A DNA stretch of 64,000 nt from Umezawaea endophytica (lineage in GTDB: Bacteria > Actinomycetota > Actinomycetes > Mycobacteriales > Pseudonocardiaceae). The DNA is taken from the NCBI RefSeq assembly GCF_025061645.1, contig NZ_JANYMP010000023.1, forward strand, positions 62,001 to 126,000, written 5' to 3'. How positions within the stretch are numbered: position 1 is the first letter of the stretch; the number at the start of each line of letters is the position of its first letter. The translations under genes and the position numbers were made by a program. Positions 1-64,000 of the stretch are shown one piece after another. The notes beneath the pieces were generated by a model, which did not search any database, had not been told where the DNA came from, and saw nothing but the letters and a program-made list of their open reading frames with translations.

Positions 1-323
1 ACCACGGAGTCGACCAGGTCGGTGTCCAGGTCGAGGTCGTCCAGCTCTTCGAGGTCGCCGCCCAGCCGGTAGGCGTCGACGTGGACCAGGGTGATGCCCC
101 GGCCGCCCTCGGCGGGCTCGTGGACCCGCGCGATGACGAACGTGGGCGAGCTGACCCGGCCGGTGACGCCCAGCCCCACGGCGAGGCCCCGCACCAGCGC
201 CGTCTTGCCCGCGCCCAGCGGCCCCGCCAGCAGCAGCAGGTCACCGCCCTGGAGCACTTTGCCCAGCCGTTCACCGAACGCCTCGGTGTCCTCCACGCGG
301 GGGAGTTCCAAGGTCTTGTTCAC
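1..323 (-). CDS. tsaE: tRNA threonylcarbamoyladenosine biosynthesis ATPase TsaE (partial, C-terminus cut by window edge)
   Basis: TsaE is the ATPase partner of the TsaB/TsaD complex that makes t6A at position 37 of ANN-decoding tRNAs. The translated strand shows a P-loop GPLGAGKT at about residues 34-41 and the family motif HVDAYRL near residue 81. About 107 codons are visible; the end of the protein lies outside the window. I chose the GTG at 323 because it overlaps the stop of the upstream hydrolase as GTGA (320-323), the same coupling used throughout this operon. An in-frame ATG at 338 is the alternative. It is the last gene seen of the operon glmS-nnr-alr-hydrolase-tsaE. Confidence 0.93.
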   Translation of the reverse strand, partial: MNKTLELPRVEDTEAFGERLGKVLQGGDLLLLAGPLGAGKTALVRGLAVGLGVTGRVSSPTFVIARVHEPAEGGRGITLVHVDAYRLGGDLEELDDLDLDTDLVDSV

Positions 324-1423
324 GCTCGTCGCCACCATCGCCGTCGACTTTCGTCCTGCTCGACGGCGGACCGCCGAATCAAACCGATCAGGTGCCCGGT
401 GACCAGTTCCGGTTGTTCCAGCATGACCATGTGGCCCGCGCCGGGCGCGCGCACCAGTTCGCCGTCCGGCATCTCCTCCGCCATGCGCTCCGCGTGGGAG
501 AACGGGGTGAGCCGGTCCGCGTCGCCGCTGATGACCAGTACCTCGCAGTGGCGGAGTCCGGCCAGCGCGCGGTAGCGGTCGTGGGTCCCCAGGGTCTCCA
601 GGAACTCCGTCAGGACCTTGACGCTGGTCTGGTTGATCATCTTCTCCATCAGGTCGACCAGCAGCGGGCTGACCTTGCGGTCGCCGAACGCCAGCACCCT
701 GATGCCGCCCCAGGTGACCTTGTCCGCCCGCCGCCGCGCCCACTCGACGAAGCCCGGCTGGATGCCCGCCAGGCGACCGATCCCGAGCGTGACGGGGTTG
801 TAGCGGGACAGCACCGACTTGGACAGGCCCGCGCCGCCGACGGCCCCGGCGGCCGTGCCGACCAGTGCGACGCCGCGCACGCGGTCGGCGAACAGCTCCG
901 GCTTCTGCTCGGCCAGCGCCATGATCGTCATGCCGCCCATGGAGTGGCCGACCAGGACCAGTGGCCCGTCGGGCACGACCGCGCGGATCACCGCGTCCAG
1001 GTCGTGGGCCAGTTGCTCGATGGTGCTGCTCTCGGCCGTGGACCGACCCGACCGACCGTGGCTGCGCTGGTCGTAGAGGACCTCGCGGACCCGCGGTTCG
1101 GTCAGCTTCGCCAGGTCGCGGCGCTGGAAGTGCCAGCAGCGGCGGTCCAGGGCGAACCCGTGGACCAGCACGACGGTCAGCTCGGGCTCGCCGCCGTCCT
1201 CCGGGAGGACCTCCTCCACGAACAGGGGCACGCCGTCGTCCGCCGCGACGGTCGACTCGCGGTCCGCGGGCAGCTCGCCCAGCGGCTCGTCGGCTAGCGG
1301 ATCCCTGGCCTTGCGCTCCTGCGACACCTTCTTGCGGTGCGCGGCGGCACCGACGGCGGCACCGGTCGCGGCGGCGCCGATCACACCGGTCGCCAGCCCT
1401 ATGGTCTTCCAGAGCGAGTTCAC
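320..1423 (-). CDS. Membrane-anchored alpha/beta hydrolase
   Basis: This 367-aa protein of the alpha/beta-hydrolase superfamily has an N-terminal Ala/Gly-rich hydrophobic segment (about 7-28), likely a signal anchor, followed by a short charged linker. The catalytic domain shows the oxyanion motif VHGF near 87, the nucleophile elbow GHSMGG with Ser161, a likely acid Asp301 in SGDADRLTP and His331 in GAGHMVML. Substrate cannot be read from sequence. It starts at GTG 1423, overlapping the alr stop as GTGA, and its own end overlaps tsaE, so it is translated as part of the alr operon. M. tuberculosis has hypothetical genes, not a known partner enzyme, near this place, so its role beside alr and tsaE is open. 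Confidence 0.9.
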   Translation of the reverse strand: MNSLWKTIGLATGVIGAAATGAAVGAAAHRKKVSQERKARDPLADEPLGELPADRESTVAADDGVPLFVEEVLPEDGGEPELTVVLVHGFALDRRCWHFQRRDLAKLTEPRVREVLYDQRSHGRSGRSTAESSTIEQLAHDLDAVIRAVVPDGPLVLVGHSMGGMTIMALAEQKPELFADRVRGVALVGTAAGAVGGAGLSKSVLSRYNPVTLGIGRLAGIQPGFVEWARRRADKVTWGGIRVLAFGDRKVSPLLVDLMEKMINQTSVKVLTEFLETLGTHDRYRALAGLRHCEVLVISGDADRLTPFSHAERMAEEMPDGELVRAPGAGHMVMLEQPELVTGHLIGLIRRSAVEQDESRRRWWRRA

Positions 1424-2568
1424 GTCTCGACCAGCTCCGGGACGCCCACGTAGGTGCGGCGCAGCCGGGGGCGGTGCATGCCGGTGACGATCTCGTAGTC
1501 GATCGTGCCGGTCTTGTCCGCCCAGTCGCGCGCGGTGGGCTCGCCGCGGTCGCCGGGGCCGAAGAGGACGACCTCGGCGCCCTCCCGCACGTCGAGGTCG
1601 CCGCAGTCGACCATGATCTGGTCCATGCAGACGCGGCCCACGACGGGGAGCAGCCTGCCCGCGACCAGTACCTCCATCCGCCCGGACAGGCTGCGCGGCA
1701 CGCCGTCCGCGTAGCCCGCCGTGACCAGCGCGATGGTCGTGTCCCGCGGGGTCGTCCAGGTGAGGCCGTACGACACCGACTCGCCTGCCGGGAGGCGCTT
1801 GGTGAGCGCCACGCCCGCGCGGAACGTCATCACCGGCTTCAGGTCCAGCGGCACGTGCACCGGGTTCAGCCCGTACGTCGCGATGCCGGTGCGGACGAGG
1901 TCGAAGTGCAGGTCCGGGCGGGTGATGAGGGCCGCGGAGTTCGCGAGGTGCCGCAGCGGTCGCAGGCCGGCGGCCAGCGCCTGCCGGTAGGCCAGGTCGA
2001 AGCGCTCAGCCTGGAGGCTGATCGACGGGTGGCCGATCTCGTCCGCGCACGCCAGGTGCGACCAGATGGCGACCACCTGGACGTCCGGGGTGTCGGCGGC
2101 CTCCGCCACCAGCGCGGGCCAGTCCGCGGGCTGGCAGCCGTTGCGGCTCAGCCCGGTGTCGATCTTGAGGTGGATCCGGGCCCGTCCGCCGACGGCGCGC
2201 GCGGCCTCGGCGACGGTGCGGAGCATCCGGGGCGAGGCCACCGAGATGTCCACGTCGGCCGCCACGCCCGCGGCGAAGTCCTCGCCGGGCAGGTCCAACC
2301 AGGACAGCACGCGAGCGGTGATGCCCGCCTCGCGCAGGACCAGCGCCTCGGCCAGCGAGCAGGCGCCCAGCCACGTCGCGCCCGCCGTGAGGGCGGCACG
2401 GGCCATGTCGACGGCGCCGTGGCCGTAGCCGTCGGCCTTGACCACGGCCATGGTCGCGGCGCCGGTGCGATCGGCCAGACCGGCCAGCACGGCGACGTTG
2501 CGGCGGAACGCGGCGAGGTCGATCACGAGCTCGGCGCGGGGGGTGGAGGCAGCCATGAGGCCAATCAT
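1420..2568 (-). CDS. alr: Alanine racemase
   Basis: Alr is a PLP enzyme that interconverts L- and D-alanine for peptidoglycan. The N-terminal barrel carries the PLP lysine in VVKADGYGHG (Lys44), and the C-terminal part has the catalytic tyrosine in AGYADGVPR (Tyr286). At 382 aa it has the usual family length. ATG 2568 overlaps the nnr stop as ATGA (2565-2568); a second ATG at 2556 gives the more typical N-terminus and cannot be excluded. It lies in the glmS-nnr-alr-hydrolase-tsaE operon, linking cell-wall precursor supply with repair and translation functions. Confidence 0.97.
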   Translation of the reverse strand: MIGLMAASTPRAELVIDLAAFRRNVAVLAGLADRTGAATMAVVKADGYGHGAVDMARAALTAGATWLGACSLAEALVLREAGITARVLSWLDLPGEDFAAGVAADVDISVASPRMLRTVAEAARAVGGRARIHLKIDTGLSRNGCQPADWPALVAEAADTPDVQVVAIWSHLACADEIGHPSISLQAERFDLAYRQALAAGLRPLRHLANSAALITRPDLHFDLVRTGIATYGLNPVHVPLDLKPVMTFRAGVALTKRLPAGESVSYGLTWTTPRDTTIALVTAGYADGVPRSLSGRMEVLVAGRLLPVVGRVCMDQIMVDCGDLDVREGAEVVLFGPGDRGEPTARDWADKTGTIDYEIVTGMHRPRLRRTYVGVPELVET

Positions 2569-3968
2569 GGTGTCACAGCCCGCACGGAACGAATCGCGTC
2601 CGGGATGGCGGCCATCAGCGACGACGCCGGGATCGGGGCGCCGTCGGCGGCCAGCTCGCCCGCCAGCGCGTGCACGTGCGCCGCGCAGGCCGCCGCCAGC
2701 AGCGGGTAGACGCCCGCCGCCAGCAGCGAGCCGATCATCCCGGACAGCACGTCACCGGAGCCCGCCGTGGCGGGCCAGGCCGACCGCGACCGGTTCACGG
2801 CGACCGCGCCGCCGGGGTCGGCGACGATCGTGGTGTTGCCCTTGAGCAGCAGCACGGCGTTGAAGCGCTCGGCGGCCCGCTTCGCGGCGGCCACCCGGTC
2901 GGTGCCGACCTCCTCCCCCATCAGCCGCGCGTACTCGCGGTCGTGCGGGGTGAGGACGACGGTGGTGTCCGGGTCGCGGGCGTCCCACAGGTCCGGGTTG
3001 TTGGCGAACATCGTGATGGCGTCGGCGTCCGCGCAGACCGGCACGCCCGCGTCCAGCACGTAGCGGAGGACGTTCTCGGCGCTCAGACCGGTGCCGAGAC
3101 CAGGCCCGACGGACCACGCCTGGACGCGGCCCGCGTCGGTGATGGAGCCCGTGCAGATCGACTCGGGCCAGCGGGCCCGAACGGCGTCGGCCGCCTGGCC
3201 CGCGTAGCGGACCATCCCGGACGTGGCCAGCACCGACGCCCCGGTGGAGAGCACGGCGGCGCCGGGGTAGGTGGCCGACCCGGCCGCGATGCCCGTGACG
3301 CCCTGGCTGTACTTGTCGTCGCCGACTCCGGGGACGGGCCAGGCGAACGCCACGTCGGCGTCCTCCAGCTCCATCAGGTCCGGGCCGGGCAGCTCGGGCT
3401 GGAGACCGATGTCGACCAGCCGCACGTCGCCGCAGTCGGCCAGGGCGTGCACGGGTTTGCGGCAGCCGAACGTGACGGTGGTGTGCGCCTCGACGAACGG
3501 GCCGCCGGTGACACCCGTGTCGGGGTCCACGCCGCTGGGCAGGTCCACGGCGAGGACGGGCGCGGTGACCTTCGCGACGTGCGCGGCGGCGGCGGGCCGG
3601 AGCGGGCCGCTGGCGGACAGGCCGACGACGCCGTCGACGACCAGGTCGACCTCGGGCAGCTCGGACGCGACCCGGCCACCCGCCCTGCGGAACGCGGCCA
3701 AGCCCGCCGGGTGCGCGCGGTCGGGGTCGAGCAGGACGGCGGTCACGGCCACGCCCCGGCGGCGGAGGAAGTACCCGGCCCAGAGCGCGTCACCACCGTT
3801 GTTGCCCGCCCCGACCAGCAGGCCCACCCGCCTGCGCCCGCCGAGCAGCTCCAGCGCGACCGTGGCCACCCCGAAGGAGGCGCGCCGCATGAGCGCGCCC
3901 TCCGGGGTGCGGGCCAGCAGCCGGTCCTCGGCCGCCTTGACGTGTTCGGTGCTCCAGAAACCGCGCAT
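2565..3968 (-). CDS. nnr: Bifunctional NAD(P)H-hydrate epimerase / ADP-dependent NAD(P)H-hydrate dehydratase
   Basis: Nnr repairs hydrated NADH and NADPH. The N-terminal YjeF_N epimerase domain (about 1-210) has the glycine-rich stretch GAGNNGGDALWAG near residues 53-65. The C-terminal ribokinase-like dehydratase domain shows GPGLGTGLS, LTPHDREYARLMG, KGNTT and the late GSGDVLSGM motif. The length, 467 aa, fits the fused bacterial form. Its ATG at 3968 lies 19 nt downstream of the glmS stop, and its own stop overlaps alr. Confidence 0.95.
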   Translation of the reverse strand: MRGFWSTEHVKAAEDRLLARTPEGALMRRASFGVATVALELLGGRRRVGLLVGAGNNGGDALWAGYFLRRRGVAVTAVLLDPDRAHPAGLAAFRRAGGRVASELPEVDLVVDGVVGLSASGPLRPAAAAHVAKVTAPVLAVDLPSGVDPDTGVTGGPFVEAHTTVTFGCRKPVHALADCGDVRLVDIGLQPELPGPDLMELEDADVAFAWPVPGVGDDKYSQGVTGIAAGSATYPGAAVLSTGASVLATSGMVRYAGQAADAVRARWPESICTGSITDAGRVQAWSVGPGLGTGLSAENVLRYVLDAGVPVCADADAITMFANNPDLWDARDPDTTVVLTPHDREYARLMGEEVGTDRVAAAKRAAERFNAVLLLKGNTTIVADPGGAVAVNRSRSAWPATAGSGDVLSGMIGSLLAAGVYPLLAAACAAHVHALAGELAADGAPIPASSLMAAIPDAIRSVRAVTP

Positions 3969-3987
3969 GGACCAAGCCTAGGGCGGC

Positions 3988-5850
3988 CTACTCGACCGTG
4001 ACGGACTTGGCGAGGTTGCGGGGCTTGTCGACGTCGTAGCCGCGGCTGCGGGCGATCTCGGCGGCGAGGACCTGCAACGGCACCGTCGAGATGAGCGGCT
4101 GGAGCAGCGTCGGCACCGCCGGGATCTCGATGAGGTGGTCGGCGAACGGCCGGACCGTCTCGTCGCCCTCCTCGGCGATCACGATCGTGCGGGCGCCGCG
4201 GGCCTGGATCTCGCTGATGTTCGACACCATCTTCGAGTGCAGCACCGCGCGGCCCTTCGGCGACGGCATGACGACGACGACCGGCAGGCCCTCCTCGATC
4301 AGCGCGATCGGACCGTGCTTCAGCTCACCGGCGGCGAAGCCCTCGGCGTGCATGTACGCCAGTTCCTTGAGCTTCAGCGCGCCTTCGAGCGCCACCGGGT
4401 AGCCGACGTGGCGGCCGAGGAACAGGACCGCCTTCGAGTCGGCCAGCTCGCGGCCGAGCGCGCGGACCTGCTCGGTCGTGCCGAGCACCTTCGCCACGGC
4501 GTCCGGCATGGCCTCCAGCTCGCGGAACTCGCGGGCGACCTCGTCCGGGTACTTGGTGCCGCGGGCCTGCGCCAGCGCCAGGCCGACCAGGTAGTTCGCC
4601 GCGATCTGGGCGAGGAACGCCTTGGTGGAGGCGACGCCGATCTCCGGGCCCGCGTGGGTGTAGAGGACGGCGTCGGACTCGCGCGGGATCTGGGCGCCGT
4701 TGGTGTTGCACACGGCCAGCACGCGGGCCTTCTGCTCGCGGGCGTGCCGCACGGCCTCCAGGGTGTCCGCCGTCTCACCGGACTGCGAGACGGCGACGAC
4801 GAGCGTGTCGCGGTCGAGCACCGGGTCGCGGTAGCGGAACTCGCTGGCCAGCTCGACCTCGACGGGCAGGCGCGTCCAGTGCTCGATGGCGTACTTCGCG
4901 ACCAGGCCGGAGTGGTACGCCGAGCCGCAGGCCACGACGAACACCTTGTCGACGTCGCGCAGGTCCTGGTCGGACAGCCGCTGCTCGTCCAGGATGATCC
5001 GGCCGCCGTCGAAGTGCCCGCGCAGCGTGTTCGCCAGCGCCTCCGGCTGCTCCTCGATCTCCTTGAGCATGAAGTAGTCGTGGCCGCCCTTCTCGGCGGC
5101 CGACAGGTCCCAGTCCACGGTGAACGGCTTCGCGGTGGCGGGCTCGCCGTGGAAGTCGGTGACCTCGTAGCCCCCGGCGGTGATCACGACGATCTGGTCC
5201 TGGCCCAGTTCCACGGCCTGGCGGGTGTGCTCGATGAACGCCGACACGTCCGAGGCGACGAAGTGCTCGCCCTCGCCGACGCCGACCACCAGCGGGGAGG
5301 AACGGCGGGCCGCCACGACCTGGTCCGGCACGTCGGCGTGCGTCACGACCAGCGTGAACGCGCCTTCCAGGCGGCGCACCACGGCGCGGACGCTCGCGGT
5401 CAGGTCACCGGCGGTCTCGCCGTCGGCGTACGCCCGCGCGACGAGGTGGGCGGCGGTCTCGGAGTCGGTGTCGCTGGTCATCTCGACGCCGAAGCCCTCG
5501 AGCTCCGTGCGCAGCGCGATGAAGTTCTCGATGATGCCGTTGTGGACGACCGCCACCCGACCGGTCGAGTCCCGGTGGGGGTGCGAGTTCCGGTCGACGG
5601 GCGCGCCGTGCGTCGCCCACCGGGTGTGGCCCATGCCCGCCGTGCCGCCGAAGGACTCGCGCCCGACCACGTCGAGTTGGGCCTCCAGGTTGGCCAGGCG
5701 GCCCGCTTTGCGTTCGACTGTCAGACCGCCCTCGCCGTCCAGGACGGCGACGCCGGCGGAGTCGTACCCCCGGTACTCCATCCGCCTCAGTCCGTCGAGC
5801 ACGACGTCGAGCGCCGACCGGTGACCCACGTATCCCACGATTCCGCACAC
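3988..5850 (-). CDS. glmS: Glutamine--fructose-6-phosphate aminotransferase (isomerizing)
   Basis: GlmS makes glucosamine-6-phosphate from fructose-6-phosphate and glutamine, the first step to UDP-GlcNAc. The chain begins MCGIVGYVG, so Cys2 becomes the N-terminal nucleophile of the class-II glutamine amidotransferase domain (about 1-220). Two SIS sugar-isomerase domains follow (about 290-440 and 460-600), and the protein ends in the typical KSVTVE. At 620 aa it is full length. It heads the minus-strand operon and is divergent from the hydrolase at 5995, so its promoter lies in 5851-5994. GlmM, the next enzyme of the pathway, is encoded at 11727-13061. Confidence 0.98.
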   Translation of the reverse strand: MCGIVGYVGHRSALDVVLDGLRRMEYRGYDSAGVAVLDGEGGLTVERKAGRLANLEAQLDVVGRESFGGTAGMGHTRWATHGAPVDRNSHPHRDSTGRVAVVHNGIIENFIALRTELEGFGVEMTSDTDSETAAHLVARAYADGETAGDLTASVRAVVRRLEGAFTLVVTHADVPDQVVAARRSSPLVVGVGEGEHFVASDVSAFIEHTRQAVELGQDQIVVITAGGYEVTDFHGEPATAKPFTVDWDLSAAEKGGHDYFMLKEIEEQPEALANTLRGHFDGGRIILDEQRLSDQDLRDVDKVFVVACGSAYHSGLVAKYAIEHWTRLPVEVELASEFRYRDPVLDRDTLVVAVSQSGETADTLEAVRHAREQKARVLAVCNTNGAQIPRESDAVLYTHAGPEIGVASTKAFLAQIAANYLVGLALAQARGTKYPDEVAREFRELEAMPDAVAKVLGTTEQVRALGRELADSKAVLFLGRHVGYPVALEGALKLKELAYMHAEGFAAGELKHGPIALIEEGLPVVVVMPSPKGRAVLHSKMVSNISEIQARGARTIVIAEEGDETVRPFADHLIEIPAVPTLLQPLISTVPLQVLAAEIARSRGYDVDKPRNLAKSVTVE

Positions 5851-5981
5851 CCGGACAGAGTAGCTAGACCACGGCCATAACCCGAAAGTGTCACGAGCGG
5901 CGGTTTGCGCAGGTCACAGGCCACTTTGGTGTAGACCAATGCGGCCGTGTGGCGCGAGTCTCGCGAATCCCCGCCATCCAC

Positions 5982-5987
5982 TACGGT
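5982..5987 (+). promoter_or_regulatory. -10 element of a likely leaderless promoter
   Basis: TACGGT fits the actinobacterial TAnnnT -10 pattern and lies exactly 7 nt before the GTG at 5995, so transcription probably starts on the start codon. No convincing -35 box is seen. Confidence 0.5.
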
Positions 5988-5994
5988 TCCAGGG

Positions 5995-6807
5995 GTGAGC
6001 GGCTACTCGGCGAAGCAGGCGTTGGACCAGCTCAGCAAGCCCGGCGAGCACGAGGTGCTGCGGGGCGAGCTGGCTCTCGTCGGGCTGCCGGGGGCGGTGT
6101 TCACGCCCGCGTCCGGCTACGGGCTGCCCGCCGTCGCGTTCGGCCACGGCTGGCTCCAGCCCGTCGGCCGCTACGTCGGCCTGCTCCGCCACCTCGCGTC
6201 GTGGGGCATCGTCGCCGCCGCCCCGAACACCCAGCGCGGCCCGCTGCTGTCCGCGCGGCTGCACGCCGCGAACCTCCGCACCGCACTGGACATCTGCTCG
6301 GGCGTCCGGCTCGGCGACGGCGCCATCAGCGTCGACCCGACCAAGCTCGCCGTCGCGGGCCACTCGCTCGGCGGCGGCGCCGCCGTGCTGGCCGCGGCCG
6401 ACGACGACCGCGTCCGCTCGGTGATCACGTTGGCGGCCACCGAAACCCGACCGTCCGCGCTGGACGCCGCCCGCCGCGTCGCGGTGCCGGGCCTGCACCT
6501 CGCCGCGGGCGAGGACCGCATCGCCCCGCCCGTCGGCCACTCCGAGGCCATCGCGGAGGCGTGGCTCGGGCCGGTGCAGGTGCGGACCCTGCCGAAGGTG
6601 GGCCACCTCGGCTTCGCCGAGGGCAGGCACTGGAGCGAACTCCTGCTGGACGGCAAGGGGGAACGCGCCGCGAACAAGCTCGCGAAGGCGTTCACCACCG
6701 CGTTCCTGCTGCGCACGCTGACCGGCGACAAGACGTACGACGCGCTGCTGGACAACGACGTCAAGGGCGCGGACCTGACCTACCAGCGCGCGGCACTGAC
6801 CAGGTAG
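5995..6807 (+). CDS. Alpha/beta hydrolase of the chlorophyllase/dienelactone-hydrolase type
   Basis: This 270-aa cytoplasmic hydrolase has the nucleophile motif GHSLGGGAA (Ser near residue 124), a likely acid in AGEDRIAPP and His in VGHLGFAEG near the C-terminus. No signal peptide is seen. The substrate is unknown. The frame is open upstream to a GTG at 5947, but GTG 5995 is preferred: it lies 7 nt after the -10-like TACGGT, and the extra 16 residues look unstructured. It is transcribed away from glmS and is followed after 52 nt by the membrane protein at 6860, which has its own promoter. Confidence 0.85.
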   Translation: MSGYSAKQALDQLSKPGEHEVLRGELALVGLPGAVFTPASGYGLPAVAFGHGWLQPVGRYVGLLRHLASWGIVAAAPNTQRGPLLSARLHAANLRTALDICSGVRLGDGAISVDPTKLAVAGHSLGGGAAVLAAADDDRVRSVITLAATETRPSALDAARRVAVPGLHLAAGEDRIAPPVGHSEAIAEAWLGPVQVRTLPKVGHLGFAEGRHWSELLLDGKGERAANKLAKAFTTAFLLRTLTGDKTYDALLDNDVKGADLTYQRAALTR

Positions 6808-6846
6808 ACCTGCGCCAACCCGGCAGTGGCGGCGGGCACTTCCCGC

Positions 6847-6852
6847 TACCGT
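6847..6852 (+). promoter_or_regulatory. -10 element of a likely leaderless promoter
   Basis: TACCGT lies 7 nt before the GTG at 6860, the same geometry as at 5982-5987. It suggests a leaderless transcript for the membrane protein. Confidence 0.5.
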
Positions 6853-6859
6853 CGAGCCC

Positions 6860-7564
6860 GTGATGCCAGGACAGCAACAACCACCGCCGGGCTACGGGCC
6901 ACCACCGCGCGGCGGCTCGACGGCCTTCGTCGTCATCGCCGCCGTCGCCGCGGCCGGAGTCGCGGTCTTCTGGGCCGCGCTCGGCCTGATCAGCGTCCTG
7001 CACGCCGACGAGGTCGACACCAACCCCCAGTTGGTCGACGTCCAGATGAAGGCCACCGGCGGCGACCGCGACACGCTGGCGCTGCTCGGCGCGGTCTCCG
7101 AGTGGAGCCAGTTCCTGCCGGTGCTGCTCTTCGGCTTCGCCGCCGTGCTCCTGCTGGCGCGCAAGGTCGCGGGCGTGCTGGTGATCTGGATCGGAGCGCT
7201 GCTCGCCATCGCCCCGATGGTGCTGGAGATCGTGTACAAGAACTACTTCGGCTTCACCGGGGTCAGCGTCGACGGCACCCAGATGACCGCCGTCGTCCTC
7301 GGCGTCCTCGCCGCGCTCCTGACCGTCCTGCCACCCACGATGACCGCGCTGCGCAGCGCACCACGCCCCGCCGCGCAGGGGCCGGGGTACGGGCAGCCCG
7401 GCCCGCAGCAGGGCTACGGGCCACCCCAGGGCTATGGGCCGCCCCAGGGCCAACAGGGACAGGGCCAGCAGGGGCCGGGGCAGCAGGGGTACGGGCCGCC
7501 GCCCACCGGGTACGGACCTCCGGCACCGGGCTACGGACCACCTCCCGGCCCTCCGCACCGCTGA
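6860..7564 (+). CDS. Four-helix membrane protein with Gly-Tyr-Pro-rich tail
   Basis: This is a protein of unknown function, 234 aa from GTG 6860 (ATG 6863 directly follows). A short N-terminal PGYGPPP stretch leads into four predicted membrane segments (about 22-46, 84-104, 107-127 and 137-157). The last 65 residues are a low-complexity tail built from repeated GYGPP units with Gln runs. Such tails are common in actinobacterial membrane proteins and are probably cytoplasmic and disordered. The gene ends just before two terminator hairpins. Confidence 0.8.
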   Translation: MMPGQQQPPPGYGPPPRGGSTAFVVIAAVAAAGVAVFWAALGLISVLHADEVDTNPQLVDVQMKATGGDRDTLALLGAVSEWSQFLPVLLFGFAAVLLLARKVAGVLVIWIGALLAIAPMVLEIVYKNYFGFTGVSVDGTQMTAVVLGVLAALLTVLPPTMTALRSAPRPAAQGPGYGQPGPQQGYGPPQGYGPPQGQQGQGQQGPGQQGYGPPPTGYGPPAPGYGPPPGPPHR

Positions 7565-7581
7565 CCGGTCCCCGAACCACG

Positions 7582-7617
7582 ACGAAGGCCTCTCCTCGGC
7601 TGAGGAGAGGCCTTCGT
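7582..7617 (+). terminator. Rho-independent-type terminator hairpin
   Basis: A perfect 16-bp inverted repeat with a 4-nt loop (ACGAAGGCCTCTCCTC, loop GGCT, then the reverse complement) starts 18 nt after the stop of the membrane protein. It probably ends the plus-strand transcript. Confidence 0.85.
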
Positions 7618-7644
7618 CATGTCACTTCAGGTATCCCGGTGTGA

Positions 7645-7678
7645 GAAGGGCCTCCCCGCCGCGGCGGGGAGGCCCTTC
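7645..7678 (-). terminator. Terminator hairpin for the minus-strand T7S substrate operon
   Basis: A perfect 16-bp inverted repeat with a 2-nt centre (GAAGGGCCTCCCCGCC, then GC, then the reverse complement) lies just past the stop of the gene at 7682. With the hairpin at 7582-7617 it separates two convergent transcripts. Confidence 0.85.
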
Positions 7679-7681
7679 GTG

Positions 7682-8188
7682 TCACGTCAGGTAGCTGGCG
7701 TTGCCGAAGTCGTCATCGTCGTCGGCCGCCGGGCGCTGCGGTGGGCGGCGGGTCGGGGGCAGGGGCCGCACCGGGGGCTGGGGAGCCGGTTCCGGGGTGG
7801 GCTGTGGTGGGGTCCACCTGCTCGGGGCGGCCTGGGGAGCGCCCTGGAGGAAGGAGCCCTCCACGGTGTGGGACGCGGCCGCCAGCCTGGCGCGTTCGGC
7901 CGCCGCCACCTGGTCGGCGAACTCGTCCGGACCCTGCTCGTCGTCCTCGATGCCGAAGGCCAGTTCGCTCGGCTTCTTCTTGACCGGGCCCTCGCGCTGG
8001 GCCTTCGCCATCTCGCGGAGGCGGTCGACGAGGCGCTTCGACTTGTCGACGAAGTCCTTGTGGCTCTGGGCGGTGGCCTTGTCCGTCTCCTCGAACTTGC
8101 GGCTCGCCAGCTCCATGCGCGCCGAGTGCTCGGACCTGATGCCTTCGAGCTTCCTCTTGACGCTCTCCAACGACTCGAACTCAGCCAT
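7682..8188 (-). CDS. Coiled-coil protein with acidic C-terminal motif, T7S-linked
   Basis: This 168-aa protein of unknown function has a charged helical region at about 1-70, rich in Lys and Glu and likely a coiled coil. A Pro/Gln-rich disordered linker follows (about 110-150), and the end is an acidic tail DDDDDFGNASYLT. The tail resembles DDDEDFSQGQILY of the protein at 15322-15720. It starts 15 nt after the stop of the 939-aa substrate and is the last gene of that operon. I infer an accessory or regulatory role in ESX secretion. Confidence 0.75.
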   Translation of the reverse strand: MAEFESLESVKRKLEGIRSEHSARMELASRKFEETDKATAQSHKDFVDKSKRLVDRLREMAKAQREGPVKKKPSELAFGIEDDEQGPDEFADQVAAAERARLAAASHTVEGSFLQGAPQAAPSRWTPPQPTPEPAPQPPVRPLPPTRRPPQRPAADDDDDFGNASYLT

Positions 8189-8203
8189 CGGCCCTCACCC
8201 CGG

Positions 8204-11023
8204 TCATCGTGCGTTCTCCTCCCCGAGCGCGCCCTGAACGCGGCCGAGGCTGGCGTCGTCGTCGAACAGCGAGCCGGTCGTGCGCCACTGGCTCGCGCCC
8301 CGCTCCGTGTCGCCGCTGCCCTGCTGGCCGCCGCCACCGGGCGGGGGCCCGCCCATCATGCCGCCGCCCATCATGCCGCCCGCGGGCTGGCCGGAGTGCG
8401 CACCGTCCTGCATGGACGGCAGCGACGCCGAACCGGGTTCGCCCGCCTGCGACGCGTTGGTGTCGGCGAGACCGGCCTCACCGGTGGGAGCGGGCGGCCC
8501 CCACATGGGGTCAGCGGTGGAGCCGGGGATCTGCGGGCCGACCGCGGAGTCCGCCGGGCCCGACGGGACCTGCGGGCCGAGGACCGAGTCGGCGCGGTCG
8601 AAGCCGCCGCCGACCGCCGACGCACCCGACGTCGACGTGGTGCCCTCCTGGGACGCCTCCCGGAACACCGGGTCCACACCGGACTGGGCGAAGCCGGGCG
8701 CGGTGAACCCGGCGGGCTGGGCGGCCACCGGTTCGGTGAAACCGGGCTGCGAGAAGCCCTGGCCACCGGAACCGGGAGCGCTGGAACTCGGCTCGGTGAA
8801 GCCCTGACCGGAGAACTCGCCGTAGGCGGGCGCGAGGCCCGGCTCGGTGAAGCCCTGACCGCCGAGGCCCTGTGCTTCGGCGAACGCGGGCTCCGCGAAG
8901 CCCTGGCCACCGAGGTCCCTGGCGAACGCCTGGTCGCCCCCGCCCTGGCCCGGCTCGACGAAGCCCTCGGTGAACGCGGGCATCGTGCCGAAGCCCTGGC
9001 CGCCGTCGGCGAACGCGGGCATGGTGGTGAAGTTCTGGTCGCCCTCCGCGAACGCGGGCATGGTGGTGACGTCCGGTCGGCCCGGCGTGCCGCCTACCTC
9101 CGGCTCGTCCTCGCCGAACTCGACGCCGTACTGCTGGGGCTCGCCCTCACCGTCGTCGACGGTGAGGTTGATCTCACCGGTCAGCGGGTCGACCTCCGCG
9201 GTGATCGACAGGCCGTCCATCTCGATCACGGCCTTGCCGTCGGCGCCCGCCTCGATCGGGATCGCGCCACCGGCACCGGGGGCGCCGGGGGTCGGGGCCG
9301 CGCCGGGGGTGGTGCCCGCCGCTTGGCCGCCGCCCGCCTGACCACCGCTCGCCTGGCCCGTGAGGGCCTGCGCGAGGCCCGCGGCGCCGTTCTGCGCCAT
9401 GAGGGCCTTGGCCGCGTCCGGGTTCTTGCTGAAGTCCAGGTCGTACGTCTTCGGCGGGGCGTTCGGGGTGTCGACGGTCACCTTCACGTGACCGCGCGCG
9501 TCCGGCTCGGTGATCTTGATCTCGTTGGCGCCACTGGTGATCGTGACGCTCTCCGGGTTCTTCTCCTCGCCGGGCTTGCCGCCTTCACCACCGGGGGTGT
9601 CCGGCTTGCCGTCGCCGTCCGCGTCGTCCGGCTTCCCGTCGCCGTTGGCGTCGTCGGGCTTGCCGTCGCCGTCCTTGTCGAGCGGGTTCTCCGGCTTCGG
9701 CATCTCCGGGATCGACGGCGTGGCCGGGGCCGACCCGCCACCGCCGCTACCGGAACCCCCGCCGCTCCCGCTGCTCCCCGACCCCGTGCTGCCGCTCCCG
9801 CTGCTGCCCGTGTTGCCGGAGTTGCCGTTCCCGTTCCCGTTGCCGGTGTTCTCCGCGGGCTTCTCCGCCGGGGTCTCCTTGGGAGGGTCGAACGGCTTGG
9901 TGTTGAACGCGTCGACCTGCTTGCCGACCTCTTCCCACGCCTTGTCGACGGAGTCCTTGGTGGTCGTGCAGATGGTGTCGAACACCTTCCACTTGCCGTC
10001 CACGTCGGCCTTGAACGTGCCGCGGATCCACTTGTTCGCCTCGTCGCGGACCAGGCGCTTCCACTCGTCGCCGTCGCCGCAACTGTCGTCGATGGTGTAG
10101 TTCACGAACCCGGCGACGCGGCGCAGCTTCGCCTCGTCCTCAGCCGTGCAGCCGTCGACGACCTCCTTGATCTGGTCGGGGCTCAGACCGGCGATGTCGT
10201 TGACGTTGCGGACGCCTTCGAGGACGGTCCTGGCCTTGGTGTTCACCAGGCCGGACACGGTGTGGCAGGCGGCCCTGGTGACCTCGGCGATGTGGTCGAC
10301 GGCGTCGGCGTGCGTCGCGGCCCGCTGCGACATGTCCGTCACGAACTTGCGGGAGGCGTCCGCCGCCTTGCCGTCCCACCCGGACCAGAGCTTGCTCATC
10401 GACTTCTCGGCGTCGCCCTGGCGGTCGCGGGAGTCCTGGGCGACCTGGCGCAGCTCGACGATGTCGATGTCGATCTTGTGGAAGTCGATGTCGCGCTGCT
10501 CGTCGTAGCGCTCGCGCATCTTGCCGACGTCGGTGACGACCGAGCCGCCGTCGATGATCTTCTTGGCGTACTCGTACACCGGCAGGAAGTTCTCGAAGTA
10601 CTTCAGGCCCGGCGCGCCCGCGTTCAGCAGGTCGTTCGAGTTGCCGACACCCGCGCCGCCGTCGGACGCGCGCTGCGCCGACGCGTCCAGCGCGTCCTGC
10701 CCGGCCTTCTTGTCCTTCTCGTGCTGGGCGTTGCGGGCGTCACCCTCGTCGGCGGCCTTCTTGCCCTTCTCGTAGGCGTCCTTCAGCCGGTCTTCCGAGC
10801 TGTCGGCCCACGGCATGGAGTCCTTGGTGGCCTGCCACTGCCCGTCGCCCCACGAGATGTCGTAGTCGTCGAGGTACTCCTCCAACTCGTCGTTGTGGGT
10901 ACCGGTGATGTCGGTCTTGACGTCGTTCGCGTAGTAGGCGTTGAGCAGCGCCTTCTTGTCCTCGTAGGACACCGCGGGGTTGTCGACGACCTTCTTGACG
11001 TCTTCCCAGGAAGGAGTGGCCAT
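8204..11023 (-). CDS. Large Gly-rich type VII secretion substrate-like protein (939 aa)
   Basis: This is a putative ESX substrate; no exact family is recognised. The start is ATG 11023, which overlaps the stop of the EspC-like gene as TGATG; the longer open frame upstream to 11392 is out-of-frame sequence of that gene. Residues 1-380 are helical with a WXG-like segment (LWSGWDGKA, about 212-220) and four cysteines (about 253, 292, 315 and 352). Residues 385-440 are Gly/Ser/Asn linker. At about 445-490 are three DxDGxxDD-type repeats resembling calcium-binding loops. Two beta-rich segments follow, then repeats of GGQGFxEP. The tail has GGMMGGGMMGG and GGGGQQG, like that of the protein at 25275-26483. 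Confidence 0.8.
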   Translation of the reverse strand: MATPSWEDVKKVVDNPAVSYEDKKALLNAYYANDVKTDITGTHNDELEEYLDDYDISWGDGQWQATKDSMPWADSSEDRLKDAYEKGKKAADEGDARNAQHEKDKKAGQDALDASAQRASDGGAGVGNSNDLLNAGAPGLKYFENFLPVYEYAKKIIDGGSVVTDVGKMRERYDEQRDIDFHKIDIDIVELRQVAQDSRDRQGDAEKSMSKLWSGWDGKAADASRKFVTDMSQRAATHADAVDHIAEVTRAACHTVSGLVNTKARTVLEGVRNVNDIAGLSPDQIKEVVDGCTAEDEAKLRRVAGFVNYTIDDSCGDGDEWKRLVRDEANKWIRGTFKADVDGKWKVFDTICTTTKDSVDKAWEEVGKQVDAFNTKPFDPPKETPAEKPAENTGNGNGNGNSGNTGSSGSGSTGSGSSGSGGGSGSGGGGSAPATPSIPEMPKPENPLDKDGDGKPDDANGDGKPDDADGDGKPDTPGGEGGKPGEEKNPESVTITSGANEIKITEPDARGHVKVTVDTPNAPPKTYDLDFSKNPDAAKALMAQNGAAGLAQALTGQASGGQAGGGQAAGTTPGAAPTPGAPGAGGAIPIEAGADGKAVIEMDGLSITAEVDPLTGEINLTVDDGEGEPQQYGVEFGEDEPEVGGTPGRPDVTTMPAFAEGDQNFTTMPAFADGGQGFGTMPAFTEGFVEPGQGGGDQAFARDLGGQGFAEPAFAEAQGLGGQGFTEPGLAPAYGEFSGQGFTEPSSSAPGSGGQGFSQPGFTEPVAAQPAGFTAPGFAQSGVDPVFREASQEGTTSTSGASAVGGGFDRADSVLGPQVPSGPADSAVGPQIPGSTADPMWGPPAPTGEAGLADTNASQAGEPGSASLPSMQDGAHSGQPAGGMMGGGMMGGPPPGGGGQQGSGDTERGASQWRTTGSLFDDDASLGRVQGALGEENAR

Positions 11024-11331
11024 CACTTGCCCCCGGTGTTCGCGAGGTTCTGCGCGTTCGCCGTGTCGGACCAGTCGTAGCCGTTGGCGGAGTTGCGGAG
11101 CTTGTCGGAGAGGCCCTTGAGGGCGGCGGAGTGGGCGGCGACCGCCTCGGCGATCTTCGGCAGCCCCGCGAGGTAGCGGGACCCGCCCGCCTGGTGCGCG
11201 CGACCGAAGTCGCCCGCGCCCACGGCGCTGGCCGTGACCTTCGCCTTGTACTCCTCGACGTCGGACGCGACACCCTGGATGGTGGTCGCCGACGACATCA
11301 TCTCGCCCGCATTGGCCTGATAGCCCGCCAT
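11023..11331 (-). CDS. EspC-like (DUF2580-type) T7S small helical protein
   Basis: This 102-aa helical protein resembles the ESX-secreted EspC/DUF2580 family. It has no Trp-x-Gly turn, a central Gly-Ala-x-Asp-Phe segment (VGAGDFGRAH) and a final YDWSDTANAQNLA helix matching the family's Y-x3-D-x2-Asn-Ala ending. ATG 11331 gives the family length; the frame remains open to 11676 without coding sense. Its stop overlaps the start of the 939-aa protein (TGATG), so the two are translationally coupled. This suggests a secreted hetero-pair analogous to PE/PPE or EspC/EspA. The promoter should lie in 11332-11479. Confidence 0.8.
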   Translation of the reverse strand: MAGYQANAGEMMSSATTIQGVASDVEEYKAKVTASAVGAGDFGRAHQAGGSRYLAGLPKIAEAVAAHSAALKGLSDKLRNSANGYDWSDTANAQNLANTGGK

Positions 11332-11479
11332 GTGCTCCTGCCTCCCCATAAGTCCCCGGTGAGACGCGGCCCTGCCCTTCCGGGTTCCGCACAAGAATCC
11401 CAGCTCACCAGCCTCGGGGAGGCCGGTTGGAGCAGTCGGTTGCCTTAGTAAACAACGACCGCGCCCGGACGGCAGCGGA

Positions 11480-11707
11480 TCACCACTGCTGCGGCGGCCC
11501 CTGCTGCTGTTGCTGCTGGGGCGGGTACGGGCCCTGCTGGGGAGGCGGGAAGCCCTGGTTGGGAGGCGGAAAACCTTGCTGGGGCGGGAATCCCTGGTTC
11601 GGGGGCGGGAACCCCTGCCGCTGCCCCGCCTTGGCCTTGGTGATGGCGAAGAAGCCACCAGCGCCCACGGCGACACCGACGATGAACCCCAGGACCAGAT
11701 TGACCAT
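11480..11707 (-). CDS. Small single-pass membrane protein with Pro/Gln-rich tail
   Basis: This 75-aa protein of unknown function starts at ATG 11707. It has an N-terminal transmembrane segment (about 2-24, VNLVLGFIVGVAVGAGGFFA), then Lys/Arg, then repeats of QGFPPPN and QGPYPPQ ending in a Gln run. The frame is open to 11749, but the upstream part is unlikely to be translated. It lies 19 nt downstream of glmM and may be co-transcribed with it. Confidence 0.7.
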   Translation of the reverse strand: MVNLVLGFIVGVAVGAGGFFAITKAKAGQRQGFPPPNQGFPPQQGFPPPNQGFPPPQQGPYPPQQQQQQGPPQQW

Positions 11708-11726
11708 GCCCGCCCCCAACTCCGGA

Positions 11727-13061
11727 TCAGTGCACCGAGGAAACCACACCGGCGAGCCTGCGCGCGGCGGACTCGGCGACCTCGTGGCTGGTGGCCTCGA
11801 CCATCACCCGGACGAGCTGCTCGGTGCCCGACGGGCGCAGCAGCACGCGGCCGGTGTCACCCAGCTCGGCGATGACCTCCGCGACGGCGTCGCTGACCGA
11901 TGTGTCCTTCGCCACCACGGCCTTGTCCGACACGCGGACGTTGATCAGGACCTGCGGGAGCCTGCTCATCACGCCCGCCAGCTCGGCGAGGGACTTGCCG
12001 GTCTCCGCCATCCGCGCCATCAGGCGCAGCGCGGTCAGCAGGCCGTCGCCGGTCGTGGCGTGCGCCGGGAGGACGACGTGGCCGGACTGCTCGCCGCCGA
12101 GCGCGAGACCGCCGGAGCGCAGCTCCTCCAGCACGTACCGGTCGCCCACCCCGGTCGTGCGGAGCGCGATGCCCTGCTCGCGCATGGCGATGTGCAGGCC
12201 GAGGTTGCTCATCACCGTCGCGACGAGCGTGTTGTCGGTCAGCTCGCCCGCGTCGCGCATGGCGACGGCGATGACGGCCATGATCTGGTCGCCGTCGACC
12301 TCGTTGCCCCGCGCGTCCACCGCGAGGCACCGGTCGGCGTCGCCGTCGTGGGCGATGCCAAGGTCGGCTCCGTGTTCGAGGACCGCGGCGCGCACGACGT
12401 CGAGGTGCGTCGATCCGCAGTTGTCGTTGATGTTCAGGCCGTCCGGCGTGGAGTTGATCTCCACGACCTCGGCGCCCGCGCGGCGGTAGGCGTCCGGCGC
12501 GGCGATCGAGGCGGCGCCGTTCGCGCAGTCCACGACGACCTTGATGCCTTCGAGGCGGTGCGGGGTGATCTTGAGCAGGTGCTCGACGTACTGGACCTCG
12601 GCGTCCTCGACGTCGCGGACCCGACCGATGGCGGCACCCGTCGGGCGGCCGTCGTGGGTGAGCATCTTCTGCTCGATCTCGTCCTCGACCGAGTCCGGGA
12701 GCTTGTGGCCGCCCGCGGCGAACAGCTTGATCCCGTTGTCCGGCATGGCGTTGTGCGACGCGGAGATCATCACGCCGACGTCCGCGCCCAGCGCGGCCAC
12801 CAGGAACGCGACGGCGGGCGTCGGCAGGACACCGACCCGCAGCACGTCGGCGCCCGCGGAGCTGAGACCGGCGACGACCGCGGCCTCCAGCATCTCGCCG
12901 CTGGCCCGCGGGTCACGACCGACCAGCGCCACCGGGCGGTGGGTTCGGTCGTGCTCGGCGAGCACCCGCGCCGCGGCCGCCGCCACGGACAGTGCCAGTT
13001 CGGGGGTGAGGTCCGCATTGGCGAGACCGCGTACTCCGTCGGTGCCGAACAGGCGAGCCAT
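11727..13061 (-). CDS. glmM: Phosphoglucosamine mutase
   Basis: GlmM converts glucosamine-6-phosphate to glucosamine-1-phosphate on the way to UDP-GlcNAc. It begins [12 protein letters not shown] (ATG 13061) and carries the phosphoserine loop [12 protein letters not shown] near residue 100, the metal loop DGDADR near 243 and a phosphate-binding RPSGTE near the end. At 444 aa it matches the family. Ten extra codons upstream to 13091 add nothing conserved. It follows rpsI/rplM, as in mycobacteria, and works directly after GlmS in the pathway. Confidence 0.97.
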
Positions 13062-13179
13062 GATCCGAGGGTCCTCCGTGATCAACCGCACAGCAAATGG
13101 GGCCGGAAAGCACTGCGGGAGCAGCAGTTCGGTGAAGAACTGGCTGCTCCCGCAGGGGTGAAGCTGGGTGAGGGCTCGA

Positions 13180-13788
13180 TCAGCGCTTGCTGTACTGGGG
13201 CGCCTTGCGGGCCTTCTTCAGACCGTACTTCTTGCGCTCCTTGACCCGCGGGTCACGAGTGAGGAAGCCGGCCTTCTTGAGGACCGGGCGGTCCTCGATG
13301 TCGATCGCGATCAGCGCACGCGCGATGGCGAGGCGGAGCGCACCGGCCTGGCCGGTGGTGCCGCCGCCACGCAGGGTGGCGAGCACGTCGAACGTCTCGG
13401 GCTTCTCCGTGGTGACCAGGGGCTCACGGATGAGCTGCTGGTGCACCTTGTTCGGGAAGTACTGCTCGAGGCTCTTGCCGTTGAGCGTGAACTTGCCGGT
13501 GCCGGGAACGAGGCGCACGCGGACGATGGCCTCCTTGCGCCGACCAACGGTCTGCGCGAGGTGGTGGGCACCGTTCAGCGAGTGCTTGACGACGGGCGCG
13601 ACGACCTCGTCGTCGCCCTCTTCGGCGTCGGTCTCCTCGGCGTCGGCCTCGACGGCCTCGACCTCGGTGGCGTCGACCTCGGTGGCGTCGTCGGCCTCAA
13701 CGGCGTCGACGGCGTCGGTCTCGACGGCCTCGACTTCGTTCTCAGGGGTGGTCACAGTGACTTCCTCGGTGTGCTCGTCGCCGGTCAC
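13180..13788 (-). CDS. rpsI: 30S ribosomal protein S9 with long acidic N-terminal extension
   Basis: The S9 domain runs from about residue 72 ([16 protein letters not shown]) to the C-terminal [12 protein letters not shown], whose tail reaches the P-site tRNA. Before it lie about 70 residues made almost only of Asp, Glu, Ala, Val and Thr, which is unusual for S9 (normally about 130 aa; here 202). ATG 13788 overlaps the rplM stop as ATGA (13785-13788), which supports the long start. I infer that the extension is disordered. Confidence 0.96.
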
Positions 13789-14228
13789 TGGGCGATCTTG
13801 GTGATCTCGAAGGGCTGCGGCTGCTGCGCTGCGTGGGGGTGCTCAGGGCCGCTGTAGACCTTCAGCTTGCTGCCGATCACGCTGCCGAGGCGGTTCTTGG
13901 GCAGCATGCCCTTGATGGCCTTCTCGACGAGCCGGTCAGCGCGGGTGTCAAGCACCTCACCGAACGACTGCTTGCGCAGACCGCCCGGGTGACCGCTGTG
14001 GCGGTAGACGAACTCCTGGTCCCGCTTGTTGCCGGTGAGGGCAACCTTGTCAGCATTGATGATGACGACGAAGTCGCCAGTGTCGACATGCGGGGCGTAA
14101 GTCGGCTTGTGCTTGCCGCGCAGCAGCGTCGCGGCCTGGGTGGCGAGCCGACCGAGCACCACGTCCTGGGCGTCGATCACATGCCAGGCGCGGGTCACCT
14201 CGCCGGCCTTCGGGCTGTACGTGCGCAC
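13785..14228 (-). CDS. rplM: 50S ribosomal protein L13
   Basis: This 147-aa L13 binds 23S rRNA early in 50S assembly. It shows [16 protein letters not shown] and [17 protein letters not shown] near the N-terminus and GMLPKNRLG near residue 110. It heads the rplM-rpsI pair. The promoter should lie in 14229-14433, upstream on the minus strand. Confidence 0.98.
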
Positions 14229-14433
14229 GGATCTACCTCGTCGTCACTTGCGTCTGGTGGACATTGCGGCGGCTGCTCCAGGCCGCATTGCCCCTCGAGA
14301 ACGAGCTGGGCAAGTGGACCAGAACACACGCGGCGCGCAATGTCGCACCGGATACCGCACAACAACGTAGGAAGATACCGGTTGGGTCGTGGCCGGGTCA
14401 AAACGGCCCCCGCCAACCGGCGGGCAAAACGTG

Positions 14434-14469
14434 CGCGGGCCCCGGAACCGGAGGGTTCCAGAGCCCGCG
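14434..14469 (-). terminator. Terminator hairpin of the esx pair
   Basis: CGCGGGC at 14434-14440 pairs with GCCCGCG at 14463-14469, with an inner GGAACC/GGTTCC stem. It lies 25 nt past the stop of the WXG100 gene on the minus strand. Confidence 0.75.
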
Positions 14470-14493
14470 AGGTCACGCTGGGTGACGGAAGTT

Positions 14494-14787
14494 CTAGCCC
14501 CAGCGGGCGGTGTTCTGCTGCTCGCCCTGCGCGAAGGACTCACCGGCGGCGCGAACGGCCGTGGCGATCTGCGCGAGCACCTGCTGGAGGTCGGCCGCGG
14601 CGGTGTCCCAGTTGTGCTGGGCGGCGGTGTACGCCTCACCGGCGCCACCTTCCCACTGCGCCACGACGGGGGCGATGCGGCTCTTCAGGTCCTCGAGCGT
14701 GCTGTCGAGCGTGCTCGCCTGGGAGCTGATGTCCCCCGCGAGACCCTCCAGGTGGCCGAAGTCGACTGTAATCTGCTGGTCGTTCAT
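14494..14787 (-). CDS. WXG100 family type VII secretion protein (EsxT/EsxU-like)
   Basis: This 97-aa helix-turn-helix hairpin protein has the WxG turn WEG in VAQWEGGAGEAY (about residue 47) and a C-terminal FAQGE, a variant of the YxxxD/E export signal. ATG 14787 is chosen because a GGGGA box lies 5 nt upstream; a GTG-type start at 14799 would add only four residues. It pairs with the WXG100 gene at 14855 and probably forms the secreted heterodimer. Its position next to rplM matches esxT of the mycobacterial ESX-4 locus. Confidence 0.93.
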   Translation of the reverse strand: MNDQQITVDFGHLEGLAGDISSQASTLDSTLEDLKSRIAPVVAQWEGGAGEAYTAAQHNWDTAAADLQQVLAQIATAVRAAGESFAQGEQQNTARWG

Positions 14788-14854
14788 GAAATTCCCCAAG
14801 TCCTATTCAGCGGTGAAAAAACGGAATGGTCGAACAGATGTCGAACGGGCGAGA

Positions 14855-15169
14855 TCAGTTGCCGCCGAGGCGGTTCGCCACGCTGCTCATCGCCTGCGAC
14901 TGCTCTTCCTGCTGCTGGATGTACAGGTTCGCGCCACCGGTCATCTGCTCGGCGATCTCCTTCAGCGCCTGGTTCAGCTTCTTGGCGTCCTCGTCGAACC
15001 GGGTGTTCAGCGTCATGAACGCGTCCTTGGCAGTACCCTGCCACTGGGCGCCGATGCTGTCGATGATGCCGTTGAGGCTCTTCAGGATGCCGTCGATGGA
15101 ATCGCCTGTGTTGACGATGTCCTGACCAGCGGTCAGCAGTTCCTGGCTACCGGTTGAAAGCCTGGCCAT
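14855..15169 (-). CDS. WXG100 family type VII secretion protein (EsxU/CFP-10-like)
   Basis: This 104-aa protein has the turn WQG in IGAQWQGTAKDAF (about residue 43), long amphipathic helices and a Gln/Glu-rich C-terminus. The canonical YxxxD/E is not exact: the tail has Tyr followed by four residues and then Glu (YIQQQE). It is the first gene of the esx pair and lies 67 nt upstream of its partner. By position it corresponds to esxU of ESX-4. The promoter is expected in 15170-15321. Confidence 0.92.
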   Translation of the reverse strand: MARLSTGSQELLTAGQDIVNTGDSIDGILKSLNGIIDSIGAQWQGTAKDAFMTLNTRFDEDAKKLNQALKEIAEQMTGGANLYIQQQEEQSQAMSSVANRLGGN

Positions 15170-15321
15170 TGGGAAAACCCCCTACGTAGTCACTCTTCGG
15201 GCCGCACGATCTCGGCTTGCACTGCCCCTACGACGGACACAGTGCCATGCCGGTTCCGTCTTGTCGCGGATTCCTTCGAAACAGTTGCTCTAGTGAACGG
15301 CGCCGGGTGGGCCCATCACGG

Positions 15322-15720
15322 TCAGTAGAGGATTTGCCCTTGCGAAAAGTCCTCGTCATCGTCGCTCCGACGGGGTAGTTGACCCCTCGGGCCGGGTGCG
15401 GGACGTGAACTCGGAGTGGTCGGCGGAGTATTTGCATTCGCGTCGGTCGTCTTTTCGGGAGCAAACGTTTCACCCGTCTCGGGGAACTCCTCGACCGGCA
15501 GCCCGCGCTCCTCGCGGAACCCACCGGCCACCCGGCGCACGTCCGGCGACGTGGCGGGCACACCGGGCTCGGCCTTCTTCTCCCTGGCCCGCTGGGCCAG
15601 TTCACGGGTGCGGGCGCGGGCCGCGTCGTTGCGCACACCGGCGTCGGACGCGGCCCGACGCCCCCTGGTGACGGCCGCCGCGAGGTCCGCGCGGAACCGG
15701 GCGAACGCTTCCGAGGTCAT
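15322..15720 (-). CDS. Small T7S-linked protein with acidic C-terminal motif
   Basis: This 132-aa protein of unknown function starts at ATG 15720, with AGGAGGG 7 nt upstream; a TTG at 15726 is the alternative. The N-terminal 50 residues are Arg/Ala-rich helix, the middle is Pro/Thr-rich and disordered, and the end is DDDEDFSQGQILY. The tail resembles that of the protein at 7682-8188, so the two may belong to one family of ESX accessory proteins. It lies 19 nt downstream of the Hsp70-like gene, in the same operon. Confidence 0.7.
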   Translation of the reverse strand: MTSEAFARFRADLAAAVTRGRRAASDAGVRNDAARARTRELAQRAREKKAEPGVPATSPDVRRVAGGFREERGLPVEEFPETGETFAPEKTTDANANTPPTTPSSRPAPGPRGQLPRRSDDDEDFSQGQILY

Positions 15721-15739
15721 GCCCAACCCTCCTGGTGGA

Positions 15740-17527
15740 TCAACTGGTCACGGTCATCGTGCGGACCACCTGCTCGCACGCGGCGCGGACCCGTTCCTCG
15801 CCCGAGGGCGTGTACTGACAGCCGACGCTGACCTGCGCGTCACCCTTGAGCACGATGTACCAGTCGATGGTCACGCCCTGCGGCCGTTCCTTGTAGTACA
15901 CGACATCCTTGTCGGCGAAGCGCGTCGACGGGGTGAAATCGGCAAGGTTCTGTGCACTTTCGTACGCCGCCCGCAGTTCACCCACGGCCCGGTCGCGATC
16001 AGCCGAGGCGTCGTAGGTGAGCTTTTGCTCTTGCACAGCGATGACGTCCTTCGACGATTCCCCACCACTGGGACGCAACTGCACCTTGCGGGACGCGGGA
16101 TCGCCGCCGCTCTGATTCCATTCGGCAGGCGCGGTGAAGCTGTAGTCGTACATCGCTATCGGTTTACCGGATGGCGCGGTTTGTGAACTACTCGTTCCAC
16201 CGGAATTCGGCGTGTCCTTCTTCGTGAGCGCATAGGCGACCGAAGCGCCTATCACCGCGACCAGCAGAACAGCGCCGATGACGAGCAGTGGAACGCGCGA
16301 CCGGTGTTTGGCCGGGATCTTGACCACCTGGACGACGGACTGCTGCGGGAATCCCGGCGCGGGGGTCGGGGGGAATGCGCCGCGGAAGCTCTCGGCAGCG
16401 CCGATGCGCCGGGTGATCTTGCGGGTGTCGTCCTCCGGTGGAAGGGGTTTCGGCGGCTGGGCCTGCTCCACGTTCACGGCGCGCAGCGCGCCCCTGGCGA
16501 CCACGGTCTCCGGCTGGTCGATGCTCGTCGGCACGACCCCGGACTGCTCCATGACCAGCCTGGCGACCATCGGGATCCGGCTCGACCCGCCCACCAGGAA
16601 GATCCCGGCGAGCTGGCGCGGGTTCAGCCCGGTGTTCCGGACGGCGCCGAGCACCAGCGCGACGGCCCGGTTGAGCGGGGCGCTGATCAGCCGCTCCAGG
16701 TCACCGCGCGTGACGTGCGCGTCGGGGAACGGCGGCGGCATCGGCACGTCGGTGTACGCGTGCCGCGACAACGTCTCCTTGGCGCCCCGCACGTCCTGGC
16801 GCAGCACCCGCCGTCGACGGCGGTCGGCCAGCGCCTGGCCCTCCACGAGCTGCCGCCACCCGTCGCGGTCGCCGGGCGGCACCTGCGAGCCGAGGTGCTC
16901 CAGCAGCATCTGGTCGACGTCCGCGCCGCCGAAGCTCTGGTCGCCCTTGGTGGCCAGCACGCGGAACGCGCCGCCCTGGCGGCTGATCACCGTCGCGTCC
17001 ACCGTGCCCGCCCCGAGGTCGAGCACGGCCAGCGTCGCGCCCTCCGCCATGGCGTGGCCCGCGGAGTGGAACACCGCGGCGGCCACCGGTTCGGGCACCA
17101 GGCGCACGTCGTTGGCGAGCCCGCTCGCGGCCTGGAGCAGCACGCGGGTCCGCACGGCACCCCAGTCGGCGGGGTGGGTGAGCACGAGGAGGTCCACCGG
17201 CATCCCGCCCGCGACCCGCCTGGCCTCGCCCACCGCGCGCCCCAGCACCGCGCGCACCACGTCGGACACCCGCAGCACGCTGGTGCCGAGCAGCAGTTCG
17301 CCGTCGTCGATCCGGCGCTTCGGGTTCGGCTCGTACCGCGACGGGTCGACGGCGGCCTGCCGCTCGGCCTCGTGGCCGACGAACAGGGTGCCGTCGGCGG
17401 CGGCGAACACGGCGGAGGGCACGAGCGGCTGACCGTCGAACACGACGACCTGCGGCTCCCGCCCGTGCACCGACATCGCGACGCAGGTGCTGGACGTGCC
17501 GAAGTCGACCGCGACGTGCAAGCTCAT
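15740..17527 (-). CDS. Hsp70-like type VII secretion-associated membrane protein (Rv3446c-type C-terminus)
   Basis: This 595-aa protein starts at ATG 17527 with a GAGGGGA box upstream. Residues 1-370 are an actin/Hsp70 ATPase fold: DFGTSSTCVA at the N-terminus, LDLGAGTVDATV in the middle and VGGSSRIPMVARL near 320. No peptide-binding domain of classical DnaK is present. A Pro-rich linker and one membrane segment (about 412-437) lead to an outside domain of about 140 residues, beginning YDYSFTAPAEW and with a CQY and later ACEQ cysteine pair. I recognise this domain as the C-terminal domain of the ESX-4 Rv3446c family. It lies between esx and eccC, as in ESX-4, and presumably helps secretion; the mechanism is unknown. 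Confidence 0.85.
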   Translation of the reverse strand: MSLHVAVDFGTSSTCVAMSVHGREPQVVVFDGQPLVPSAVFAAADGTLFVGHEAERQAAVDPSRYEPNPKRRIDDGELLLGTSVLRVSDVVRAVLGRAVGEARRVAGGMPVDLLVLTHPADWGAVRTRVLLQAASGLANDVRLVPEPVAAAVFHSAGHAMAEGATLAVLDLGAGTVDATVISRQGGAFRVLATKGDQSFGGADVDQMLLEHLGSQVPPGDRDGWRQLVEGQALADRRRRRVLRQDVRGAKETLSRHAYTDVPMPPPFPDAHVTRGDLERLISAPLNRAVALVLGAVRNTGLNPRQLAGIFLVGGSSRIPMVARLVMEQSGVVPTSIDQPETVVARGALRAVNVEQAQPPKPLPPEDDTRKITRRIGAAESFRGAFPPTPAPGFPQQSVVQVVKIPAKHRSRVPLLVIGAVLLVAVIGASVAYALTKKDTPNSGGTSSSQTAPSGKPIAMYDYSFTAPAEWNQSGGDPASRKVQLRPSGGESSKDVIAVQEQKLTYDASADRDRAVGELRAAYESAQNLADFTPSTRFADKDVVYYKERPQGVTIDWYIVLKGDAQVSVGCQYTPSGEERVRAACEQVVRTMTVTS

Positions 17528-18053
17528 CCGAATCCCCTCATCCGGCAGGACAGCCGGGCGACACATGCATACCCGATGCCGTCCGGGAGCGTGCCGCAGC
17601 CCGTCCTCCAGACGGTACGACCTCGGTGACCGGCCGGTTCACGGTCTCCCCAGTGCCTCGAAGTTCGCACGGGCGACGGCGACGCGCGGATCACCGTCGA
17701 GCGGCCCCAGGACTCCGAACCCCACCCTCACCGAACGCTTCTCCCCCCGCGCCCGCCCAGCATATGGCAATCGGTCGCGGTGTGGCCGGAGTGTGAGCGC
17801 CGCGTGAGCGGCACCGGGCAGAGTGGCGTTCGTTCACCGCGGCAGAGTTGCCACCAGCGGAAACACCGGTTGCCGAGGTTGGGGGGATCCGGTTCTCCGG
17901 TGGGGGTGCGAGCGGGCGGCGGGAATCCCAAGGGGGGTGGTTCCCACGCTTCGGGAGCATTGCGGTGACGAGCTGGGGAACCGATCCCGCGGATCCGACC
18001 GGTGCTCCCCCACCGGTCCGGCCCGCGGGATCCGTTCGTCGACAGGTCGGCGG
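17528..18053 (-). other. Intergenic stretch upstream of the Hsp70-like gene
   Basis: No gene is supported in these 526 bases. Open frames on both strands lack ribosome sites and family resemblance. It must hold the promoter of the minus-strand Hsp70-like/esx operon; I cannot pick a box with confidence. Confidence 0.5.
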
Positions 18054-18095
18054 ACGACGAGAGGCCCGCGGCGTGCGCCGCGGGCCTCTCGTCGT
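18054..18095 (-). terminator. Strong terminator hairpin of eccC
   Basis: A perfect 19-bp inverted repeat (18054-18072 with 18077-18095) and a 4-nt loop GTGC lie 11 nt after the eccC stop codon. Confidence 0.9.
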
Positions 18096-18106
18096 GTCGA
18101 GGTGCT

Positions 18107-21100
18107 CTACTCCGGGTCGACCCAGGCGAACTGGACGCGCTGCTGGCCGTTCTTGCGGGTGACCAGCGTGCCCCGGCCGGGAGGCTGCGGCGACGCCTTG
18201 AGGTTGCCCACGAGGTTGCCCTCCTCCTTGGAGCCGCTGCCGATCATGAACGGCGAGGCGATCTCCTTCAGCTTGCCGATGATCGGGTCGAACATGGCGC
18301 GCGAGGCGCCACCCATGCGGCGGACGACGACGATGTGGAGACCGACGTCCTTGGCCTGCGGGATGAACTCCGCCAAGGGCTGCAAGGGGTTCTGGCCGCC
18401 CTGCGGGGCGACGAGGTCGTAGTCGTCGACGATGACGAACAGCTCCGGGCCCTTCCACCAGGACCGGTTGCGGAGCTGGTCCTGGGTGACGTCCGGGCCG
18501 GGGAGCCTGCCGACCATCGAGCCGCGGACGTCCTTGACCAGGTCGACGAGCTGCGCGGACGAGACCGCGTAGCTGAGCAGGTGGTCGGTGTCGATGAAGC
18601 CGAGCATCGTGCGGCGGTAGTCCACCAGCAGGATCAGGGCTTCCGACGACGTGTACTGCGTCATGATGCCGCGCACGATCGCGCGGAGCATGCCGGTCTT
18701 GCCGGACTCGCCGTCGGCCAGCGACATGAAGTGCGGGTCGTTGTCGAAGTCCAGGTAGACCGGGGCCAGCTCGTCCTCGTCCACGCCGATCGGGACCATG
18801 TGGCCGCGGTTCGGCCTCACCTGGTCGGCCTGGGCGATGAGCTGCGGGTACGGCAGCAGGTCGGGCAGCAGGCGGACGGCCGGGGCGTGCGGGCCGCGCC
18901 ACGCCTGGTTGACCTTGCCGATGAGGTCGGCGATGCCGGCGGCGACGTTCGTCGGGTCGGACGAGGCGTCGATGCGGGGCAGCGCGGTGAGGAAGTGCAG
19001 CTTCTGCGGGGAGAGCCCTCGACCGGGCCTGCCGGGCGGGATGTTGACGGCGACCTTGCGGTCCACATCGGACTCGCTCGGGTCACCGAGGCGCAGCTCG
19101 AACCTGGTGCCCAGCAGGTCCTTCATGGCAGGCCGGATCTCGGCCCACCGGTTCGCGGCGATGACGACGTGCACGCCGTAGGACAGGCCCTGCGCCGCCA
19201 ACTGCTGCACCAGCGGTTCGAGGGTGTCGAACTCCTGGCGGAAGTTCATCCAGCCGTCGACGATCAGGAACGCGTCGCCGAAGGCGTCGTCCTTGATCTC
19301 CCCGCGCCGCTTGCGGTTGCGGAACTCGACCATCGAGTCGATGCCCTGCGCGCGGAACCGCTGCTCGCGCTCGGAGATCAACCCGGTCAGCTCGGCGACC
19401 ATGCGGCGCGACTTGTCCACGTCCAGCCTGCTGGCGAAACCACCGACGTGCGGCATCCGCTCCAGCGCGGCGAGCGTGCCACCACCGAGGTCGAGGCAGT
19501 AGAACTGCACCTCCTGCGGGGTGTGCGTGAGCGCCATCGACGTGATGAGCGTGCGCAGCATCATCGACTTGCCCGACTGCGGGCCGCCGACGATCGCGCC
19601 GTGGCCCGCGGCACCGGAGAAGTCCGCCCACAGCAGGTCGCGGCGTTGTTCGAACGGCTTGTCCACGACGCCGATGGCGACCTGGAGCTTGCCGTTGGTG
19701 ACGAAGCCCGGCGACGTGAGGCCGCGGTCCTCGGTGGGCTGCAACGGGGGCAGCATCGTGTCCAGCGACGGCGGCTCGTTCAGCGGGGGCAGCCACACCT
19801 CGTGCGCGGGCGGGCCCTGGCCGACGAGCTTGTTGACGATGACCTCGAGCTGGCTGGGCTCGTTGCTGTCTTCCTTCTTCTCCTCGACGACCGGCGCGAT
19901 CGGCCGGATCGGCTCCTTGGGGATCTCGATGTAGTCCGGCACGAAGTAGCGGGGCCGCTTGTCGCCGCTGACCGCGGCGGACGGGCCAGCGGCCTGGAGA
20001 CCGGCGGGCCGGTACGGGCCGGACACGTAGAGGGCCTTGAACCGCACCAGCGGCGACCCCTGGATGCCCAGGTAGCCGGAGCCGGGGATGGGCGGCAGCT
20101 CGTACGCGTCGGGCACGCCGATCGCCGCGCGGGACTCGGCCGCGGAGAACGTCTTCAGACCGATCCGGTAGGACAGGAACGTGTCCAGACCGCGCAGCTT
20201 GCCCTCTTCGAGGCGCTGCGAGGCGAGCAGCATGTGGATCTGGAGCGAGCGGCCGACTCGACCGATCTGGAGGAAGATGTCGATGAAGTCCGGCTTCGCC
20301 GTCAGCATCTCGGAGAACTCGTCGATGCAGATGAACAGCGCGGGCAGCGGGTCGAGGTCGGCGCCGTTCTCGCGCGCCTTCTCGTAGTCCCAGACGTTCT
20401 TGTAGTTGCCCTTCGCCAGCACCTCCTGGCGGCGCGACACCTCACCCGCGATGGCGTCCTTCATGCGGTCGACCAGCGTCAGGTCGCCCGCGAGGTTGGT
20501 GATCGTCGCGGCGACGTGCGGCGCCTTGTCCAGGCCCAGGAACGTCGCGCCACCCTTGAAGTCGACCAGGATCATGTTGAGCGAGGTCGACGAGTGCGTG
20601 GCCAGCATGCCCAGCACGAGGGTGCGCAGGAACTCCGACTTGCCGGAACCGGTCGCGCCGATGCACAGGCCGTGCGGACCCATGCCCTCCATCGCGGATT
20701 CCTTGATGTCCAGCTCGACCTGCTGACCGAACTCGCCGATGCCGAACGGCACCCGGTAGCGGTCGCGCACCGGCCTCGGCCGCCACGCCTGCTGCACGTC
20801 GAACGTCATCGGGTCGCCGGGGATGTTCAGGAACTCCAGCAGCGGCGGGTTGTTGCTCATCGACAGCGGGTCCTCCTCGCTGCCACCGGTGTCGACGCCG
20901 CCGACCCGGTACGGCGAGAGGCGGCGGGCGAGCGCCTCGACCTCGACCAGGCTCAGCCAGTCGGGACGGCCGAACCACTCGACGCCGCTGGCGCTGCGGG
21001 CGCCAAGCTTGTCGTCCTCGATCACCAGCCGCAGGCCGCGGCGGGCGGTCAGGTTGCCCAGCGACTCCGACAGGTCGAGCAGCGTCACGCCGACGAGGCC

Positions 21101-22108
21101 CTCTTCGAGCAGGATCTGCTCTTCGCGGGTCACGTCGCCGTCGTCGATCACGATCACGATGTGCGGCTGGTCGGCGGGCGGCGGCGCGTTGCGGGTGAAC
21201 CGCTGGCGGTCGCGGAGCTGCTCGTCCAGCATCTGCTCGACCTCGGCGAGCGAGCCCGCCATCATCCGCATCTGGCCGATGCCGTCGACGATCGTCGGGT
21301 GCTGCACGTGCGGCAGCCACTTCGCCCACTCCCACTGGGCCTTGGTGCGGCCGGTGGTGACGACGGCGATCAGCAGGTCGTCCGGGCAGTGGAACGTGGC
21401 GAGCTGGGCCAGCAGCGCCCTGGCGAGGCCCCGTTTGATCTCGGTGTCGCCGATCAGGCCGACCGCGGCGAACCCGCGCAGCGCGATGGAGATCGGCAGT
21501 TCCGGCACGAGCGAGTGGGCGCGCACGAAGCGGCGCAGCGCCAGCGTCGCGATCGGCTCCAGCTCCTCGACGGGGCCGGTCTGCGGCGGCACGAGCCGGG
21601 TGGCCAGCCGCTGCGAGCCGCGGCCCGCGCGCAGGTGGCAGAAGTCTGGGTCGTTCTGGCGGCGCTCCCACATGCGGCGGGTGGTGGCGAGCGACCACAG
21701 CATCTGCGGGTCGGGGTGGACCCACTCGCGCTCCGCGCGCTGCTCGTCGGCTGCCTCACGGGCGCGGTCCCGCATCTGGCCGAGGTACCGCAGGTAGTCC
21801 TTGCGGTCCTCGTTCATCTCGGCCTTCTTCTGGCCCTTGCCGCTGCCCATGCCGCCGGCCATCATGCCGACGGTCGAGATCATCATCATGCCCGGCATGA
21901 TCATCGCGGCGGGAGCCCTGGAGCCGGTGCTGAACATCAGCGCCATCATCCCGAGCGAAGAGGCGATCATGACGGCGGGCAGCGCCTTCATCATGATGTT
22001 GCCGGGGATGATCCGGGGCACCTCGGGCGGTGGTTCGAGGTGCACCTCGCCACCGGGCGGCCGCGGGGCAGCGAGGCGTGGCGTTCGCTTGAACTGCAGC
22101 GTGCTCAC
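18107..22108 (-). CDS. eccC: Type VII secretion FtsK/SpoIIIE ATPase EccC (fused EccCa-EccCb)
   Basis: EccC is the motor and substrate receptor of ESX machines. At 1333 aa it is the one-piece form. After a proline-rich start come two membrane segments (about 38-62 and 65-88) and three ATPase domains with P-loops GATGSGKSEF (about 482), GGPQSGKSMM (about 840) and DGESGKTGM (about 1130). Walker B-like LFICIDEFSEML follows the first. All three Walker A lysines are present, so all three could bind nucleotide. It is divergent from eccD; both promoters lie in 22109-22356. It corresponds by synteny to eccC4. Confidence 0.97.
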   Translation of the reverse strand: MSTLQFKRTPRLAAPRPPGGEVHLEPPPEVPRIIPGNIMMKALPAVMIASSLGMMALMFSTGSRAPAAMIMPGMMMISTVGMMAGGMGSGKGQKKAEMNEDRKDYLRYLGQMRDRAREAADEQRAEREWVHPDPQMLWSLATTRRMWERRQNDPDFCHLRAGRGSQRLATRLVPPQTGPVEELEPIATLALRRFVRAHSLVPELPISIALRGFAAVGLIGDTEIKRGLARALLAQLATFHCPDDLLIAVVTTGRTKAQWEWAKWLPHVQHPTIVDGIGQMRMMAGSLAEVEQMLDEQLRDRQRFTRNAPPPADQPHIVIVIDDGDVTREEQILLEEGLVGVTLLDLSESLGNLTARRGLRLVIEDDKLGARSASGVEWFGRPDWLSLVEVEALARRLSPYRVGGVDTGGSEEDPLSMSNNPPLLEFLNIPGDPMTFDVQQAWRPRPVRDRYRVPFGIGEFGQQVELDIKESAMEGMGPHGLCIGATGSGKSEFLRTLVLGMLATHSSTSLNMILVDFKGGATFLGLDKAPHVAATITNLAGDLTLVDRMKDAIAGEVSRRQEVLAKGNYKNVWDYEKARENGADLDPLPALFICIDEFSEMLTAKPDFIDIFLQIGRVGRSLQIHMLLASQRLEEGKLRGLDTFLSYRIGLKTFSAAESRAAIGVPDAYELPPIPGSGYLGIQGSPLVRFKALYVSGPYRPAGLQAAGPSAAVSGDKRPRYFVPDYIEIPKEPIRPIAPVVEEKKEDSNEPSQLEVIVNKLVGQGPPAHEVWLPPLNEPPSLDTMLPPLQPTEDRGLTSPGFVTNGKLQVAIGVVDKPFEQRRDLLWADFSGAAGHGAIVGGPQSGKSMMLRTLITSMALTHTPQEVQFYCLDLGGGTLAALERMPHVGGFASRLDVDKSRRMVAELTGLISEREQRFRAQGIDSMVEFRNRKRRGEIKDDAFGDAFLIVDGWMNFRQEFDTLEPLVQQLAAQGLSYGVHVVIAANRWAEIRPAMKDLLGTRFELRLGDPSESDVDRKVAVNIPPGRPGRGLSPQKLHFLTALPRIDASSDPTNVAAGIADLIGKVNQAWRGPHAPAVRLLPDLLPYPQLIAQADQVRPNRGHMVPIGVDEDELAPVYLDFDNDPHFMSLADGESGKTGMLRAIVRGIMTQYTSSEALILLVDYRRTMLGFIDTDHLLSYAVSSAQLVDLVKDVRGSMVGRLPGPDVTQDQLRNRSWWKGPELFVIVDDYDLVAPQGGQNPLQPLAEFIPQAKDVGLHIVVVRRMGGASRAMFDPIIGKLKEIASPFMIGSGSKEEGNLVGNLKASPQPPGRGTLVTRKNGQQRVQFAWVDPE

Positions 22109-22356
22109 CTGACAGGCACCTCTTCAAGTCGTTTGTCGAACAACCCCACTGCGCCGCTTCACGGGCGCACCACCAGCACTTCCGGACACTAGGGCTCACG
22201 TGTCCGCGAGGCTCACGCGGGTCGGCGGAGGACCAAGTGGGACGTCTTCCCCGAACCGCCGGTGCGCACGTGACCGGTACGGCCATACTAGGGTCGCTCG
22301 CCGGGCCGGTGTGTCCGTTCGGCGGAACGAGCGAAACAGAAACTCAGGAGGTACTG
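22109..22356. promoter_or_regulatory. Divergent promoter region between eccC and eccD
   Basis: This 248-nt gap separates the divergent eccC and eccD genes and must contain both promoters. AGGAGGT at 22346-22352 is the eccD ribosome site, 4-5 nt before GTG 22357, and decides that start over the longer frame from 22237. Confidence 0.6.
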
Positions 22357-23751
22357 GTGGCAACCGGTACGACGGTCTTCAGCCGGGTGACCGTGGTTGC
22401 GCCGCGGACGCGCATCGACGTCGCTCTGCCCGCCGACGTCGCCGTGGCCGACCTGCTGCCGATGCTGCTGGACATGGCCAAGGAGGCCACTCCGGACGGC
22501 GGTGTGCGGCACGGCGGCTGGTGCCTGGCGAGGTTGGGCGACAGCCCTCTCGACCCCGGCCGCACGCTGGCGTCGCTCGGCGTGGTCGACGGTGATCTGC
22601 TCCAGCTCCGCAGGCGCAACGAGAACCCCCCGCCGCCGCTGTTCGACGACGTGGTGGACGCCATCGCGGAGTCGAACCCGGACAGCTTCCGGCCGTGGAC
22701 CAAGGACACCGCCCGCCGCTACGGCCACATCGCGGGCGCGCTGGCGCTGATCGCCGCCGCGGTGTCGCTGCTGATGTCGGGCAGCCTGATGGGCGGCAGC
22801 AGCCTCCCGGTCGCCATCACCGCCGGTGTCACGGCCGTCGCGGCGCTCGCCGCGGGCGCGGTCGTCGCCCGCTCCTACAGCGCGGTCGACACCGGTGTGC
22901 TGGTCGTCGCCGCGGGCGCGCTCCCGATGGCGTTCGTGTCCGGCCTCTACATCGTCCCCGGCTCGCTCGGGCGGCCGAACCTGCTGCTGGGCAGCGTGCT
23001 GGTGCTGATCTTCGCGTCGGCCGCCATCCTGCTGATCGGCCAGGGCATCACGGTGTTCGTGGCCGCCGCGACCGCGGCGGGCCTCGGGGCCATCGCGTTC
23101 CTGTTCGCGTCGCTGATCGCGCACCCGTCGCCGGGCATCGCGGCGGCGACCGCGGCGGTGTCGCTGGCGGCGCTGTCGGTGCTGCCCAGGATCACGATCC
23201 AGTTGGCGAAGCTGCCGCTGCCGATCGTGCCGGGGAGCGCGGAGGACCTCAAGGAGGACACCGGCTTCCCGGAGTACGCCGTCATCGAGCGGCGCACCGC
23301 CACGGCGCACGAGTACATGACCGGCATGATCATCGGCAGCGGCGCGGTCACCGCGGTCGCCGCCGTGATCGCCGCGTCGGACGGGACGATCTGGGGTCCG
23401 CTGCTCGCGGGCGCCGTGACCCTCGTGCTGCTGCTCCGCGGCCGGGCCTACGCGAACGGCGCGCAGGCCGTGGCGCTGCTCGCCAGCGGCATGGTCGCGG
23501 GTGCGGGCGTGCTGCTCGGCTGGATGATGGACTCCTCCCCCGCGACCCGGCTGCTGTACGTGTTCGGCGCGCTGGTCGTCGTCGCGGCCGTGGCGCTGGT
23601 GCTCGGCGTGATCTTCCCGAACCAGAAGTTCTCGCCCGTGCTCCGCCGCACGGTGGACGTGCTGGAGGGCATCCTCATCGCCTCCGTGCTGCCGCTCGCG
23701 CTCGCCGTGATGGACCTCTACATCGTGATGCGCCAACTGATCGCGCCCTGA
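22357..23751 (+). CDS. eccD: Type VII secretion integral membrane protein EccD
   Basis: EccD forms the membrane barrel of the ESX complex. From GTG 22357 (464 aa) it has a ubiquitin-like N-terminal domain (about 1-85, starting TTVFSRVTVVAP) and then about eleven transmembrane helices, from about residue 128 to the C-terminal LALAVMDLYIVM. There is no added domain. It is followed after 20 nt by mycP on the same strand. This matches the order eccD4-mycP4 of ESX-4. Confidence 0.95.
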   Translation: MATGTTVFSRVTVVAPRTRIDVALPADVAVADLLPMLLDMAKEATPDGGVRHGGWCLARLGDSPLDPGRTLASLGVVDGDLLQLRRRNENPPPPLFDDVVDAIAESNPDSFRPWTKDTARRYGHIAGALALIAAAVSLLMSGSLMGGSSLPVAITAGVTAVAALAAGAVVARSYSAVDTGVLVVAAGALPMAFVSGLYIVPGSLGRPNLLLGSVLVLIFASAAILLIGQGITVFVAAATAAGLGAIAFLFASLIAHPSPGIAAATAAVSLAALSVLPRITIQLAKLPLPIVPGSAEDLKEDTGFPEYAVIERRTATAHEYMTGMIIGSGAVTAVAAVIAASDGTIWGPLLAGAVTLVLLLRGRAYANGAQAVALLASGMVAGAGVLLGWMMDSSPATRLLYVFGALVVVAAVALVLGVIFPNQKFSPVLRRTVDVLEGILIASVLPLALAVMDLYIVMRQLIAP

Positions 23752-23771
23752 CCGCGAGGACACCTCCCACC

Positions 23772-25193
23772 ATGCGTGTTTCCCGCACCGTCAAGAAGGC
23801 CGCCGCCGCGACGGCCGTCGCGCTGCTGCTCGCGACCGGGCCGCTGGCAGGCCCCGTCGCCGTCGCCCAGACCACGCCGAACTCGGTGCCGCCGCCGGTC
23901 GACCCGAGCGTGCTCGACGCGCCCGCCGAGCCCAAGTCCGACGTGGAGTACACCCGCACGAACAAGGCCTGCATCGGTTCCAGCACCGGCAACCGGGCGC
24001 TCGTCCCCAAGCCGCGCGCGCAGATGGTGCTGCGGCTGGAGGAGGCGCACGAGTTCGCCACCGGCCAGGGCGTGAAGATCGCGATCATCGACACCGGGGT
24101 GGAGGCCGAGCACCCGCGGTTGAAGGGTCGGGTCAGGGCGACGGGCGACTACGTCGTCACGGCGGAGAAGGGCACGACCGACTGCGACGGGCACGGGACC
24201 GAGGTCGCCGGTGTCGCGGCGGCCAGCCGGGACCCCGACACCGGGTTCGTCGGGGCGGCCCCCGACGCGGAGATCCTGGCGATCCGGCAGACCAGCGACC
24301 GGTACGAGTTCAAGGACAAGACCGGCGCCGACGTGCGGAAGTCCGCGGGCAAGGTGACGACGCTCGCGCAGGCCATCGTGCGGGCCGTCGACCAGGGCGC
24401 GGACGTCATCAACATCTCGCTCACGTCGTGCGACTCGCCGAAGGCGCCGAGCGCGGGCGAGCGGAAGCTCCAGGCCGCCATCGACTGGGCGGTGAACAAG
24501 ATGGACACCGTCATCGTCACCGCCGCGGGCAACATCGGCTCGGACGGGACGGGCTGCAAGGACCAGAACGACAACCAGAACCCGGACACCGTGAAGGTGA
24601 TCGCGTCCCCGCCCTGGTACAGCAAGGACGTGCTGTCGGTGGCGTCGATCAACAAGCTCGGCGAGCCGTCGACGTTCAGCGTGTGGGGCCCGTGGGTCAG
24701 CATCGCCGCTCCCGGCGAGGACATCACCACCATCGACCCCAAGGGCACCGGCCTGACCAACGCCAACGCCGACGAGCAGGGTGCGCTGACGACGATCCAG
24801 GGCACCTCGTTCGCCTCGCCGTACGTGGCGGGTGTCGCGGCGCTGGTCCGGCAGAAGTTCCCGAACCTGACCGCGCGGCAGGTGATGGACCGCCTCACGG
24901 CGACGGCGCAGCACCCCGGCAACCCGTCCGGCCGCGACCACAAGGTCGGCGCCGGGATGATCAACCCGATCGCCGCGCTCACGGCCGACCTGCCCGCCGA
25001 GGCCGAGGGCGCGGTGGTCCCGCAGATCGCCCCGCTGAACACGGACCTCGGTCCCGGCCTGCACAAGGACAACACGCAGCTCGTGGTGGCCCTGTCCGGC
25101 ACCGGGATCGGCGTCGGACTGCTGCTGCTGACGCTGTTCATCGTCCACACCATGGGCCGCACCCGCGGCCGCTCGGTCGTCCGCCGCGGCTGA
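23772..25193 (+). CDS. mycP: Type VII secretion-associated serine protease mycosin
   Basis: Mycosin is a membrane-anchored subtilase required for ESX activity. This 473-aa protein has a signal peptide (about 1-33, ending near VAVAQTT). The catalytic Asp is in IIDTGVEAEHP (about 105), His in DGHGTEVAGV (about 140) and Ser in GTSFASPYVAGV (about 344). One C-terminal membrane helix (about 430-455) is followed by an Arg-rich cytoplasmic end. Cys residues near 63 and 138 could form the usual mycosin disulfide. ATG 23772 directly follows eccD, and a terminator follows. Confidence 0.96.
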   Translation: MRVSRTVKKAAAATAVALLLATGPLAGPVAVAQTTPNSVPPPVDPSVLDAPAEPKSDVEYTRTNKACIGSSTGNRALVPKPRAQMVLRLEEAHEFATGQGVKIAIIDTGVEAEHPRLKGRVRATGDYVVTAEKGTTDCDGHGTEVAGVAAASRDPDTGFVGAAPDAEILAIRQTSDRYEFKDKTGADVRKSAGKVTTLAQAIVRAVDQGADVINISLTSCDSPKAPSAGERKLQAAIDWAVNKMDTVIVTAAGNIGSDGTGCKDQNDNQNPDTVKVIASPPWYSKDVLSVASINKLGEPSTFSVWGPWVSIAAPGEDITTIDPKGTGLTNANADEQGALTTIQGTSFASPYVAGVAALVRQKFPNLTARQVMDRLTATAQHPGNPSGRDHKVGAGMINPIAALTADLPAEAEGAVVPQIAPLNTDLGPGLHKDNTQLVVALSGTGIGVGLLLLTLFIVHTMGRTRGRSVVRRG

Positions 25194-25207
25194 CCCCACC
25201 AGCACGA

Positions 25208-25253
25208 GAACGGGCGGTGCCCGGCGGTGACATCCGCCGAACACCGCCCGTTC
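25208..25253. terminator. Bidirectional terminator between mycP and the 402-aa substrate
   Basis: GAACGGGCGGTG (25208-25219) pairs with CACCGCCCGTTC (25242-25253), with an inner GGCGG/CCGCC stem. It lies between the two convergent genes. Confidence 0.85.
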
Positions 25254-25274
25254 CGCTGTCCGCTACCGGCCGGT

Positions 25275-26483
25275 CTAGTCCTGCCCCAGCACCGGCGGGG
25301 CGCTCTTCTTCGGTTTGCCGAGCACGTCCTCGGTGGAGCCCGCGAGGCGGACCTTGGACTTGTGCTCCTTGTCGCCGCCCTGCTGGCCGCCGCCGCCCAT
25401 CGGGGCGCCGCCCATCATCGCGCCGCCCATCGGCTGGCCGCCGGAGGCAGCGCCGCCACCGCCGCCCGCCGCGGCCGCAGCGGGCCTCACAGCGCCGGAG
25501 TCCGCCGGGTGGGGTTCCTGCACCGCCGTGAACCCCCCGGACTGCGTAGGGCCGTGCTCAGCCGCCGCAGGGGCACTCCCCACACCGCCGACCGAGCCAC
25601 CACCCACCGAACCACCGGCAGAGCCACCGCCGACCGAACCGCCACCCGCAGAGCCGCCACCAACCGAACCACCGCCGGCCGAACCACCGCCGGCCGAACC
25701 ACCGCCGACCGAACCGCCACCCGCAGAGCCACCGCCGACCGAACCGCCACCCGCCGAACCACCGCCGGTCGGCAGCGTCCCGCTCATCGAACCGCCACCC
25801 GCGGCCGCAACCGCCCCCACACCGGGCCCGGCGGTCACCGCCTGCGGCGTGGTGGCGGGCGCGGCGAACGCCCAGTTCTCCTCCGGGTACCGGTGCTCCA
25901 TCCTCGGTCCGGCGAACTCGGCGTCCTCACCGCTCAACCCGTCGCACAGCCGGAGGAACGCCTCCAGCACGTCCCGGACCGACTCGTACATCTCCTTCGC
26001 GGGCTCCCGGAGCTCGTCGAGGTGCCCGATGATCCGCGCGTCGCCGTCCAGCGGCAGCCCGGCCGCGCCGGACACCACGTCGGCTGTGTCCCGGAACACG
26101 TGTGACATGTCTTGCACTATCCCGCGGAGGCCTTCGGCGGTCTCGTCGAGCGCGTCGCCCATCGCGGTCATCGCGTCGGTCATGTCGTTCCCCGCGAGCC
26201 CGACCTTGCGCATGTGCTCCACGAAGGAGTCCGCCGACGCGCCCTGCCACGCGGAGTCCAAGCGCCCCAACGGTTTCAGCAGGTCCTTGGTCACGTTCTC
26301 CGCGGCTCGTCCGGCCGCGCGCCAGCGTTCGGCCTCGTCGTGGAGGTCGTTCCAGTCGCCGACGACGGGCGCGAAGTAGTCCTCGACCAGGTCCGCGACG
26401 CCGAGGCGGCGGCTGATCTGGGACAGGTAGTCGAGTTCGGCCCCGACCTCCGACTCGATCAGCCGTCCGTCCTTGCCTCGCAT
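25275..26483 (-). CDS. Gly/Ser-repeat type VII secretion substrate-like protein (402 aa)
   Basis: This is a putative ESX substrate. The N-terminal 210 residues are helical with a WXG-type turn SAWQGASADSF (about 77-87), as in LXG/WXG proteins. Residues about 235-300 are tandem GGGSAGGGSV units. The C-terminus carries GGAMMGG, GGGGQQGGD and a final charged segment, matching the end of the 939-aa protein at 8204-11023. It begins 9 nt after an EspC-like gene, again like that locus. It sits between mycP and eccB, where M. tuberculosis ESX-4 has no substrate gene. Confidence 0.82.
   Translation of the reverse strand: MRGKDGRLIESEVGAELDYLSQISRRLGVADLVEDYFAPVVGDWNDLHDEAERWRAAGRAAENVTKDLLKPLGRLDSAWQGASADSFVEHMRKVGLAGNDMTDAMTAMGDALDETAEGLRGIVQDMSHVFRDTADVVSGAAGLPLDGDARIIGHLDELREPAKEMYESVRDVLEAFLRLCDGLSGEDAEFAGPRMEHRYPEENWAFAAPATTPQAVTAGPGVGAVAAAGGGSMSGTLPTGGGSAGGGSVGGGSAGGGSVGGGSAGGGSAGGGSVGGGSAGGGSVGGGSAGGSVGGGSVGGVGSAPAAAEHGPTQSGGFTAVQEPHPADSGAVRPAAAAAGGGGGAASGGQPMGGAMMGGAPMGGGGQQGGDKEHKSKVRLAGSTEDVLGKPKKSAPPVLGQD
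25585..25775. repeat. Tandem 15-bp repeats encoding GGGS units
   Basis: In the coding strand these are repeats of Gly-Gly-Gly-Ser-Ala/Val codons within the 402-aa gene. Unit number probably varies between strains by slippage. Confidence 0.8.
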
Positions 26484-26492
26484 GTGGTTCCC

Positions 26493-26858
26493 CTACCGGC
26501 GGTCGGCCTTCTTGATCTGCTGCACGGCTTCGTCCTCTGCGCCGCCGTAGTGGCCCGCCACGTCGTGGAGCCCCTTGCCCGCGGCGGCCAGCACGTCGCA
26601 CGCGCGGTCGAGCTGCTGCTGGATCGCCCTCGACGCGCGCCCGTACGCCTCGGCGCTGCGGAGCGTCCTGCCGATCTCGCCGAAGCTCTGCGGGCGCAAC
26701 GGGCTGTCCCGCAGCTCGGAGCGGGCGTGCGTCAGCTCCTCGGCGGCGTCGTCGACGCGCTCGGCGTACAACTCCAGCCACCGCGCGTCGACGGAGACGC
26801 CGCCCGAGCGCGCCGGGGTGTTCCCGGCGCTGCCCAGGCGTCGAACCACATCACTCAT
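26493..26858 (-). CDS. EspC-like small helical T7S protein
   Basis: This 121-aa helical protein resembles the DUF2580/EspC group: SVDARWLELYAERVDDAAEEL, then a long helix with SPLRPQSFGEIG, and a C-terminal helix ending in YGGAEDEAVQQIKKAD. ATG 26858 is used; a GTG one codon earlier is possible. It is 9 nt upstream of the 402-aa substrate, so the pair has the same layout as the genes at 11023-11331 and 8204-11023. Family assignment is less certain than for the 102-aa protein. Confidence 0.7.
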   Translation of the reverse strand: MSDVVRRLGSAGNTPARSGGVSVDARWLELYAERVDDAAEELTHARSELRDSPLRPQSFGEIGRTLRSAEAYGRASRAIQQQLDRACDVLAAAGKGLHDVAGHYGGAEDEAVQQIKKADRR

Positions 26859-26931
26859 CACGTGCCTCCCGGCGACTGGCGTGCACCACCCGCTCGGACG
26901 CCGCCGGGCTCTGCGCGGTTCCCCCGAGGGG

Positions 26932-28554
26932 TCAGCCGCCCGCGGTGTTCTGCTTGGCCGCGTCCTCGGGCAGCACGCCCTTCGGCGACGGCACGGAGTC
27001 GTAGCTGCGGGTGGCGTCGTTGCGGTTGAGCTGCGGACCGTCCGGGAGCAGGCCGACGATGTTGGCGGGCGCGGGCATGAAGCCCTCGCTGCCGAGACCG
27101 AGCGCGCCGCTGGTCAGGACGTCCGGGATGCCGTACTTCACGCCGCGGCCGGTGATCAACTGGATCGGGCCGGTGCCGAAGTTCTCGGTCGACGTCGCGC
27201 TGCGCACCACACCCACCTTGCCCTCGGCCATGACGAACTGGCTGACGACCTCGCCGGTGGCGCCGACCTGGTTGATCTCCACCGGGACCAGGTTCTTGTT
27301 GCCGGGCAACGTGGGCGCGATGGTGACCTCGGTGTGCTCGGACTTGTTGTCCGCGGTCACGTTGTCCGCGCGCCAGCCGAGGCACATCACGACGTTGTCC
27401 TCGTTCAGGTCGACGACCTGCGGGATGTCCGTCGGGTAGTTCTCCAGGTTCAGCGAGGAGACCACCTTGTTCACCTGGGACAGGACGATCTCCTTCGGCT
27501 TGGAGTCACCGCCCCGGATGGCGAACCGGATCATGTCGGCCACGGCGACCGGGACCTCCTGCATGCCCTCCCTGAGGGCCACGTAGTAGACGTCCTTCTC
27601 GCCGGTGCGGTGGGCCGCCAGGATGTCGCCGACCACGACGCCGCCCTGGACGTACTCGACCGGGTCGCCCTGGCCGGGGATGTCGGGCGCCTTGAGGTCG
27701 CCGACCTGCGGGATGGCGTTGAGCAGGCCCGCGCTGATCGGCCGAGGGGTCTTGCCCTGGAGGTTCAGCGCGTTCACGAGCTTCACGTTCGACAGGTCGA
27801 CGGGAGCGCGCACCGTGCTCGTCGACGTGAGGCTGCTGTTGTCCGGTCGCTTGTAGACCAGGAACGCCTTCTTGCTGGTCTTGTCCGTCGTCACGAGCAC
27901 CGCGCGGTTGCCGTCCAGCTTGCGGCCGCCGCCCGAGATTCCCGCGAGGACGGTGGTCTTGATCTTGGTGTTCGCCTCGGGGTTGTTCTGCGTGCGGTCG
28001 AGCGTCGCCTGGTCGCAGACCGACCACTCGGCGCCGATCCGCTGGTCCGTGCTGCCGGGCATCATGTCCGGCGCGTCGACGATCCCGGTCAGGCGTCCCT
28101 TCGGGATCTTCGCGAGCGCCTTCTCGCTGACGATCTTCAGCTCGCCACCGCTGATCGACGACGGGCTCGCGGCCGCGTCACCGCCGCCCTGACCGGTCTG
28201 CCCCTTGTCCGGATTGGACTCGCTGAGCAGGAGCAGCCGCGCGGACGCGAGGTTGAACACGGGGATGAGCTGCTTCTGGGCCGACTGGCGGACCACGTAG
28301 ATCTGGCCGCTCTCCTTGCTCATGACGATCCGCGTCTCGTCGTCGAGCTTCGGGTCCGGCGAGAAGAGGCCCCAGATCAGGAACCCGATCATCCCGACGG
28401 CGCCGAGGACCACGCCCACGAGCGTCGCGCGCGAGTGGTTGCGCATCGGGTCGTGCAGCATCACCGCGTCTCTGCGCACCAGGGCCGACTGCATCCGGCG
28501 CAGCACGAAGCGATATGCCTGGACCTGTGACTTGGTGGTGGGTGTTGATGCCAT
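26932..28554 (-). CDS. eccB: Type VII secretion protein EccB
   Basis: EccB is a bitopic core component whose large outer domain lies in the periplasm. From ATG 28554 (540 aa) it has a cytoplasmic start with TKSQVQAYRFVLRRMQSALV, one membrane helix (about 43-65, LVGVVLGAVGMIGFLIWGLF) and a large R1-R4 type repeat domain (for example RIGAEWSVCDQ and LGWRADN with paired cysteines). The open frame upstream to 29391 belongs to the opposite strand. It is divergent from eccE. Confidence 0.95.
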   Translation of the reverse strand: MASTPTTKSQVQAYRFVLRRMQSALVRRDAVMLHDPMRNHSRATLVGVVLGAVGMIGFLIWGLFSPDPKLDDETRIVMSKESGQIYVVRQSAQKQLIPVFNLASARLLLLSESNPDKGQTGQGGGDAAASPSSISGGELKIVSEKALAKIPKGRLTGIVDAPDMMPGSTDQRIGAEWSVCDQATLDRTQNNPEANTKIKTTVLAGISGGGRKLDGNRAVLVTTDKTSKKAFLVYKRPDNSSLTSTSTVRAPVDLSNVKLVNALNLQGKTPRPISAGLLNAIPQVGDLKAPDIPGQGDPVEYVQGGVVVGDILAAHRTGEKDVYYVALREGMQEVPVAVADMIRFAIRGGDSKPKEIVLSQVNKVVSSLNLENYPTDIPQVVDLNEDNVVMCLGWRADNVTADNKSEHTEVTIAPTLPGNKNLVPVEINQVGATGEVVSQFVMAEGKVGVVRSATSTENFGTGPIQLITGRGVKYGIPDVLTSGALGLGSEGFMPAPANIVGLLPDGPQLNRNDATRSYDSVPSPKGVLPEDAAKQNTAGG

Positions 28555-28716
28555 TAGCGGCTCGCTGCTCTCCCGGTCGCGGTACGGTTCGGCAGGATAT
28601 CCCGATGAGGGCCGCTCCGTGAGCGGGTTGACCAGACCCGATCCGAACGCTCTCCAAGGACATCTTCCTCGTAGTCCGAGGCGCACCGAACACCGAGGCG
28701 AAAGAGACCAGAACGG

Positions 28717-30060
28717 ATGTCCGTGACCACTCCACATCCGGGCCCGCCCAACCCCGGCACGGCTCGCCCGCCAGGGCCTCCGCCGCAGGGCAAGCCCTCG
28801 GGTCCTCCCGCCGCCGCGGCCCGTCCCGTCGGCCGGGCCCGACGTCGCGCGGCGGGCGCGAGCCTCGGGGCGTTGCCGGTCGCCAACCTGGTGGTGCTGG
28901 AGGTCGGCATCGCGATCGGGCTCGTGCTGCTGGCGATCGACATCAAGCTGCTGTACGTGGCGGGCGGCATCGCGTTCGTCGCGCTGGTCCTCGCGTTCGC
29001 GCGCAGGCGGGGCCGCTGGCTGACCCAGTGGATCGGCCTGACGGCCCGCTACAACTTCCGCTCGCACAGCCGCACGGCCAAACGAGACGCCCCGACGGAG
29101 ATGAAGCCGCCGTCGGAGGAGGAGACCTCGGTCATCGGCCAGGAGGACCCGCGCGTCGCGCTGCTGCGCCTCGCCGTGCCGGACCTCGTCGTCGCGCACG
29201 GCCAGGACCACGAGCGCAGGCCGCTCGGCCTCGCGTGGCACCAGGGCGCGTGGACGGCCGTGCTGCTGGTCGACCCGGCGCCCGGCCTGATCTCGCCGGT
29301 CGGCAGCGCGCCGAGCCTGCCGCTGGGCGCGCTCGCGCCGTGCCTCGAAGACCGCGGTGTGGTGCTGGACGCCATCTCGGTGATCTGGCACTGCTACCCC
29401 GGAAGCGCCGCGCTGCCGCCCGGTTCACCCGCGCTGGCGTCGTACCTGGAGGTGCTCGGCCCGCTGCCCGCCGCGGCCCGGCGCACCACGTGGATCGCGG
29501 TCCGCCTCGACCCGCGCCGCTGCGCCGCGGCGATCCGGGAGCGCGGCGGCGGCGTGGTCGGCGCGCACCGCGCCCTCATCGGTGCGCTGTCCCGCGTCCG
29601 CAACGCCCTCGAATCGGCTGGCGTGACGATCCGCCCGCTCGACCCGGACGAGCTGATCCGCGCCGGCATCTCGGCCGCCGAGCTGTCGGCCGCCGCGGCG
29701 GGCACGAACCCCGTGACGCTGCGGGAGAAGTGGTCCGGTGTGACGGTGGGTGGCGTTGGTCACGCCAGCTACGCGATCACGAGCTGGCCCTCGAAGGGCA
29801 TGCGGGACAACCTGAACTCGCTGACCGGTGTGCGCGCGCTGTCGTCGACGCTGTCCATGTCGATCTCGCCGAGCAGCGAGGACGGCCAGATCGGCCTGCG
29901 CGGCCTCGTGCGCGTGAGCGCTCGGACGCCGACCGAGCTGGACAAGGCGGACGACCGCCTCAAGGCGTTGAGCGACAAGCTGGACATCACCCTGACCCCG
30001 TTGCGCGGCTTGCAGGTGGCGGGTCTCGCGGCGACGCTCCCGCTGGGAGGCGTGGCATGA
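28717..30060 (+). CDS. eccE: Type VII secretion protein EccE
   Basis: EccE is a peripheral membrane component of ESX complexes. This 447-aa protein has a Pro/Arg-rich start (about 1-48), two membrane helices (about 50-92, ANLVVLEVGIAIGLVLLAID and the next) and a cytoplasmic C-terminal domain. M. tuberculosis ESX-4 lacks eccE, but many other actinobacterial ESX-4 loci have it. The stop overlaps the start of the next gene as ATGA. It is divergent from eccB with a 162-nt shared promoter region. Confidence 0.88.
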   Translation: MSVTTPHPGPPNPGTARPPGPPPQGKPSGPPAAAARPVGRARRRAAGASLGALPVANLVVLEVGIAIGLVLLAIDIKLLYVAGGIAFVALVLAFARRRGRWLTQWIGLTARYNFRSHSRTAKRDAPTEMKPPSEEETSVIGQEDPRVALLRLAVPDLVVAHGQDHERRPLGLAWHQGAWTAVLLVDPAPGLISPVGSAPSLPLGALAPCLEDRGVVLDAISVIWHCYPGSAALPPGSPALASYLEVLGPLPAAARRTTWIAVRLDPRRCAAAIRERGGGVVGAHRALIGALSRVRNALESAGVTIRPLDPDELIRAGISAAELSAAAAGTNPVTLREKWSGVTVGGVGHASYAITSWPSKGMRDNLNSLTGVRALSSTLSMSISPSSEDGQIGLRGLVRVSARTPTELDKADDRLKALSDKLDITLTPLRGLQVAGLAATLPLGGVA

Positions 30061-30785
30061 GCAGTTCACGGCTGTTGGACGCGCAGAGCCGGGGCAAGGG
30101 CATCGCGCCCGAGTTCCTGGTGTCGCCGAGCATGCTGGACGTGGTCAGCCCCAGCGGCGACCGCGGCGGCATGGTGCTCGGCTCCGGCCTGAACGGCGAG
30201 CCGCTCACGATCTCCGTGCTGCGGTCGGCGCCGACCCGCATGGTCGTCGTCGGCGGCCTCTACCTGGCCCGCCAGGTGGCGCTGCGGGCGATGGCGACCG
30301 GCGCGTGGATCACCATCTCGACCGGCAGGCCCGCCGCGTGGCAGCCGATCACGCGGGCCGCGGGCACCGGCCAGGACGGCCGCCCGTCGCCGCTGGCGCA
30401 GATCCGCAGGCTCAGCCCCGTCGAGCTGCCGAGGCCGTCGGAGGACGCGCCGCTGCTGGTCGTGCACGACGGCGGTCACGTCCCGCAGGAGCTGTTCCCG
30501 CCGCGGTCGCCGTGGCAGACGACCATGTACGTGCTCCCCTACCTGCACCCGCAGGCGACGAGCACGGCGTCCTCCGCGGACCTCGTGCTGGTCCAGCGGC
30601 TGCCGGTCGGGCAGGCGCAGCTCGCGGGCCAGATCTGGCGGCTGCCGCCGCAGATGGCGCACCAGTTGACGACGTTGAAGGACGACCAGGTGATCGCGCT
30701 CGGCCAGAACCTCTGGCGTCCCCTGCGCCTGGTCACCACGCCCGGCGAGACGCAGATCCTAGGGGCTGTTCGGCGCGGCGACTGA
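30057..30785 (+). CDS. EccE-coupled hypothetical protein (242 aa)
   Basis: I do not recognise a family. ATG 30057 overlaps the eccE stop (ATGA). The 242-aa product has no signal peptide or clear membrane helix. It has alternating beta strands and helices with VVGGLYLARQVALRAMATGAW near residue 62 and VHDGGHVPQELFPP near 138, somewhat like the EccE C-terminal half or a degenerate FtsK-like fold. Tight coupling to eccE suggests a cytoplasmic partner of the EccE domain. A terminator follows at 30809. Confidence 0.75.
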   Translation: MSSSRLLDAQSRGKGIAPEFLVSPSMLDVVSPSGDRGGMVLGSGLNGEPLTISVLRSAPTRMVVVGGLYLARQVALRAMATGAWITISTGRPAAWQPITRAAGTGQDGRPSPLAQIRRLSPVELPRPSEDAPLLVVHDGGHVPQELFPPRSPWQTTMYVLPYLHPQATSTASSADLVLVQRLPVGQAQLAGQIWRLPPQMAHQLTTLKDDQVIALGQNLWRPLRLVTTPGETQILGAVRRGD

Positions 30786-30808
30786 CGTTCCCATTATTCG
30801 GAAAGACT

Positions 30809-30845
30809 TGTGCCCCGGACCAATCAGGACCGGGGCACAATTTTA
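30809..30845 (+). terminator. Intrinsic terminator of the eccE operon
   Basis: TTGTGCCCCGG (30809-30819) pairs with CCGGGGCACAA (30830-30840), followed by a short T-run TTTTAT. It is one of the few hairpins here with a clear T tract. Confidence 0.88.
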
Positions 30846-30896
30846 TGCGCGTGTCGATCGGCTCCGCGAAGCAATTCATTCACAGCCGCGGCAAAT

Positions 30897-30917
30897 CTGT
30901 GGACAATTTGTCCGCAG
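30897..30917. promoter_or_regulatory. 21-bp palindrome upstream of the secreted subtilase, possible operator
   Basis: CTG-t-GGACAA-t-TTGTCC-g-CAG is symmetric around 30907, with perfect 6-bp inner arms. It lies 120 nt before the protease start and is A/T-rich relative to its surroundings. A regulator-binding role is inferred. Confidence 0.4.
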
Positions 30918-31037
30918 CCATATTCCGGGAAATTCTTGCGCTGTAGGAGGCGAAAGAACTATCAACTGCCGTAGGGCACGGAGCGGATCGGGCAGGACAC
31001 GCTCCGTGTACACCCTGCGACGAGGGAGAACCCAGAT

Positions 31038-32633
31038 ATGGGAGACGTTCGGGCATCTTGGGCCAGAAGGGTGGCCGTCGTCGGACTGGCCACCGGTACC
31101 GCGGTGGCGATCACCGCGGCGTTGACCGGAGCCTCGGCCGGCGCGGCCCCTGAGGGCGACATTCGCGGCTTCGGCGCCGCGAAAGCGTTGAAGGACAGCT
31201 ACATCGTGGTCTTGAAGGACACCGGCTCCACCGGTGTCAGCGCGCAGACCGCGAGCCTGAGCGCGAAGTACGACGCGCAGGTCAAGCACACCTACCAGAG
31301 CGCGGTCCGCGGCTTCTCCGCGACGATGACCGAGGCGCAGGCCCGCAAGCTCGCCGCGGACCCGTCGGTCTCCTACGTGGAGCAGGACGCCGAGGTCAGC
31401 ATTTCTGAGACGCAGACGCCCACACCGTCGTGGGGTATCGACCGGATCGACCAGCACGCACTCCCGCTGGACAACTCCTACACCTATCCGAACAGCGGTG
31501 AAGGGGTGACGGCGTACATCATCGACACCGGCATCCGCTTCACGCACAGCGAATTCGCCGGTGGCCGCGCCGTTTCCGGCCGGGACACCGTCGACAACGA
31601 CGACGACTCGACCGACTGCGCGGGCCACGGCACGCACGTCGCGGGCACCGTCGGCGGCACGAGGTACGGCGTCGCGAAGGCCGCCAAGCTGGTCGGCGTC
31701 CGCGTCCTCAACTGCGGTGGCTCCGGCACCTTCGAGGGCGTCATCGCGGGCATCGACTGGGTCACCCAGCACCACATCGCCAACCCCGGCCCGGCGGTCG
31801 CCAACATGAGCCTCGGCGGTGGCGCCAACGACACCGTCGACCTGGCCGTCACGAACTCCATCGCCTCCGGCGTGACCTACGGCCTCGCGGCGGGCAACAG
31901 CTTCGGCGCCAACGCGTGCAACACGTCGCCCGCGCGCACGCCGAACGGCATCACGGTCGGCGCGACGGAGATCACCGACGCCCGCGCCTCGTACTCCAAC
32001 ATCGGCCCGTGCCTGGACATCTTCGGCCCCGGCACGAACATCACGTCGTCGTGGCTGACCGACGACAACGCCAGCAACACCATCAGCGGCACCTCGATGG
32101 CCACGCCCCACGTGGTCGGCGCGGCCGCGGTCTACCTGGCGAGCAACCCGGCGGCCACCCCCGCCGAGGTGCGCGACGCACTGGTGGACGGCGCCACGTC
32201 GAACGCCATCCCCGACGCGGGCACCGGTTCGCCGAACAAGCTGCTGTACCTGGTCGGCGGCCCCACCGGCCCGCCGCCCACCGGCTGCACCGCGCAGACC
32301 AACGACACCGACGTCGCGATCCCGGACAAGGGTGCCGGCGTCACCAGCTCCATCACCGTCTCGGGCTGCGCGGGCAAGGCCTCCACGGCCACCAAGGTCG
32401 AGGTGCACGTCAAGCACACCTACCGCGGTGACGTGGAACTGGCGCTCATCACCCCCAGCGGCGCGGTGCGCACGCTGAAGGTGTCGAACGGCAGCGACAG
32501 CGCCGACGACGTCAACGCCACTTACACGGTGGACGTGTCCACGGACAACGCCAACGGCGAGTGGAAGCTCCAGGCGAAGGACGTGTACGCGCAGGACACC
32601 GGCCTGATCGATAGCTGGTCGCTCGACATCTAG
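31038..32633 (+). CDS. Secreted S8 subtilisin-like protease with I9 propeptide and C-terminal P domain
   Basis: This 531-aa protease is exported by an N-terminal signal peptide (about 1-38, ending ASAGAAP). An I9 inhibitor propeptide (about 45-120, with DSYIVVLKDTG and VSYVEQDAEV) is followed by a proteinase K/aqualysin-like domain. The catalytic Asp is in IIDTGIRFTHSEF (about 160), His in GHGTHVAGT (about 197) and Ser in GTSMATPHVVGA (about 352). A Pro-rich linker leads to a proprotein-convertase P domain (about 415-531). ATG 31038 has GAGGGAG upstream. It is separate from the eccE operon. Confidence 0.95.
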   Translation: MGDVRASWARRVAVVGLATGTAVAITAALTGASAGAAPEGDIRGFGAAKALKDSYIVVLKDTGSTGVSAQTASLSAKYDAQVKHTYQSAVRGFSATMTEAQARKLAADPSVSYVEQDAEVSISETQTPTPSWGIDRIDQHALPLDNSYTYPNSGEGVTAYIIDTGIRFTHSEFAGGRAVSGRDTVDNDDDSTDCAGHGTHVAGTVGGTRYGVAKAAKLVGVRVLNCGGSGTFEGVIAGIDWVTQHHIANPGPAVANMSLGGGANDTVDLAVTNSIASGVTYGLAAGNSFGANACNTSPARTPNGITVGATEITDARASYSNIGPCLDIFGPGTNITSSWLTDDNASNTISGTSMATPHVVGAAAVYLASNPAATPAEVRDALVDGATSNAIPDAGTGSPNKLLYLVGGPTGPPPTGCTAQTNDTDVAIPDKGAGVTSSITVSGCAGKASTATKVEVHVKHTYRGDVELALITPSGAVRTLKVSNGSDSADDVNATYTVDVSTDNANGEWKLQAKDVYAQDTGLIDSWSLDI

Positions 32634-32644
32634 GCACTCCTGGA

Positions 32645-32679
32645 CGAAAAGGGCCCCGTCACCGACGGGGCCCTTTTCG
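32645..32679 (+). terminator. Terminator of the subtilase gene
   Basis: CGAAAAGGGCCCCGTC and its exact reverse complement are separated by ACC, 11 nt after the stop codon. Confidence 0.88.
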
Positions 32680-32703
32680 CTAACCTCGCACCAGGGGGTC
32701 GAG

Positions 32704-33357
32704 GTGTCGACGTTCGACGAGATCGCCAAGGTGTGCCAGGAGGTCATCGGGATGACCGCCGACCTCGGCGCGCGGCTGCGCACGCTCGCCGACCTGGCGG
32801 ACGTCGCGCCGGTACTGGAGGAGACGGTCGCCACCGCCGTGCGCGACCACGTGGGCCTCACACCGTCCGGCGCCCCCGTGTACCCCGTGCCGCCGGGCCT
32901 CACGGAGCCGTTCACGCTGCCGCGCCACCCGATGCCGGATCCGCTGCACACGCACATCTTCGAGGGCCACCGCCGCAGGCTCAGGCTGCTCGGCTACCAC
33001 CACCACTCCGGCGGCGGGATCGACCTGCTGGGCCGCACCACCCCCGACCTCCGCCAGGTCTACGAGGCCCGGCTGGAGCACGTGCTGCCCGATGGCCGCA
33101 CCGCGGCGAAGGTCAACAGCTCCTTCTTCCCCGACCACTGGTCGAGGCACGAGGTGGCGCACGCCATCCGCTGCGCCTTCGAGGGCAGGACCCCTGTCGT
33201 GCGGGACGACGGCAGACCCACCCTGTCGCAGTGGGAAGGCCGCTACCGGGGTGTCCTGATCCGCGGTTTCGTGACCGCCGGTCAAGATTCACGGACAGCC
33301 GCGTTCGACGACGTGAGCACCGCGTGGCCGGTGTACGCGCCAAGGGAGGTCCCGTGA
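32704..33357 (+). CDS. EndoU-family nuclease, putative polymorphic-toxin type effector
   Basis: This 217-aa protein starts at GTG 32704 with AGGGGG upstream. Residues 1-48 are a helical lead without WXG motif or signal peptide. From about 78 it matches the bacterial EndoU ribonuclease domain: HTHIFEG (His82/84), GYHHHSGG (His99-101), Lys136 before NSSFFPDHWS, then GVLIRGFV and the family-typical end STAWPVY (about 205-211). These supply the two catalytic histidines and lysine expected for EndoU toxins such as contact-dependent inhibition toxins. The stop overlaps the next gene as GTGA, the usual arrangement of toxin and immunity. Export through the adjacent ESX system is possible but not shown. 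Confidence 0.82.
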   Translation: MSTFDEIAKVCQEVIGMTADLGARLRTLADLADVAPVLEETVATAVRDHVGLTPSGAPVYPVPPGLTEPFTLPRHPMPDPLHTHIFEGHRRRLRLLGYHHHSGGGIDLLGRTTPDLRQVYEARLEHVLPDGRTAAKVNSSFFPDHWSRHEVAHAIRCAFEGRTPVVRDDGRPTLSQWEGRYRGVLIRGFVTAGQDSRTAAFDDVSTAWPVYAPREVP

Positions 33358-33656
33358 AGGTCCGGTTCGCGCTCAAGGACGACGGCACCGTCGCCATCTA
33401 CCCCGACGACGACGCCACAGCCCTGTACGACTTCCTCAAGGACGTGCCCCGCCGCTACCTCGTCGAGGCCGCCGACGCCGCGCGTGAGGTGCCGGACGAC
33501 GGCGACGACCAGCGCTGGGGCGGCGACTGCACGACCGCCGTGGTGCGGCAGGACGACGTGCTCGTCGTGAACGAGTACACCGACGACGAAACCGTGCTCA
33601 GCCGGGAGGAGTTCGTCGAGGTCGTCGAGGCCTACCTGGGTGCGCTGGACGCCTAG
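33354..33656 (+). CDS. Small acidic protein, probable EndoU immunity protein
   Basis: This 100-aa product of unknown family starts at GTG 33354, overlapping the EndoU stop (GTGA). It is strongly acidic, with a compact alpha/beta pattern: VKVRFALKDDGTVAIYP, a helix with ATALYDFLKDVPRRYL, TTAVVRQDDVLVVNEY and a last helix EEFVEVVEAYLGAL. Gene order, coupling, size and charge fit an immunity protein for the basic nuclease; this is inference. It has no membrane segment. Its TAG stop shares the CTAG at 33653-33656 with the stop of the convergent DUF397 gene. Confidence 0.75.
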   Translation: MKVRFALKDDGTVAIYPDDDATALYDFLKDVPRRYLVEAADAAREVPDDGDDQRWGGDCTTAVVRQDDVLVVNEYTDDETVLSREEFVEVVEAYLGALDA

Positions 33657-33820
33657 ACGCGCCCGGCCTTGACGGCGGCGACGAACGCCTCGAGCGCCGA
33701 CCGCCCAACCGACAGGACGGGCCCGGTGGGGTTCTTGGAGTCCCGGATCGCACCGAGGTAGGCCACCTCCACGCACTCACCATTGGGGACGCTGTAGGTG
33801 GACTTCCGCCACTGGCTCAT
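33653..33820 (-). CDS. DUF397 domain protein
   Basis: This 55-aa protein has the typical DUF397 pattern: MSQWRKSTYS, NGECVEVA, then IRDSKNPTGPVLSV and a C-terminal helix EAFVAAVKAG. ATG 33820 has GGGGAG 8 nt upstream. It lies 26 nt after the Scr1-type regulator at 33847; such pairs are very common in Streptomyces and Pseudonocardiales and act as a regulator with a small partner. Its last four bases overlap the end of the EndoU partner gene on the other strand. Confidence 0.92.
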   Translation of the reverse strand: MSQWRKSTYSVPNGECVEVAYLGAIRDSKNPTGPVLSVGRSALEAFVAAVKAGRV

Positions 33821-33846
33821 CGCGAGCACTCCCCTGCTGGTCGCTG

Positions 33847-34695
33847 TCAGTCGCCCACCACCTCGGCGATCAGCTCCAACGAAGCCTCTGGGCTGAGCGC
33901 GAGGTCTTGCAAGCGGGCGAATCTCAGCGTATACCCAGCCCGCTCCTCCGGGCTCTCGATATATCGACCCGCTTGGAAGTTCTCCGTGTAGACGACATCG
34001 TCGTGCAGAACATGGGCGAATGAAAGCACGTTGAAAGGCGAAGCCGGCGCCGGATACGCACCAGCCACAAATGGCACCACCTGAACGGTGACATTCGACA
34101 ATTCGCCCAATGTCAGCAGGTGCAGCAACTGCGCCTTCATGGTCTTCGCCCCACCAAATGGGGTGCGGATGACCGCCTCGGTCAACACCGCTTCGATTCG
34201 AAGCGGGTCCTTGCTGGTCAATCTTTCCTGCCTGGCCGCTCGCATGGATATCTGCTGGAGCGCGGTCACCTCGGCGCGCACCGGGTCATCGGCCCTCGCC
34301 GACGCGAGGATGTAGTCGGGTGTCTGGAACAGTCCGGGGATCAGGTCGATCCGGAAGGTTCGCACCAGGCTCGCCTCGAACTCCAGCTCGATGTAGTCCC
34401 TGGCCGCGTCGAAGATGACCGTGTCGGCACCGAGCAAACGTTGGCGCCTGGTCCACGTGGCCTGGTCGAACAGCGCGTTGCGCTCGTCGTCGTCGATCCT
34501 GCACGCCATGCCGATGGCGACCACGTCACCCGGCGCGACGGGCCACAGGGCGTTCTCCAGTTTGCTCAGCTTGGCGTTCGAGCAGCCGACCAAGCGGCCG
34601 AGTTCGACCAGGCTCAGGTCGCGGGAACGGCACCACCGCTCCAATTCACGCCCTATCGCGCGCTCGGCGGCCGTGGGTCGGAAAGCTTCCGTCAT
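33847..34695 (-). CDS. Helix-turn-helix regulator, Scr1/DUF5753 type
   Basis: This 282-aa regulator has an N-terminal XRE-type helix-turn-helix (about 12-70, SLVELGRLVGCSNAKLSKLE) and a C-terminal DUF5753 domain (about 100-280, with LIPGLFQTPDYI and TVQVVPFVAGAY). It pairs with the downstream DUF397 gene. The start ATG 34695 lies 7 nt after a TACGCT -10 box, suggesting a leaderless mRNA. The target is unknown. Confidence 0.93.
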   Translation of the reverse strand: MTEAFRPTAAERAIGRELERWCRSRDLSLVELGRLVGCSNAKLSKLENALWPVAPGDVVAIGMACRIDDDERNALFDQATWTRRQRLLGADTVIFDAARDYIELEFEASLVRTFRIDLIPGLFQTPDYILASARADDPVRAEVTALQQISMRAARQERLTSKDPLRIEAVLTEAVIRTPFGGAKTMKAQLLHLLTLGELSNVTVQVVPFVAGAYPAPASPFNVLSFAHVLHDDVVYTENFQAGRYIESPEERAGYTLRFARLQDLALSPEASLELIAEVVGD

Positions 34696-34702
34696 ATCGA
34701 CA

Positions 34703-34708
34703 AGCGTA
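34703..34708 (-). promoter_or_regulatory. -10 element of a likely leaderless promoter
   Basis: On the minus strand TACGCT lies 7 nt before ATG 34695, the same spacing as at 5982 and 6847. Confidence 0.5.
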
Positions 34709-34756
34709 GGGATCGTCCGTCCACACGGAACTCATTCTTTGGTGTGGGGATAACCG

Positions 34757-35608
34757 TTAACCCAGCACGCGCACGTTCCGGGTGATGGCGGAGCGGGCGG
34801 CCAGTTCCGAATCCGGTGGGTAGTCGACGCGCACGAGTGCCAAGCCGTGCGGGGGTGCGACGGTGACCTGGCTGGAGCGTTCGGTCGACGTCAGCAGGGA
34901 GGCGGGCCAGGCGGGTGGTTTGCGGCCCTCACCGACGGCCAGGAGCGCCCCTACGAGGCTGCGGACCATGGAGTGGCAGAACGCGTCGGCGGACACGTAC
35001 GCGGTCAACACGCCGTCCTCGGCGCGCGTCCAGTCGAGGCGCTGCAACTCGCGGATCGTGGTGGCGCCTTCGCGGCGGCGGCAGAAGGCGCAGAAGTCGC
35101 GTTCGCCGAGCAGGAGGGCGGACGCCGCGGTGAGGGCGTCCAGGTCCAGCGGGCGGGGCCAGGACAGGGTGTCCAGGCGGCGCAACGGGTGCGCGCCCGC
35201 CACGGCGTCGGTGACGCGGTACTCGTAGTGCCTGCGCATGGCGGAGAACCTGGCGTCGAACTCCGGCGGGACGATCCGGGTCCGGAAGACGCGGACGTCC
35301 GCGGGCAGCGCGCGGGACAGGCGCTTGGGGAGGCCGTCGACGTCCACGGTGGACGGGAGGTCCACGTGGGCGACCTGGCCGGTGGCGTGCACCCCGGCGT
35401 CGGTGCGGCCCGCGACGGTCAGCTTCACGTCCTCGCGCAGCACCATCGACAGCGTGTCCTCCAGGACACCGCACACGGTGCGGCGCCCCGGTTGCCGCGC
35501 CCAGCCGGAGAAGTCCGTGCCGTCGTACGCCAGGTCGAGGCGGACGCGAACGAGCCCGTCGTCCCCAGTGGGGGCAACGGGCTCGTCTGCGATGAGCGGG
35601 TCCGTCAG
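34757..35608 (-). CDS. truA: tRNA pseudouridine(38-40) synthase TruA, probable CTG start
   Basis: TruA modifies U38-U40 in the tRNA anticodon stem. The catalytic Asp lies in [17 protein letters not shown]. The conserved N-terminal motif [18 protein letters not shown] is in frame but lies upstream of the first GTG (35476). No ATG, GTG or TTG exists between that motif and the rplQ end. The best start is CTG 35608, which overlaps the rplQ stop as CTGA and has AAGGA 8-10 nt upstream; this gives 283 aa. A GTG 35476 start would remove the first beta strand and is unlikely. It is the last gene of the infA-rpoA-rplQ operon. Confidence 0.92.
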
Positions 35609-36180
35609 GACTCGTCCTTCTTGTCCTCGACCTTGTCCTCGGCCTTGGGAGCCTCGTCAGCACCCTCGGCGGGGGCTTCGGCGGCGTCCTTGGTCGCGGA
35701 CTCGGGCGCGTCGGCGTCCTGGTCCTTGACCTCGGCGTCGTCGGCAACGACGGCGGGCTTCTCAGCCTTCTCGTCCTTGGCGAACTTGGTCTTCCGGGCC
35801 GCCTCGGCCTCGGTGGCGACCAGCTTCTGCTGCACCAGTTCGATGACGGCCATGGGGGCGTTGTCGCCCTTGCGCGCCAGCGTCTTCGTGATGCGGGTGT
35901 AGCCACCGTTGCGGTCGACGAAGAACGGGCCGATCTCCGCGAACAACTTGTGGACGATGTCCTTGTCGCGGATGACCTTCAGGATCTCGCGACGGTTGTG
36001 CAGGTCACCGACCTTGGCCTTGCTGATCAGCTTCTCGGCGTACGGCCGCAGCCGCTTCGCCTTCGCCTCGGTGGTCGTGATCCGGCCGTGGGTGAACAGC
36101 GCGGTGGCCAGGTTGGCCAGCATGAGCCGCTCGTGGGCCGGCGACCCGCCGAGACGGGGTCCCTTAGTGGGGGTGGGCAT
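35605..36180 (-). CDS. rplQ: 50S ribosomal protein L17 with acidic C-terminal extension
   Basis: The L17 domain (about 1-118) starts [21 protein letters not shown] and covers the polypeptide exit region of 23S rRNA. Residues about 125-191 are a Lys/Ala/Glu/Asp-rich tail absent from short L17 proteins, probably disordered; 191 aa in total. It follows rpoA after 59 nt and overlaps truA by four bases. Confidence 0.97.
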
Positions 36181-36239
36181 CGCTTGCTCCTCGGATTACT
36201 TTCTGATCCTCTGCTCCGGCCCAGCCGTTTTCACGGCCT

Positions 36240-37289
36240 TCAGAGCTGCTCGGTCTCCGCGTAGTCCTGACCGTCGTCGTGGGTGTCCACGCCGCCGTCC
36301 GCCCAGCCTTCGGCCGGGTAGTCGGCCGCAGCGGCCGACGGGTCGAACCCAGGGGGGCTGTCCTTCAGCGCCAAGCCGAGGCCAACGAGCTTCATCTTGA
36401 CCTCGTCGATCGACTTCGCACCGAAGTTGCGAATGTCCAGCAAGTCCGCCTCGCTGCGCGAGACCAGCTCGCCCACGGTGTGGATGCCTTCGCGCTTGAG
36501 GCAGTTGTACGACCGCACGGTCAGGTCGAGGTCCTCGATCGGCATCGCGAACGCCGCGATGGTGTCCGCCTCGGCGGGCGAGGGGCCGATCTCGATGCCC
36601 TCGGCGTCGATGTTCAGCTCGCGAGCGAGACCGAACAGCTCGACCAGGGTCTTGCCAGCGGAAGCAACCGCGTCCCTCGGCGTGATGGAGGGCTTCGTCT
36701 CCACGTCGAGGATCAGCTTGTCGAAGTCGGTGCGCTGCTCGACACGGGTGGCCTCGACCTTGTAGGTCACCTTCATGACGGGCGAGTAGATCGAGTCAAC
36801 CGGGATGCGGCCGATCTCGGCACCGGCCTGCTTGTTCTGGACGGCGGGGACGTAGCCGCGACCGCGCTCGACGACGAGCTCGATCTCCAGCTTGCCCTTG
36901 CCGTTCAGGGTGGCGATGTGCAGGTCGGGGTTGTGCACGGTGACACCGGCCGGGGGCACGATGTCGCCTGCGGTGACCGCACCGGGGCCCTGCTTGCGCA
37001 GGTACATCGTCACCGGCTCATCTTCCTCCGAGGAGACGACGAGCTCCTTGAGGTTCAGGATGATGTCGGTGACGTCCTCCTTGACACCGGGCACGGTGGT
37101 GAACTCGTGCAGCACGCCGTCGATGCGGATGCTGGTCACGGCTGCGCCGGGGATCGAGGAGAGCAGGGTGCGGCGGATGGAGTTGCCGAGGGTGTAGCCG
37201 AAGCCCGGCTCGAGCGGCTCGATCACGAACCGGGAGCGGGTCTCGTTGACGGACTCCTCGCCGAGCGAGGGGCGCTGGGAAATAAGCAC
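36240..37289 (-). CDS. rpoA: DNA-directed RNA polymerase subunit alpha
   Basis: At 349 aa this is the full RNA polymerase alpha chain. The N-terminal assembly domain shows [20 protein letters not shown], and the alpha-CTD (about 250-315) has [20 protein letters not shown] and [12 protein letters not shown] for UP-element and activator contact. An acidic tail ends the protein. It is separated from rpsD by a 150-nt gap with a hairpin, so it may have its own promoter. Confidence 0.98.
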
Positions 37290-37401
37290 TGGGTTCTTCC
37301 TTCATCTCATCGACGACCGCTATTTGACGCCGAAGGAAACGCCGGTCGCGGAGACCGGCAAACACGTGCGGCACACCATTCGCGCCGCCGTGGGACCCGA
37401 C

Positions 37402-37433
37402 TCCGGCCGGCCACCTGGTGGTGACCGGCCGGA
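37402..37433 (-). terminator. Hairpin between rpsD and rpoA, terminator or attenuator
   Basis: TCCGGCCGG (37402-37410) pairs with CCGGCCGGA (37425-37433), with CCACCTGGTGG between. It lies just after the rpsD stop and has no T tract. It may reduce read-through or protect the mRNA end inside the operon. Confidence 0.6.
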
Positions 37434-37439
37434 GGAGGA

Positions 37440-38045
37440 TCACTTCGAGTAGAGCTCGACGATGAGCTGTTCGGTCACCGGCGTGTCGATCTGCGCCCGC
37501 TCCGGAACCTGGTGGACCAGGATGCGGAGGGTCGAGGGGACGACCTGGAGCCAACCGGGGATCGGACGGTCACCGAAGGTGGCCTTGGCGACCTCGAAGG
37601 GCAGCGTCGGCAGCGACTTCGGCTTCACGTCGATGATGTCGAACTTCGACACCCGGAAGCTGGGGATGTTGACCTTCTGGCCGTTCACGATGAAGTGACC
37701 GTGAGCGACGAGCTGGCGGGCCATCCGACGGGTGCGGGCCAGACCGGCCCGGTACACCACGTTGTCCAGACGGGTCTCGAGGATCTGGAGCAGGTTCTCG
37801 CCGGTCTTGCCGGGGCGACGAACCGCTTCCTCGTAGTAGCGGCGGAACTGCTTCTCCAGCACGCCGTACGTGTAGCGAGCCTTCTGCTTCTCCTGGAGCT
37901 GAAGCAGGTACTCGGACTCCTTGATCCGACCGCGGCCGTGCTGGCCGGGCGGGTAAGGACGACGCTCGAACGCCTTGTCGCCGCCGACGAGGTCGACCTT
38001 GAGCCGGCGCGAGATGCGCGTTGCTGGTCCCGTGTAACGAGCCAT
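37440..38045 (-). CDS. rpsD: 30S ribosomal protein S4
   Basis: S4 nucleates 16S rRNA folding. This 201-aa protein starts MARYTGPATRISRRLKVDL and has the S4 RNA-binding domain at about 92-155 (RLDNVVYRAGLARTRRMARQ). No cysteine cluster is present, so it is the zinc-free form. It follows rpsK after 23 nt. Confidence 0.98.
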   Translation of the reverse strand: MARYTGPATRISRRLKVDLVGGDKAFERRPYPPGQHGRGRIKESEYLLQLQEKQKARYTYGVLEKQFRRYYEEAVRRPGKTGENLLQILETRLDNVVYRAGLARTRRMARQLVAHGHFIVNGQKVNIPSFRVSKFDIIDVKPKSLPTLPFEVAKATFGDRPIPGWLQVVPSTLRILVHQVPERAQIDTPVTEQLIVELYSK

Positions 38046-38068
38046 GGTTTCTTACTCCTCCCCGTGCC

Positions 38069-38476
38069 TCAGACCCGGCGCCGCTTGGGCGGGCGGCAGC
38101 CGTTGTGGGGCTGCGGGGTCACGTCCTGGATGGTGCCGACCTCGAGGCCTGCGGCTTGCAGCGAACGGATCGCGGTCTCCCGGCCGGAACCGGGGCCCTT
38201 CACGAACACGTCCACCTTGCGCATGCCGTGCTCGGCGGCCTTGCGGGCAGCGCTCTCAGCAGCCATCTGCGCGGCGAACGGCGTGGACTTGCGAGAGCCC
38301 TTGAAGCCGACGTGTCCGGCAGACGCCCAGGCGATCACGTTCCCGGTCGGGTCGGTGATCGACACGATCGTGTTGTTGAACGTGCTCTTGATGTGAGCCT
38401 GGCCGTGCGAGATGTTCTTCTTTTCCTTGCGCCGGACTTTCTTGACCCCGGCGCCCGTGCGGGACTTGGGTGGCAC
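38069..38476 (-). CDS. rpsK: 30S ribosomal protein S11
   Basis: S11 forms part of the 30S platform. This 135-aa protein has [19 protein letters not shown] near residue 25 and ends [11 protein letters not shown], the conserved C-terminus. It lies 32 nt downstream of rpsM and 23 nt upstream of rpsD. Confidence 0.98.
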
Positions 38477-38508
38477 TTCGGTGATCTCCTACCTAAAGAC
38501 GCGAGGTC

Positions 38509-38889
38509 TTACTTCTTTCCGGCCTTCTTCTTGCCGGCGACGGTCTTCTTCGGCCCCTTGCGGGTACGCGCGTTCGTCTTGGTGCGCTGCCCGCGGACGG
38601 GCAGGTTGCGACGGTGGCGCAGACCCTCGTAGCAGCCGATTTCCATCTTCCGGCGGATGTCGGCCTGAACCTCGCGGCGAAGGTCACCCTCAACCTTGAA
38701 GTTGGTCTCGACGTACTCGCGCAGCTTCGCGAGGTCGTCGTCACCCAGGTCCTTGACCCGGAGGTCAAAGCTGATCCCGGTAGCGGTCAGCAGCTCTTTC
38801 GAGCGCGTGCGACCAATACCGAAGATGTAGGTCAGCGCGATCTCCATCCGCTTTTCGCGGGGGAGGTCGACGCCAGCGAGTCGTGCCAT
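38509..38889 (-). CDS. rpsM: 30S ribosomal protein S13
   Basis: S13 contacts P-site tRNA and the B1 bridges. From ATG 38889 it is 126 aa, starting [20 protein letters not shown] and ending in a Lys-rich tail. The longer frame to 39084 is not supported. A 216-nt gap with a hairpin separates it from rpmJ. Confidence 0.97.
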
Positions 38890-39017
38890 ACGGCGCTTGC
38901 TCCTAACAGGTGTCGCTCCAGGTCTGCTCCTCGTCCGGTTCCGGGACTGACTCGCTGTGCCGTTCCGCGTGCTTTCACACGTGGTGTCCCGGCCCCGGCC
39001 TGGAGTCCGGGGGTGCG

Positions 39018-39037
39018 CCAGGCGTCGGAACGCCTGG
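39018..39037 (-). terminator. Short perfect hairpin between rpmJ and rpsM
   Basis: CCAGGCGT, loop CGGA, then ACGCCTGG form an 8-bp perfect stem in the 216-nt gap. It could be an attenuator or mRNA-processing site; no T tract follows. Confidence 0.5.
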
Positions 39038-39105
39038 CAGGTACGAGGAGGCTTACTACTTTGTCGCGTCCATCTGAGGACCACGACGAAGTGCGGAGGG
39101 GTTGA

Positions 39106-39219
39106 TCAGCCCTGACGCTGCTTGTGGCGCAGGTTCTCGCAGATCACCATGACTCGCCCGTGACGGCGGATCACCTTGCACTTGTCGCAGATCTTCTTGA
39201 CGCTCGGCTGAACCTTCAC
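39106..39219 (-). CDS. rpmJ: 50S ribosomal protein L36
   Basis: This 37-aa protein starts at GTG 39219 ([19 protein letters not shown]) and carries the zinc ligands Cys11, Cys14, Cys27 and His32, so it is the zinc-binding (C+) form. It lies between infA and rpsM. Confidence 0.97.
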
Positions 39220-39277
39220 GCCTGAGCTCTCCTGCTTTGCCGCGTGCCCGAGGCGGCTGCCCCGGCCACCGTGGAGG

Positions 39278-39499
39278 TCACTTGTAGCGGTAGACGATGC
39301 GCCCTCGGGACAGGTCGTAGGGCGAGAGCTCCACGACAACCCGGTCCTCAGGAAGGATGCGGATGTAGTGCTGACGCATCTTGCCGCTGATGTGTGCCAG
39401 GACCTTGTGACCGTTCTCCAACTCGACTCGGAACATCGCGTTGGGGAGCGGCTCGACTACGCGGCCCTCGACCTCAATGGCCCCGTCCTTCTTGCCCAT
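39278..39499 (-). CDS. infA: Translation initiation factor IF-1
   Basis: This 73-aa OB-fold protein binds the 30S A site during initiation. From ATG 39499 it reads [20 protein letters not shown] and ends [10 protein letters not shown]. It is the first gene of the operon running to truA; its promoter is at 39657-39685. Confidence 0.98.
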
Positions 39500-39656
39500 G
39501 TCCTCCGCGTTTCGTGACGGTGGTATTCCCGGATGTGGACACGCGCCTCCCCGACTCCGACGGGCCCTTGCGAACCACTGATCACCTGGAGCTCGACCAT
39601 CTCTGGCCACCATCACAGGCATGACGGAACCGGCGCGACGTGTGCGCCACCTACCC

Positions 39657-39685
39657 ATAGTACGCAGTTCAGCCCTGTTGCCCAA
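39657..39685 (-). promoter_or_regulatory. Promoter of the infA-rpmJ-rpsM-K-D-rpoA-rplQ-truA operon
   Basis: On the minus strand TTGGGC, a 17-nt spacer and TACTAT form a good sigma-70-type promoter. It overlaps the 3' end of the DUF1707 gene and leaves a 5' leader of about 150 nt before infA. Confidence 0.65.
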
Positions 39686-40175
39686 ATCGGGTCATCCGAC
39701 CCGCCAGGATGAGCGCTCCCCAGGGCCCCACGACCCAGATCCACCACGGGTAGGCCCACTCCAGGGTCGTGACGCTGACCAGTGCCCAGATGACGAAATT
39801 GATCATGCTGGCCGCGACCCAGGCCCGGAAGAGGAAGCGCGCGGCCTTGTTCGACTGGCGGACTTCCGGGAGGTACGTGGCGTGCTGGTAGGTGGGCGGC
39901 TGGTAGGCCGGTGGGTGGTAGGTCTGGTGCTGGTAGACCTGCTGCTCAGGACGGTGCGGAGACCTGGAGGAGGACTCGTCGTCAGGTGGCAGGTCGGCGA
40001 TGAGGGCGGAGAGGTCCGCATACGTTTGCGCCGACCACGCGAGCTGAACCCGATGGTCGAACTCGGCCAGGTCGAGACGCCCTTCGGCCTGTGCGCGCGT
40101 CAACAACTCCACGATCGCTTCACGATCGTTGTCAGCGGCCCTCATGGTCGGCGTGTCGTCGCTCACGTCGTCCAT
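39669..40175 (-). CDS. DUF1707 protein with two membrane helices
   Basis: This 168-aa protein has an N-terminal DUF1707 domain (about 10-64: [40 protein letters not shown]). A Tyr/Gln/Pro-rich linker with repeated TYQ/PPTYQ units follows (about 75-105), and a C-terminal two-helix membrane domain (about 115-160) ends it. DUF1707 proteins are common in actinobacteria and their role is unclear. It sits between the secY-adk-map and infA operons, and palindromic element A lies about 215 bp upstream. Confidence 0.88.
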
Positions 40176-40389
40176 GGTGGCTTGGTTGAGGGCTGGGGTA
40201 CATGGGGCTAGCCCCCGTGCGTGTGGGGAGGGCGGGTGAGGGTTCGGGGTTGGGGGTGGTTGGGTACGGATCTTGGTGTCGTGGGTCGAGTGGCTGCGGG
40301 AACGGTGGGTGCGGCTGGCAGCGTGGTCGGGGGCCTGTGGCTTCGGCTTCCGGCGGGGTCGGGTGCCGTACCGAAGTACCAGCGAGGAT

Positions 40390-40508
40390 GTGGCCGATTT
40401 GACTTGGGGCCCCTAGATTTGCCCCTTCGTCGGACAATAAAGGGCAGAAGGTGAAGCTGCCGTCCGACGCAAGTTTAAGGGGCAAATCCCCCAAGTAAAA
40501 TCGGCCAC
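40390..40508 (+). repeat. Palindromic element, copy A (119 bp)
   Basis: This is a near-perfect long hairpin. Outer stem GTGGCCGATT/AATCGGCCAC, then ACTTGGGG/CCCCAAGT, then ATTTGCCCCTT/AAGGGGCAAAT, then CGTCGGAC/GTCCGACG and an apical GGCAG/CTGCC. Bulges are at fixed places: CCCCTAG on the left and CAAGTTT on the right. It matches copy B at 60440 in about 109 of 119 positions and shares its skeleton with copy C. Confidence 0.9.
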
Positions 40509-40578
40509 GCTGCGTAGGCGGCGTCCCGTTTTTGAGCATTAAAGTCTAGAACCAAAGGACGGAACGCGGGCGCATTGC

Positions 40579-40693
40579 GTGTTCGATTTTACTTGGGGTT
40601 TTTGGCGCTAAACTCAGTCGGGCGGCAAGCTCTCCACCTGCCGTTTTGGCCCGACTAGCGCCAAAAAGAGGGGCCCCAAGTCAAATCGAACAC
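40579..40693 (-). repeat. Palindromic element, copy C (115 bp, inverted)
   Basis: Read on the minus strand it begins GTGTTCGATTTGACTTGGGG and ends AAATCGAACAC. It keeps the invariant GATTTGACTTGGGGCCCCT, AGTTTA and CCCCAAGTAAAATCG of copies A and B. Its middle stem is different in sequence (CTTTTTGGCGCTA with TAGCGCCAAAAA) yet fully paired. It lies about 155 bp after the map stop codon. Confidence 0.88.
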
Positions 40694-40848
40694 ACCCACC
40701 GCACCCCCGCGAGGGCCAACCCCACCCCCAACAACCCGCCCTGCCCGCCCACCGCACCAACCGAGCCCAAGCCACCCGAGCCCCGAACCAAAGACCCAAC
40801 GACAAAGGGCCCCACCCGCAGGTGAGGCCCTCAACCGTCAACCAACCC

Positions 40849-41622
40849 TCAATCCTCAAGCGCCGTGAGCACCCAAGGACCATCCTCCGTGATCGCGATG
40901 CTGTGCTCCCAGTGAGCCGCGCGCGACCCATCAGTGGTCACAACGGTCCACCCGTCATCCAACTCAGCCGTGTGCTCGGTCCCCAGCGTCAACATCGGCT
41001 CGATCGCGATAGCCATACCGGGCTTCAACCGAGGCCCTTTACCCGGCTTCCCGTAATTGGGCAGGAACGGCTCCATGTGCATCTTGGTCCCGATGCCATG
41101 ACCGCCGTACCCCTCCACGATCCCGTACTCGAACCCGTCCCGCTCCCCCGCCGCGATCGTCTCCGCTTCGATGGCGAACGAGATGTCCGACAGCTTCCCA
41201 CCGGCCACCGCCGCTTCGATGCCCGCGAGCATCGACGTGCGGGTCGCCTCCGACAGCAACAACTCGGCCGGGGTCACCTCGCCGATCGCGACGGTGAGGG
41301 CCGAGTCGCCGTGCCAGCCCTCGAGGATGGCGCCGCAGTCGATGGAGATGAGGTCGCCCTCCTTCAGCACCTGGGTGCGGCTGGGGATGCCGTGGACGAC
41401 CTGTTCGTTGACCGAGGCGCAGATGCTGGCCGGGAAGCCGTTGTAGCCCTTGAAGGACGGGATGGCGCCCGCTTCACGGATGTTCTGCTCTGCCAGCTCG
41501 TCCAGTTCGTGGGTGCTGATGCCCGCCTTGGCGTGCGAGGACACCAGGGCGAGCGTGCGGGCCACCACGAGGCCTGCGGCGCGCATGGCTTCCAGTTCGC
41601 CGCGCGACTTGATCTCGATCAT
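40849..41622 (-). CDS. map: Type I methionine aminopeptidase
   Basis: Map removes the initiator methionine from new proteins. From ATG 41622 it is 257 aa ([20 protein letters not shown]) with the metal ligands of the pita-bread fold: [18 protein letters not shown], and the Glu residues in AIEPML and [14 protein letters not shown] at 41679 overlaps the adk stop as GTGA and would add 19 residues; that start is possible because the genes are coupled. Map is the last gene of secY-adk-map. Confidence 0.96.
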
Positions 41623-41675
41623 GCGTTCACGGCCACCGGGGACGAAGCGACGAAGGACATCGAGGACTCCACCGC

Positions 41676-42227
41676 TCACCGCTCGCCGCGCAGGGCACGC
41701 AAGGCGCGCTCGCTGACCTCGTTGACGTCGCCCACGGCGTCGATGCTGACGACGATCTTGTCGTAGTAGTCGAGCAGCGGGGCGGTTTCCGAGCGGTAGA
41801 GCTGCTGGCGGTGGCGGATGACGTCTTCCTTGTCGTCCGTCCGGCCGCGGGCGAGCAGGCGTTCGACGACGACGTCCTCGTCGACCTTGAACTCCAGCAC
41901 GTTGTCGATCTTCTGCTCGTCCCTGGCGAGGATCTCGCCGAGCACACCCGCCTGTGCGACGTTGCGCGGGAAGCCGTCCAGCAGGAAGCCCTCGACGGCG
42001 TCCGGCTGGGCCAGGCGTTCGCGGACCATCTCGTTCGTCACGGCGTCCGGGACGAGCTCGCCGGAGTCCAGGTACTCCTGGACCTCCCGGCCGAGCTCGG
42101 TCTGGTCGCTGATGTGCGCGCGGAAGAGGTCCCCGGTGGAGATGTGCGGCACGCCGAGCTTCTCGCTCAACACGGTGGCCTGGGTGCCCTTGCCCGCTCC
42201 AGGCGGGCCAACGAGAACGAGTCGCAC
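41676..42227 (-). CDS. adk: Adenylate kinase
   Basis: Adk interconverts AMP, ATP and ADP. This 183-aa protein has the P-loop [10 protein letters not shown] (about 7-16), GFPRNVAQ and a short LID segment [14 protein letters not shown], so it is the short form without zinc. Its start touches the secY stop at 42227. Confidence 0.98.
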
Positions 42228-43540
42228 TAGCGGAGGAACCCTTCGTAATTGCGCTGCATGAGCTGGCTCTCGATCTGCTTCACGGTGTCGAGGCCGACGC
42301 CCACCATGATCAGCACGGCCGTGCCGCCGAACGGGAAGTTCTGGTTCTGACCCTCACCGGTCAGTTCCAGGAACATGTTCGGGAGGATGGCCACGATGCC
42401 GAGGTAGAGCGAGCCGGGCAGCGTGATGCGGCCCAGAACGAAGCGCAGGTATTCGGCGGTGGGACGTCCCGGACGGATGCCGGGGATGAACCCGCCGAAC
42501 TTCTTCATCTCGTCCGCACGCTCGTCGGGGTTGAACGTGATGCCGACGTAGAAGTACGTGAAGAAGACGATCAGCAGGAAGTACAGCGCGATGTGCACCG
42601 GGCTGGACTGGCTCACCAGGTGCGTCGCCACGAAGGTCGCCCACCAGCTCGGCGTGGCACCGGGGTCGGTCGACGCCGTCAGCCGGGCGATCAGGTCGGG
42701 CAGGTACAGCAGCGAGGACGCGAAGATGACCGGGATGACGCCCGCCTGGTTCACCTTCAGCGGCAGGTAGGTCGAGGTGCCGCCGTACATGCGGCGACCG
42801 ATCATGCGCTTCGCGTACTGGACCGGGATGCGGCGCTGGGCCTGCTCCACGTAGATGACGCTGGCGATGATGATCAGACCGGCGACGATGACCAGGAAGA
42901 ACGTCAGGCCACCCTTGGCCAGGATGTTCGAGCCCTCGGCCGGGATGCGGGCGGCGATACCGGTGAAGATCAGCAACGACATGCCGTTGCCGATGCCCTT
43001 CTCGGTGATGATCTCGCCGAGCCACATGATGACGCTGGTGCCCGCGGTCATCGTGACGACCAGGACGATCAGCGTGAAGATGGTGTCGTTCGGGACGACC
43101 GGCTCGGCGCAGTTCGGGAAGAGCTGCTTGCGCACGGCCAGCGCGACGATGCCGGTGGACTGGAGGACCGCGAGCGCGATCGTCAGGTACCGGGTGTACT
43201 GCGTGAGCTTGCCCTGGCCCGCCTGGCCTTCCTTCTTCAACTGCTCGAACCGCGGGATGACCACGGTGAGCAACTGGATGATGATGGAGGCGGTGATGTA
43301 GGGCATGATGCCCAACGCGAAGATCGACAAGTTGAGCAGTGCGCCACCGCTGAACAGGTTGATCAGCGAGTAGATCCCCTGCTGGTCGATCTGTTCCGCG
43401 CAGAGCTTGACGTTCTTGAAGGACACGCCCGGCGCGGGCAGAGTCGCGCCCAACCGGTACACCACGATGATCCCCAGGGTGAAGAGGATCTTTTTCCGTA
43501 GGTCCGGCGTCGCGAGAGCCGAGCGGAATGCGCCGAGCAC
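42227..43540 (-). CDS. secY: Protein translocase subunit SecY
   Basis: SecY is the channel of the general secretion pathway. At 437 aa it shows the usual ten membrane helices. [21 protein letters not shown] at the start and [20 protein letters not shown] in the middle are typical of the family. It heads secY-adk-map, and its promoter should be in 43541-43750. Confidence 0.98.
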
Positions 43541-44071
43541 GCGAACCTCCTGAGCGTTGTCGGCCCAGGGCCGACATCGAGCGGTACCGGCCGTCCGCCG
43601 GCACTGACTTACCGACGGGCGAATTGCCGACGGTTTTCGACCGGTCGCAGCAGGTAGCCGCCACCGACCCGGAGGACATCCGGGTTCAGCCCGCGACTTT
43701 AACAGTCATCGGGGGCAACTCCGCAGCCAGTCGTCGTTCACACCTTGCAGCACGGTTGATCTTTGGGCCCGGATGGGCCTGATGGGTCAACCGGTTGAGC
43801 TGAACACAGCGCCCGCGCGACCGCTCGGACCTGCCTCGCGACCACGGGGAAATTCCACTTCACGACCACCGTAGACGGAGCCGGGGCACCGTGACCACGC
43901 CGCCCGGTGACGGTTCGGGGACAACGGGTGCGGACGCCGTGGTGGCGCCTGAGGACTTCGCTACGGGCGGACAAGGACCGCCCGCATGGTGGACATCCCC
44001 CTGGGCACCCGCGCCCTTCTGAGGGCCGGAAAACCGCCCCGGCGCACCGGATCCGGTCTGGCACAGCGAAA
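43541..44071. other. Intergenic stretch between rplO and secY
   Basis: No gene is supported here. The minus strand must hold the secY promoter, which I cannot place firmly. A perfect 12-bp palindrome TCAACCGGTTGA at 43787-43798 is the only compact symmetric site. Confidence 0.5.
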
Positions 44072-44102
44072 GGCCCCCCGGAGCCGGAGCTCAGGGGGGC
44101 CC
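44072..44102 (-). terminator. Terminator of the rplN-rplO operon
   Basis: GGCCCCCC (44072-44079) pairs with GGGGGGCC (44095-44102), 18 nt past the rplO stop on the minus strand. Confidence 0.75.
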
Positions 44103-44119
44103 TTCAGTTGGAGCAGTCG

Positions 44120-44563
44120 TCAGAGCGCGGTGGTGGTGCCACCGGCGCCGGCGATCTTCTCGACGGCGCTGCCCGAGAACTTGTGCGCGGTGACGTCGAG
44201 CTTGACGCCCGCGATGTCACCGTCGCCGAGCACCTTGACGAGCTGGCCCTTGCGGACCGCGCCCGACTCGACGAGCTCGTCGACACCGATCGTGCCGCCC
44301 TTGGGGAACAGGCGGGCCAGGTCGCCGACGTTCACGACCTGGTACTCGGTGCGGAACGGGTTCTTGAAGCCCTTGAGCTTCGGGAGCCGCATGTGCAGCG
44401 GCATCTGGCCACCCTCGAAGCGCGCCGGGGTGTTCTTGCGAGCGCCCGTGCCCTTCGTACCGCGACCAGCGGTCTTGCCCTTGGAACCCTCACCGCGGCC
44501 GACGCGGGTCTTGGCGGTGTGCGAACCGGGGGCAGGACGGAGGTGGTGGATCTTGATGGTCAT
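44120..44563 (-). CDS. rplO: 50S ribosomal protein L15
   Basis: This 147-aa protein has the Gly/Lys-rich N-terminal extension ([20 protein letters not shown]) that threads into 23S rRNA, and a globular C-terminal domain. ATG 44563 overlaps the rpmD stop (ATGA). It is the last gene before the terminator at 44072. Confidence 0.98.
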
Positions 44564-44745
44564 GAGTTGACCTCCTCGACGACCACCAGGTGGCGCACGG
44601 CGTGGATCAGACCGCGGACCTGGGGGGTGTCATCACGCACCACCGACTGGCGAATCTTGTGCAGCCCGAGGGTGCGGATCGATTCGCGGTGGTTGTGCTT
44701 GGTACCGATCGTGCTCTTCACCTGCGTGATCTTGAGCTGTGCCAT
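44560..44745 (-). CDS. rpmD: 50S ribosomal protein L30
   Basis: This 61-aa protein begins [20 protein letters not shown] at ATG 44745. A GTG at 44754 overlaps the rpsE stop and would add three residues; the ATG gives the usual L30 N-terminus. Confidence 0.97.
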
Positions 44746-44750
44746 GGTGG

Positions 44751-45359
44751 TCACACCCCCTGACCCGCGCGAGCGCGCAGCATTCCGGCGGGAGCGACGT
44801 CCTCGAGCGGCAGGCCGCGGCGGGCCGCGACCTCCTCGGGACGCTGCAGGCCCTTGAGGGCCGCAACGGTGGCGTGCACGATGTTGATGGCGTTGTCGCT
44901 ACCCAGCGACTTGCTCAGCACGTCGTGAACGCCCGCGCACTCCAGCACCGCGCGAACGGCGCCACCGGCGATGACGCCGGTACCGGCCGAAGCCGGACGC
45001 AGCAGCACGACGCCAGCGGCCTTCTCACCCTGGATCGGGTGGGGGATGGTGCCCGCGATGCGGGGAACGCGGAAGAAGTTCTTCTTCGCTTCCTCGACAC
45101 CCTTGGCGATGGCCGCGGGAACTTCCTTGGCCTTGCCGTAGCCGACGCCCACCATGCCGTCGCCGTCGCCCACGACCACGAGGGCCGTGAAGCTGAAGCG
45201 GCGACCACCCTTGACCACCTTGGACACGCGGTTGATCGCAACCACGCGCTCGAGGTGAGGGGTCTTCTCCTGGGCCGCGCCGCCGCGGCCGCCGTCACGA
45301 CGGTCGCGGCGCTCTCCGCGCTCGCCCCCGCCGCCTTCGCGACGCGTGCGTCCTGGCAT
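44751..45359 (-). CDS. rpsE: 30S ribosomal protein S5
   Basis: S5 acts in decoding fidelity and at the mRNA entry channel. This 202-aa protein has a Gly/Arg-rich N-terminal extension (about 1-30), then [20 protein letters not shown] and [15 protein letters not shown]. It is followed directly by rpmD and rplO. Confidence 0.98.
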
Positions 45360-45393
45360 CAGGCGTCCCTCTCAATTCCGGTGATGTGCATTG

Positions 45394-45795
45394 TCAGAAC
45401 TCCAGCCCCGCCTCGCGGGCCGCGTCCGCCAGAGCGGCGATGCGGCCGTGGTACGCGTTGCCACCGCGGTCGAAGACGACCGCCGTGATCCCGGCGTCCT
45501 TGGCGCGAGCCGCGGCAAGCTGACCGACCTTGGCCGCACGGGCCTTCTTGTCGCCGTCCACCGCGCGCACGTCCGCCTCCAGGGAGGTGGCCGACACGAT
45601 GGTGTGGCCCTTCAGGTCGTCCACGATCTGCACGGTGATGTGCTTCGAGGAACGGTGCACGACCAAGCGCGGACGCTCGGCGGTACCGCTGACCTTCTTG
45701 CGCAGGCGGAAGTGACGACGGGCCTTGGCGATGCGACGCGTGGTCGAGATGTCCTTGCCCACCGGCTTGCGCTTCGTAGCAGTCGACTCGCTCAT
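45394..45795 (-). CDS. rplR: 50S ribosomal protein L18
   Basis: This 133-aa 5S rRNA-binding protein starts at ATG 45795 ([16 protein letters not shown]). It has [19 protein letters not shown] and ends [19 protein letters not shown]. The frame open to 45852 overlaps rplF and is not used. Confidence 0.97.
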
Positions 45796-45796
45796 G

Positions 45797-46336
45797 TCAC
45801 TTACCCGTCTTTCCGACCTTGCGGCGGATCTTCTCGCCCGAGTACCGCACACCCTTGCCCTTGTACGGGTCGGGCTTGCGCAGCTTGCGGATGTTGGCGG
45901 AAACCTCGCCCACGAGCTGCTTGTCGATACCCTTGACGGAGAAACGCGTGGGGTTCTCGACGATGAAGGTGATGCCCTCGGGGGCCTCGACCTTCACCGG
46001 GTGGCTGTAGCCGAGCGCGAACTCCAGGTCGGAACCCTTGAGCGCGACGCGGTAGCCGACCCCGTGGATCTCGAGCTTCTTCTCGTACCCCTGGGTCACA
46101 CCGATGACCATGTTGTGGACCAGGGTGCGGGAGAGGCCGTGCAGCGAACGGCTGCGCCGCTCGTCGTCGGGACGCTTCACCTCGAGGGTGCCGTCCTCGG
46201 CCTTCTCCAGCACGATCGGCTCAGCGATCGTGAGGCTCAGGGTGCCCTTGGGCCCCTTGATGCTCACGTCCTGGCCGTCGATGTTCACGTCGACCCCAGA
46301 GGGAACGGTGATCGGCAGCTTTCCAATGCGCGACAT
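45797..46336 (-). CDS. rplF: 50S ribosomal protein L6
   Basis: This 179-aa protein with duplicated L6 folds starts [17 protein letters not shown] and ends with [19 protein letters not shown], near the sarcin-ricin loop-binding end. It lies 14 nt after rpsH and 1 nt before rplR. Confidence 0.98.
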
Positions 46337-46350
46337 GCGGTCCCCCTCCC

Positions 46351-46749
46351 TTACCAGACGTAGGCGAGAACTTCTCCGCCTACACCCTGCTTGTTGGCCT
46401 GGCGGTCGGTCAGCAGACCGCCAGAGGTCGAAATGATGGCAACGCCAAGGCCGCCGAGCACCTTGGGGAGGTTGGTCGACTTCGCGTACACGCGCAGACC
46501 GGGCTTGGACACCCGGCGGAGGCCCGCGATGCTGCGCTCCCGGTTCGGGCCGTACTTCAGCTCGACCACCAGGTTCTTCGCAACGTCACCCGCCTCGTCG
46601 CGGTAGCTGGAGATGTAGCCCTCGCGCTTGAGGATCTCCGCGATGTTCGCCTTGAGCTTCGAGTGCGGCATCACGACCTTGTCGTGGTACGCCGAGTTCG
46701 CATTGCGCAGACGAGTCAACATGTCTGCGATCGGATCGGTCATCGTCAT
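46351..46749 (-). CDS. rpsH: 30S ribosomal protein S8
   Basis: This 132-aa protein starts [20 protein letters not shown] and ends with the [12 protein letters not shown] and GGEVLAYVW segments. It binds the central domain of 16S rRNA. It lies 92 nt after rpsN. Confidence 0.98.
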
Positions 46750-46841
46750 GGTGACCTAGTCAACCTTTCTCACTGCGGTTCCCCAGCCCAGGGTCCGAGT
46801 TCACGGTCGCGGGCAGGCCTACAGCGAAGTGGAAACGCTTC

Positions 46842-47027
46842 TTACCAGCTTGACTTGCTGACACCCGGCAGTTCGCCGCGGTGCGCCATCTCCCGGAGGC
46901 AGATCCGGCACAGGCCGAACTTGCGGAACACCGAGTGGGGACGCCCGCAGCGCTGGCAACGGGTGTAACCCCGCACCTTGAACTTGGGCTTGGCGGCAGC
47001 CTTGTTGATCAATGCCTTCTTGGCCAT
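46842..47027 (-). CDS. rpsN: 30S ribosomal protein S14, zinc-binding type
   Basis: This 61-aa protein has the two CxxC pairs (CQRCGRPH and CRICLRE) of the zinc-binding short form. It is the only S14 in the window; a zinc-free paralogue elsewhere cannot be excluded. It lies between rplE and rpsH. Confidence 0.98.
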
Positions 47028-47031
47028 CGAC

Positions 47032-47595
47032 TCAGTTCTCCTTGAACGGGAAGCCCAGGAGCTTCAGCAGCGCCCGACCTTCTTCGTCGGTGGTCGCGGT
47101 GGTGACGACCGTGATGTCCATGCCGCGCGGGCGGTCGATGGCGTCGGGGTCGATCTCGTGGAACATCGACTGCTCGTTGAGACCGAACGTGTAGTTCCCG
47201 TTGCCGTCGAACTGCTTGCCCGACAGGCCGCGGAAGTCACGGATACGCGGCAGCGCGATGGTCAGCAGCCGGTCCAGGAACTCCCACATGCGGTCGCCAC
47301 GCAGCGTCGCGCGGGCGCCGATCGGCATGCCCTCGCGGAGCTTGAACTGCGCGATGGACTTGCGAGCGCGCCGAACCTCGGGACGCTGGCCGGTGATGAT
47401 CGAGAGGTCGCGAACGGCGCCCTCGATCAGCTTGCCGTCGCGGGCGGCGTCGCCGACACCCATGTTGACGACAACCTTCACCACGCCCGGAATCTGCATG
47501 ACGTTGGCGTAGTCGAACTGCTTGTTCAGCTCGGCGGCGATTTCCTCGCGGTAGCGGGTCTTCAGCCGCGGAATGATCTTCTCAGCAGTGGTCAT
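47032..47595 (-). CDS. rplE: 50S ribosomal protein L5
   Basis: This 187-aa 5S rRNA-binding protein has [19 protein letters not shown] and [20 protein letters not shown]. It starts 2 nt after the rplX stop. Confidence 0.98.
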
Positions 47596-47597
47596 GA

Positions 47598-47912
47598 TCA
47601 GATGTCCTTCCCGTTACGACGGGAAATGCGGACGCGCTTGCCCTCGTCGTTCGTCCGGTAGCCGATGCGCGACGGCTTGCCGTCCGCGTCGACGACCATC
47701 ACGTTGGAGACGTGGATCAAGGCCTCCTGGGTCACGATGCCACCGGACTGCGCACCACGCTGGGTCTGCGAGATCCGGGTGTGCTTCTTGACCCTGGCCA
47801 CGCCCTCGACCAGGACCTTGTTGGTGTCCGGGTGGGCCTGGATGACCTTGCCCTTGGCGCCCTTGTCCTTGCCGGCGATGACGACGACCGTGTCGCCCTT
47901 CTTGACCTTCAT
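47598..47912 (-). CDS. rplX: 50S ribosomal protein L24
   Basis: This 104-aa KOW-domain protein starts [20 protein letters not shown]24 initiates 50S assembly. It lies 2 nt after rplN. Confidence 0.98.
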
Positions 47913-47914
47913 GG

Positions 47915-48283
47915 TTAGAGCACCTCCGGTGCCAGCGAGATGATCTTCATGAACTTCTTGTCGCGCAGCTCACGGCCGACCGGTCCGAAGATGCGGGTAC
48001 CCCGCGGCTCGTTGTCCGGCTTGATGAGCACGGCGGCGTTCTCGTCGAACCGGATGTAGGAACCGTCGGGACGACGGCGCTCCTTCACGGTCCGAACGAT
48101 GACGGCCTTGACGACATCGCCCTTCTTCACGTTGGCACCGGGGATGGCCTGCTTCACCGTCGCGACGATGATGTCCCCGATACCCGCGTAGCGGCGGCCC
48201 GAGCCACCGAGAACACGGATGCAAAGGATTTCCTTCGCACCGGTGTTGTCGGCGACGCGCAGCCGCGACTCCTGCTGGATCAC
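47915..48283 (-). CDS. rplN: 50S ribosomal protein L14
   Basis: This 122-aa protein starts [20 protein letters not shown] and ends [12 protein letters not shown], as L14 does. It follows a 65-nt gap after rpsQ, where a new transcription unit (spc) may begin. Confidence 0.98.
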
Positions 48284-48348
48284 TTACAACTCCTGACCAT
48301 TCCTGGCCTGCCAGATTTCCGACCTGACAGGCTCGGTCCAACGAACTA

Positions 48349-48630
48349 CTACTTGGCCTTCTCGAGGATCTCGACGAGCCGCCAGCGCTTGGTGGCGGAG
48401 AGGGGACGCGTCTCCATGAGGCGAACGCGGTCACCCACACCGGCCGTGTTCTCCTCGTCGTGCACCTTCACCTTGGTGGTGGAGCGCAGGACCTTGGAGT
48501 ACCGGCGGTGCTTCTTGCGGTCCTCGAGCGCGACCACAATCGTCTTGTCCATCTTGTCGCCGACGACGTAACCCTCGCGGACCTTGCGGTCGTTGCGGTC
48601 TTCGGTCGTGGCTTCGTTGCTTTCGGTCAT
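48349..48630 (-). CDS. rpsQ: 30S ribosomal protein S17
   Basis: This 93-aa OB-fold protein has an acidic N-terminal lead and then [20 protein letters not shown]. Its ATG overlaps the rpmC stop (48627-48630). Confidence 0.98.
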
Positions 48631-48875
48631 GCCGCACCCTCACCAGTGGAGACCGCGTCGGGGGAAACCGAGAGACCGAGCTCCCGCTCCCTCATCACGG
48701 TGTAGATCCGGGCGATCTCGTGCCGGATCGTCCGCAGACGACGGTTGTTGTCGAGCTGCCCGGTGGCCATCTGGAAGCGGAGGTTGAACAGCTCCTCCTT
48801 CGCCTCCTTCAGGCGCAGCACGAGCTCCTCCTCGGTGAGCTCACGCAGCTCGGAAGCGGTGGTACCCGCTGCCAT
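48627..48875 (-). CDS. rpmC: 50S ribosomal protein L29
   Basis: This 82-aa helical protein carries [20 protein letters not shown] and [19 protein letters not shown]29 lies at the exit tunnel near the trigger factor site. Confidence 0.98.
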
Positions 48876-49294
48876 CAGAACTCACCACCCTCACGCGTAA
48901 CGATGCGGCACTTCATCGGGAGCTTGTGGATCGCGCGGCGCAGTGCCTCGCGGGCCACGGCCTCGTTCGGGAAGCTCATCTCGAAGAGCACCCGACCCGG
49001 CTTGATGTTGGCCACCCACCACTCCGGAGAACCCTTACCGGAACCCATGCGGGTCTCGGCGGGCTTCTTCGTCAGCGGGCGGTCCGGGAAGATGTTGATC
49101 CAGACCTTGCCACCACGACGGATGTGCCTGTTGATGGCAATACGCGCGGACTCGATCTGCCTGTTGGTCACGTAGGCCGGCTCCAGAGCCTGGATGCCGA
49201 ACTCACCGAAGGTGACCCTCGTGCCGCCCTTGGCAGCACCCGACCGACCGGGGTGGTGCTGCTTGCGGTGCTTAACCCTCCGCGGGATGAGCAC
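48875..49294 (-). CDS. rplP: 50S ribosomal protein L16
   Basis: This 139-aa protein starts [19 protein letters not shown] and has [21 protein letters not shown]16 contacts A-site tRNA. It is 3 nt after rpsC. Confidence 0.98.
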
Positions 49295-49297
49295 GAC

Positions 49298-50131
49298 TCA
49301 GCCCTCCGTCTTCTCTTCAGCGGCCGGGGCTGCCGGCGTCTCGCTGGCCTGTGCGTCGGCCGCGGCGCGCCCAGCCTCGGTGCTCGTCGGCGTGGTGCCG
49401 CTGGCACCAGAACGACGGGCCCGGTTCGGGCGGGCATCGCGGTCGCGACGAGGCGCGCGGTCGGCCGACGGGGCGGCGTCACGCTCACGCTTGGCGTTCA
49501 GACCACCGACGACGTCACCCTTGTAGATCCACACCTTCACGCCGATACGGCCGAACGTGGTGCGGGCCTCGAAGAAGCCGTAGTCGATGTCCGCGCGCAG
49601 CGTGTGCAGCGGCACTCGGCCATCGCGGTAGTGCTCGGAACGGGACATCTCGGCACCGCCGAGACGACCGCCGCACTGCACGCGGATGCCCTTGACCTGC
49701 GGGGAGCGCATGGCCGACTGAATGGCCTTGCGCATCGCGCGCCGGAAGGCGACGCGGTTGGACAACTGCTCCGCCACACCCTGGGCAACGAGCTGCGCAT
49801 CCGACTCGGGGTTCTTGACCTCGAGGATGTTCAGCTGCACCTGCTTCTTGGTGAGCTTCTCCAGCTCACCGCGGATGCGGTCGGCCTCGGCGCCACGACG
49901 ACCGATGACGATGCCCGGCCGTGCGGTGAAGATGTCGACGCGAACGCGGTCACGAGTGCGCTCGATCTCCACCTTCGAGATGCCGGCACGCTCCATGCCA
50001 CGGCCGAGCAGCTTGCGGATCTTGACATCCTCGGCCACGTACTCGGCGTACTGCTTATCGGCGTACCAGCGGGACTTCCAGTCAGTGGTGATCCCCAGCC
50101 GGAAGCCGTGCGGGTTGATCTTCTGACCCAC
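49298..50131 (-). CDS. rpsC: 30S ribosomal protein S3
   Basis: S3 forms the mRNA entry helicase with S4 and S5. This 277-aa protein has the KH domain motif [20 protein letters not shown] (about 75) and a C-terminal Ala/Arg-rich tail of about 60 residues beyond the core, common in actinobacteria. GTG 50131 touches the rplV stop. Confidence 0.98.
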
Positions 50132-50559
50132 TACCGGTTACTTCCCTTCGCGCTGGTCTTGCGAACCGCCTTGGGACGGGCTTCCGTCTTGGGACGGGAC
50201 TCGACCTCGACGGTGATGTGACTCGTGCGCTTGCGGATCCGGTACGCGCGGCCCTGGGCCCGCGGACGGAAACGCTTCAGCGTCGGCCCCTCGTCCACGT
50301 AGACCTTCGACACCCAGAGGGTGGTCGGGTCAAGGGAGAGGTTGTTCTCGGCGTTGGCCACGGCGCTGGCGAGCACCTTCGCGACCGGCTCACTTGCCGC
50401 CTGAGGCGCGAACTGGAGCACGGCCAGGGCGTCGCTGGCGCTACGGCCCCTGATGAGCTCGATCACGCGACGCACCTTCATCGGCGTGTCGCGGACGTAG
50501 CGAGCCCGAGCCACGGCGCGCGGGTACTCCGGCGCACTGGCATCGTTGCGGGCGTTCAT
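50131..50559 (-). CDS. rplV: 50S ribosomal protein L22
   Basis: This 142-aa protein has [20 protein letters not shown] and the tunnel loop region [19 protein letters not shown]22 lines the exit tunnel at the macrolide site. Confidence 0.98.
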
Positions 50560-50594
50560 CGCTGCTTCCCCTTAGCTTCTTCCTAGTTCGTCGC

Positions 50595-50876
50595 CTAGCG
50601 GCGGCGCGACTTCCGGTCGTCCTTGATGTGGCCCTTGAAGGTGCGCGTCGGGGCGAACTCGCCCAGCTTGTGCCCAACCATGGCCTCGGTCACGAACACC
50701 GGGACGTGCTTCCGGCCGTCGTGCACCGCGAGGGTGTGCCCCAGCATGTCCGGAATGATCGTGGACCGGCGGGACCAGGTCTTGATGACGGTCTTCTTGC
50801 CCGACTCGTTGAGAACGTCCACCTTCTTGAGCAGGTGGTCGTCAACGAAGGGGCCCTTCTTAAGGCTGCGAGGCAT
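50595..50876 (-). CDS. rpsS: 30S ribosomal protein S19
   Basis: This 93-aa protein starts [20 protein letters not shown] and has HNG-type core [20 protein letters not shown]. It lies between rplB and rplV. Confidence 0.98.
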
Positions 50877-50894
50877 CCTTCACTCCCTTCCTGC

Positions 50895-51728
50895 TCAGCG
50901 CTTCTTACCGGTGCGACGACGCCGGACGATGAGCTTGTCGCTTGGCTTGCGGCGGCGGGTACGGCCTTCGGGCTTACCAGCCGGGTTCACCGGGTGGCGA
51001 CCACCGGAGGTCTTGCCCTCGCCACCACCGTGCGGGTGGTCGACCGGGTTCATGGCGACACCACGCACCGTGGGCTTGCGGCCCTTCCAGCGCATGCGGC
51101 CTGCCTTGCCCCAGTTGATGTTGCTGTGCTCGGCGTTGCCGATCGCACCAACAGTCGCGCGGCAGCGGACGTCCACGTTGCGGATCTCACCCGAGGGGAG
51201 GCGCAGCTGGGCGTAGGGGCCGTCCTTGGCGACGAGCTGAACGCTCACGCCCGCGGAACGGGCGATCTTCGCGCCGCCGCCGGGGCGGAGCTCGATCGCG
51301 TGGATGACCGTACCGACCGGGATGTTGCGCAGGGGGAGGTTGTTGCCCGGCTTGATGTCAGCCTTGGGCCCGTTCTCCACCATGTCGCCCTGGCGCAGCT
51401 TCTCGGGGGCGATGATGTAGCGCTTCTCGCCGTCCAAGTAGTGCAGCAGTGCGATGCGCGCCGTGCGGTTGGGGTCGTACTCGATGTGAGCGACCTTGGC
51501 CGGCACGCCGTCCTTGTCGGTGCGGCGGAAGTCGATCAAGCGGTATGCCCGCTTGTGACCGCCACCCTTGTGCCTCGTGGTGATCTTGCCCGACGCGTTA
51601 CGGCCACCTTTGCCGTGCAGCGGACGGACCAGCGACTTCTCCGGCGTCGACCGAGTGATCTCGGCGAAGTCGGAGACGCTCGCACCGCGACGACCGGGGG
51701 TCGTCGGCTTGTACTTGCGAATGCCCAT
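50895..51728 (-). CDS. rplB: 50S ribosomal protein L2
   Basis: This 277-aa protein is needed for peptidyl transferase activity. It starts [20 protein letters not shown] and carries [17 protein letters not shown] near 220, including the conserved histidine. Confidence 0.98.
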
Positions 51729-51750
51729 CTCTACGCAGTCCTCGTCGTCA

Positions 51751-52050
51751 TCAGGCGGCCGGGCCGCCGAAGATCTCGATCGGCTTGCTCTCGGCAGACA
51801 GCGTCACGATGGCGCGCTTGGTGTCCTTGCGCTTGCCATAGCCGGACCGGGTGCGCTTGCGCTTGCCCTGCCGGTTGAGCGTGTTGACGCTGACGACCTT
51901 GACGCCGAAGACCTTCTCAACGGCAATCTTGATCTGAGTCTTGTTCGAGCCGGGCGCCACCACGAAGGTGTACTTGTTCTCCTCGAGCAGTCCGTAGGAC
52001 TTCTCGGAGATCACCGGCGCGAGCAGGATGTCCCTGTGGTCGGGGATCAC
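51751..52050 (-). CDS. rplW: 50S ribosomal protein L23
   Basis: This 99-aa protein starts at GTG 52050 ([20 protein letters not shown]), overlapping the rplD stop as GTGA. L23 forms the docking site for trigger factor and SRP at the tunnel exit. The frame open to 52242 lies inside rplD and is not used. Confidence 0.97.
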
Positions 52051-52736
52051 TTCTCGGCCTCCTCGGACACCTCGGAGGAGCGGGCGACGGCCTTCGCGGA
52101 GCGGCCACGGGCCGGTCCGGCGATGAACACGTCGTACGCGTCCTTGGTGAACACCACGTCGTCGTTGACCAGCACGTCGTAGGTGTTGAGCTGGTCGGGC
52201 GCGATCACGTGCACACGGTCGAGGTTGCGCAGGCTGACCCACGAAACCTCGTCGGTGCGGTTGAGCACGACCAGAACGCGACGTGCTTCCGTCACCGACT
52301 CCAGCAGCTTGCGGGCGGTCTTGGTGGAGGGGGTGTCCCCGTTCACCAGAGCGCTCACGATGTGCAGCTGGCCGGCGCGGGCCCGGTCGGAGAGGGCACC
52401 GCGGAGCGCGGCGGCCTTCATCTTCTTGGGCGTCCGCTGGGTGTAGTCGCGCGGCTGCGGGCCATGCGAGATACCACCACCGGCGAACTGGGGCGAACGC
52501 GTCGAGCCCTGACGGGCGCGGCCGGTGCCCTTCTGCCGGTACGGCTTCTTGCCGCCACCGGAGACCTCGCCGCGGGTCTTCGTGCTGTGCGTGCCCTGGC
52601 GAGCCGCGGCCCGCTGGGCCACGACGACCTGGTGCAGCAGCGAGATGTTCGCCTGCGCGTCGAAGATCGCGGCGGGCAGCTCGACACTGCCGTCGGTCTT
52701 GCCGTCCGGCGTGTGCACCTCAACGGTGTTCGTCAT
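52047..52736 (-). CDS. rplD: 50S ribosomal protein L4
   Basis: This 229-aa protein starts at ATG 52736, overlapping the rplC stop (TGATG). It shows [20 protein letters not shown], the tunnel-loop segment, and a C-terminal Ala/Ser/Glu-rich extension. In many bacteria L4 also controls its own operon; no leader signal could be confirmed here. Confidence 0.97.
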
Positions 52737-53386
52737 CAGGCACCACCCTTCGCAGCGCTCTTGATGAACACCACACCGCCCTTGGGACCGGGAACAGCGC
52801 CCTTGATGAGCAGCAGCCCCGCCTCGGCGTCGATGCGGTGAACGGTCAGGTTCTGAGTGGTCACGCGCTCGTGGCCCATGCGGCCAGCCATGCGGACACC
52901 CTTGAACACGCGACCAGGAGTGGCACACCCGCCGATGGAACCCGGCGAGCGGTGCTTGCGCTGGGTGCCGTGGCTCGCGCCGAGGCCCTTGAAGCCGTGT
53001 CGCTTCATGACGCCCGCGGTGCCCTTGCCCTTGCTGGTGCCGATGATGTCGACAACAGCGCCGGCCTCGAACACCTCAGCGGTGAGCTCCTGGCCGACCT
53101 GGTACTCGGTCGCGTCCGTGGTGCGCAGCTCCGCCAAGTGGCGACGAGGAGTCGCGCCTGCCTTGGCGAAGTGGCCCGTCACGGGCTTGTTGACCTTGCG
53201 CGGGTCGATAGCGCCAAAGGCCAGCTGCACAGCCGTGTAGCCGTCGATTTCTTGGGTTCGCACCTGGGTGACCACGTTCGGCTCGGCCTTGACGACGGTA
53301 ACCGGAACGATCCGGTTGTTCTCGTCGAAGACCTGAGTCATGCCGAGCTTGGTGCCCAGGAGCCCCTTAACCTGCCTGTCAGACAT
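52736..53386 (-). CDS. rplC: 50S ribosomal protein L3
   Basis: This 216-aa protein starts at ATG 53386 ([20 protein letters not shown]) and has the branched loop [15 protein letters not shown] near the peptidyl transferase centre. It is 49 nt after rpsJ. Confidence 0.98.
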
Positions 53387-53435
53387 GGGTCTCGTTACTC
53401 TCCGCCCCAAATGGGATCAACACTGCCGCGTCCAC

Positions 53436-53741
53436 TTACTGAATGTTGACGTCGACGCTCGCCGGCAGGTCGATGCGCATGAGCGCGTCCACCGTCTTCG
53501 GCGTCGGGTCGAGGATGTCGATCAGACGCTTGTGCGTGCGCATCTCGAAGTGCTCGCGCGAGTCCTTGTACTTGTGCGGCGAGCGGATGACGCAGTAAAC
53601 GTTCTTCTCAGTGGGCAGCGGCACAGGCCCGACGACCCGAGCGCCGGTGCGCGTCACGGTCTCGACGATCTTGCGCGCGGACGCGTCGATCGCCTCGTGG
53701 TCGTAGGCCTTGAGCCGGATGCGGATCTTCTGTCCCGCCAT
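53436..53741 (-). CDS. rpsJ: 30S ribosomal protein S10
   Basis: This 101-aa protein starts at ATG 53741 ([20 protein letters not shown]), with [19 protein letters not shown] in the loop that also binds NusB in antitermination. It heads the S10 operon. Confidence 0.98.
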
Positions 53742-53990
53742 AGTGGCTTGCCGTTCCTCTGCTTCTCGTACCGCTGCGGTGCGGTGCCTAATGGGGGTCA
53801 CTGGGGACCCTTGGCGCGCTCCGCCCCTGTTCAAATGTCACGGTGCCCGGTCCACGCGGTCGGGCGTGTCGCGCCCGATGCATAAGCCGGTCCCACTGAG
53901 ATAACTCCGTGGGATGGGTCTTGCCTGACCCGCAGCACCCTGATCAGCCAGCGGGGTTAACCGATGTCCAATGACTCAGGGCGCGGACCG
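53742..53990 (-). promoter_or_regulatory. Leader and promoter region of the S10 operon
   Basis: This gene-free stretch lies upstream of rpsJ. It contains an imperfect palindrome at 53892-53913 (CCCACtGAG, ATAA, CTCcGTGGG) and several A/T-rich hexamers such as TTATGC on the minus strand, but I cannot place one promoter with confidence. Confidence 0.45.
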
Positions 53991-54038
53991 CTCGTGACGG
54001 GGCGGCCGAATTCTTACGAACGCGGCCGCCCCGACGAG
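53991..54038 (-). terminator. Terminator of the str operon (after tuf)
   Basis: GGGGCGGCCG (53999-54008) pairs with CGGCCGCCCC (54023-54032), extended by CTCGT/ACGAG outside. It lies about 70 nt past the tuf stop. Confidence 0.75.
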
Positions 54039-54107
54039 CAACCCGTTAAGGATGCCACACGGGTGTGCGGCGATCCAAATCGGGGTCTGGAATTAGACCA
54101 GGATCAC

Positions 54108-55301
<1,194 letters not shown>

Positions 55302-55438
55302 TGGATTGTCCTCCTGGACTTCGTATTGCTTGTCCGGCGGGCGGCTTCGCGCCCGCCGGACTACACGTCAGGGTCGATTGTGCGGACCCCAGGGAGACCC
55401 CCGGAGAGCCCGCTAGAACTGCGGTGCTCCGGTTTGGG

Positions 55439-57538
55439 TTACTCGCCCGTCGCCTTCGCGATGATTTCCTTCGCCACGTTGGTCGGAACCTCGGCGTAGG
55501 AGTCGAACACCATCGAGTAGTTCGCGCGACCCTGGGTGCGAGACCGCAGGTCGCCGACGTACCCGAACATTTCCGACAGCGGGACCAACGCCTTGACGAC
55601 GCGGGCACCGCTGCGCTCCTCCATGGCCTGGATCTGACCACGGCGGGAGTTGAGGTCACCGATGACGTCGCCCATGTAGTCCTCGGGCGTGGTCACCTCG
55701 ACCGCCATGACCGGCTCGAGGAGCACGGGGTTGGCCTTCCGAGCGGCTTCCTTGAGCGCGATGGAACCCGCGATCTTGAACGCCATCTCGGAGGAGTCGA
55801 CCTCGTGGTACGCACCGTCGAGCAGGGTCAGCTTGATGCCCACCAGCGGGTAGCCCGCCAGCACGCCGTACTGCATGGCGTCCTGGGCGCCCGCGTCCAC
55901 CGAGGGGATGTACTCCCTGGGGATGCGGCCACCGGTGACCTTGTTGTCGAACTCGTAGAGCGCACCGTCGGTGCTCTCCAGAGGCGACAGGGTGATGAGG
56001 ATCTTGGCGAACTGGCCGGAGCCACCGGTCTGCTTCTTGTGGGTGTAGGAGTACTTCTCCACGGTTCCGCGGATGGTCTCCCGGTACGCCACCTGAGGCT
56101 TGCCGATGTTGGCTTCGACCTTGTAGTCCGACTTCATGCGGTTGACGAGCACCTCGAGGTGCAGCTCGCCCATGCCCGCGATGATGGTCTGACCCGTTTC
56201 CTCGTCCAACTGGACCTGGAAGGTCGGGTCCTCCTCGGCCAGCTTCTGGATCGCCGTGCCCAGCTTCTCCTGGTCGGCCTTCGTCTTCGGCTCGATCGCG
56301 ACCCGGATCACCGGGTCGGGGAACGTCATCGACTCGAGGACGATCGGGTTCTGCGAGTCCGACAAGGTCTCGCCGGTGGTGGTCTCCTTGAGACCGATCA
56401 CCGCGTAGATGTGGCCCGCCTGGGCCTCGTCCACTGGCTGTTCCTTGTTGGCGTGCATCTGGAAGAGCTTCCCGATGCGCTCCTTGCGGTCCTTGGTCGA
56501 GTTGATGACCTGGGTGCCCGCGGAGAGCTTGCCCGAGTAGACCCGGATGTAGGTCAGCTTGCCGAAGAACGGGTGCGCCGCGATCTTGAAGGCGAGGGCC
56601 GCGAACGGCTCTTCCTTCGAGGGCTTGCGGAACGCGGGCGTGACGCCGTCCTGGAGGGTGCCCTCGACCGGCGGCACGTCCAGCGGGGACGGCAGGTAGT
56701 CGATGACCGCGTCGAGCATGGGCTGGACGCCCTTGTTCTTGAACGCGGAACCGCAGAGGACCGGGTACGCGGACCTGTTGGTCACGATCTTGCGGATACC
56801 GGTCTTGATCTGCTCCACCGACAGCTCTTCGCCACCGAGGTACAGCTCCATCAGGTCGTCGTCGGTCTCCGCGACGGCCTCGATCAGCTTCTCGCGGAAC
56901 TCGGCGACCTTGTCGGCGAGGTCGGCCGGGATCTCCTCGACCGTGTAGTCCTCACCCTTCTCCACCTCGCCGCGCCACGTGAGGGCGCGCATCTCGACCA
57001 GGTCGACGACTCCGATGAAGTCGCTCTCCGAGCCGATGGGGAGCTGGATCGGCAGCGGCTTGGCGCCGAGCCGCTCCTGGATGGTGCGCACGGTGAAGTA
57101 GAAGTCGGCGCCCAGCTTGTCCATCTTGTTGACGAAGCAGATGCGGGGCACGTCGTACTTGGTCGCCTGCCGCCAGACCTGCTCGGACTGGGGCTCGACG
57201 CCTTCCTTGCCGTCGAACACGGCAACAGCGCCATCGAGAACGCGCAGCGAACGCTCGACCTCGACCGTGAAGTCCACGTGGCCCGGCGTGTCGATGATGT
57301 TGATCTGGTGGTCTTTCCAGAAGCAGGTCGTCGCGGCGGACGTGATCGTGATGCCGCGCTTCTGCTCCTCCTCCATCCAGTCCATCGTCGCAGCGCCGTC
57401 GTGCACTTCGCCGATCTTGTAGCTCTTCCCCGTGTAGAAGAGGATTCGCTCGGTCGTCGTGGTCTTGCCCGCGTCGATGTGCGCCATGATCCCGATGTTG
57501 CGGACCTTGGCCAGATCGGTGAGCACTTCCTGTGCCAC
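55439..57538 (-). CDS. fusA: Elongation factor G
   Basis: EF-G drives translocation and ribosome recycling. This 699-aa protein has GTPase motifs [13 protein letters not shown] (about 19), [17 protein letters not shown] (about 84) and NKMDK (about 138), and all five domains to the C-terminal [16 protein letters not shown]. It is the third gene of rpsL-rpsG-fusA-tuf. Confidence 0.99.
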
Positions 57539-57626
57539 GGGTGTCTTCCCCTGTCTTTGAGCAGCTGGTAGCAGTGCTCGCTAGGGCTGGGAGAGCCCGA
57601 CCCGCGAGTGCGGGCCGGGCATCACA

Positions 57627-58097
57627 TCACCAGCGGTAGTGAGCGAAGGCCTTGTTGGACTCGGCCATCTTGTGCGTGTCCTCGCGACGCTTGACGCTCG
57701 CGCCGAGGCCGTTGCTCGCGTCGAGCAGCTCGTTCATCAGGCGCTCGACCATCGTCTTCTCACGACGCTGCCGGGAGAAGGTGATGAGCCAGCGGAGCGC
57801 CAGCGTGGTGGAGCGCGACGGACGAACCTCGACCGGCACCTGGTAGGTGGCGCCACCGACACGGCGGCTGCGCACCTCGAGGGTCGGCTTGACGTTGTCC
57901 AGGGCGCGCTTCAGCGTGACGACCGGGTCGGTGCCGGTCTTCTCGCGAGCACCCTCGAGCGCTTCGTAGACGATCTTCTCGGCGACCGAGCGCTTGCCGT
58001 CGACCAGCACCTTGTTGATGAGCTGCGTCACCAGCGGAGAGCTGTAGACCGGGTCGGAGATCAGCGGCCGCTTCGGGGCCGGTCCCTTGCGGGGCAT
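57627..58097 (-). CDS. rpsG: 30S ribosomal protein S7
   Basis: This 156-aa protein starts at ATG 58097 ([20 protein letters not shown]), touching the rpsL stop, and has [17 protein letters not shown] and [16 protein letters not shown]7 organises the 3' domain of 16S rRNA. Confidence 0.98.
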
Positions 58098-58471
58098 TAG
58101 CTCTTCTCCTTCTTCGCGCCGTAACGGCTGCGAGCCTGCTTGCGGTTCTTCACGCCCTGGGTGTCCAGGGAACCGCGGATGATCTTGTAGCGAACACCCG
58201 GCAGGTCCTTCACACGACCGCCGCGCACGAGCACCATCGAGTGCTCCTGCAGGTTGTGACCCTCGCCGGGGATGTAGGCGGTGACCTCGATGCCACTGGT
58301 CAGCTTCACGCGGGCAACCTTGCGGAGCGCCGAGTTGGGCTTCTTCGGGGTCGTGGTGTAGACGCGGGTGCACACACCGCGCCGCTGCGGGCTCCCCTTG
58401 AGGGCCGCGGTCTTCTGCTTGGCGACCTTGTCAGTGCGGCCCTTGCGGACCAGCTGCTGGATCGTTGGCAT
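58097..58471 (-). CDS. rpsL: 30S ribosomal protein S12
   Basis: This 124-aa protein starts at ATG 58471. The streptomycin-sensitive lysines are intact in [17 protein letters not shown] and [14 protein letters not shown], so no resistance change is visible. It heads the str operon. The frame open to 58774 covers the leader. Confidence 0.98.
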
Positions 58472-58713
58472 ACGCCGGCTGCTTCTTCCGTTGTTGCGTC
58501 TCGTCACACGTGCTGGCGAGCTCTGTTTACTTGATCCCTCTCTGCACCCGAGGTCGGGCGTGTCGCCCGGATCCCAAGGTCCGCGGGTAACACCGCAGGT
58601 GTTCCAGCGAGTGGAGGACACCGGTGCTTCAGGCAAACCGGCACCGCCACGAGAGGGCGTTGCCGCTGCATAGGCACACGGAGCGGCCCGACATGGGTCG
58701 GGCACGAGTATCA
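58472..58713 (-). other. Leader of the str operon
   Basis: This is an untranslated stretch of about 240 nt between the rpsL promoter and rpsL. It contains a hairpin GCCCGAC-ATGG-GTCGGGC at about 58687-58704, just after the expected transcription start. No gene is supported. Confidence 0.5.
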
Positions 58714-58743
58714 AAGATACCTCGCTTCGTCGACCGGGGTCAA
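58714..58743 (-). promoter_or_regulatory. Promoter of the str operon (rpsL-rpsG-fusA-tuf)
   Basis: On the minus strand TTGACC, 18 nt and TATCTT form a strong sigma-70-type promoter. The -10 lies within the inverted repeat GTATC-TTT-GATAC. Confidence 0.7.
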
Positions 58744-58796
58744 AACGGGGGTACCCGCGCTCCCCCGCTCCCACGTGCGAGGTCTCGCGATGCGGA

Positions 58797-59774
58797 CTAC
58801 GAGGGGACGGCCGCCACCCGGTTCGCCCGCGACCTCGTGACGACCACCACAGCGATGCCCGTGAGCAGCAGCACCAGGCCCGGCAGAGCTTCCGGCCGCG
58901 GGACCTGACCGAGCCACAGCCACGCGATCAGTGCCGCGCCGGGGACCTCGAGCAGGATCAGCAGGCTGACCGTGCTCGCGGACACCTTGTGCAGCGCGTA
59001 GCTGAACATCGAGTGGCCGAGGAGCTGCGCGCCGACGGCGAGGCCCGCGATGGCGAGCCAGGTGGTGGCGTCGAAGCCGACGAGCGGGACGCGGAACACC
59101 AGGCAGCCCGCCAGGAGCAGCGCGGCGCAGACCGAGTAGCAGACGAGCGTGTAGGTAGTCGTGGTCACCGCGGCGGTGCGGGCGCGTTCGCCGAAGGCGG
59201 TGTAGACGGCGGCGCAGGCACCGCCCGCGAGGGCCAGGAGGTCACCCGCCAGAGCTGGGCCGCCGACGGTGAGGTCCGCGCCGGTGGCGATGACCACCCC
59301 GGCGACCGCGAGGACGGTGCCCAGCCAGGTCGTGATGGGGACCCGGTGGCCCTGGAGGCGGGCGATGAGGGCCTGCCAGATGGGTTGGGTGGCCACCAGC
59401 GCGGTGGCGGTGGCGACGCTCGTGAGCTGGATGCTGGGCATCCAGGTGGCGAAGTGGGCGGCCAGGGCTATGCCCGCCAGGACGCAGTGGAGGCCTTCGC
59501 GTTTGCGGGTGGTGGTGAGGGAGCGGAGTTCGGTGGTGCGGGTGGGGCTGGTGAGGGTGAAAGGGGTTAGGACGGCTACGGCGAGGGTGTTGCGCCAGAA
59601 GGCCAGGGCCAGGGCGGGGGCGGCGGCGAAGGCGATCAAGGGGCCGGAGGAGGAGACGGCCAGGAGGGCGATGGTGATGGCTGCTGTGGTGAGGGGGGTT
59701 GGGGGGTGGGGGCGGGGTGGCACGTGGGCCATCTTTGCTCGTGGGTGGGGGGTGGGTGGGGTGAGGTTGGCCAT
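58797..59774 (-). CDS. EamA-family (DMT superfamily) exporter
   Basis: This 325-aa protein shows ten membrane helices in two EamA repeats (about 28-170 and 178-320). [20 protein letters not shown] lies in the first, and [20 protein letters not shown] with LIAWLWLGQ in the second, as in drug/metabolite exporters. The substrate is unknown. ATG 59774 is used; ATG 59732 would shorten a Pro-rich lead. The 5' third is unusually rich in A/C on the coding strand, as part of a G/T-skewed region continuing to 61550. Confidence 0.88.
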
Positions 59775-60281
59775 GGGGTAACGGCTGGGTGAGGGGCTGG
59801 GTGGGGGTGGCGGGCTTGTGGCGGGATGGGATTTGGGGGCGGGTTGAGCGCGGTGCGTGTAGTTCGCGTTGTCGCGGCGGCTGTAGGTGGTGTGTGGCTC
59901 GGCGTGGTGGTGTGGGCGGCTGTTGTTGCTTCGCTGTTGGGTGGCGTCAGGTTCATCGGGCCGAAGTCGTCCGCGCGGACCACGGGTTCCGGCTTGGGCG
60001 TGTGGGTCGTAGAGGTGGCGTTTCAGTCGGCTGGGCAGTCGGGTTGGTTGGTCGGTCAGTTCGGTAGGTCAGTCCCGTAGGTCTGGTCGGTCGAGGCAGG
60101 CTGCGGGCTGGCCGGTCGGGCCGGTCGGGCCGGTCGGGTCGGGCTGGTCGGTCGAGCAGGTCGAGTCGGGTCGGCCCAGTCGATCAGTCGGCCGGTCGGG
60201 TCGGTCAGCCGAGCCGGTTGATCAGTCGGGTTGGCTGGTCGGCCGGCCAGTTGCCCGGTCGGGCCGGTCGGTGGTCGGTTT

Positions 60282-60304
60282 TTGTCGGACCTTGGTCGTA
60301 GCGT
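60282..60304 (+). promoter_or_regulatory. RecA-NDp/PafBC-like promoter motif, copy 1
   Basis: TTGTCGG, 10 nt, then TAGCGT has the layout of the actinobacterial RecA-NDp promoter (TTGTCRG-N10-TAGnGT), used in LexA-independent DNA-damage induction through PafBC. No gene follows directly; palindromic element B starts 135 bp downstream. Confidence 0.5.
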
Positions 60305-60346
60305 GTGTATCGGGGGGTCCTCACGGTCGGGGGACCTCTGGTTTGT
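60283..60346 (+). repeat. 64-nt repeat, copy 1
   Basis: It starts TGTCGGACC and ends TCTGGTTTGT, matching 60756-60819 at about 55 of 64 positions without gaps. It includes the promoter motif and a downstream GGTCC/GGACC pairing. Confidence 0.8.
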
Positions 60347-60439
60347 GGTGGTCCTGGGGTTCGCGGTGGTGAGGCGAATTCGAGGTGGGTGGGCGGCTGG
60401 CGGTTTGGGTGGGGGCACGGGCAGCGGGTTCCAGCGTGG

Positions 60440-60558
60440 GTGGCCGGTTTGACTTGGGGCCCCTAGATTTGCCCCTTCGTCGGACCAAAACGGCGGGGAG
60501 GTGAAGCCGCCGTCCGACGCAAGTTTAAGGGGCAAATCCCCCAAGTAAAACCGGCCAC
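60440..60558 (+). repeat. Palindromic element, copy B (119 bp)
   Basis: This is the same hairpin as copy A with ten differences. Outer-stem A-T is replaced by G-C in both arms (GCCGGTT with AACCGGC), and the apical stem GGCAG/CTGCC becomes CGGCGG/CCGCCG. The bulges CCCCTAG and CAAGTTT are unchanged. It is oriented as copy A and preceded by G/T-rich sequence. Confidence 0.9.
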
Positions 60559-60754
60559 GGTTGCGTATGGCCAGGTCAAGTGGGGTGCTCCTGCTGATTA
60601 CTGGCATGGGTTGGTTGGTGGTGATCCCCAGGTTTGTTGCGAGGCTTTGGCAAGTTGGGCGCGTGGTGTGCGGCTTTGCCCGGCAGGTCGGTGGCTGTCC
60701 GTGGTTCTGGATATGTGGTGCTGAATTTTGTGTGGCGGTTGTGTGTTTCGAAAA

Positions 60755-60777
60755 ATGTCGGACCCCCGTCGTAGCGT
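60755..60777 (+). promoter_or_regulatory. RecA-NDp/PafBC-like promoter motif, copy 2
   Basis: ATGTCGG, 10 nt, then TAGCGT lies 55-70 nt before the possible starts of the APH-fold gene. It would make that gene DNA-damage inducible if the motif is functional. Confidence 0.55.
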
Positions 60778-60819
60778 GTGTGTCGGGGGGTCCTCACTTC
60801 TGGGGGACCTCCGGTTTGT
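60756..60819 (+). repeat. 64-nt repeat, copy 2
   Basis: This is the second copy of the 60283-60346 repeat. It covers promoter copy 2 and the expected 5' leader of the APH-fold gene. Confidence 0.8.
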
Positions 60820-60844
60820 CTTGGTTGGGTGATTGACTGGGGTG

Positions 60845-61726
60845 GTGACCTCAGATCTTGTTGCCGGTATGGCCGCGCTTGTGCCTGGTGGGGTGGCGCC
60901 GGTGGTGTTGGCTGTGCGTGGGGCTGTTGTGGTTGTGCGGGTTGGGGATGTTGTGCTCAAGGCGCATGAGCCTGGGGCTGGTGTTGTTGAGCTGTCTGCT
61001 CGGTTGCGGTTGGCCGGGGATTTGCGGTTGCGGGAACTGGTGTTGCCGCCGTTGTCGGTGTCTCCCTCGGTGGTTGAGGGGCGGGTTGTGACCGTTTGGC
61101 CGTTGGGGGTGCCTGTGCCTGAGCGGGATCCGGTTTCTGCGCCGCTTGAGGAAGCCGGGCGGTTGTTGGCGGCGTTGCACCGGTTTGGGCCTGCGGATTT
61201 TGGTGGGGTTGGGCCGGTGTCCGGGGCGCCTCAGCGGATGGTGCGTGCGGTTGACGAGTTGCGTCGTGCTGGGCTTGGTAGGCGGGCGGACGTGGTGTTG
61301 CGGGCGTTTGGGACCTTGCCCTTGGTGGAGGCGCCTGCGCGGGTGGTGGTTTGTCATGGGGACTGGCATCTCGGGCAGATGGTTTTGGCCGGGGGGTGGC
61401 GGTTGATCGATGTTGACGACCTGGGGTTCGGTGATCCTGCTTGGGACTTGGCGCGGCCTGCCGCGCTGTACGCGGCGGGGGTGCTGGATCCGGAGACTTG
61501 GGGGCGGTTCCTCGACTCGTACGTGGCCGCGGGTGGGGTGGCTGTTGACGCTCGGGATCCGTGGGTGGCGTTGGACGTGCCCGCGCGGGCGTTGGTGATC
61601 CAGATGGCGGCGCGTGCGCTGGTGGCTGCGCAGCGCGACGAAAAGGTGCTGGACGAAGCGCAGGAAGCGCTCCTGGAGGCGTGCGATCGGATCGTCGCGG
61701 CACATCCACACATGGCTCGCGGCTAA
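60845..61726 (+). CDS. APH-fold (aminoglycoside phosphotransferase-like) protein
   Basis: This 293-aa protein has the kinase-like catalytic loop VCHGDWHLGQMVL (about 170-182) and metal loop LIDVDDLGFGDPAWDLAR (about 188-205) of the APH/choline kinase superfamily. The N-lobe is short, with VVVRVGDVVLKAHEPG as the likely ATP-binding strand and lysine. The substrate is unknown; resistance should not be assumed. GTG 60845, GTG 60842 and TTG 60833 are all possible starts. Codon use is richer in G and T at third positions than in its neighbours. The upstream promoter motif suggests DNA-damage control. Confidence 0.85.
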   Translation: MTSDLVAGMAALVPGGVAPVVLAVRGAVVVVRVGDVVLKAHEPGAGVVELSARLRLAGDLRLRELVLPPLSVSPSVVEGRVVTVWPLGVPVPERDPVSAPLEEAGRLLAALHRFGPADFGGVGPVSGAPQRMVRAVDELRRAGLGRRADVVLRAFGTLPLVEAPARVVVCHGDWHLGQMVLAGGWRLIDVDDLGFGDPAWDLARPAALYAAGVLDPETWGRFLDSYVAAGGVAVDARDPWVALDVPARALVIQMAARALVAAQRDEKVLDEAQEALLEACDRIVAAHPHMARG

Positions 61727-61774
61727 TATCGGACGTATCGCCGAAGGGGCGTGTACGAGCAGGAGGCCCACACG

Positions 61775-62065
61775 ATGCAGTGTCCGAAGTGTCACGCGAA
61801 CATGCGCACCTACGACCGCATGGGGGTGCACATCGACCAGTGCGATGGCTGCCGCGGCGTGTTCCTCGACTACGGCGAGCTGGAAGCCATCACGCGGCTG
61901 GAGACCCAGATGGCGACCCCGCCGCCCGTCGCGCCGCCGGCCGCCTACCCGCCGCCCGGTTACGCGCAGCCCGCTCCCGCGTGGGGCGCGCCGCAGGTCC
62001 ACTACGGGCACCACGGCCACCGTCGGAAGCACGGCGGCCTGGCAGGTCTTTTCTACTCCTCCTGA
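61775..62065 (+). CDS. Zinc-ribbon (zf-TFIIB) protein
   Basis: This 96-aa protein starts at ATG 61775, with AGGAGG 8 nt upstream (a GTG at 61751 lies before that site). It has a zinc ribbon MQCPKCHANMRTYDRMGVHI then CDGCRGVFLDYGELE with two CxxC pairs, a Pro/Tyr-rich linker, and a His-rich end HYGHHGHRRKHGGLAGLFYS. The function of this family is unknown. It is 48 nt after the APH-fold gene. Confidence 0.88.
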   Translation: MQCPKCHANMRTYDRMGVHIDQCDGCRGVFLDYGELEAITRLETQMATPPPVAPPAAYPPPGYAQPAPAWGAPQVHYGHHGHRRKHGGLAGLFYSS

Positions 62066-62072
62066 TCCACCC

Positions 62073-62109
62073 GTGGTGGGGGGGGGGCCCGGGGGGGGGC
62101 CCCCGCCAC
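62073..62109 (+). terminator. Poly-G hairpin after the zinc-ribbon gene
   Basis: GTGGT, ten G, CCC, nine G, five C, then GCCAC. The ends pair (GTGGTGGGGG with CCCCCGCCAC, one G-T pair). It can act as a terminator and may also form a G-quadruplex. Run lengths may be affected by sequencing error. Confidence 0.55.
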
Positions 62110-62121
62110 TCAGCGGTTGCG

Positions 62122-62152
62122 ACTACCGAGAATGTGGTTGATACTTGGTAGT
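62122..62152 (+). promoter_or_regulatory. Inverted repeat upstream of the HTH/RelE-like pair, possible auto-operator
   Basis: ACTACCGAG (62122-62130) is matched by CTTGGTAGT (62144-62152) with 8 of 9 bases complementary. It lies just before the GGGAGG ribosome site of the gene at 62171. A role in autoregulation is inferred. Confidence 0.45.
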
Positions 62153-62170
62153 GACTGAGGGGAGGTCGTC

Positions 62171-62617
62171 ATGTCCGTAGCGACCGAGGCAGCGCAGATC
62201 CGCGATCTGTTCGAGCAGATCGAGGAGATCGAGGAAGTCGCGTTGACGCTGCACGAGGACGACGTGCGCAGGCACAAGCTCGCGGGCGTCGTCGCCAGAG
62301 CGCTGCGACAGGCGCCGCCCATCCGGCCCGTCGTGGCGGGGGAACTGCTCGACCTCACCGAGAAGACCGTGAAGGCGTGGGCGCGTGAGGGCGTGCTCGC
62401 CATCAGCAGCCAAGAGCCGCGGATGCTGCTCGACGCCGAACGCCTCCACGAGGTGCTGCACCTCGTCTCCGACCTGCGCCGCGCGGGCAAGAGCCGCGGC
62501 CTGCTCGACGAGGTCCACCGCAGGCTCAGTGACCTGGCCCTGCTCGACCGCACCGACCTCGCCGCCAGCCTGGAGCAGATGCACCGGGGCGAAGGACGCG
62601 TGGTCCGCACCGGTTGA
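62171..62617 (+). CDS. Helix-turn-helix protein, probable antitoxin
   Basis: This 148-aa helical protein has an excisionase/MerR-like helix-turn-helix near 55-80 (VVAGELLDLTEKTVKAWARE, then GVLAI). The N-terminus is acidic (EQIEEIEEVALTLHEDD), and the C-terminal half is helical and charged. Its stop overlaps the next gene as TTGA. Gene order, coupling and the upstream inverted repeat fit a type II antitoxin that represses its own promoter; no exact family is recognised. Confidence 0.72.
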   Translation: MSVATEAAQIRDLFEQIEEIEEVALTLHEDDVRRHKLAGVVARALRQAPPIRPVVAGELLDLTEKTVKAWAREGVLAISSQEPRMLLDAERLHEVLHLVSDLRRAGKSRGLLDEVHRRLSDLALLDRTDLAASLEQMHRGEGRVVRTG

Positions 62618-63051
62618 TCCAGGTCGTCGAAACCCCAGTCGCCAGCTCCCAGGCGTCCGGCCTGCGCGGGCCCGCCCGCCAGGCCTACGACCGGTTCCTG
62701 GACGAGCTCGCGCACAGCGGCTGCGCGGCGCTCGGCTACCGCGTCACCGGCCCCGAACCACTCCCCCGCCTGTGCGTGAAGCACCTCCGCGGCGCGGACC
62801 GCGTCGTGGTCGCGTTCCCCGCACCGGAAACCGTGTGGGTGCTGCTGGTCGGCCCGCACGACGACGACCCCGGCCGCAACCTGTACGACGCGCTGTACGA
62901 ACTGGCGGGCGTCCGGCCGCGCACGGGCGACAAGCGCACCAAACCCCGCTGCTGCGACGACGAGACCGGCGCACCACCCGTGGTGGACGCGGACCTGATC
63001 GACGACCTGGTGGCCCGCGCCCGAGCGATCACGAGGGCGCGGCGGCGCTAG
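62614..63051 (+). CDS. RelE/ParE-like protein, probable toxin of the pair
   Basis: This 145-aa protein from TTG 62614 overlaps the upstream gene by four bases. The central strands LCVKHLRGADRVVVAFP and TVWVLLVGPHDDD resemble the RelE fold (basic Lys/Arg, then a beta hairpin ending in a His loop). A C-terminal part has KPRCCDDETG and a final Arg-rich helix. No signal peptide is seen. The toxin role is inferred from fold hints and gene context only. Confidence 0.6.
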   Translation: MIQVVETPVASSQASGLRGPARQAYDRFLDELAHSGCAALGYRVTGPEPLPRLCVKHLRGADRVVVAFPAPETVWVLLVGPHDDDPGRNLYDALYELAGVRPRTGDKRTKPRCCDDETGAPPVVDADLIDDLVARARAITRARRR

Positions 63052-63057
63052 CATGTT

Positions 63058-63084
63058 TTGTGGATGAATCATCCTTTTTAGTAT
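63058..63084 (+). promoter_or_regulatory. Promoter with embedded palindromic operator, leaderless type
   Basis: TTGTGG, 15 nt and TAGTAT lie just before GTG 63094, leaving only 9 nt after the -10. Between the boxes is the perfect palindrome GGATGA-A-TCATCC (63062-63074), and GTATCA/TGATAC (63081-63086 with 63099-63104) spans the start. The stretch is much richer in A and T than the surrounding DNA. Confidence 0.55.
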
Positions 63085-63093
63085 CATGAACAA

Positions 63094-63468
63094 GTGAGTG
63101 ATACCCCTTTTAGGGATACGGCGCGCAGGCTGTCCGAGCGGATGGACTACATCAGCATGTCCGTGCACAGCGATCGGGCACGCTCGCACGGCTGGTGGCG
63201 CAACGTCGTCGAGTTCGGACCGTGGAACGGGCCAGGCGAGACCAGGGTCGGCCCGCCGACACCCGAAGCCATCCAGGGCATCGCCAAGTTGTTCGGCACC
63301 ACGACCGAACGCGTCAGCGCCATGGTCGCCCAGGACTGGTACCAGGTCGGCCAGACTTCGGGCCATTCATCACGGGTAGCGCGGCTCGCTCACGGGATAG
63401 ATCAGCTCAACGAGGACGACACCGACCTGGTCGAGCAGTTGATCAATCGACTGGCGACGATCAAGTGA
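63094..63468 (+). CDS. Small HTH-like protein of a two-gene module
   Basis: This 124-aa protein starts at GTG 63094. Residues 1-60 contain RLSERMDYISMSVHSDRARS and Trp-rich HGWWRNVVEFGPWNGPG. About 62-85 resembles a helix-turn-helix (PTPEAIQGIAKLFGTTTERV, then MVAQDWY). The stop overlaps the next gene as GTGA. Similar two-gene modules occur in actinomycete genomes, as I recall, without known function; palindromes at the promoter suggest self-regulation. Confidence 0.7.
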   Translation: MSDTPFRDTARRLSERMDYISMSVHSDRARSHGWWRNVVEFGPWNGPGETRVGPPTPEAIQGIAKLFGTTTERVSAMVAQDWYQVGQTSGHSSRVARLAHGIDQLNEDDTDLVEQLINRLATIK

Positions 63469-64000
63469 TCGACTCGCCTGGGCGCTTCAGCCCGACCGAG
63501 GTCGCACACGTCGACGAAACCAGCGTGCACCTGGGGAACAACATCAGCATGTACGGCATCGCGGCCGTCCTGACCTGCACGGATACCCATCCGATCATCG
63601 CTGACGCCTTGACGTCGACACTGTTGCCGACTCGGACCTACCTGCACCACTACGACGAAACGAGCGATCGGAGGCTGATGATCGCGAAGATCATCTCGGA
63701 ACTCCCGCTCGACGGCGCGCTCATCGTCATGGAAACCACGACCGCTCAACGCCAAGAACGAGCACGGACGCGACTGCTGTCCCAACTGCTGCCGCGTCTG
63801 CAACACGAGCAGCACGTGCGCCACGTGGTGCTCGAGTCGCGATCAGGTTCCGACCGGCACGACCGCCGCACCCTCGACAGGCTGCGTAGATCACGTGTCG
63901 TGTCCGCCGAACTGCGCATGGACCACGTCAAGAAGGGCGAGTCAGCACTGGTCTGGCTTCCCGATTTCGTCGCCGGCGCGTACTTCGCGGCGCGGTACCA
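63465..64000 (+). CDS. Hypothetical protein, possibly DUF3800-like (partial, cut by window end)
   Basis: GTG 63465 overlaps the upstream stop (GTGA). About 178 codons are visible with no stop before the edge. The chain has AHVDETSVHLGNN near the start, a Tyr-Asp-Glu-Thr-Ser segment, LIVMETTTAQRQERARTRLL, VVLESRSGSDRHD and LVWLPDFVAGAYFAARY. Spaced acidic residues (Asp/Glu near 17-18, Glu near 125 and Asp near 169) and this last segment resemble RNase H-like DUF3800 proteins; this is a weak call. It probably works with the HTH-like protein. Confidence 0.6.
   Translation, partial: MIDSPGRFSPTEVAHVDETSVHLGNNISMYGIAAVLTCTDTHPIIADALTSTLLPTRTYLHHYDETSDRRLMIAKIISELPLDGALIVMETTTAQRQERARTRLLSQLLPRLQHEQHVRHVVLESRSGSDRHDRRTLDRLRRSRVVSAELRMDHVKKGESALVWLPDFVAGAYFAARY

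What the first reader, a model, noticed from the sequence alone, without database searches (positions are those of the whole stretch)
40390..40693. Family of 115-119 bp near-palindromic elements with compensatory stem changes (copies at 40390-40508, 40579-40693 inverted, 60440-60558)
Three intergenic copies share one architecture: a paired outer arm, the invariant GATTTGACTTGGGGCCCCT on the left and CCCCAAGTAAAATC on the right, an unpaired AGTTTA on the right of the middle stem, and an apical hairpin. Between A and B, an outer-stem A-T pair becomes G-C by changes in both arms, and the apical stem changes in both arms. In C the whole middle stem is replaced, yet still pairs over 12 bases. Fixed unpaired sequence plus covarying stems means the folded form is kept, as RNA or as single-stranded DNA. 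It could be a non-autonomous mobile palindrome moved by a ssDNA transposase (REP/RAYT-like), a structured RNA, or a conserved terminator. I do not recognise it.
Basis: seen in the sequence. Interest (0 to 1): 0.88.

Follow-up and report, generated by a model that had tools for sequence, protein, structure and literature searches.

The report
Hairpin repeats with strand-biased mutation halos
A soil bacterium's genome carries about 85 copies of a 115-119 base DNA hairpin between its genes, and the DNA around the copies, neighbouring genes included, has been rewritten towards G and T on one particular strand, as if the hairpin marks where that strand is repeatedly exposed or its partner remade.

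Summary
The three palindromes are real and belong to a family of 85 copies in this 11-Mb genome, a congener of Umezawaea tangerina. Both other Umezawaea carry the family, some other Pseudonocardiaceae more sparsely. By my gene calls no copy lies in a gene. Stems change wholesale yet stay paired, almost without one-sided intermediates and with no excess of G.T over A.C, so pairing looks kept at DNA level. No Rfam family matches; Y1 transposases are absent from all three Umezawaea, against REP/RAYT.

The flanks gave something larger. The element's + strand is G/T-enriched over roughly -0.7/-1 to +1.5/+2 kb, also at synonymous sites of genes in either orientation. Where U. tangerina has a copy and this genome's orthologous place lacks it, substitutions within 700 bp on the right are C>G 259 against G>C 33; beyond 1.5 kb they are near-symmetric. 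A second, unrelated hairpin family shows the same halo, and at two loci the skew's sign follows the resident elements' orientation.

Best reading: a mobile REP/ERIC-like DNA hairpin at which the opposite strand is repeatedly removed and resynthesised. Enzyme and biochemistry are unknown; some loci are exceptions, and in other genera the halo is weak or only local.

The parts
40390..40508 (+). Copy A, 119-bp near-palindrome (GATTTGCCCCTT middle stem)
40579..40693 (-). Copy B, 115-bp near-palindrome with replaced middle stem (TTTTTGGCGCTA); counterparts at the same place and on the same strand as map in G001 and G002
60440..60558 (+). Copy C, 119-bp near-palindrome, outer A-T pair changed to G-C
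59400..61600 (+). G/T-rich tract around copy C (200-bp keto skew .34-.51, .14 in the bin holding the element), including the end of the EamA-type gene 58797-59732 and a 2-kb intergenic region
39800..40389 (+). G/T-rich stretch on the 5' side of copy A (+.26, +.09, +.41 per 200 bp), reaching into the DUF1707 gene 39669-40175; does not reach |z|>5 in the scan
40694..41200 (-). G/T-rich (minus strand) tract on the 5' side of copy B, reaching into the 3' half of map (M24 peptidase gene)

Best explanation
A high-copy, non-coding mobile DNA palindrome of REP/ERIC/MITE-like kind. Recognition: the constant unpaired and near-constant parts (TTGAC/GTAAA, GGGG with the left CCCCT loop, the right AGTTTA-like loop, the apical AAAA-GGGCAGG) are read by an unknown cellular or mobile enzyme on the extruded hairpin; the stem letters are free, as long as they pair. 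Action: the strand opposite the element's + strand is nicked or removed at the hairpin and resynthesised across about 0.7-1 kb on the 5' side and 1.5-2 kb on the 3' side, leaving the + strand single-stranded or used again and again as template. Damage to that strand, or errors of the refilling polymerase, turn C (and A) into G (and T) on the + strand over evolutionary time. Arm-to-arm template switching during such synthesis keeps the stems paired. SHOWN: family, copy number, intergenic placement (by my gene calls), paired hypervariable stems, the strand-directional substitution halo, and at most tested Umezawaea loci its dependence on element presence. INFERRED: nick or gap, enzyme, mobility as the purpose.
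For: Halo. 4-fold sites averaged over both gene strands: G000 GC skew .38-.47 at -250 to -500, about 0 beyond -1250.11-.26 from +750 to +1750; G001, 24 copies: +.40 to +.59 within 600 bp right, fading to .06 at 2.1 kb; G002, 24 copies: +.66/+.41 left, +.27 right. Random strand flips reaching the observed mean: 0 of 20000 in G000 (82 copies) and G001, 1 in G002 (53 with the 11 G002 copies). Control: 119 intergenic regions without the element, class means -.03 to +.01, per-region sd .11-.16. In the 64-kb window the only |z|>5 spots are beside copies B and C; the ribosomal-protein operon (L14, S19 confirmed) shows none. Paired test with G000 orthologues: C>G 259 vs G>C 33, C>T 22 vs 1 within 700 bp right; C>G 204 vs 200 at -3000 to -1500 (binomial tests); the model finds no family-1 copy in 11 of the 12 G000 loci. 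Sign follows orientation: DUF1707, L116/L293. A second hairpin family (77 copies in G001, 45 in G002): 15 of 15 held copies positive on both sides (12 were the search's first loci, 3 had been met in skewed spots). DNA-level pairing: 1009 of 1066 stem cells Watson-Crick, 6 G.T, 9 A.C, 42 other; 785 of 792 in family 2. Turnover: 11 of 46 G001/G002 copies have a flanking gene that also lies in a G000 element locus; one site is 509 bp with the element against about 57 and 48 bp without.
Against: No enzyme, nick or transcript was seen. In other genera the halo is weak: Allokutzneria copies are positive within 200 bp (27 of 29 and 23 of 25) but 4-fold sites are irregular, negative at -600 to -1200; Labedaea 13 of 15 positive locally, nothing at 4-fold sites; Actinophytocola 0 of 2. 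Of 11 informative paired loci, 2 (L123, L126) show no skew in either species and 1 (L125/L298) shows it in both although neither the patterns nor the model find an element in the G000 locus; two G000 loci have negative skew (-.30, -.31) that I did not explain. Of 6 G002 orthologous loci, 2 (L309, L310) are skewed +.32 and +.28 without a model match. Left of the element only C>G is lopsided (155 vs 67); C>T is 5 vs 4, A>G 4 vs 6, A>T 0 vs 5. Skew is absent at +250 to +500 in G000 4-fold sites (-.02) and near 0 at +300 to +800 between genes, and turns negative at -900 to -1500 left of G001 copies. Diverged family-2 copies in held G000 loci show skew in their own direction in only 6 of 17; 14 cases lie within 400 bp of an oppositely oriented family-1 copy. 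The halo could come from transcription or R-loops instead.
Confidence: 0.42

Rival explanations
1. Transcription/R-loop model: each locus is transcribed in the element's + direction; the G-rich non-template strand is displaced in an R-loop, damaged and mutated, and the hairpin helps to hold it open (switch-region-like).
For: G/T-rich displaced strand, feedback from G-richness, and a 3' decay of about 2 kb would all fit. Copies avoid divergent promoters (4 of 85 between divergent genes); between two + genes they lie a median 162 bp after the first and 651 bp before the next.
Against: The halo ignores gene orientation and reaches 0.7-1 kb upstream into genes of either strand, which would need an antisense start at a similar distance at every site. 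The ribosomal-protein operon of the window, presumably its most transcribed part, has no skew.
Confidence: 0.27
2. Target preference: elements insert into, or survive in, DNA that is already skewed for another reason.
For: Many copies are near-identical, so presumably young, yet 96-99% of the left 50-bp bins within 100 bp are G-rich. Three orthologous loci without a detected copy are skewed (L298 in G000; L309, L310 in G002).
Against: Orthologous G000 places lack the skew in 8 of the 9 loci that are skewed in G001, none of these 8 holding a family-1 copy by the model, and the sign differs with the resident elements' orientation at two loci.
Confidence: 0.1
3. Cis-acting structured RNA or bidirectional terminator/3' end stabiliser, with skew from selection on transcripts.
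For: Fixed loops, paired stems, gene 3' ends favoured.
Against: No preference for G.U over A.C in family-1 stems (family 2 has 5 against 1), no Rfam match, no T-run, both orientations used, and skew inside codons of genes on both strands.
Confidence: 0.12
4. REP/REPIN-type repeat moved in trans by a Y1 (RAYT/IS200-like) transposase.
For: Imperfect hairpins, high copy, intergenic, five close convergent pairs.
Against: PF01797 has no match in G000, G001, G002 (at least 60 copies each), G028, G031 or G035; no GTAG tag at the base of the hairpin (read directly).
Confidence: 0.06

Closest known systems
ERIC/IRU (127-bp enterobacterial imperfect palindromes) and other small MITE-like repeats
   Same: Size, imperfect palindrome, intergenic, tens of copies, no ORF (ERIC recalled; the 127-bp RU-1 repeats seen in the start of an abstract, PMC2759123)
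   Different: Stems hypervariable but paired; kilobase strand-biased halo in Umezawaea; found in Pseudonocardiaceae plus single MAGs of two other phyla
REP/REPIN with RAYT (GTAG and CGTC superfamilies, PMC3733652: start of abstract, two passages)
   Same: Extragenic hairpins in high copy, some in convergent pairs; CGTC REPs also apparently lack a dedicated transposase according to that abstract
   Different: 115-119 bp rather than 20-40 bp; no GTAG tag; no Y1 transposase in the richest genomes; the word Actinobacteria does not occur in that paper's main text
Quasipalindrome correction / template-switch maintenance of hairpins (PMC8794818, title and start of abstract seen)
   Same: Explains paired changes without intermediates
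   Different: A mutational mechanism, not an element; by itself it does not give flanking skew
Immunoglobulin switch regions (recalled)
   Same: Kilobase G-rich displaced strand, C>G-type changes
   Different: Eukaryotic, AID-dependent; only an analogy

Membership tests
REP/REPIN (RAYT-mobilised) | Y1 (PF01797) RAYT transposase in the genome | tested here: not met
   0 matches in G000, G001, G002, G028, G031, G035; matches in 2 of 8 bearing genomes (G009, G029); control genomes ring in 5 of 14
REP/REPIN (RAYT-mobilised) | 20-40 bp hairpin with a 5' GTAG tag | tested here: not met
   115-119-bp elements, no GTAG at the stem base
TIR-type MITE | Terminal inverted repeats, clean insertion with target-site duplication | tested here: inconclusive
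   Inverted arms present; 10 G000 and 6 G002 orthologue pairs examined (3 gave no flank pair), the short ones too diverged to read borders; one small site (509 vs about 57 and 48 bp) shows a gain of about 450 bp including G/T-rich flanks
TIR-type MITE | Autonomous relative with the same ends and a transposase | not tested
   No systematic search was made; the two exact left arms outside the pattern are a truncated copy (L039) and a copy at a contig end (L040)
Known structured RNA (Rfam 15) | Covariance-model match | tested here: not met
   No match at gathering score in the window; with permissive thresholds on nine other loci only far-sub-threshold microRNA-type matches fall on elements
RNA-level structural constraint | G.U wobble tolerated more than A.C | tested here: not met
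   G.T 6, A.C 9 of 1066 cells; family 2: 5 and 1 of 792, too few to judge
Intrinsic terminator | Hairpin followed by a T-run | tested here: not met
   Read directly: the right arm is followed by GGCCACG-type sequence; no terminator scan was run
Same element family in a Bacillota MAG | TTGAC/GTAAA, GGGG/CCCC, left CCCCT loop, paired outer and inner stems | tested here: met
   Two copies; R1 26 bits each (E 1e-4 in 37.7 kb, preselected by pattern); 11 of 13 scored stem cells paired plus a perfect 11-bp inner stem in the fold of one copy; MAG contamination not excluded
Same element family in a Dehalococcoidia MAG | as above | tested here: inconclusive
   One copy, R1 20.9 bits (E 0.0023), 8 of 13 scored stem cells Watson-Crick

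The most novel reading that the evidence does not exclude
A bacterial DNA-hairpin system that directs strand-specific mutation of kilobases of surrounding chromosome, genes included: the hairpin sets the strand and position, an unidentified enzyme opens or replaces the other strand, and error-prone refilling drives C>G (keto-ward) change. Several unrelated hairpin families feed the same machinery, so genomes that hold it carry many local hypermutation zones whose polarity is programmed by the repeat.
Probability: 0.3. Interest if true: 0.94.

Novelty: new variant of a known kind. Interest (0 to 1): 0.83.

Why it matters
Extragenic palindromes are among the oldest unexplained features of bacterial genomes. 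Here a high-copy palindrome leaves a polarised mutational footprint that is readable in sequence alone, over both gene orientations, and that is mostly absent where the element is absent. That makes the question 'what is done to DNA at such hairpins?' directly testable, gives a marker for finding the enzyme, suggests that repeats can set local mutation direction for neighbouring genes, and cautions that covariation in palindromic repeats need not mean RNA structure.

Tried and rejected
Rfam at two thresholds: nothing credible on the element. Y1 transposase: absent where copies are most numerous. IS110 link: the Dehalococcoidia copy lies about 38 bp beyond an IS110 transposase ORF (PF01548, PF02371), but among the held loci tblastn found only one weak match (26% identity, L186). 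Replication direction: by eye in the single-contig genome G002, from the listed places (30 family-1 copies, list truncated, plus the map copy; 45 family-2 copies): family 1 runs 13 plus/6 minus in the left half and 5/7 in the right, family 2 8/12 and 18/7, together 21/18 and 23/14, so no common link is visible; the origin was not located and no test was run. Simple C deamination as the only cause: rejected because C>G far exceeds C>T, with the caveat that selection for GC at 4-fold sites also favours C>G over C>T (far from elements C>G also outnumbers C>T). Clean insertion borders and target duplications: not readable. Age of copies: not attempted. The NucS listing was looked up for a possible source of the asymmetry and is not used as evidence; the R-loop listing likewise.

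Rows dropped: one search left out copies whose two strands both fit the finder (22 of 33 in G002, 6 of 26 in G001, 8 of 8 in G009, 2 of 85 in G000); redid G001 and G002 with covariance-model orientation (24 copies each). The paired test used 12 G001 loci out of the 15 whose fragments were sent; L128 was not used, L124 and L134 were run apart because G000 has a copy there; L133 gave no site; L297 (partner of L123) holds a family-1 copy some kilobases away and may be a paralogue; L293 turned out to hold a family-2 copy. One search did not catch G009 and lumps five unlisted loci as unassigned.

Full report
OBSERVATION. The copies at 40390 (+) and 60440 (+) share the middle stem; the inverted copy at 40579-40693 has a replaced one. 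The window is G000:C23:62001-126000 of an 11.02-Mb, 65-contig assembly.

FAMILY. A two-arm pattern finds 72 full copies, control 0. The left arm with up to 2 mismatches finds 86 sites, controls 0 and 1, one site not an element. One search extracted 85 distinct copies; 2 lack a right end (one truncated, one at a contig end). A home-made codon-usage gene finder places 0 of 85 inside genes; neighbours relative to the element are -- 29, +- 26, ++ 21, -+ 4, incomplete 5. Among 49 distinct sequences, 25 consensus pairs: 8 have changes on both sides, one cell shows a one-sided change that keeps the pair, and 20 of 1225 cells are broken or gapped, 15 of them in two pairs where subfamilies align differently. 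Whole middle stems differ between subfamilies, while TTTGACTTGGGG, the left CCCC(T) loop, the right AGTTTA-like loop and CCCCAAGT are nearly fixed.

RELATIVES. A pattern search of 396 genomes drawn across the phylum hit only G000. In other genera the outer and middle stems are quite different in sequence yet paired. Two copies in a Bacillota MAG and, less surely, one in a Dehalococcoidia MAG fit the same plan.

DNA OR RNA. Over the stem haplotypes caught, 1009 of 1066 cells are Watson-Crick, 6 G.T, 9 A.C, 42 other. RNA constraint would favour G.U over A.C. Arm-to-arm template switching (PMC8794818, start of abstract only) can keep palindromes paired without selection, so pairing alone does not prove that the fold is selected; the persistence of fixed looped parts suggests that those are recognised.

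THE HALO. The element's + strand is G/T-rich whatever way the genes run. In intergenic DNA GC/TA skews are +.44/+.58 in the first 50 bp left; 119 control regions without the element average near 0. At 4-fold sites the skew decays with distance for genes of both strands, with a dip at about +250 to +800 on the right in G000 and a negative stretch at -900 to -1500 in G001. In G000, 70 of 82 scored copies are positive; in G001 and G002 21 of 24 each; strand flips almost never reach the observed means. In the window the only strongly skewed spots (|z|>5) lie beside copies B and C.

ELEMENT OR PLACE? Copy B has counterparts at the same place and on the same strand as map in G001 and G002; the loci of G023 and eleven other genera show no R1 match. 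Skew in the 3' half of map is +.35, +.17 and +.31 (G000, G001, G002) against +.02 in G023. In the DUF1707 gene the coding-strand skew is +.33 and +.28 in G001 and G002 (B only), -.19 in G023, and -.04 in G000, where the inverted copy A is also present. For 12 G001 loci, orthologous G000 loci were located, fetched and compared at codons with identical first two bases: 0-700 bp right, skew +.60 against -.06, C>G 259 vs G>C 33, C>T 22 vs 1, A>G 10 vs 3; 700-1500 bp, C>G 279 vs 92; -700-0, C>G 155 vs 67, other classes small and even or against (A>T 0 vs 5); -1500 to -700, 113 vs 137; -3000 to -1500, 204 vs 200; a slight excess remains at +1500-3000, 301 vs 234 (tests). Eight of 11 informative loci shift strongly, two show no skew in either species, one is skewed in both. 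R1 finds a family-1 copy in 1 of the 12 G000 loci, L297, some kilobases from the query gene. At L116 the G000 orthologue holds a family-2 hairpin in the opposite orientation, and its skew has the opposite sign. Six G002 orthologues are all skewed the same way (+.09 to +.47); R1 or the family-2 pattern finds an element in four, none in L309 and L310.

SECOND FAMILY. Skewed spots in G001 and G002 without the first family contain another hairpin, GATTGTCTCAATGCC-arm-TTGTCAAG..CTTGACAA-arm-GGCAGGAGGGCGC: 77 copies in G001, 45 in G002, none by the exact pattern in G000 and seven genomes of other genera. Its arms take 50 forms in 81 distinct cores and pair in 785 of 792 cells. All 15 held copies are positive on both sides. 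Diverged relatives do occur in G000, 17 in held loci, and only 6 of 17 show skew in their own direction; 14 pairings within 400 bp of a family-1 copy are all oppositely oriented, 11 of them 110-135 bp to its left. In such composites the first family seems to set the sign. A third palindrome, 118 bp, sits in a skewed spot of G009 (L186).

LIMITS OF THE HALO. In Allokutzneria and Labedaea most copies are positive within 200 bp (27 of 29, 23 of 25, 13 of 15), but 4-fold sites are irregular or flat, and Actinophytocola shows 0 of 2. So the strong halo is so far a property of Umezawaea, perhaps of an enzyme or of the age of the copies there.

TURNOVER. 11 of 46 G001/G002 copies have a flanking gene whose best match (>60% identity) lies in a G000 element locus (no formal expectation was computed); two more shared places appeared (L124, L134). 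One site is 509 bp with a copy in G001 against about 57 and 48 bp in G000 and G002, so about 450 bp including G/T-rich flanks were gained there. Genes beside copies are also more diverged at 4-fold sites (map .32, DUF1707 .42, against .05-.20 for close neighbours), though constraint differs between genes.

MECHANISM. Same-sign skew on both sides speaks against a resected double-strand break, which would give opposite signs (inference). Independence from gene direction and the unskewed ribosomal operon speak against ordinary transcription. A break or gap in the minus strand at the hairpin, extending further to the 3' side, with the + strand exposed or reused as template, fits best; an R-loop is the main rival. 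The enzyme is unknown.

LITERATURE. Searches (listings only, plus passages of PMC3733652) showed no description of this family or of a repeat-anchored strand halo; the library lacks most subscription journals.

Noticed in passing
window 60283-60324 and 60756-60797: A 42-bp repeat, 90% identical, resembling TGTCGGAC..GTCGTAGCGTGTGTRTCGGGGGGTCCTCAC, lies on both sides of copy C.
   Followed up: no
G001 L176:472-526 and 5726-5782; G002 L181:7719-7759; G000 L293 and others: Second hairpin family with hypervariable paired arms, 77 and 45 copies in two congeners, with the same kind of strand halo.
   Followed up: partly
G000 L002, L004, L006, L007, L023, L041, L044, L049 (two), L052, L078: Composites: a diverged family-2 hairpin in opposite orientation 110-135 bp left of a family-1 copy, 11 cases.
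   Followed up: partly
L186:9798-9915 (G009): A third, unrelated 118-bp imperfect palindrome in the middle of a G/T-skewed stretch.
   Followed up: no
L283:1374-2781 (Dehalococcoidia MAG): An IS110 transposase ORF (PF01548, PF02371) ends about 38 bp before a family-1-like hairpin.
   Followed up: partly
L262:221-351, L287:1468-1598 (Bacillota MAG): Two longer hairpins (131 nt) with the same TTGAC/GTAAA, GGGG/CCCC and left CCCCT-loop plan in a different phylum.
   Followed up: partly
downstream of family-2 copies, e.g. L176 from about 5800: Tandem mini-hairpins of the type CATCGGGCTCCGCCCGAC follow the element.
   Followed up: no
L119, G/T-rich flank left of the element: Three tandem repeats of about 53 bp in the G/T-rich tract; in G028 flanks TTTTGGGC-type runs.
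   Followed up: no
G000 pairs on C8, C16, C18, C23, C38: Five close pairs of family-1 copies, all convergent (+ then -), of different subfamilies.
   Followed up: no
L309, L310 (G002) and L298 (G000): Loci orthologous to G001 element loci that are skewed although no element was found in them; undetected hairpins or lost copies are possible.
   Followed up: no
L042:2309-2393: Actino-pnp leader RNA (RF01688), 60.7 bits.
   Followed up: no
L040 at G000:C9 end; L039: One copy ends at a contig break and one has lost its right half.
   Followed up: no
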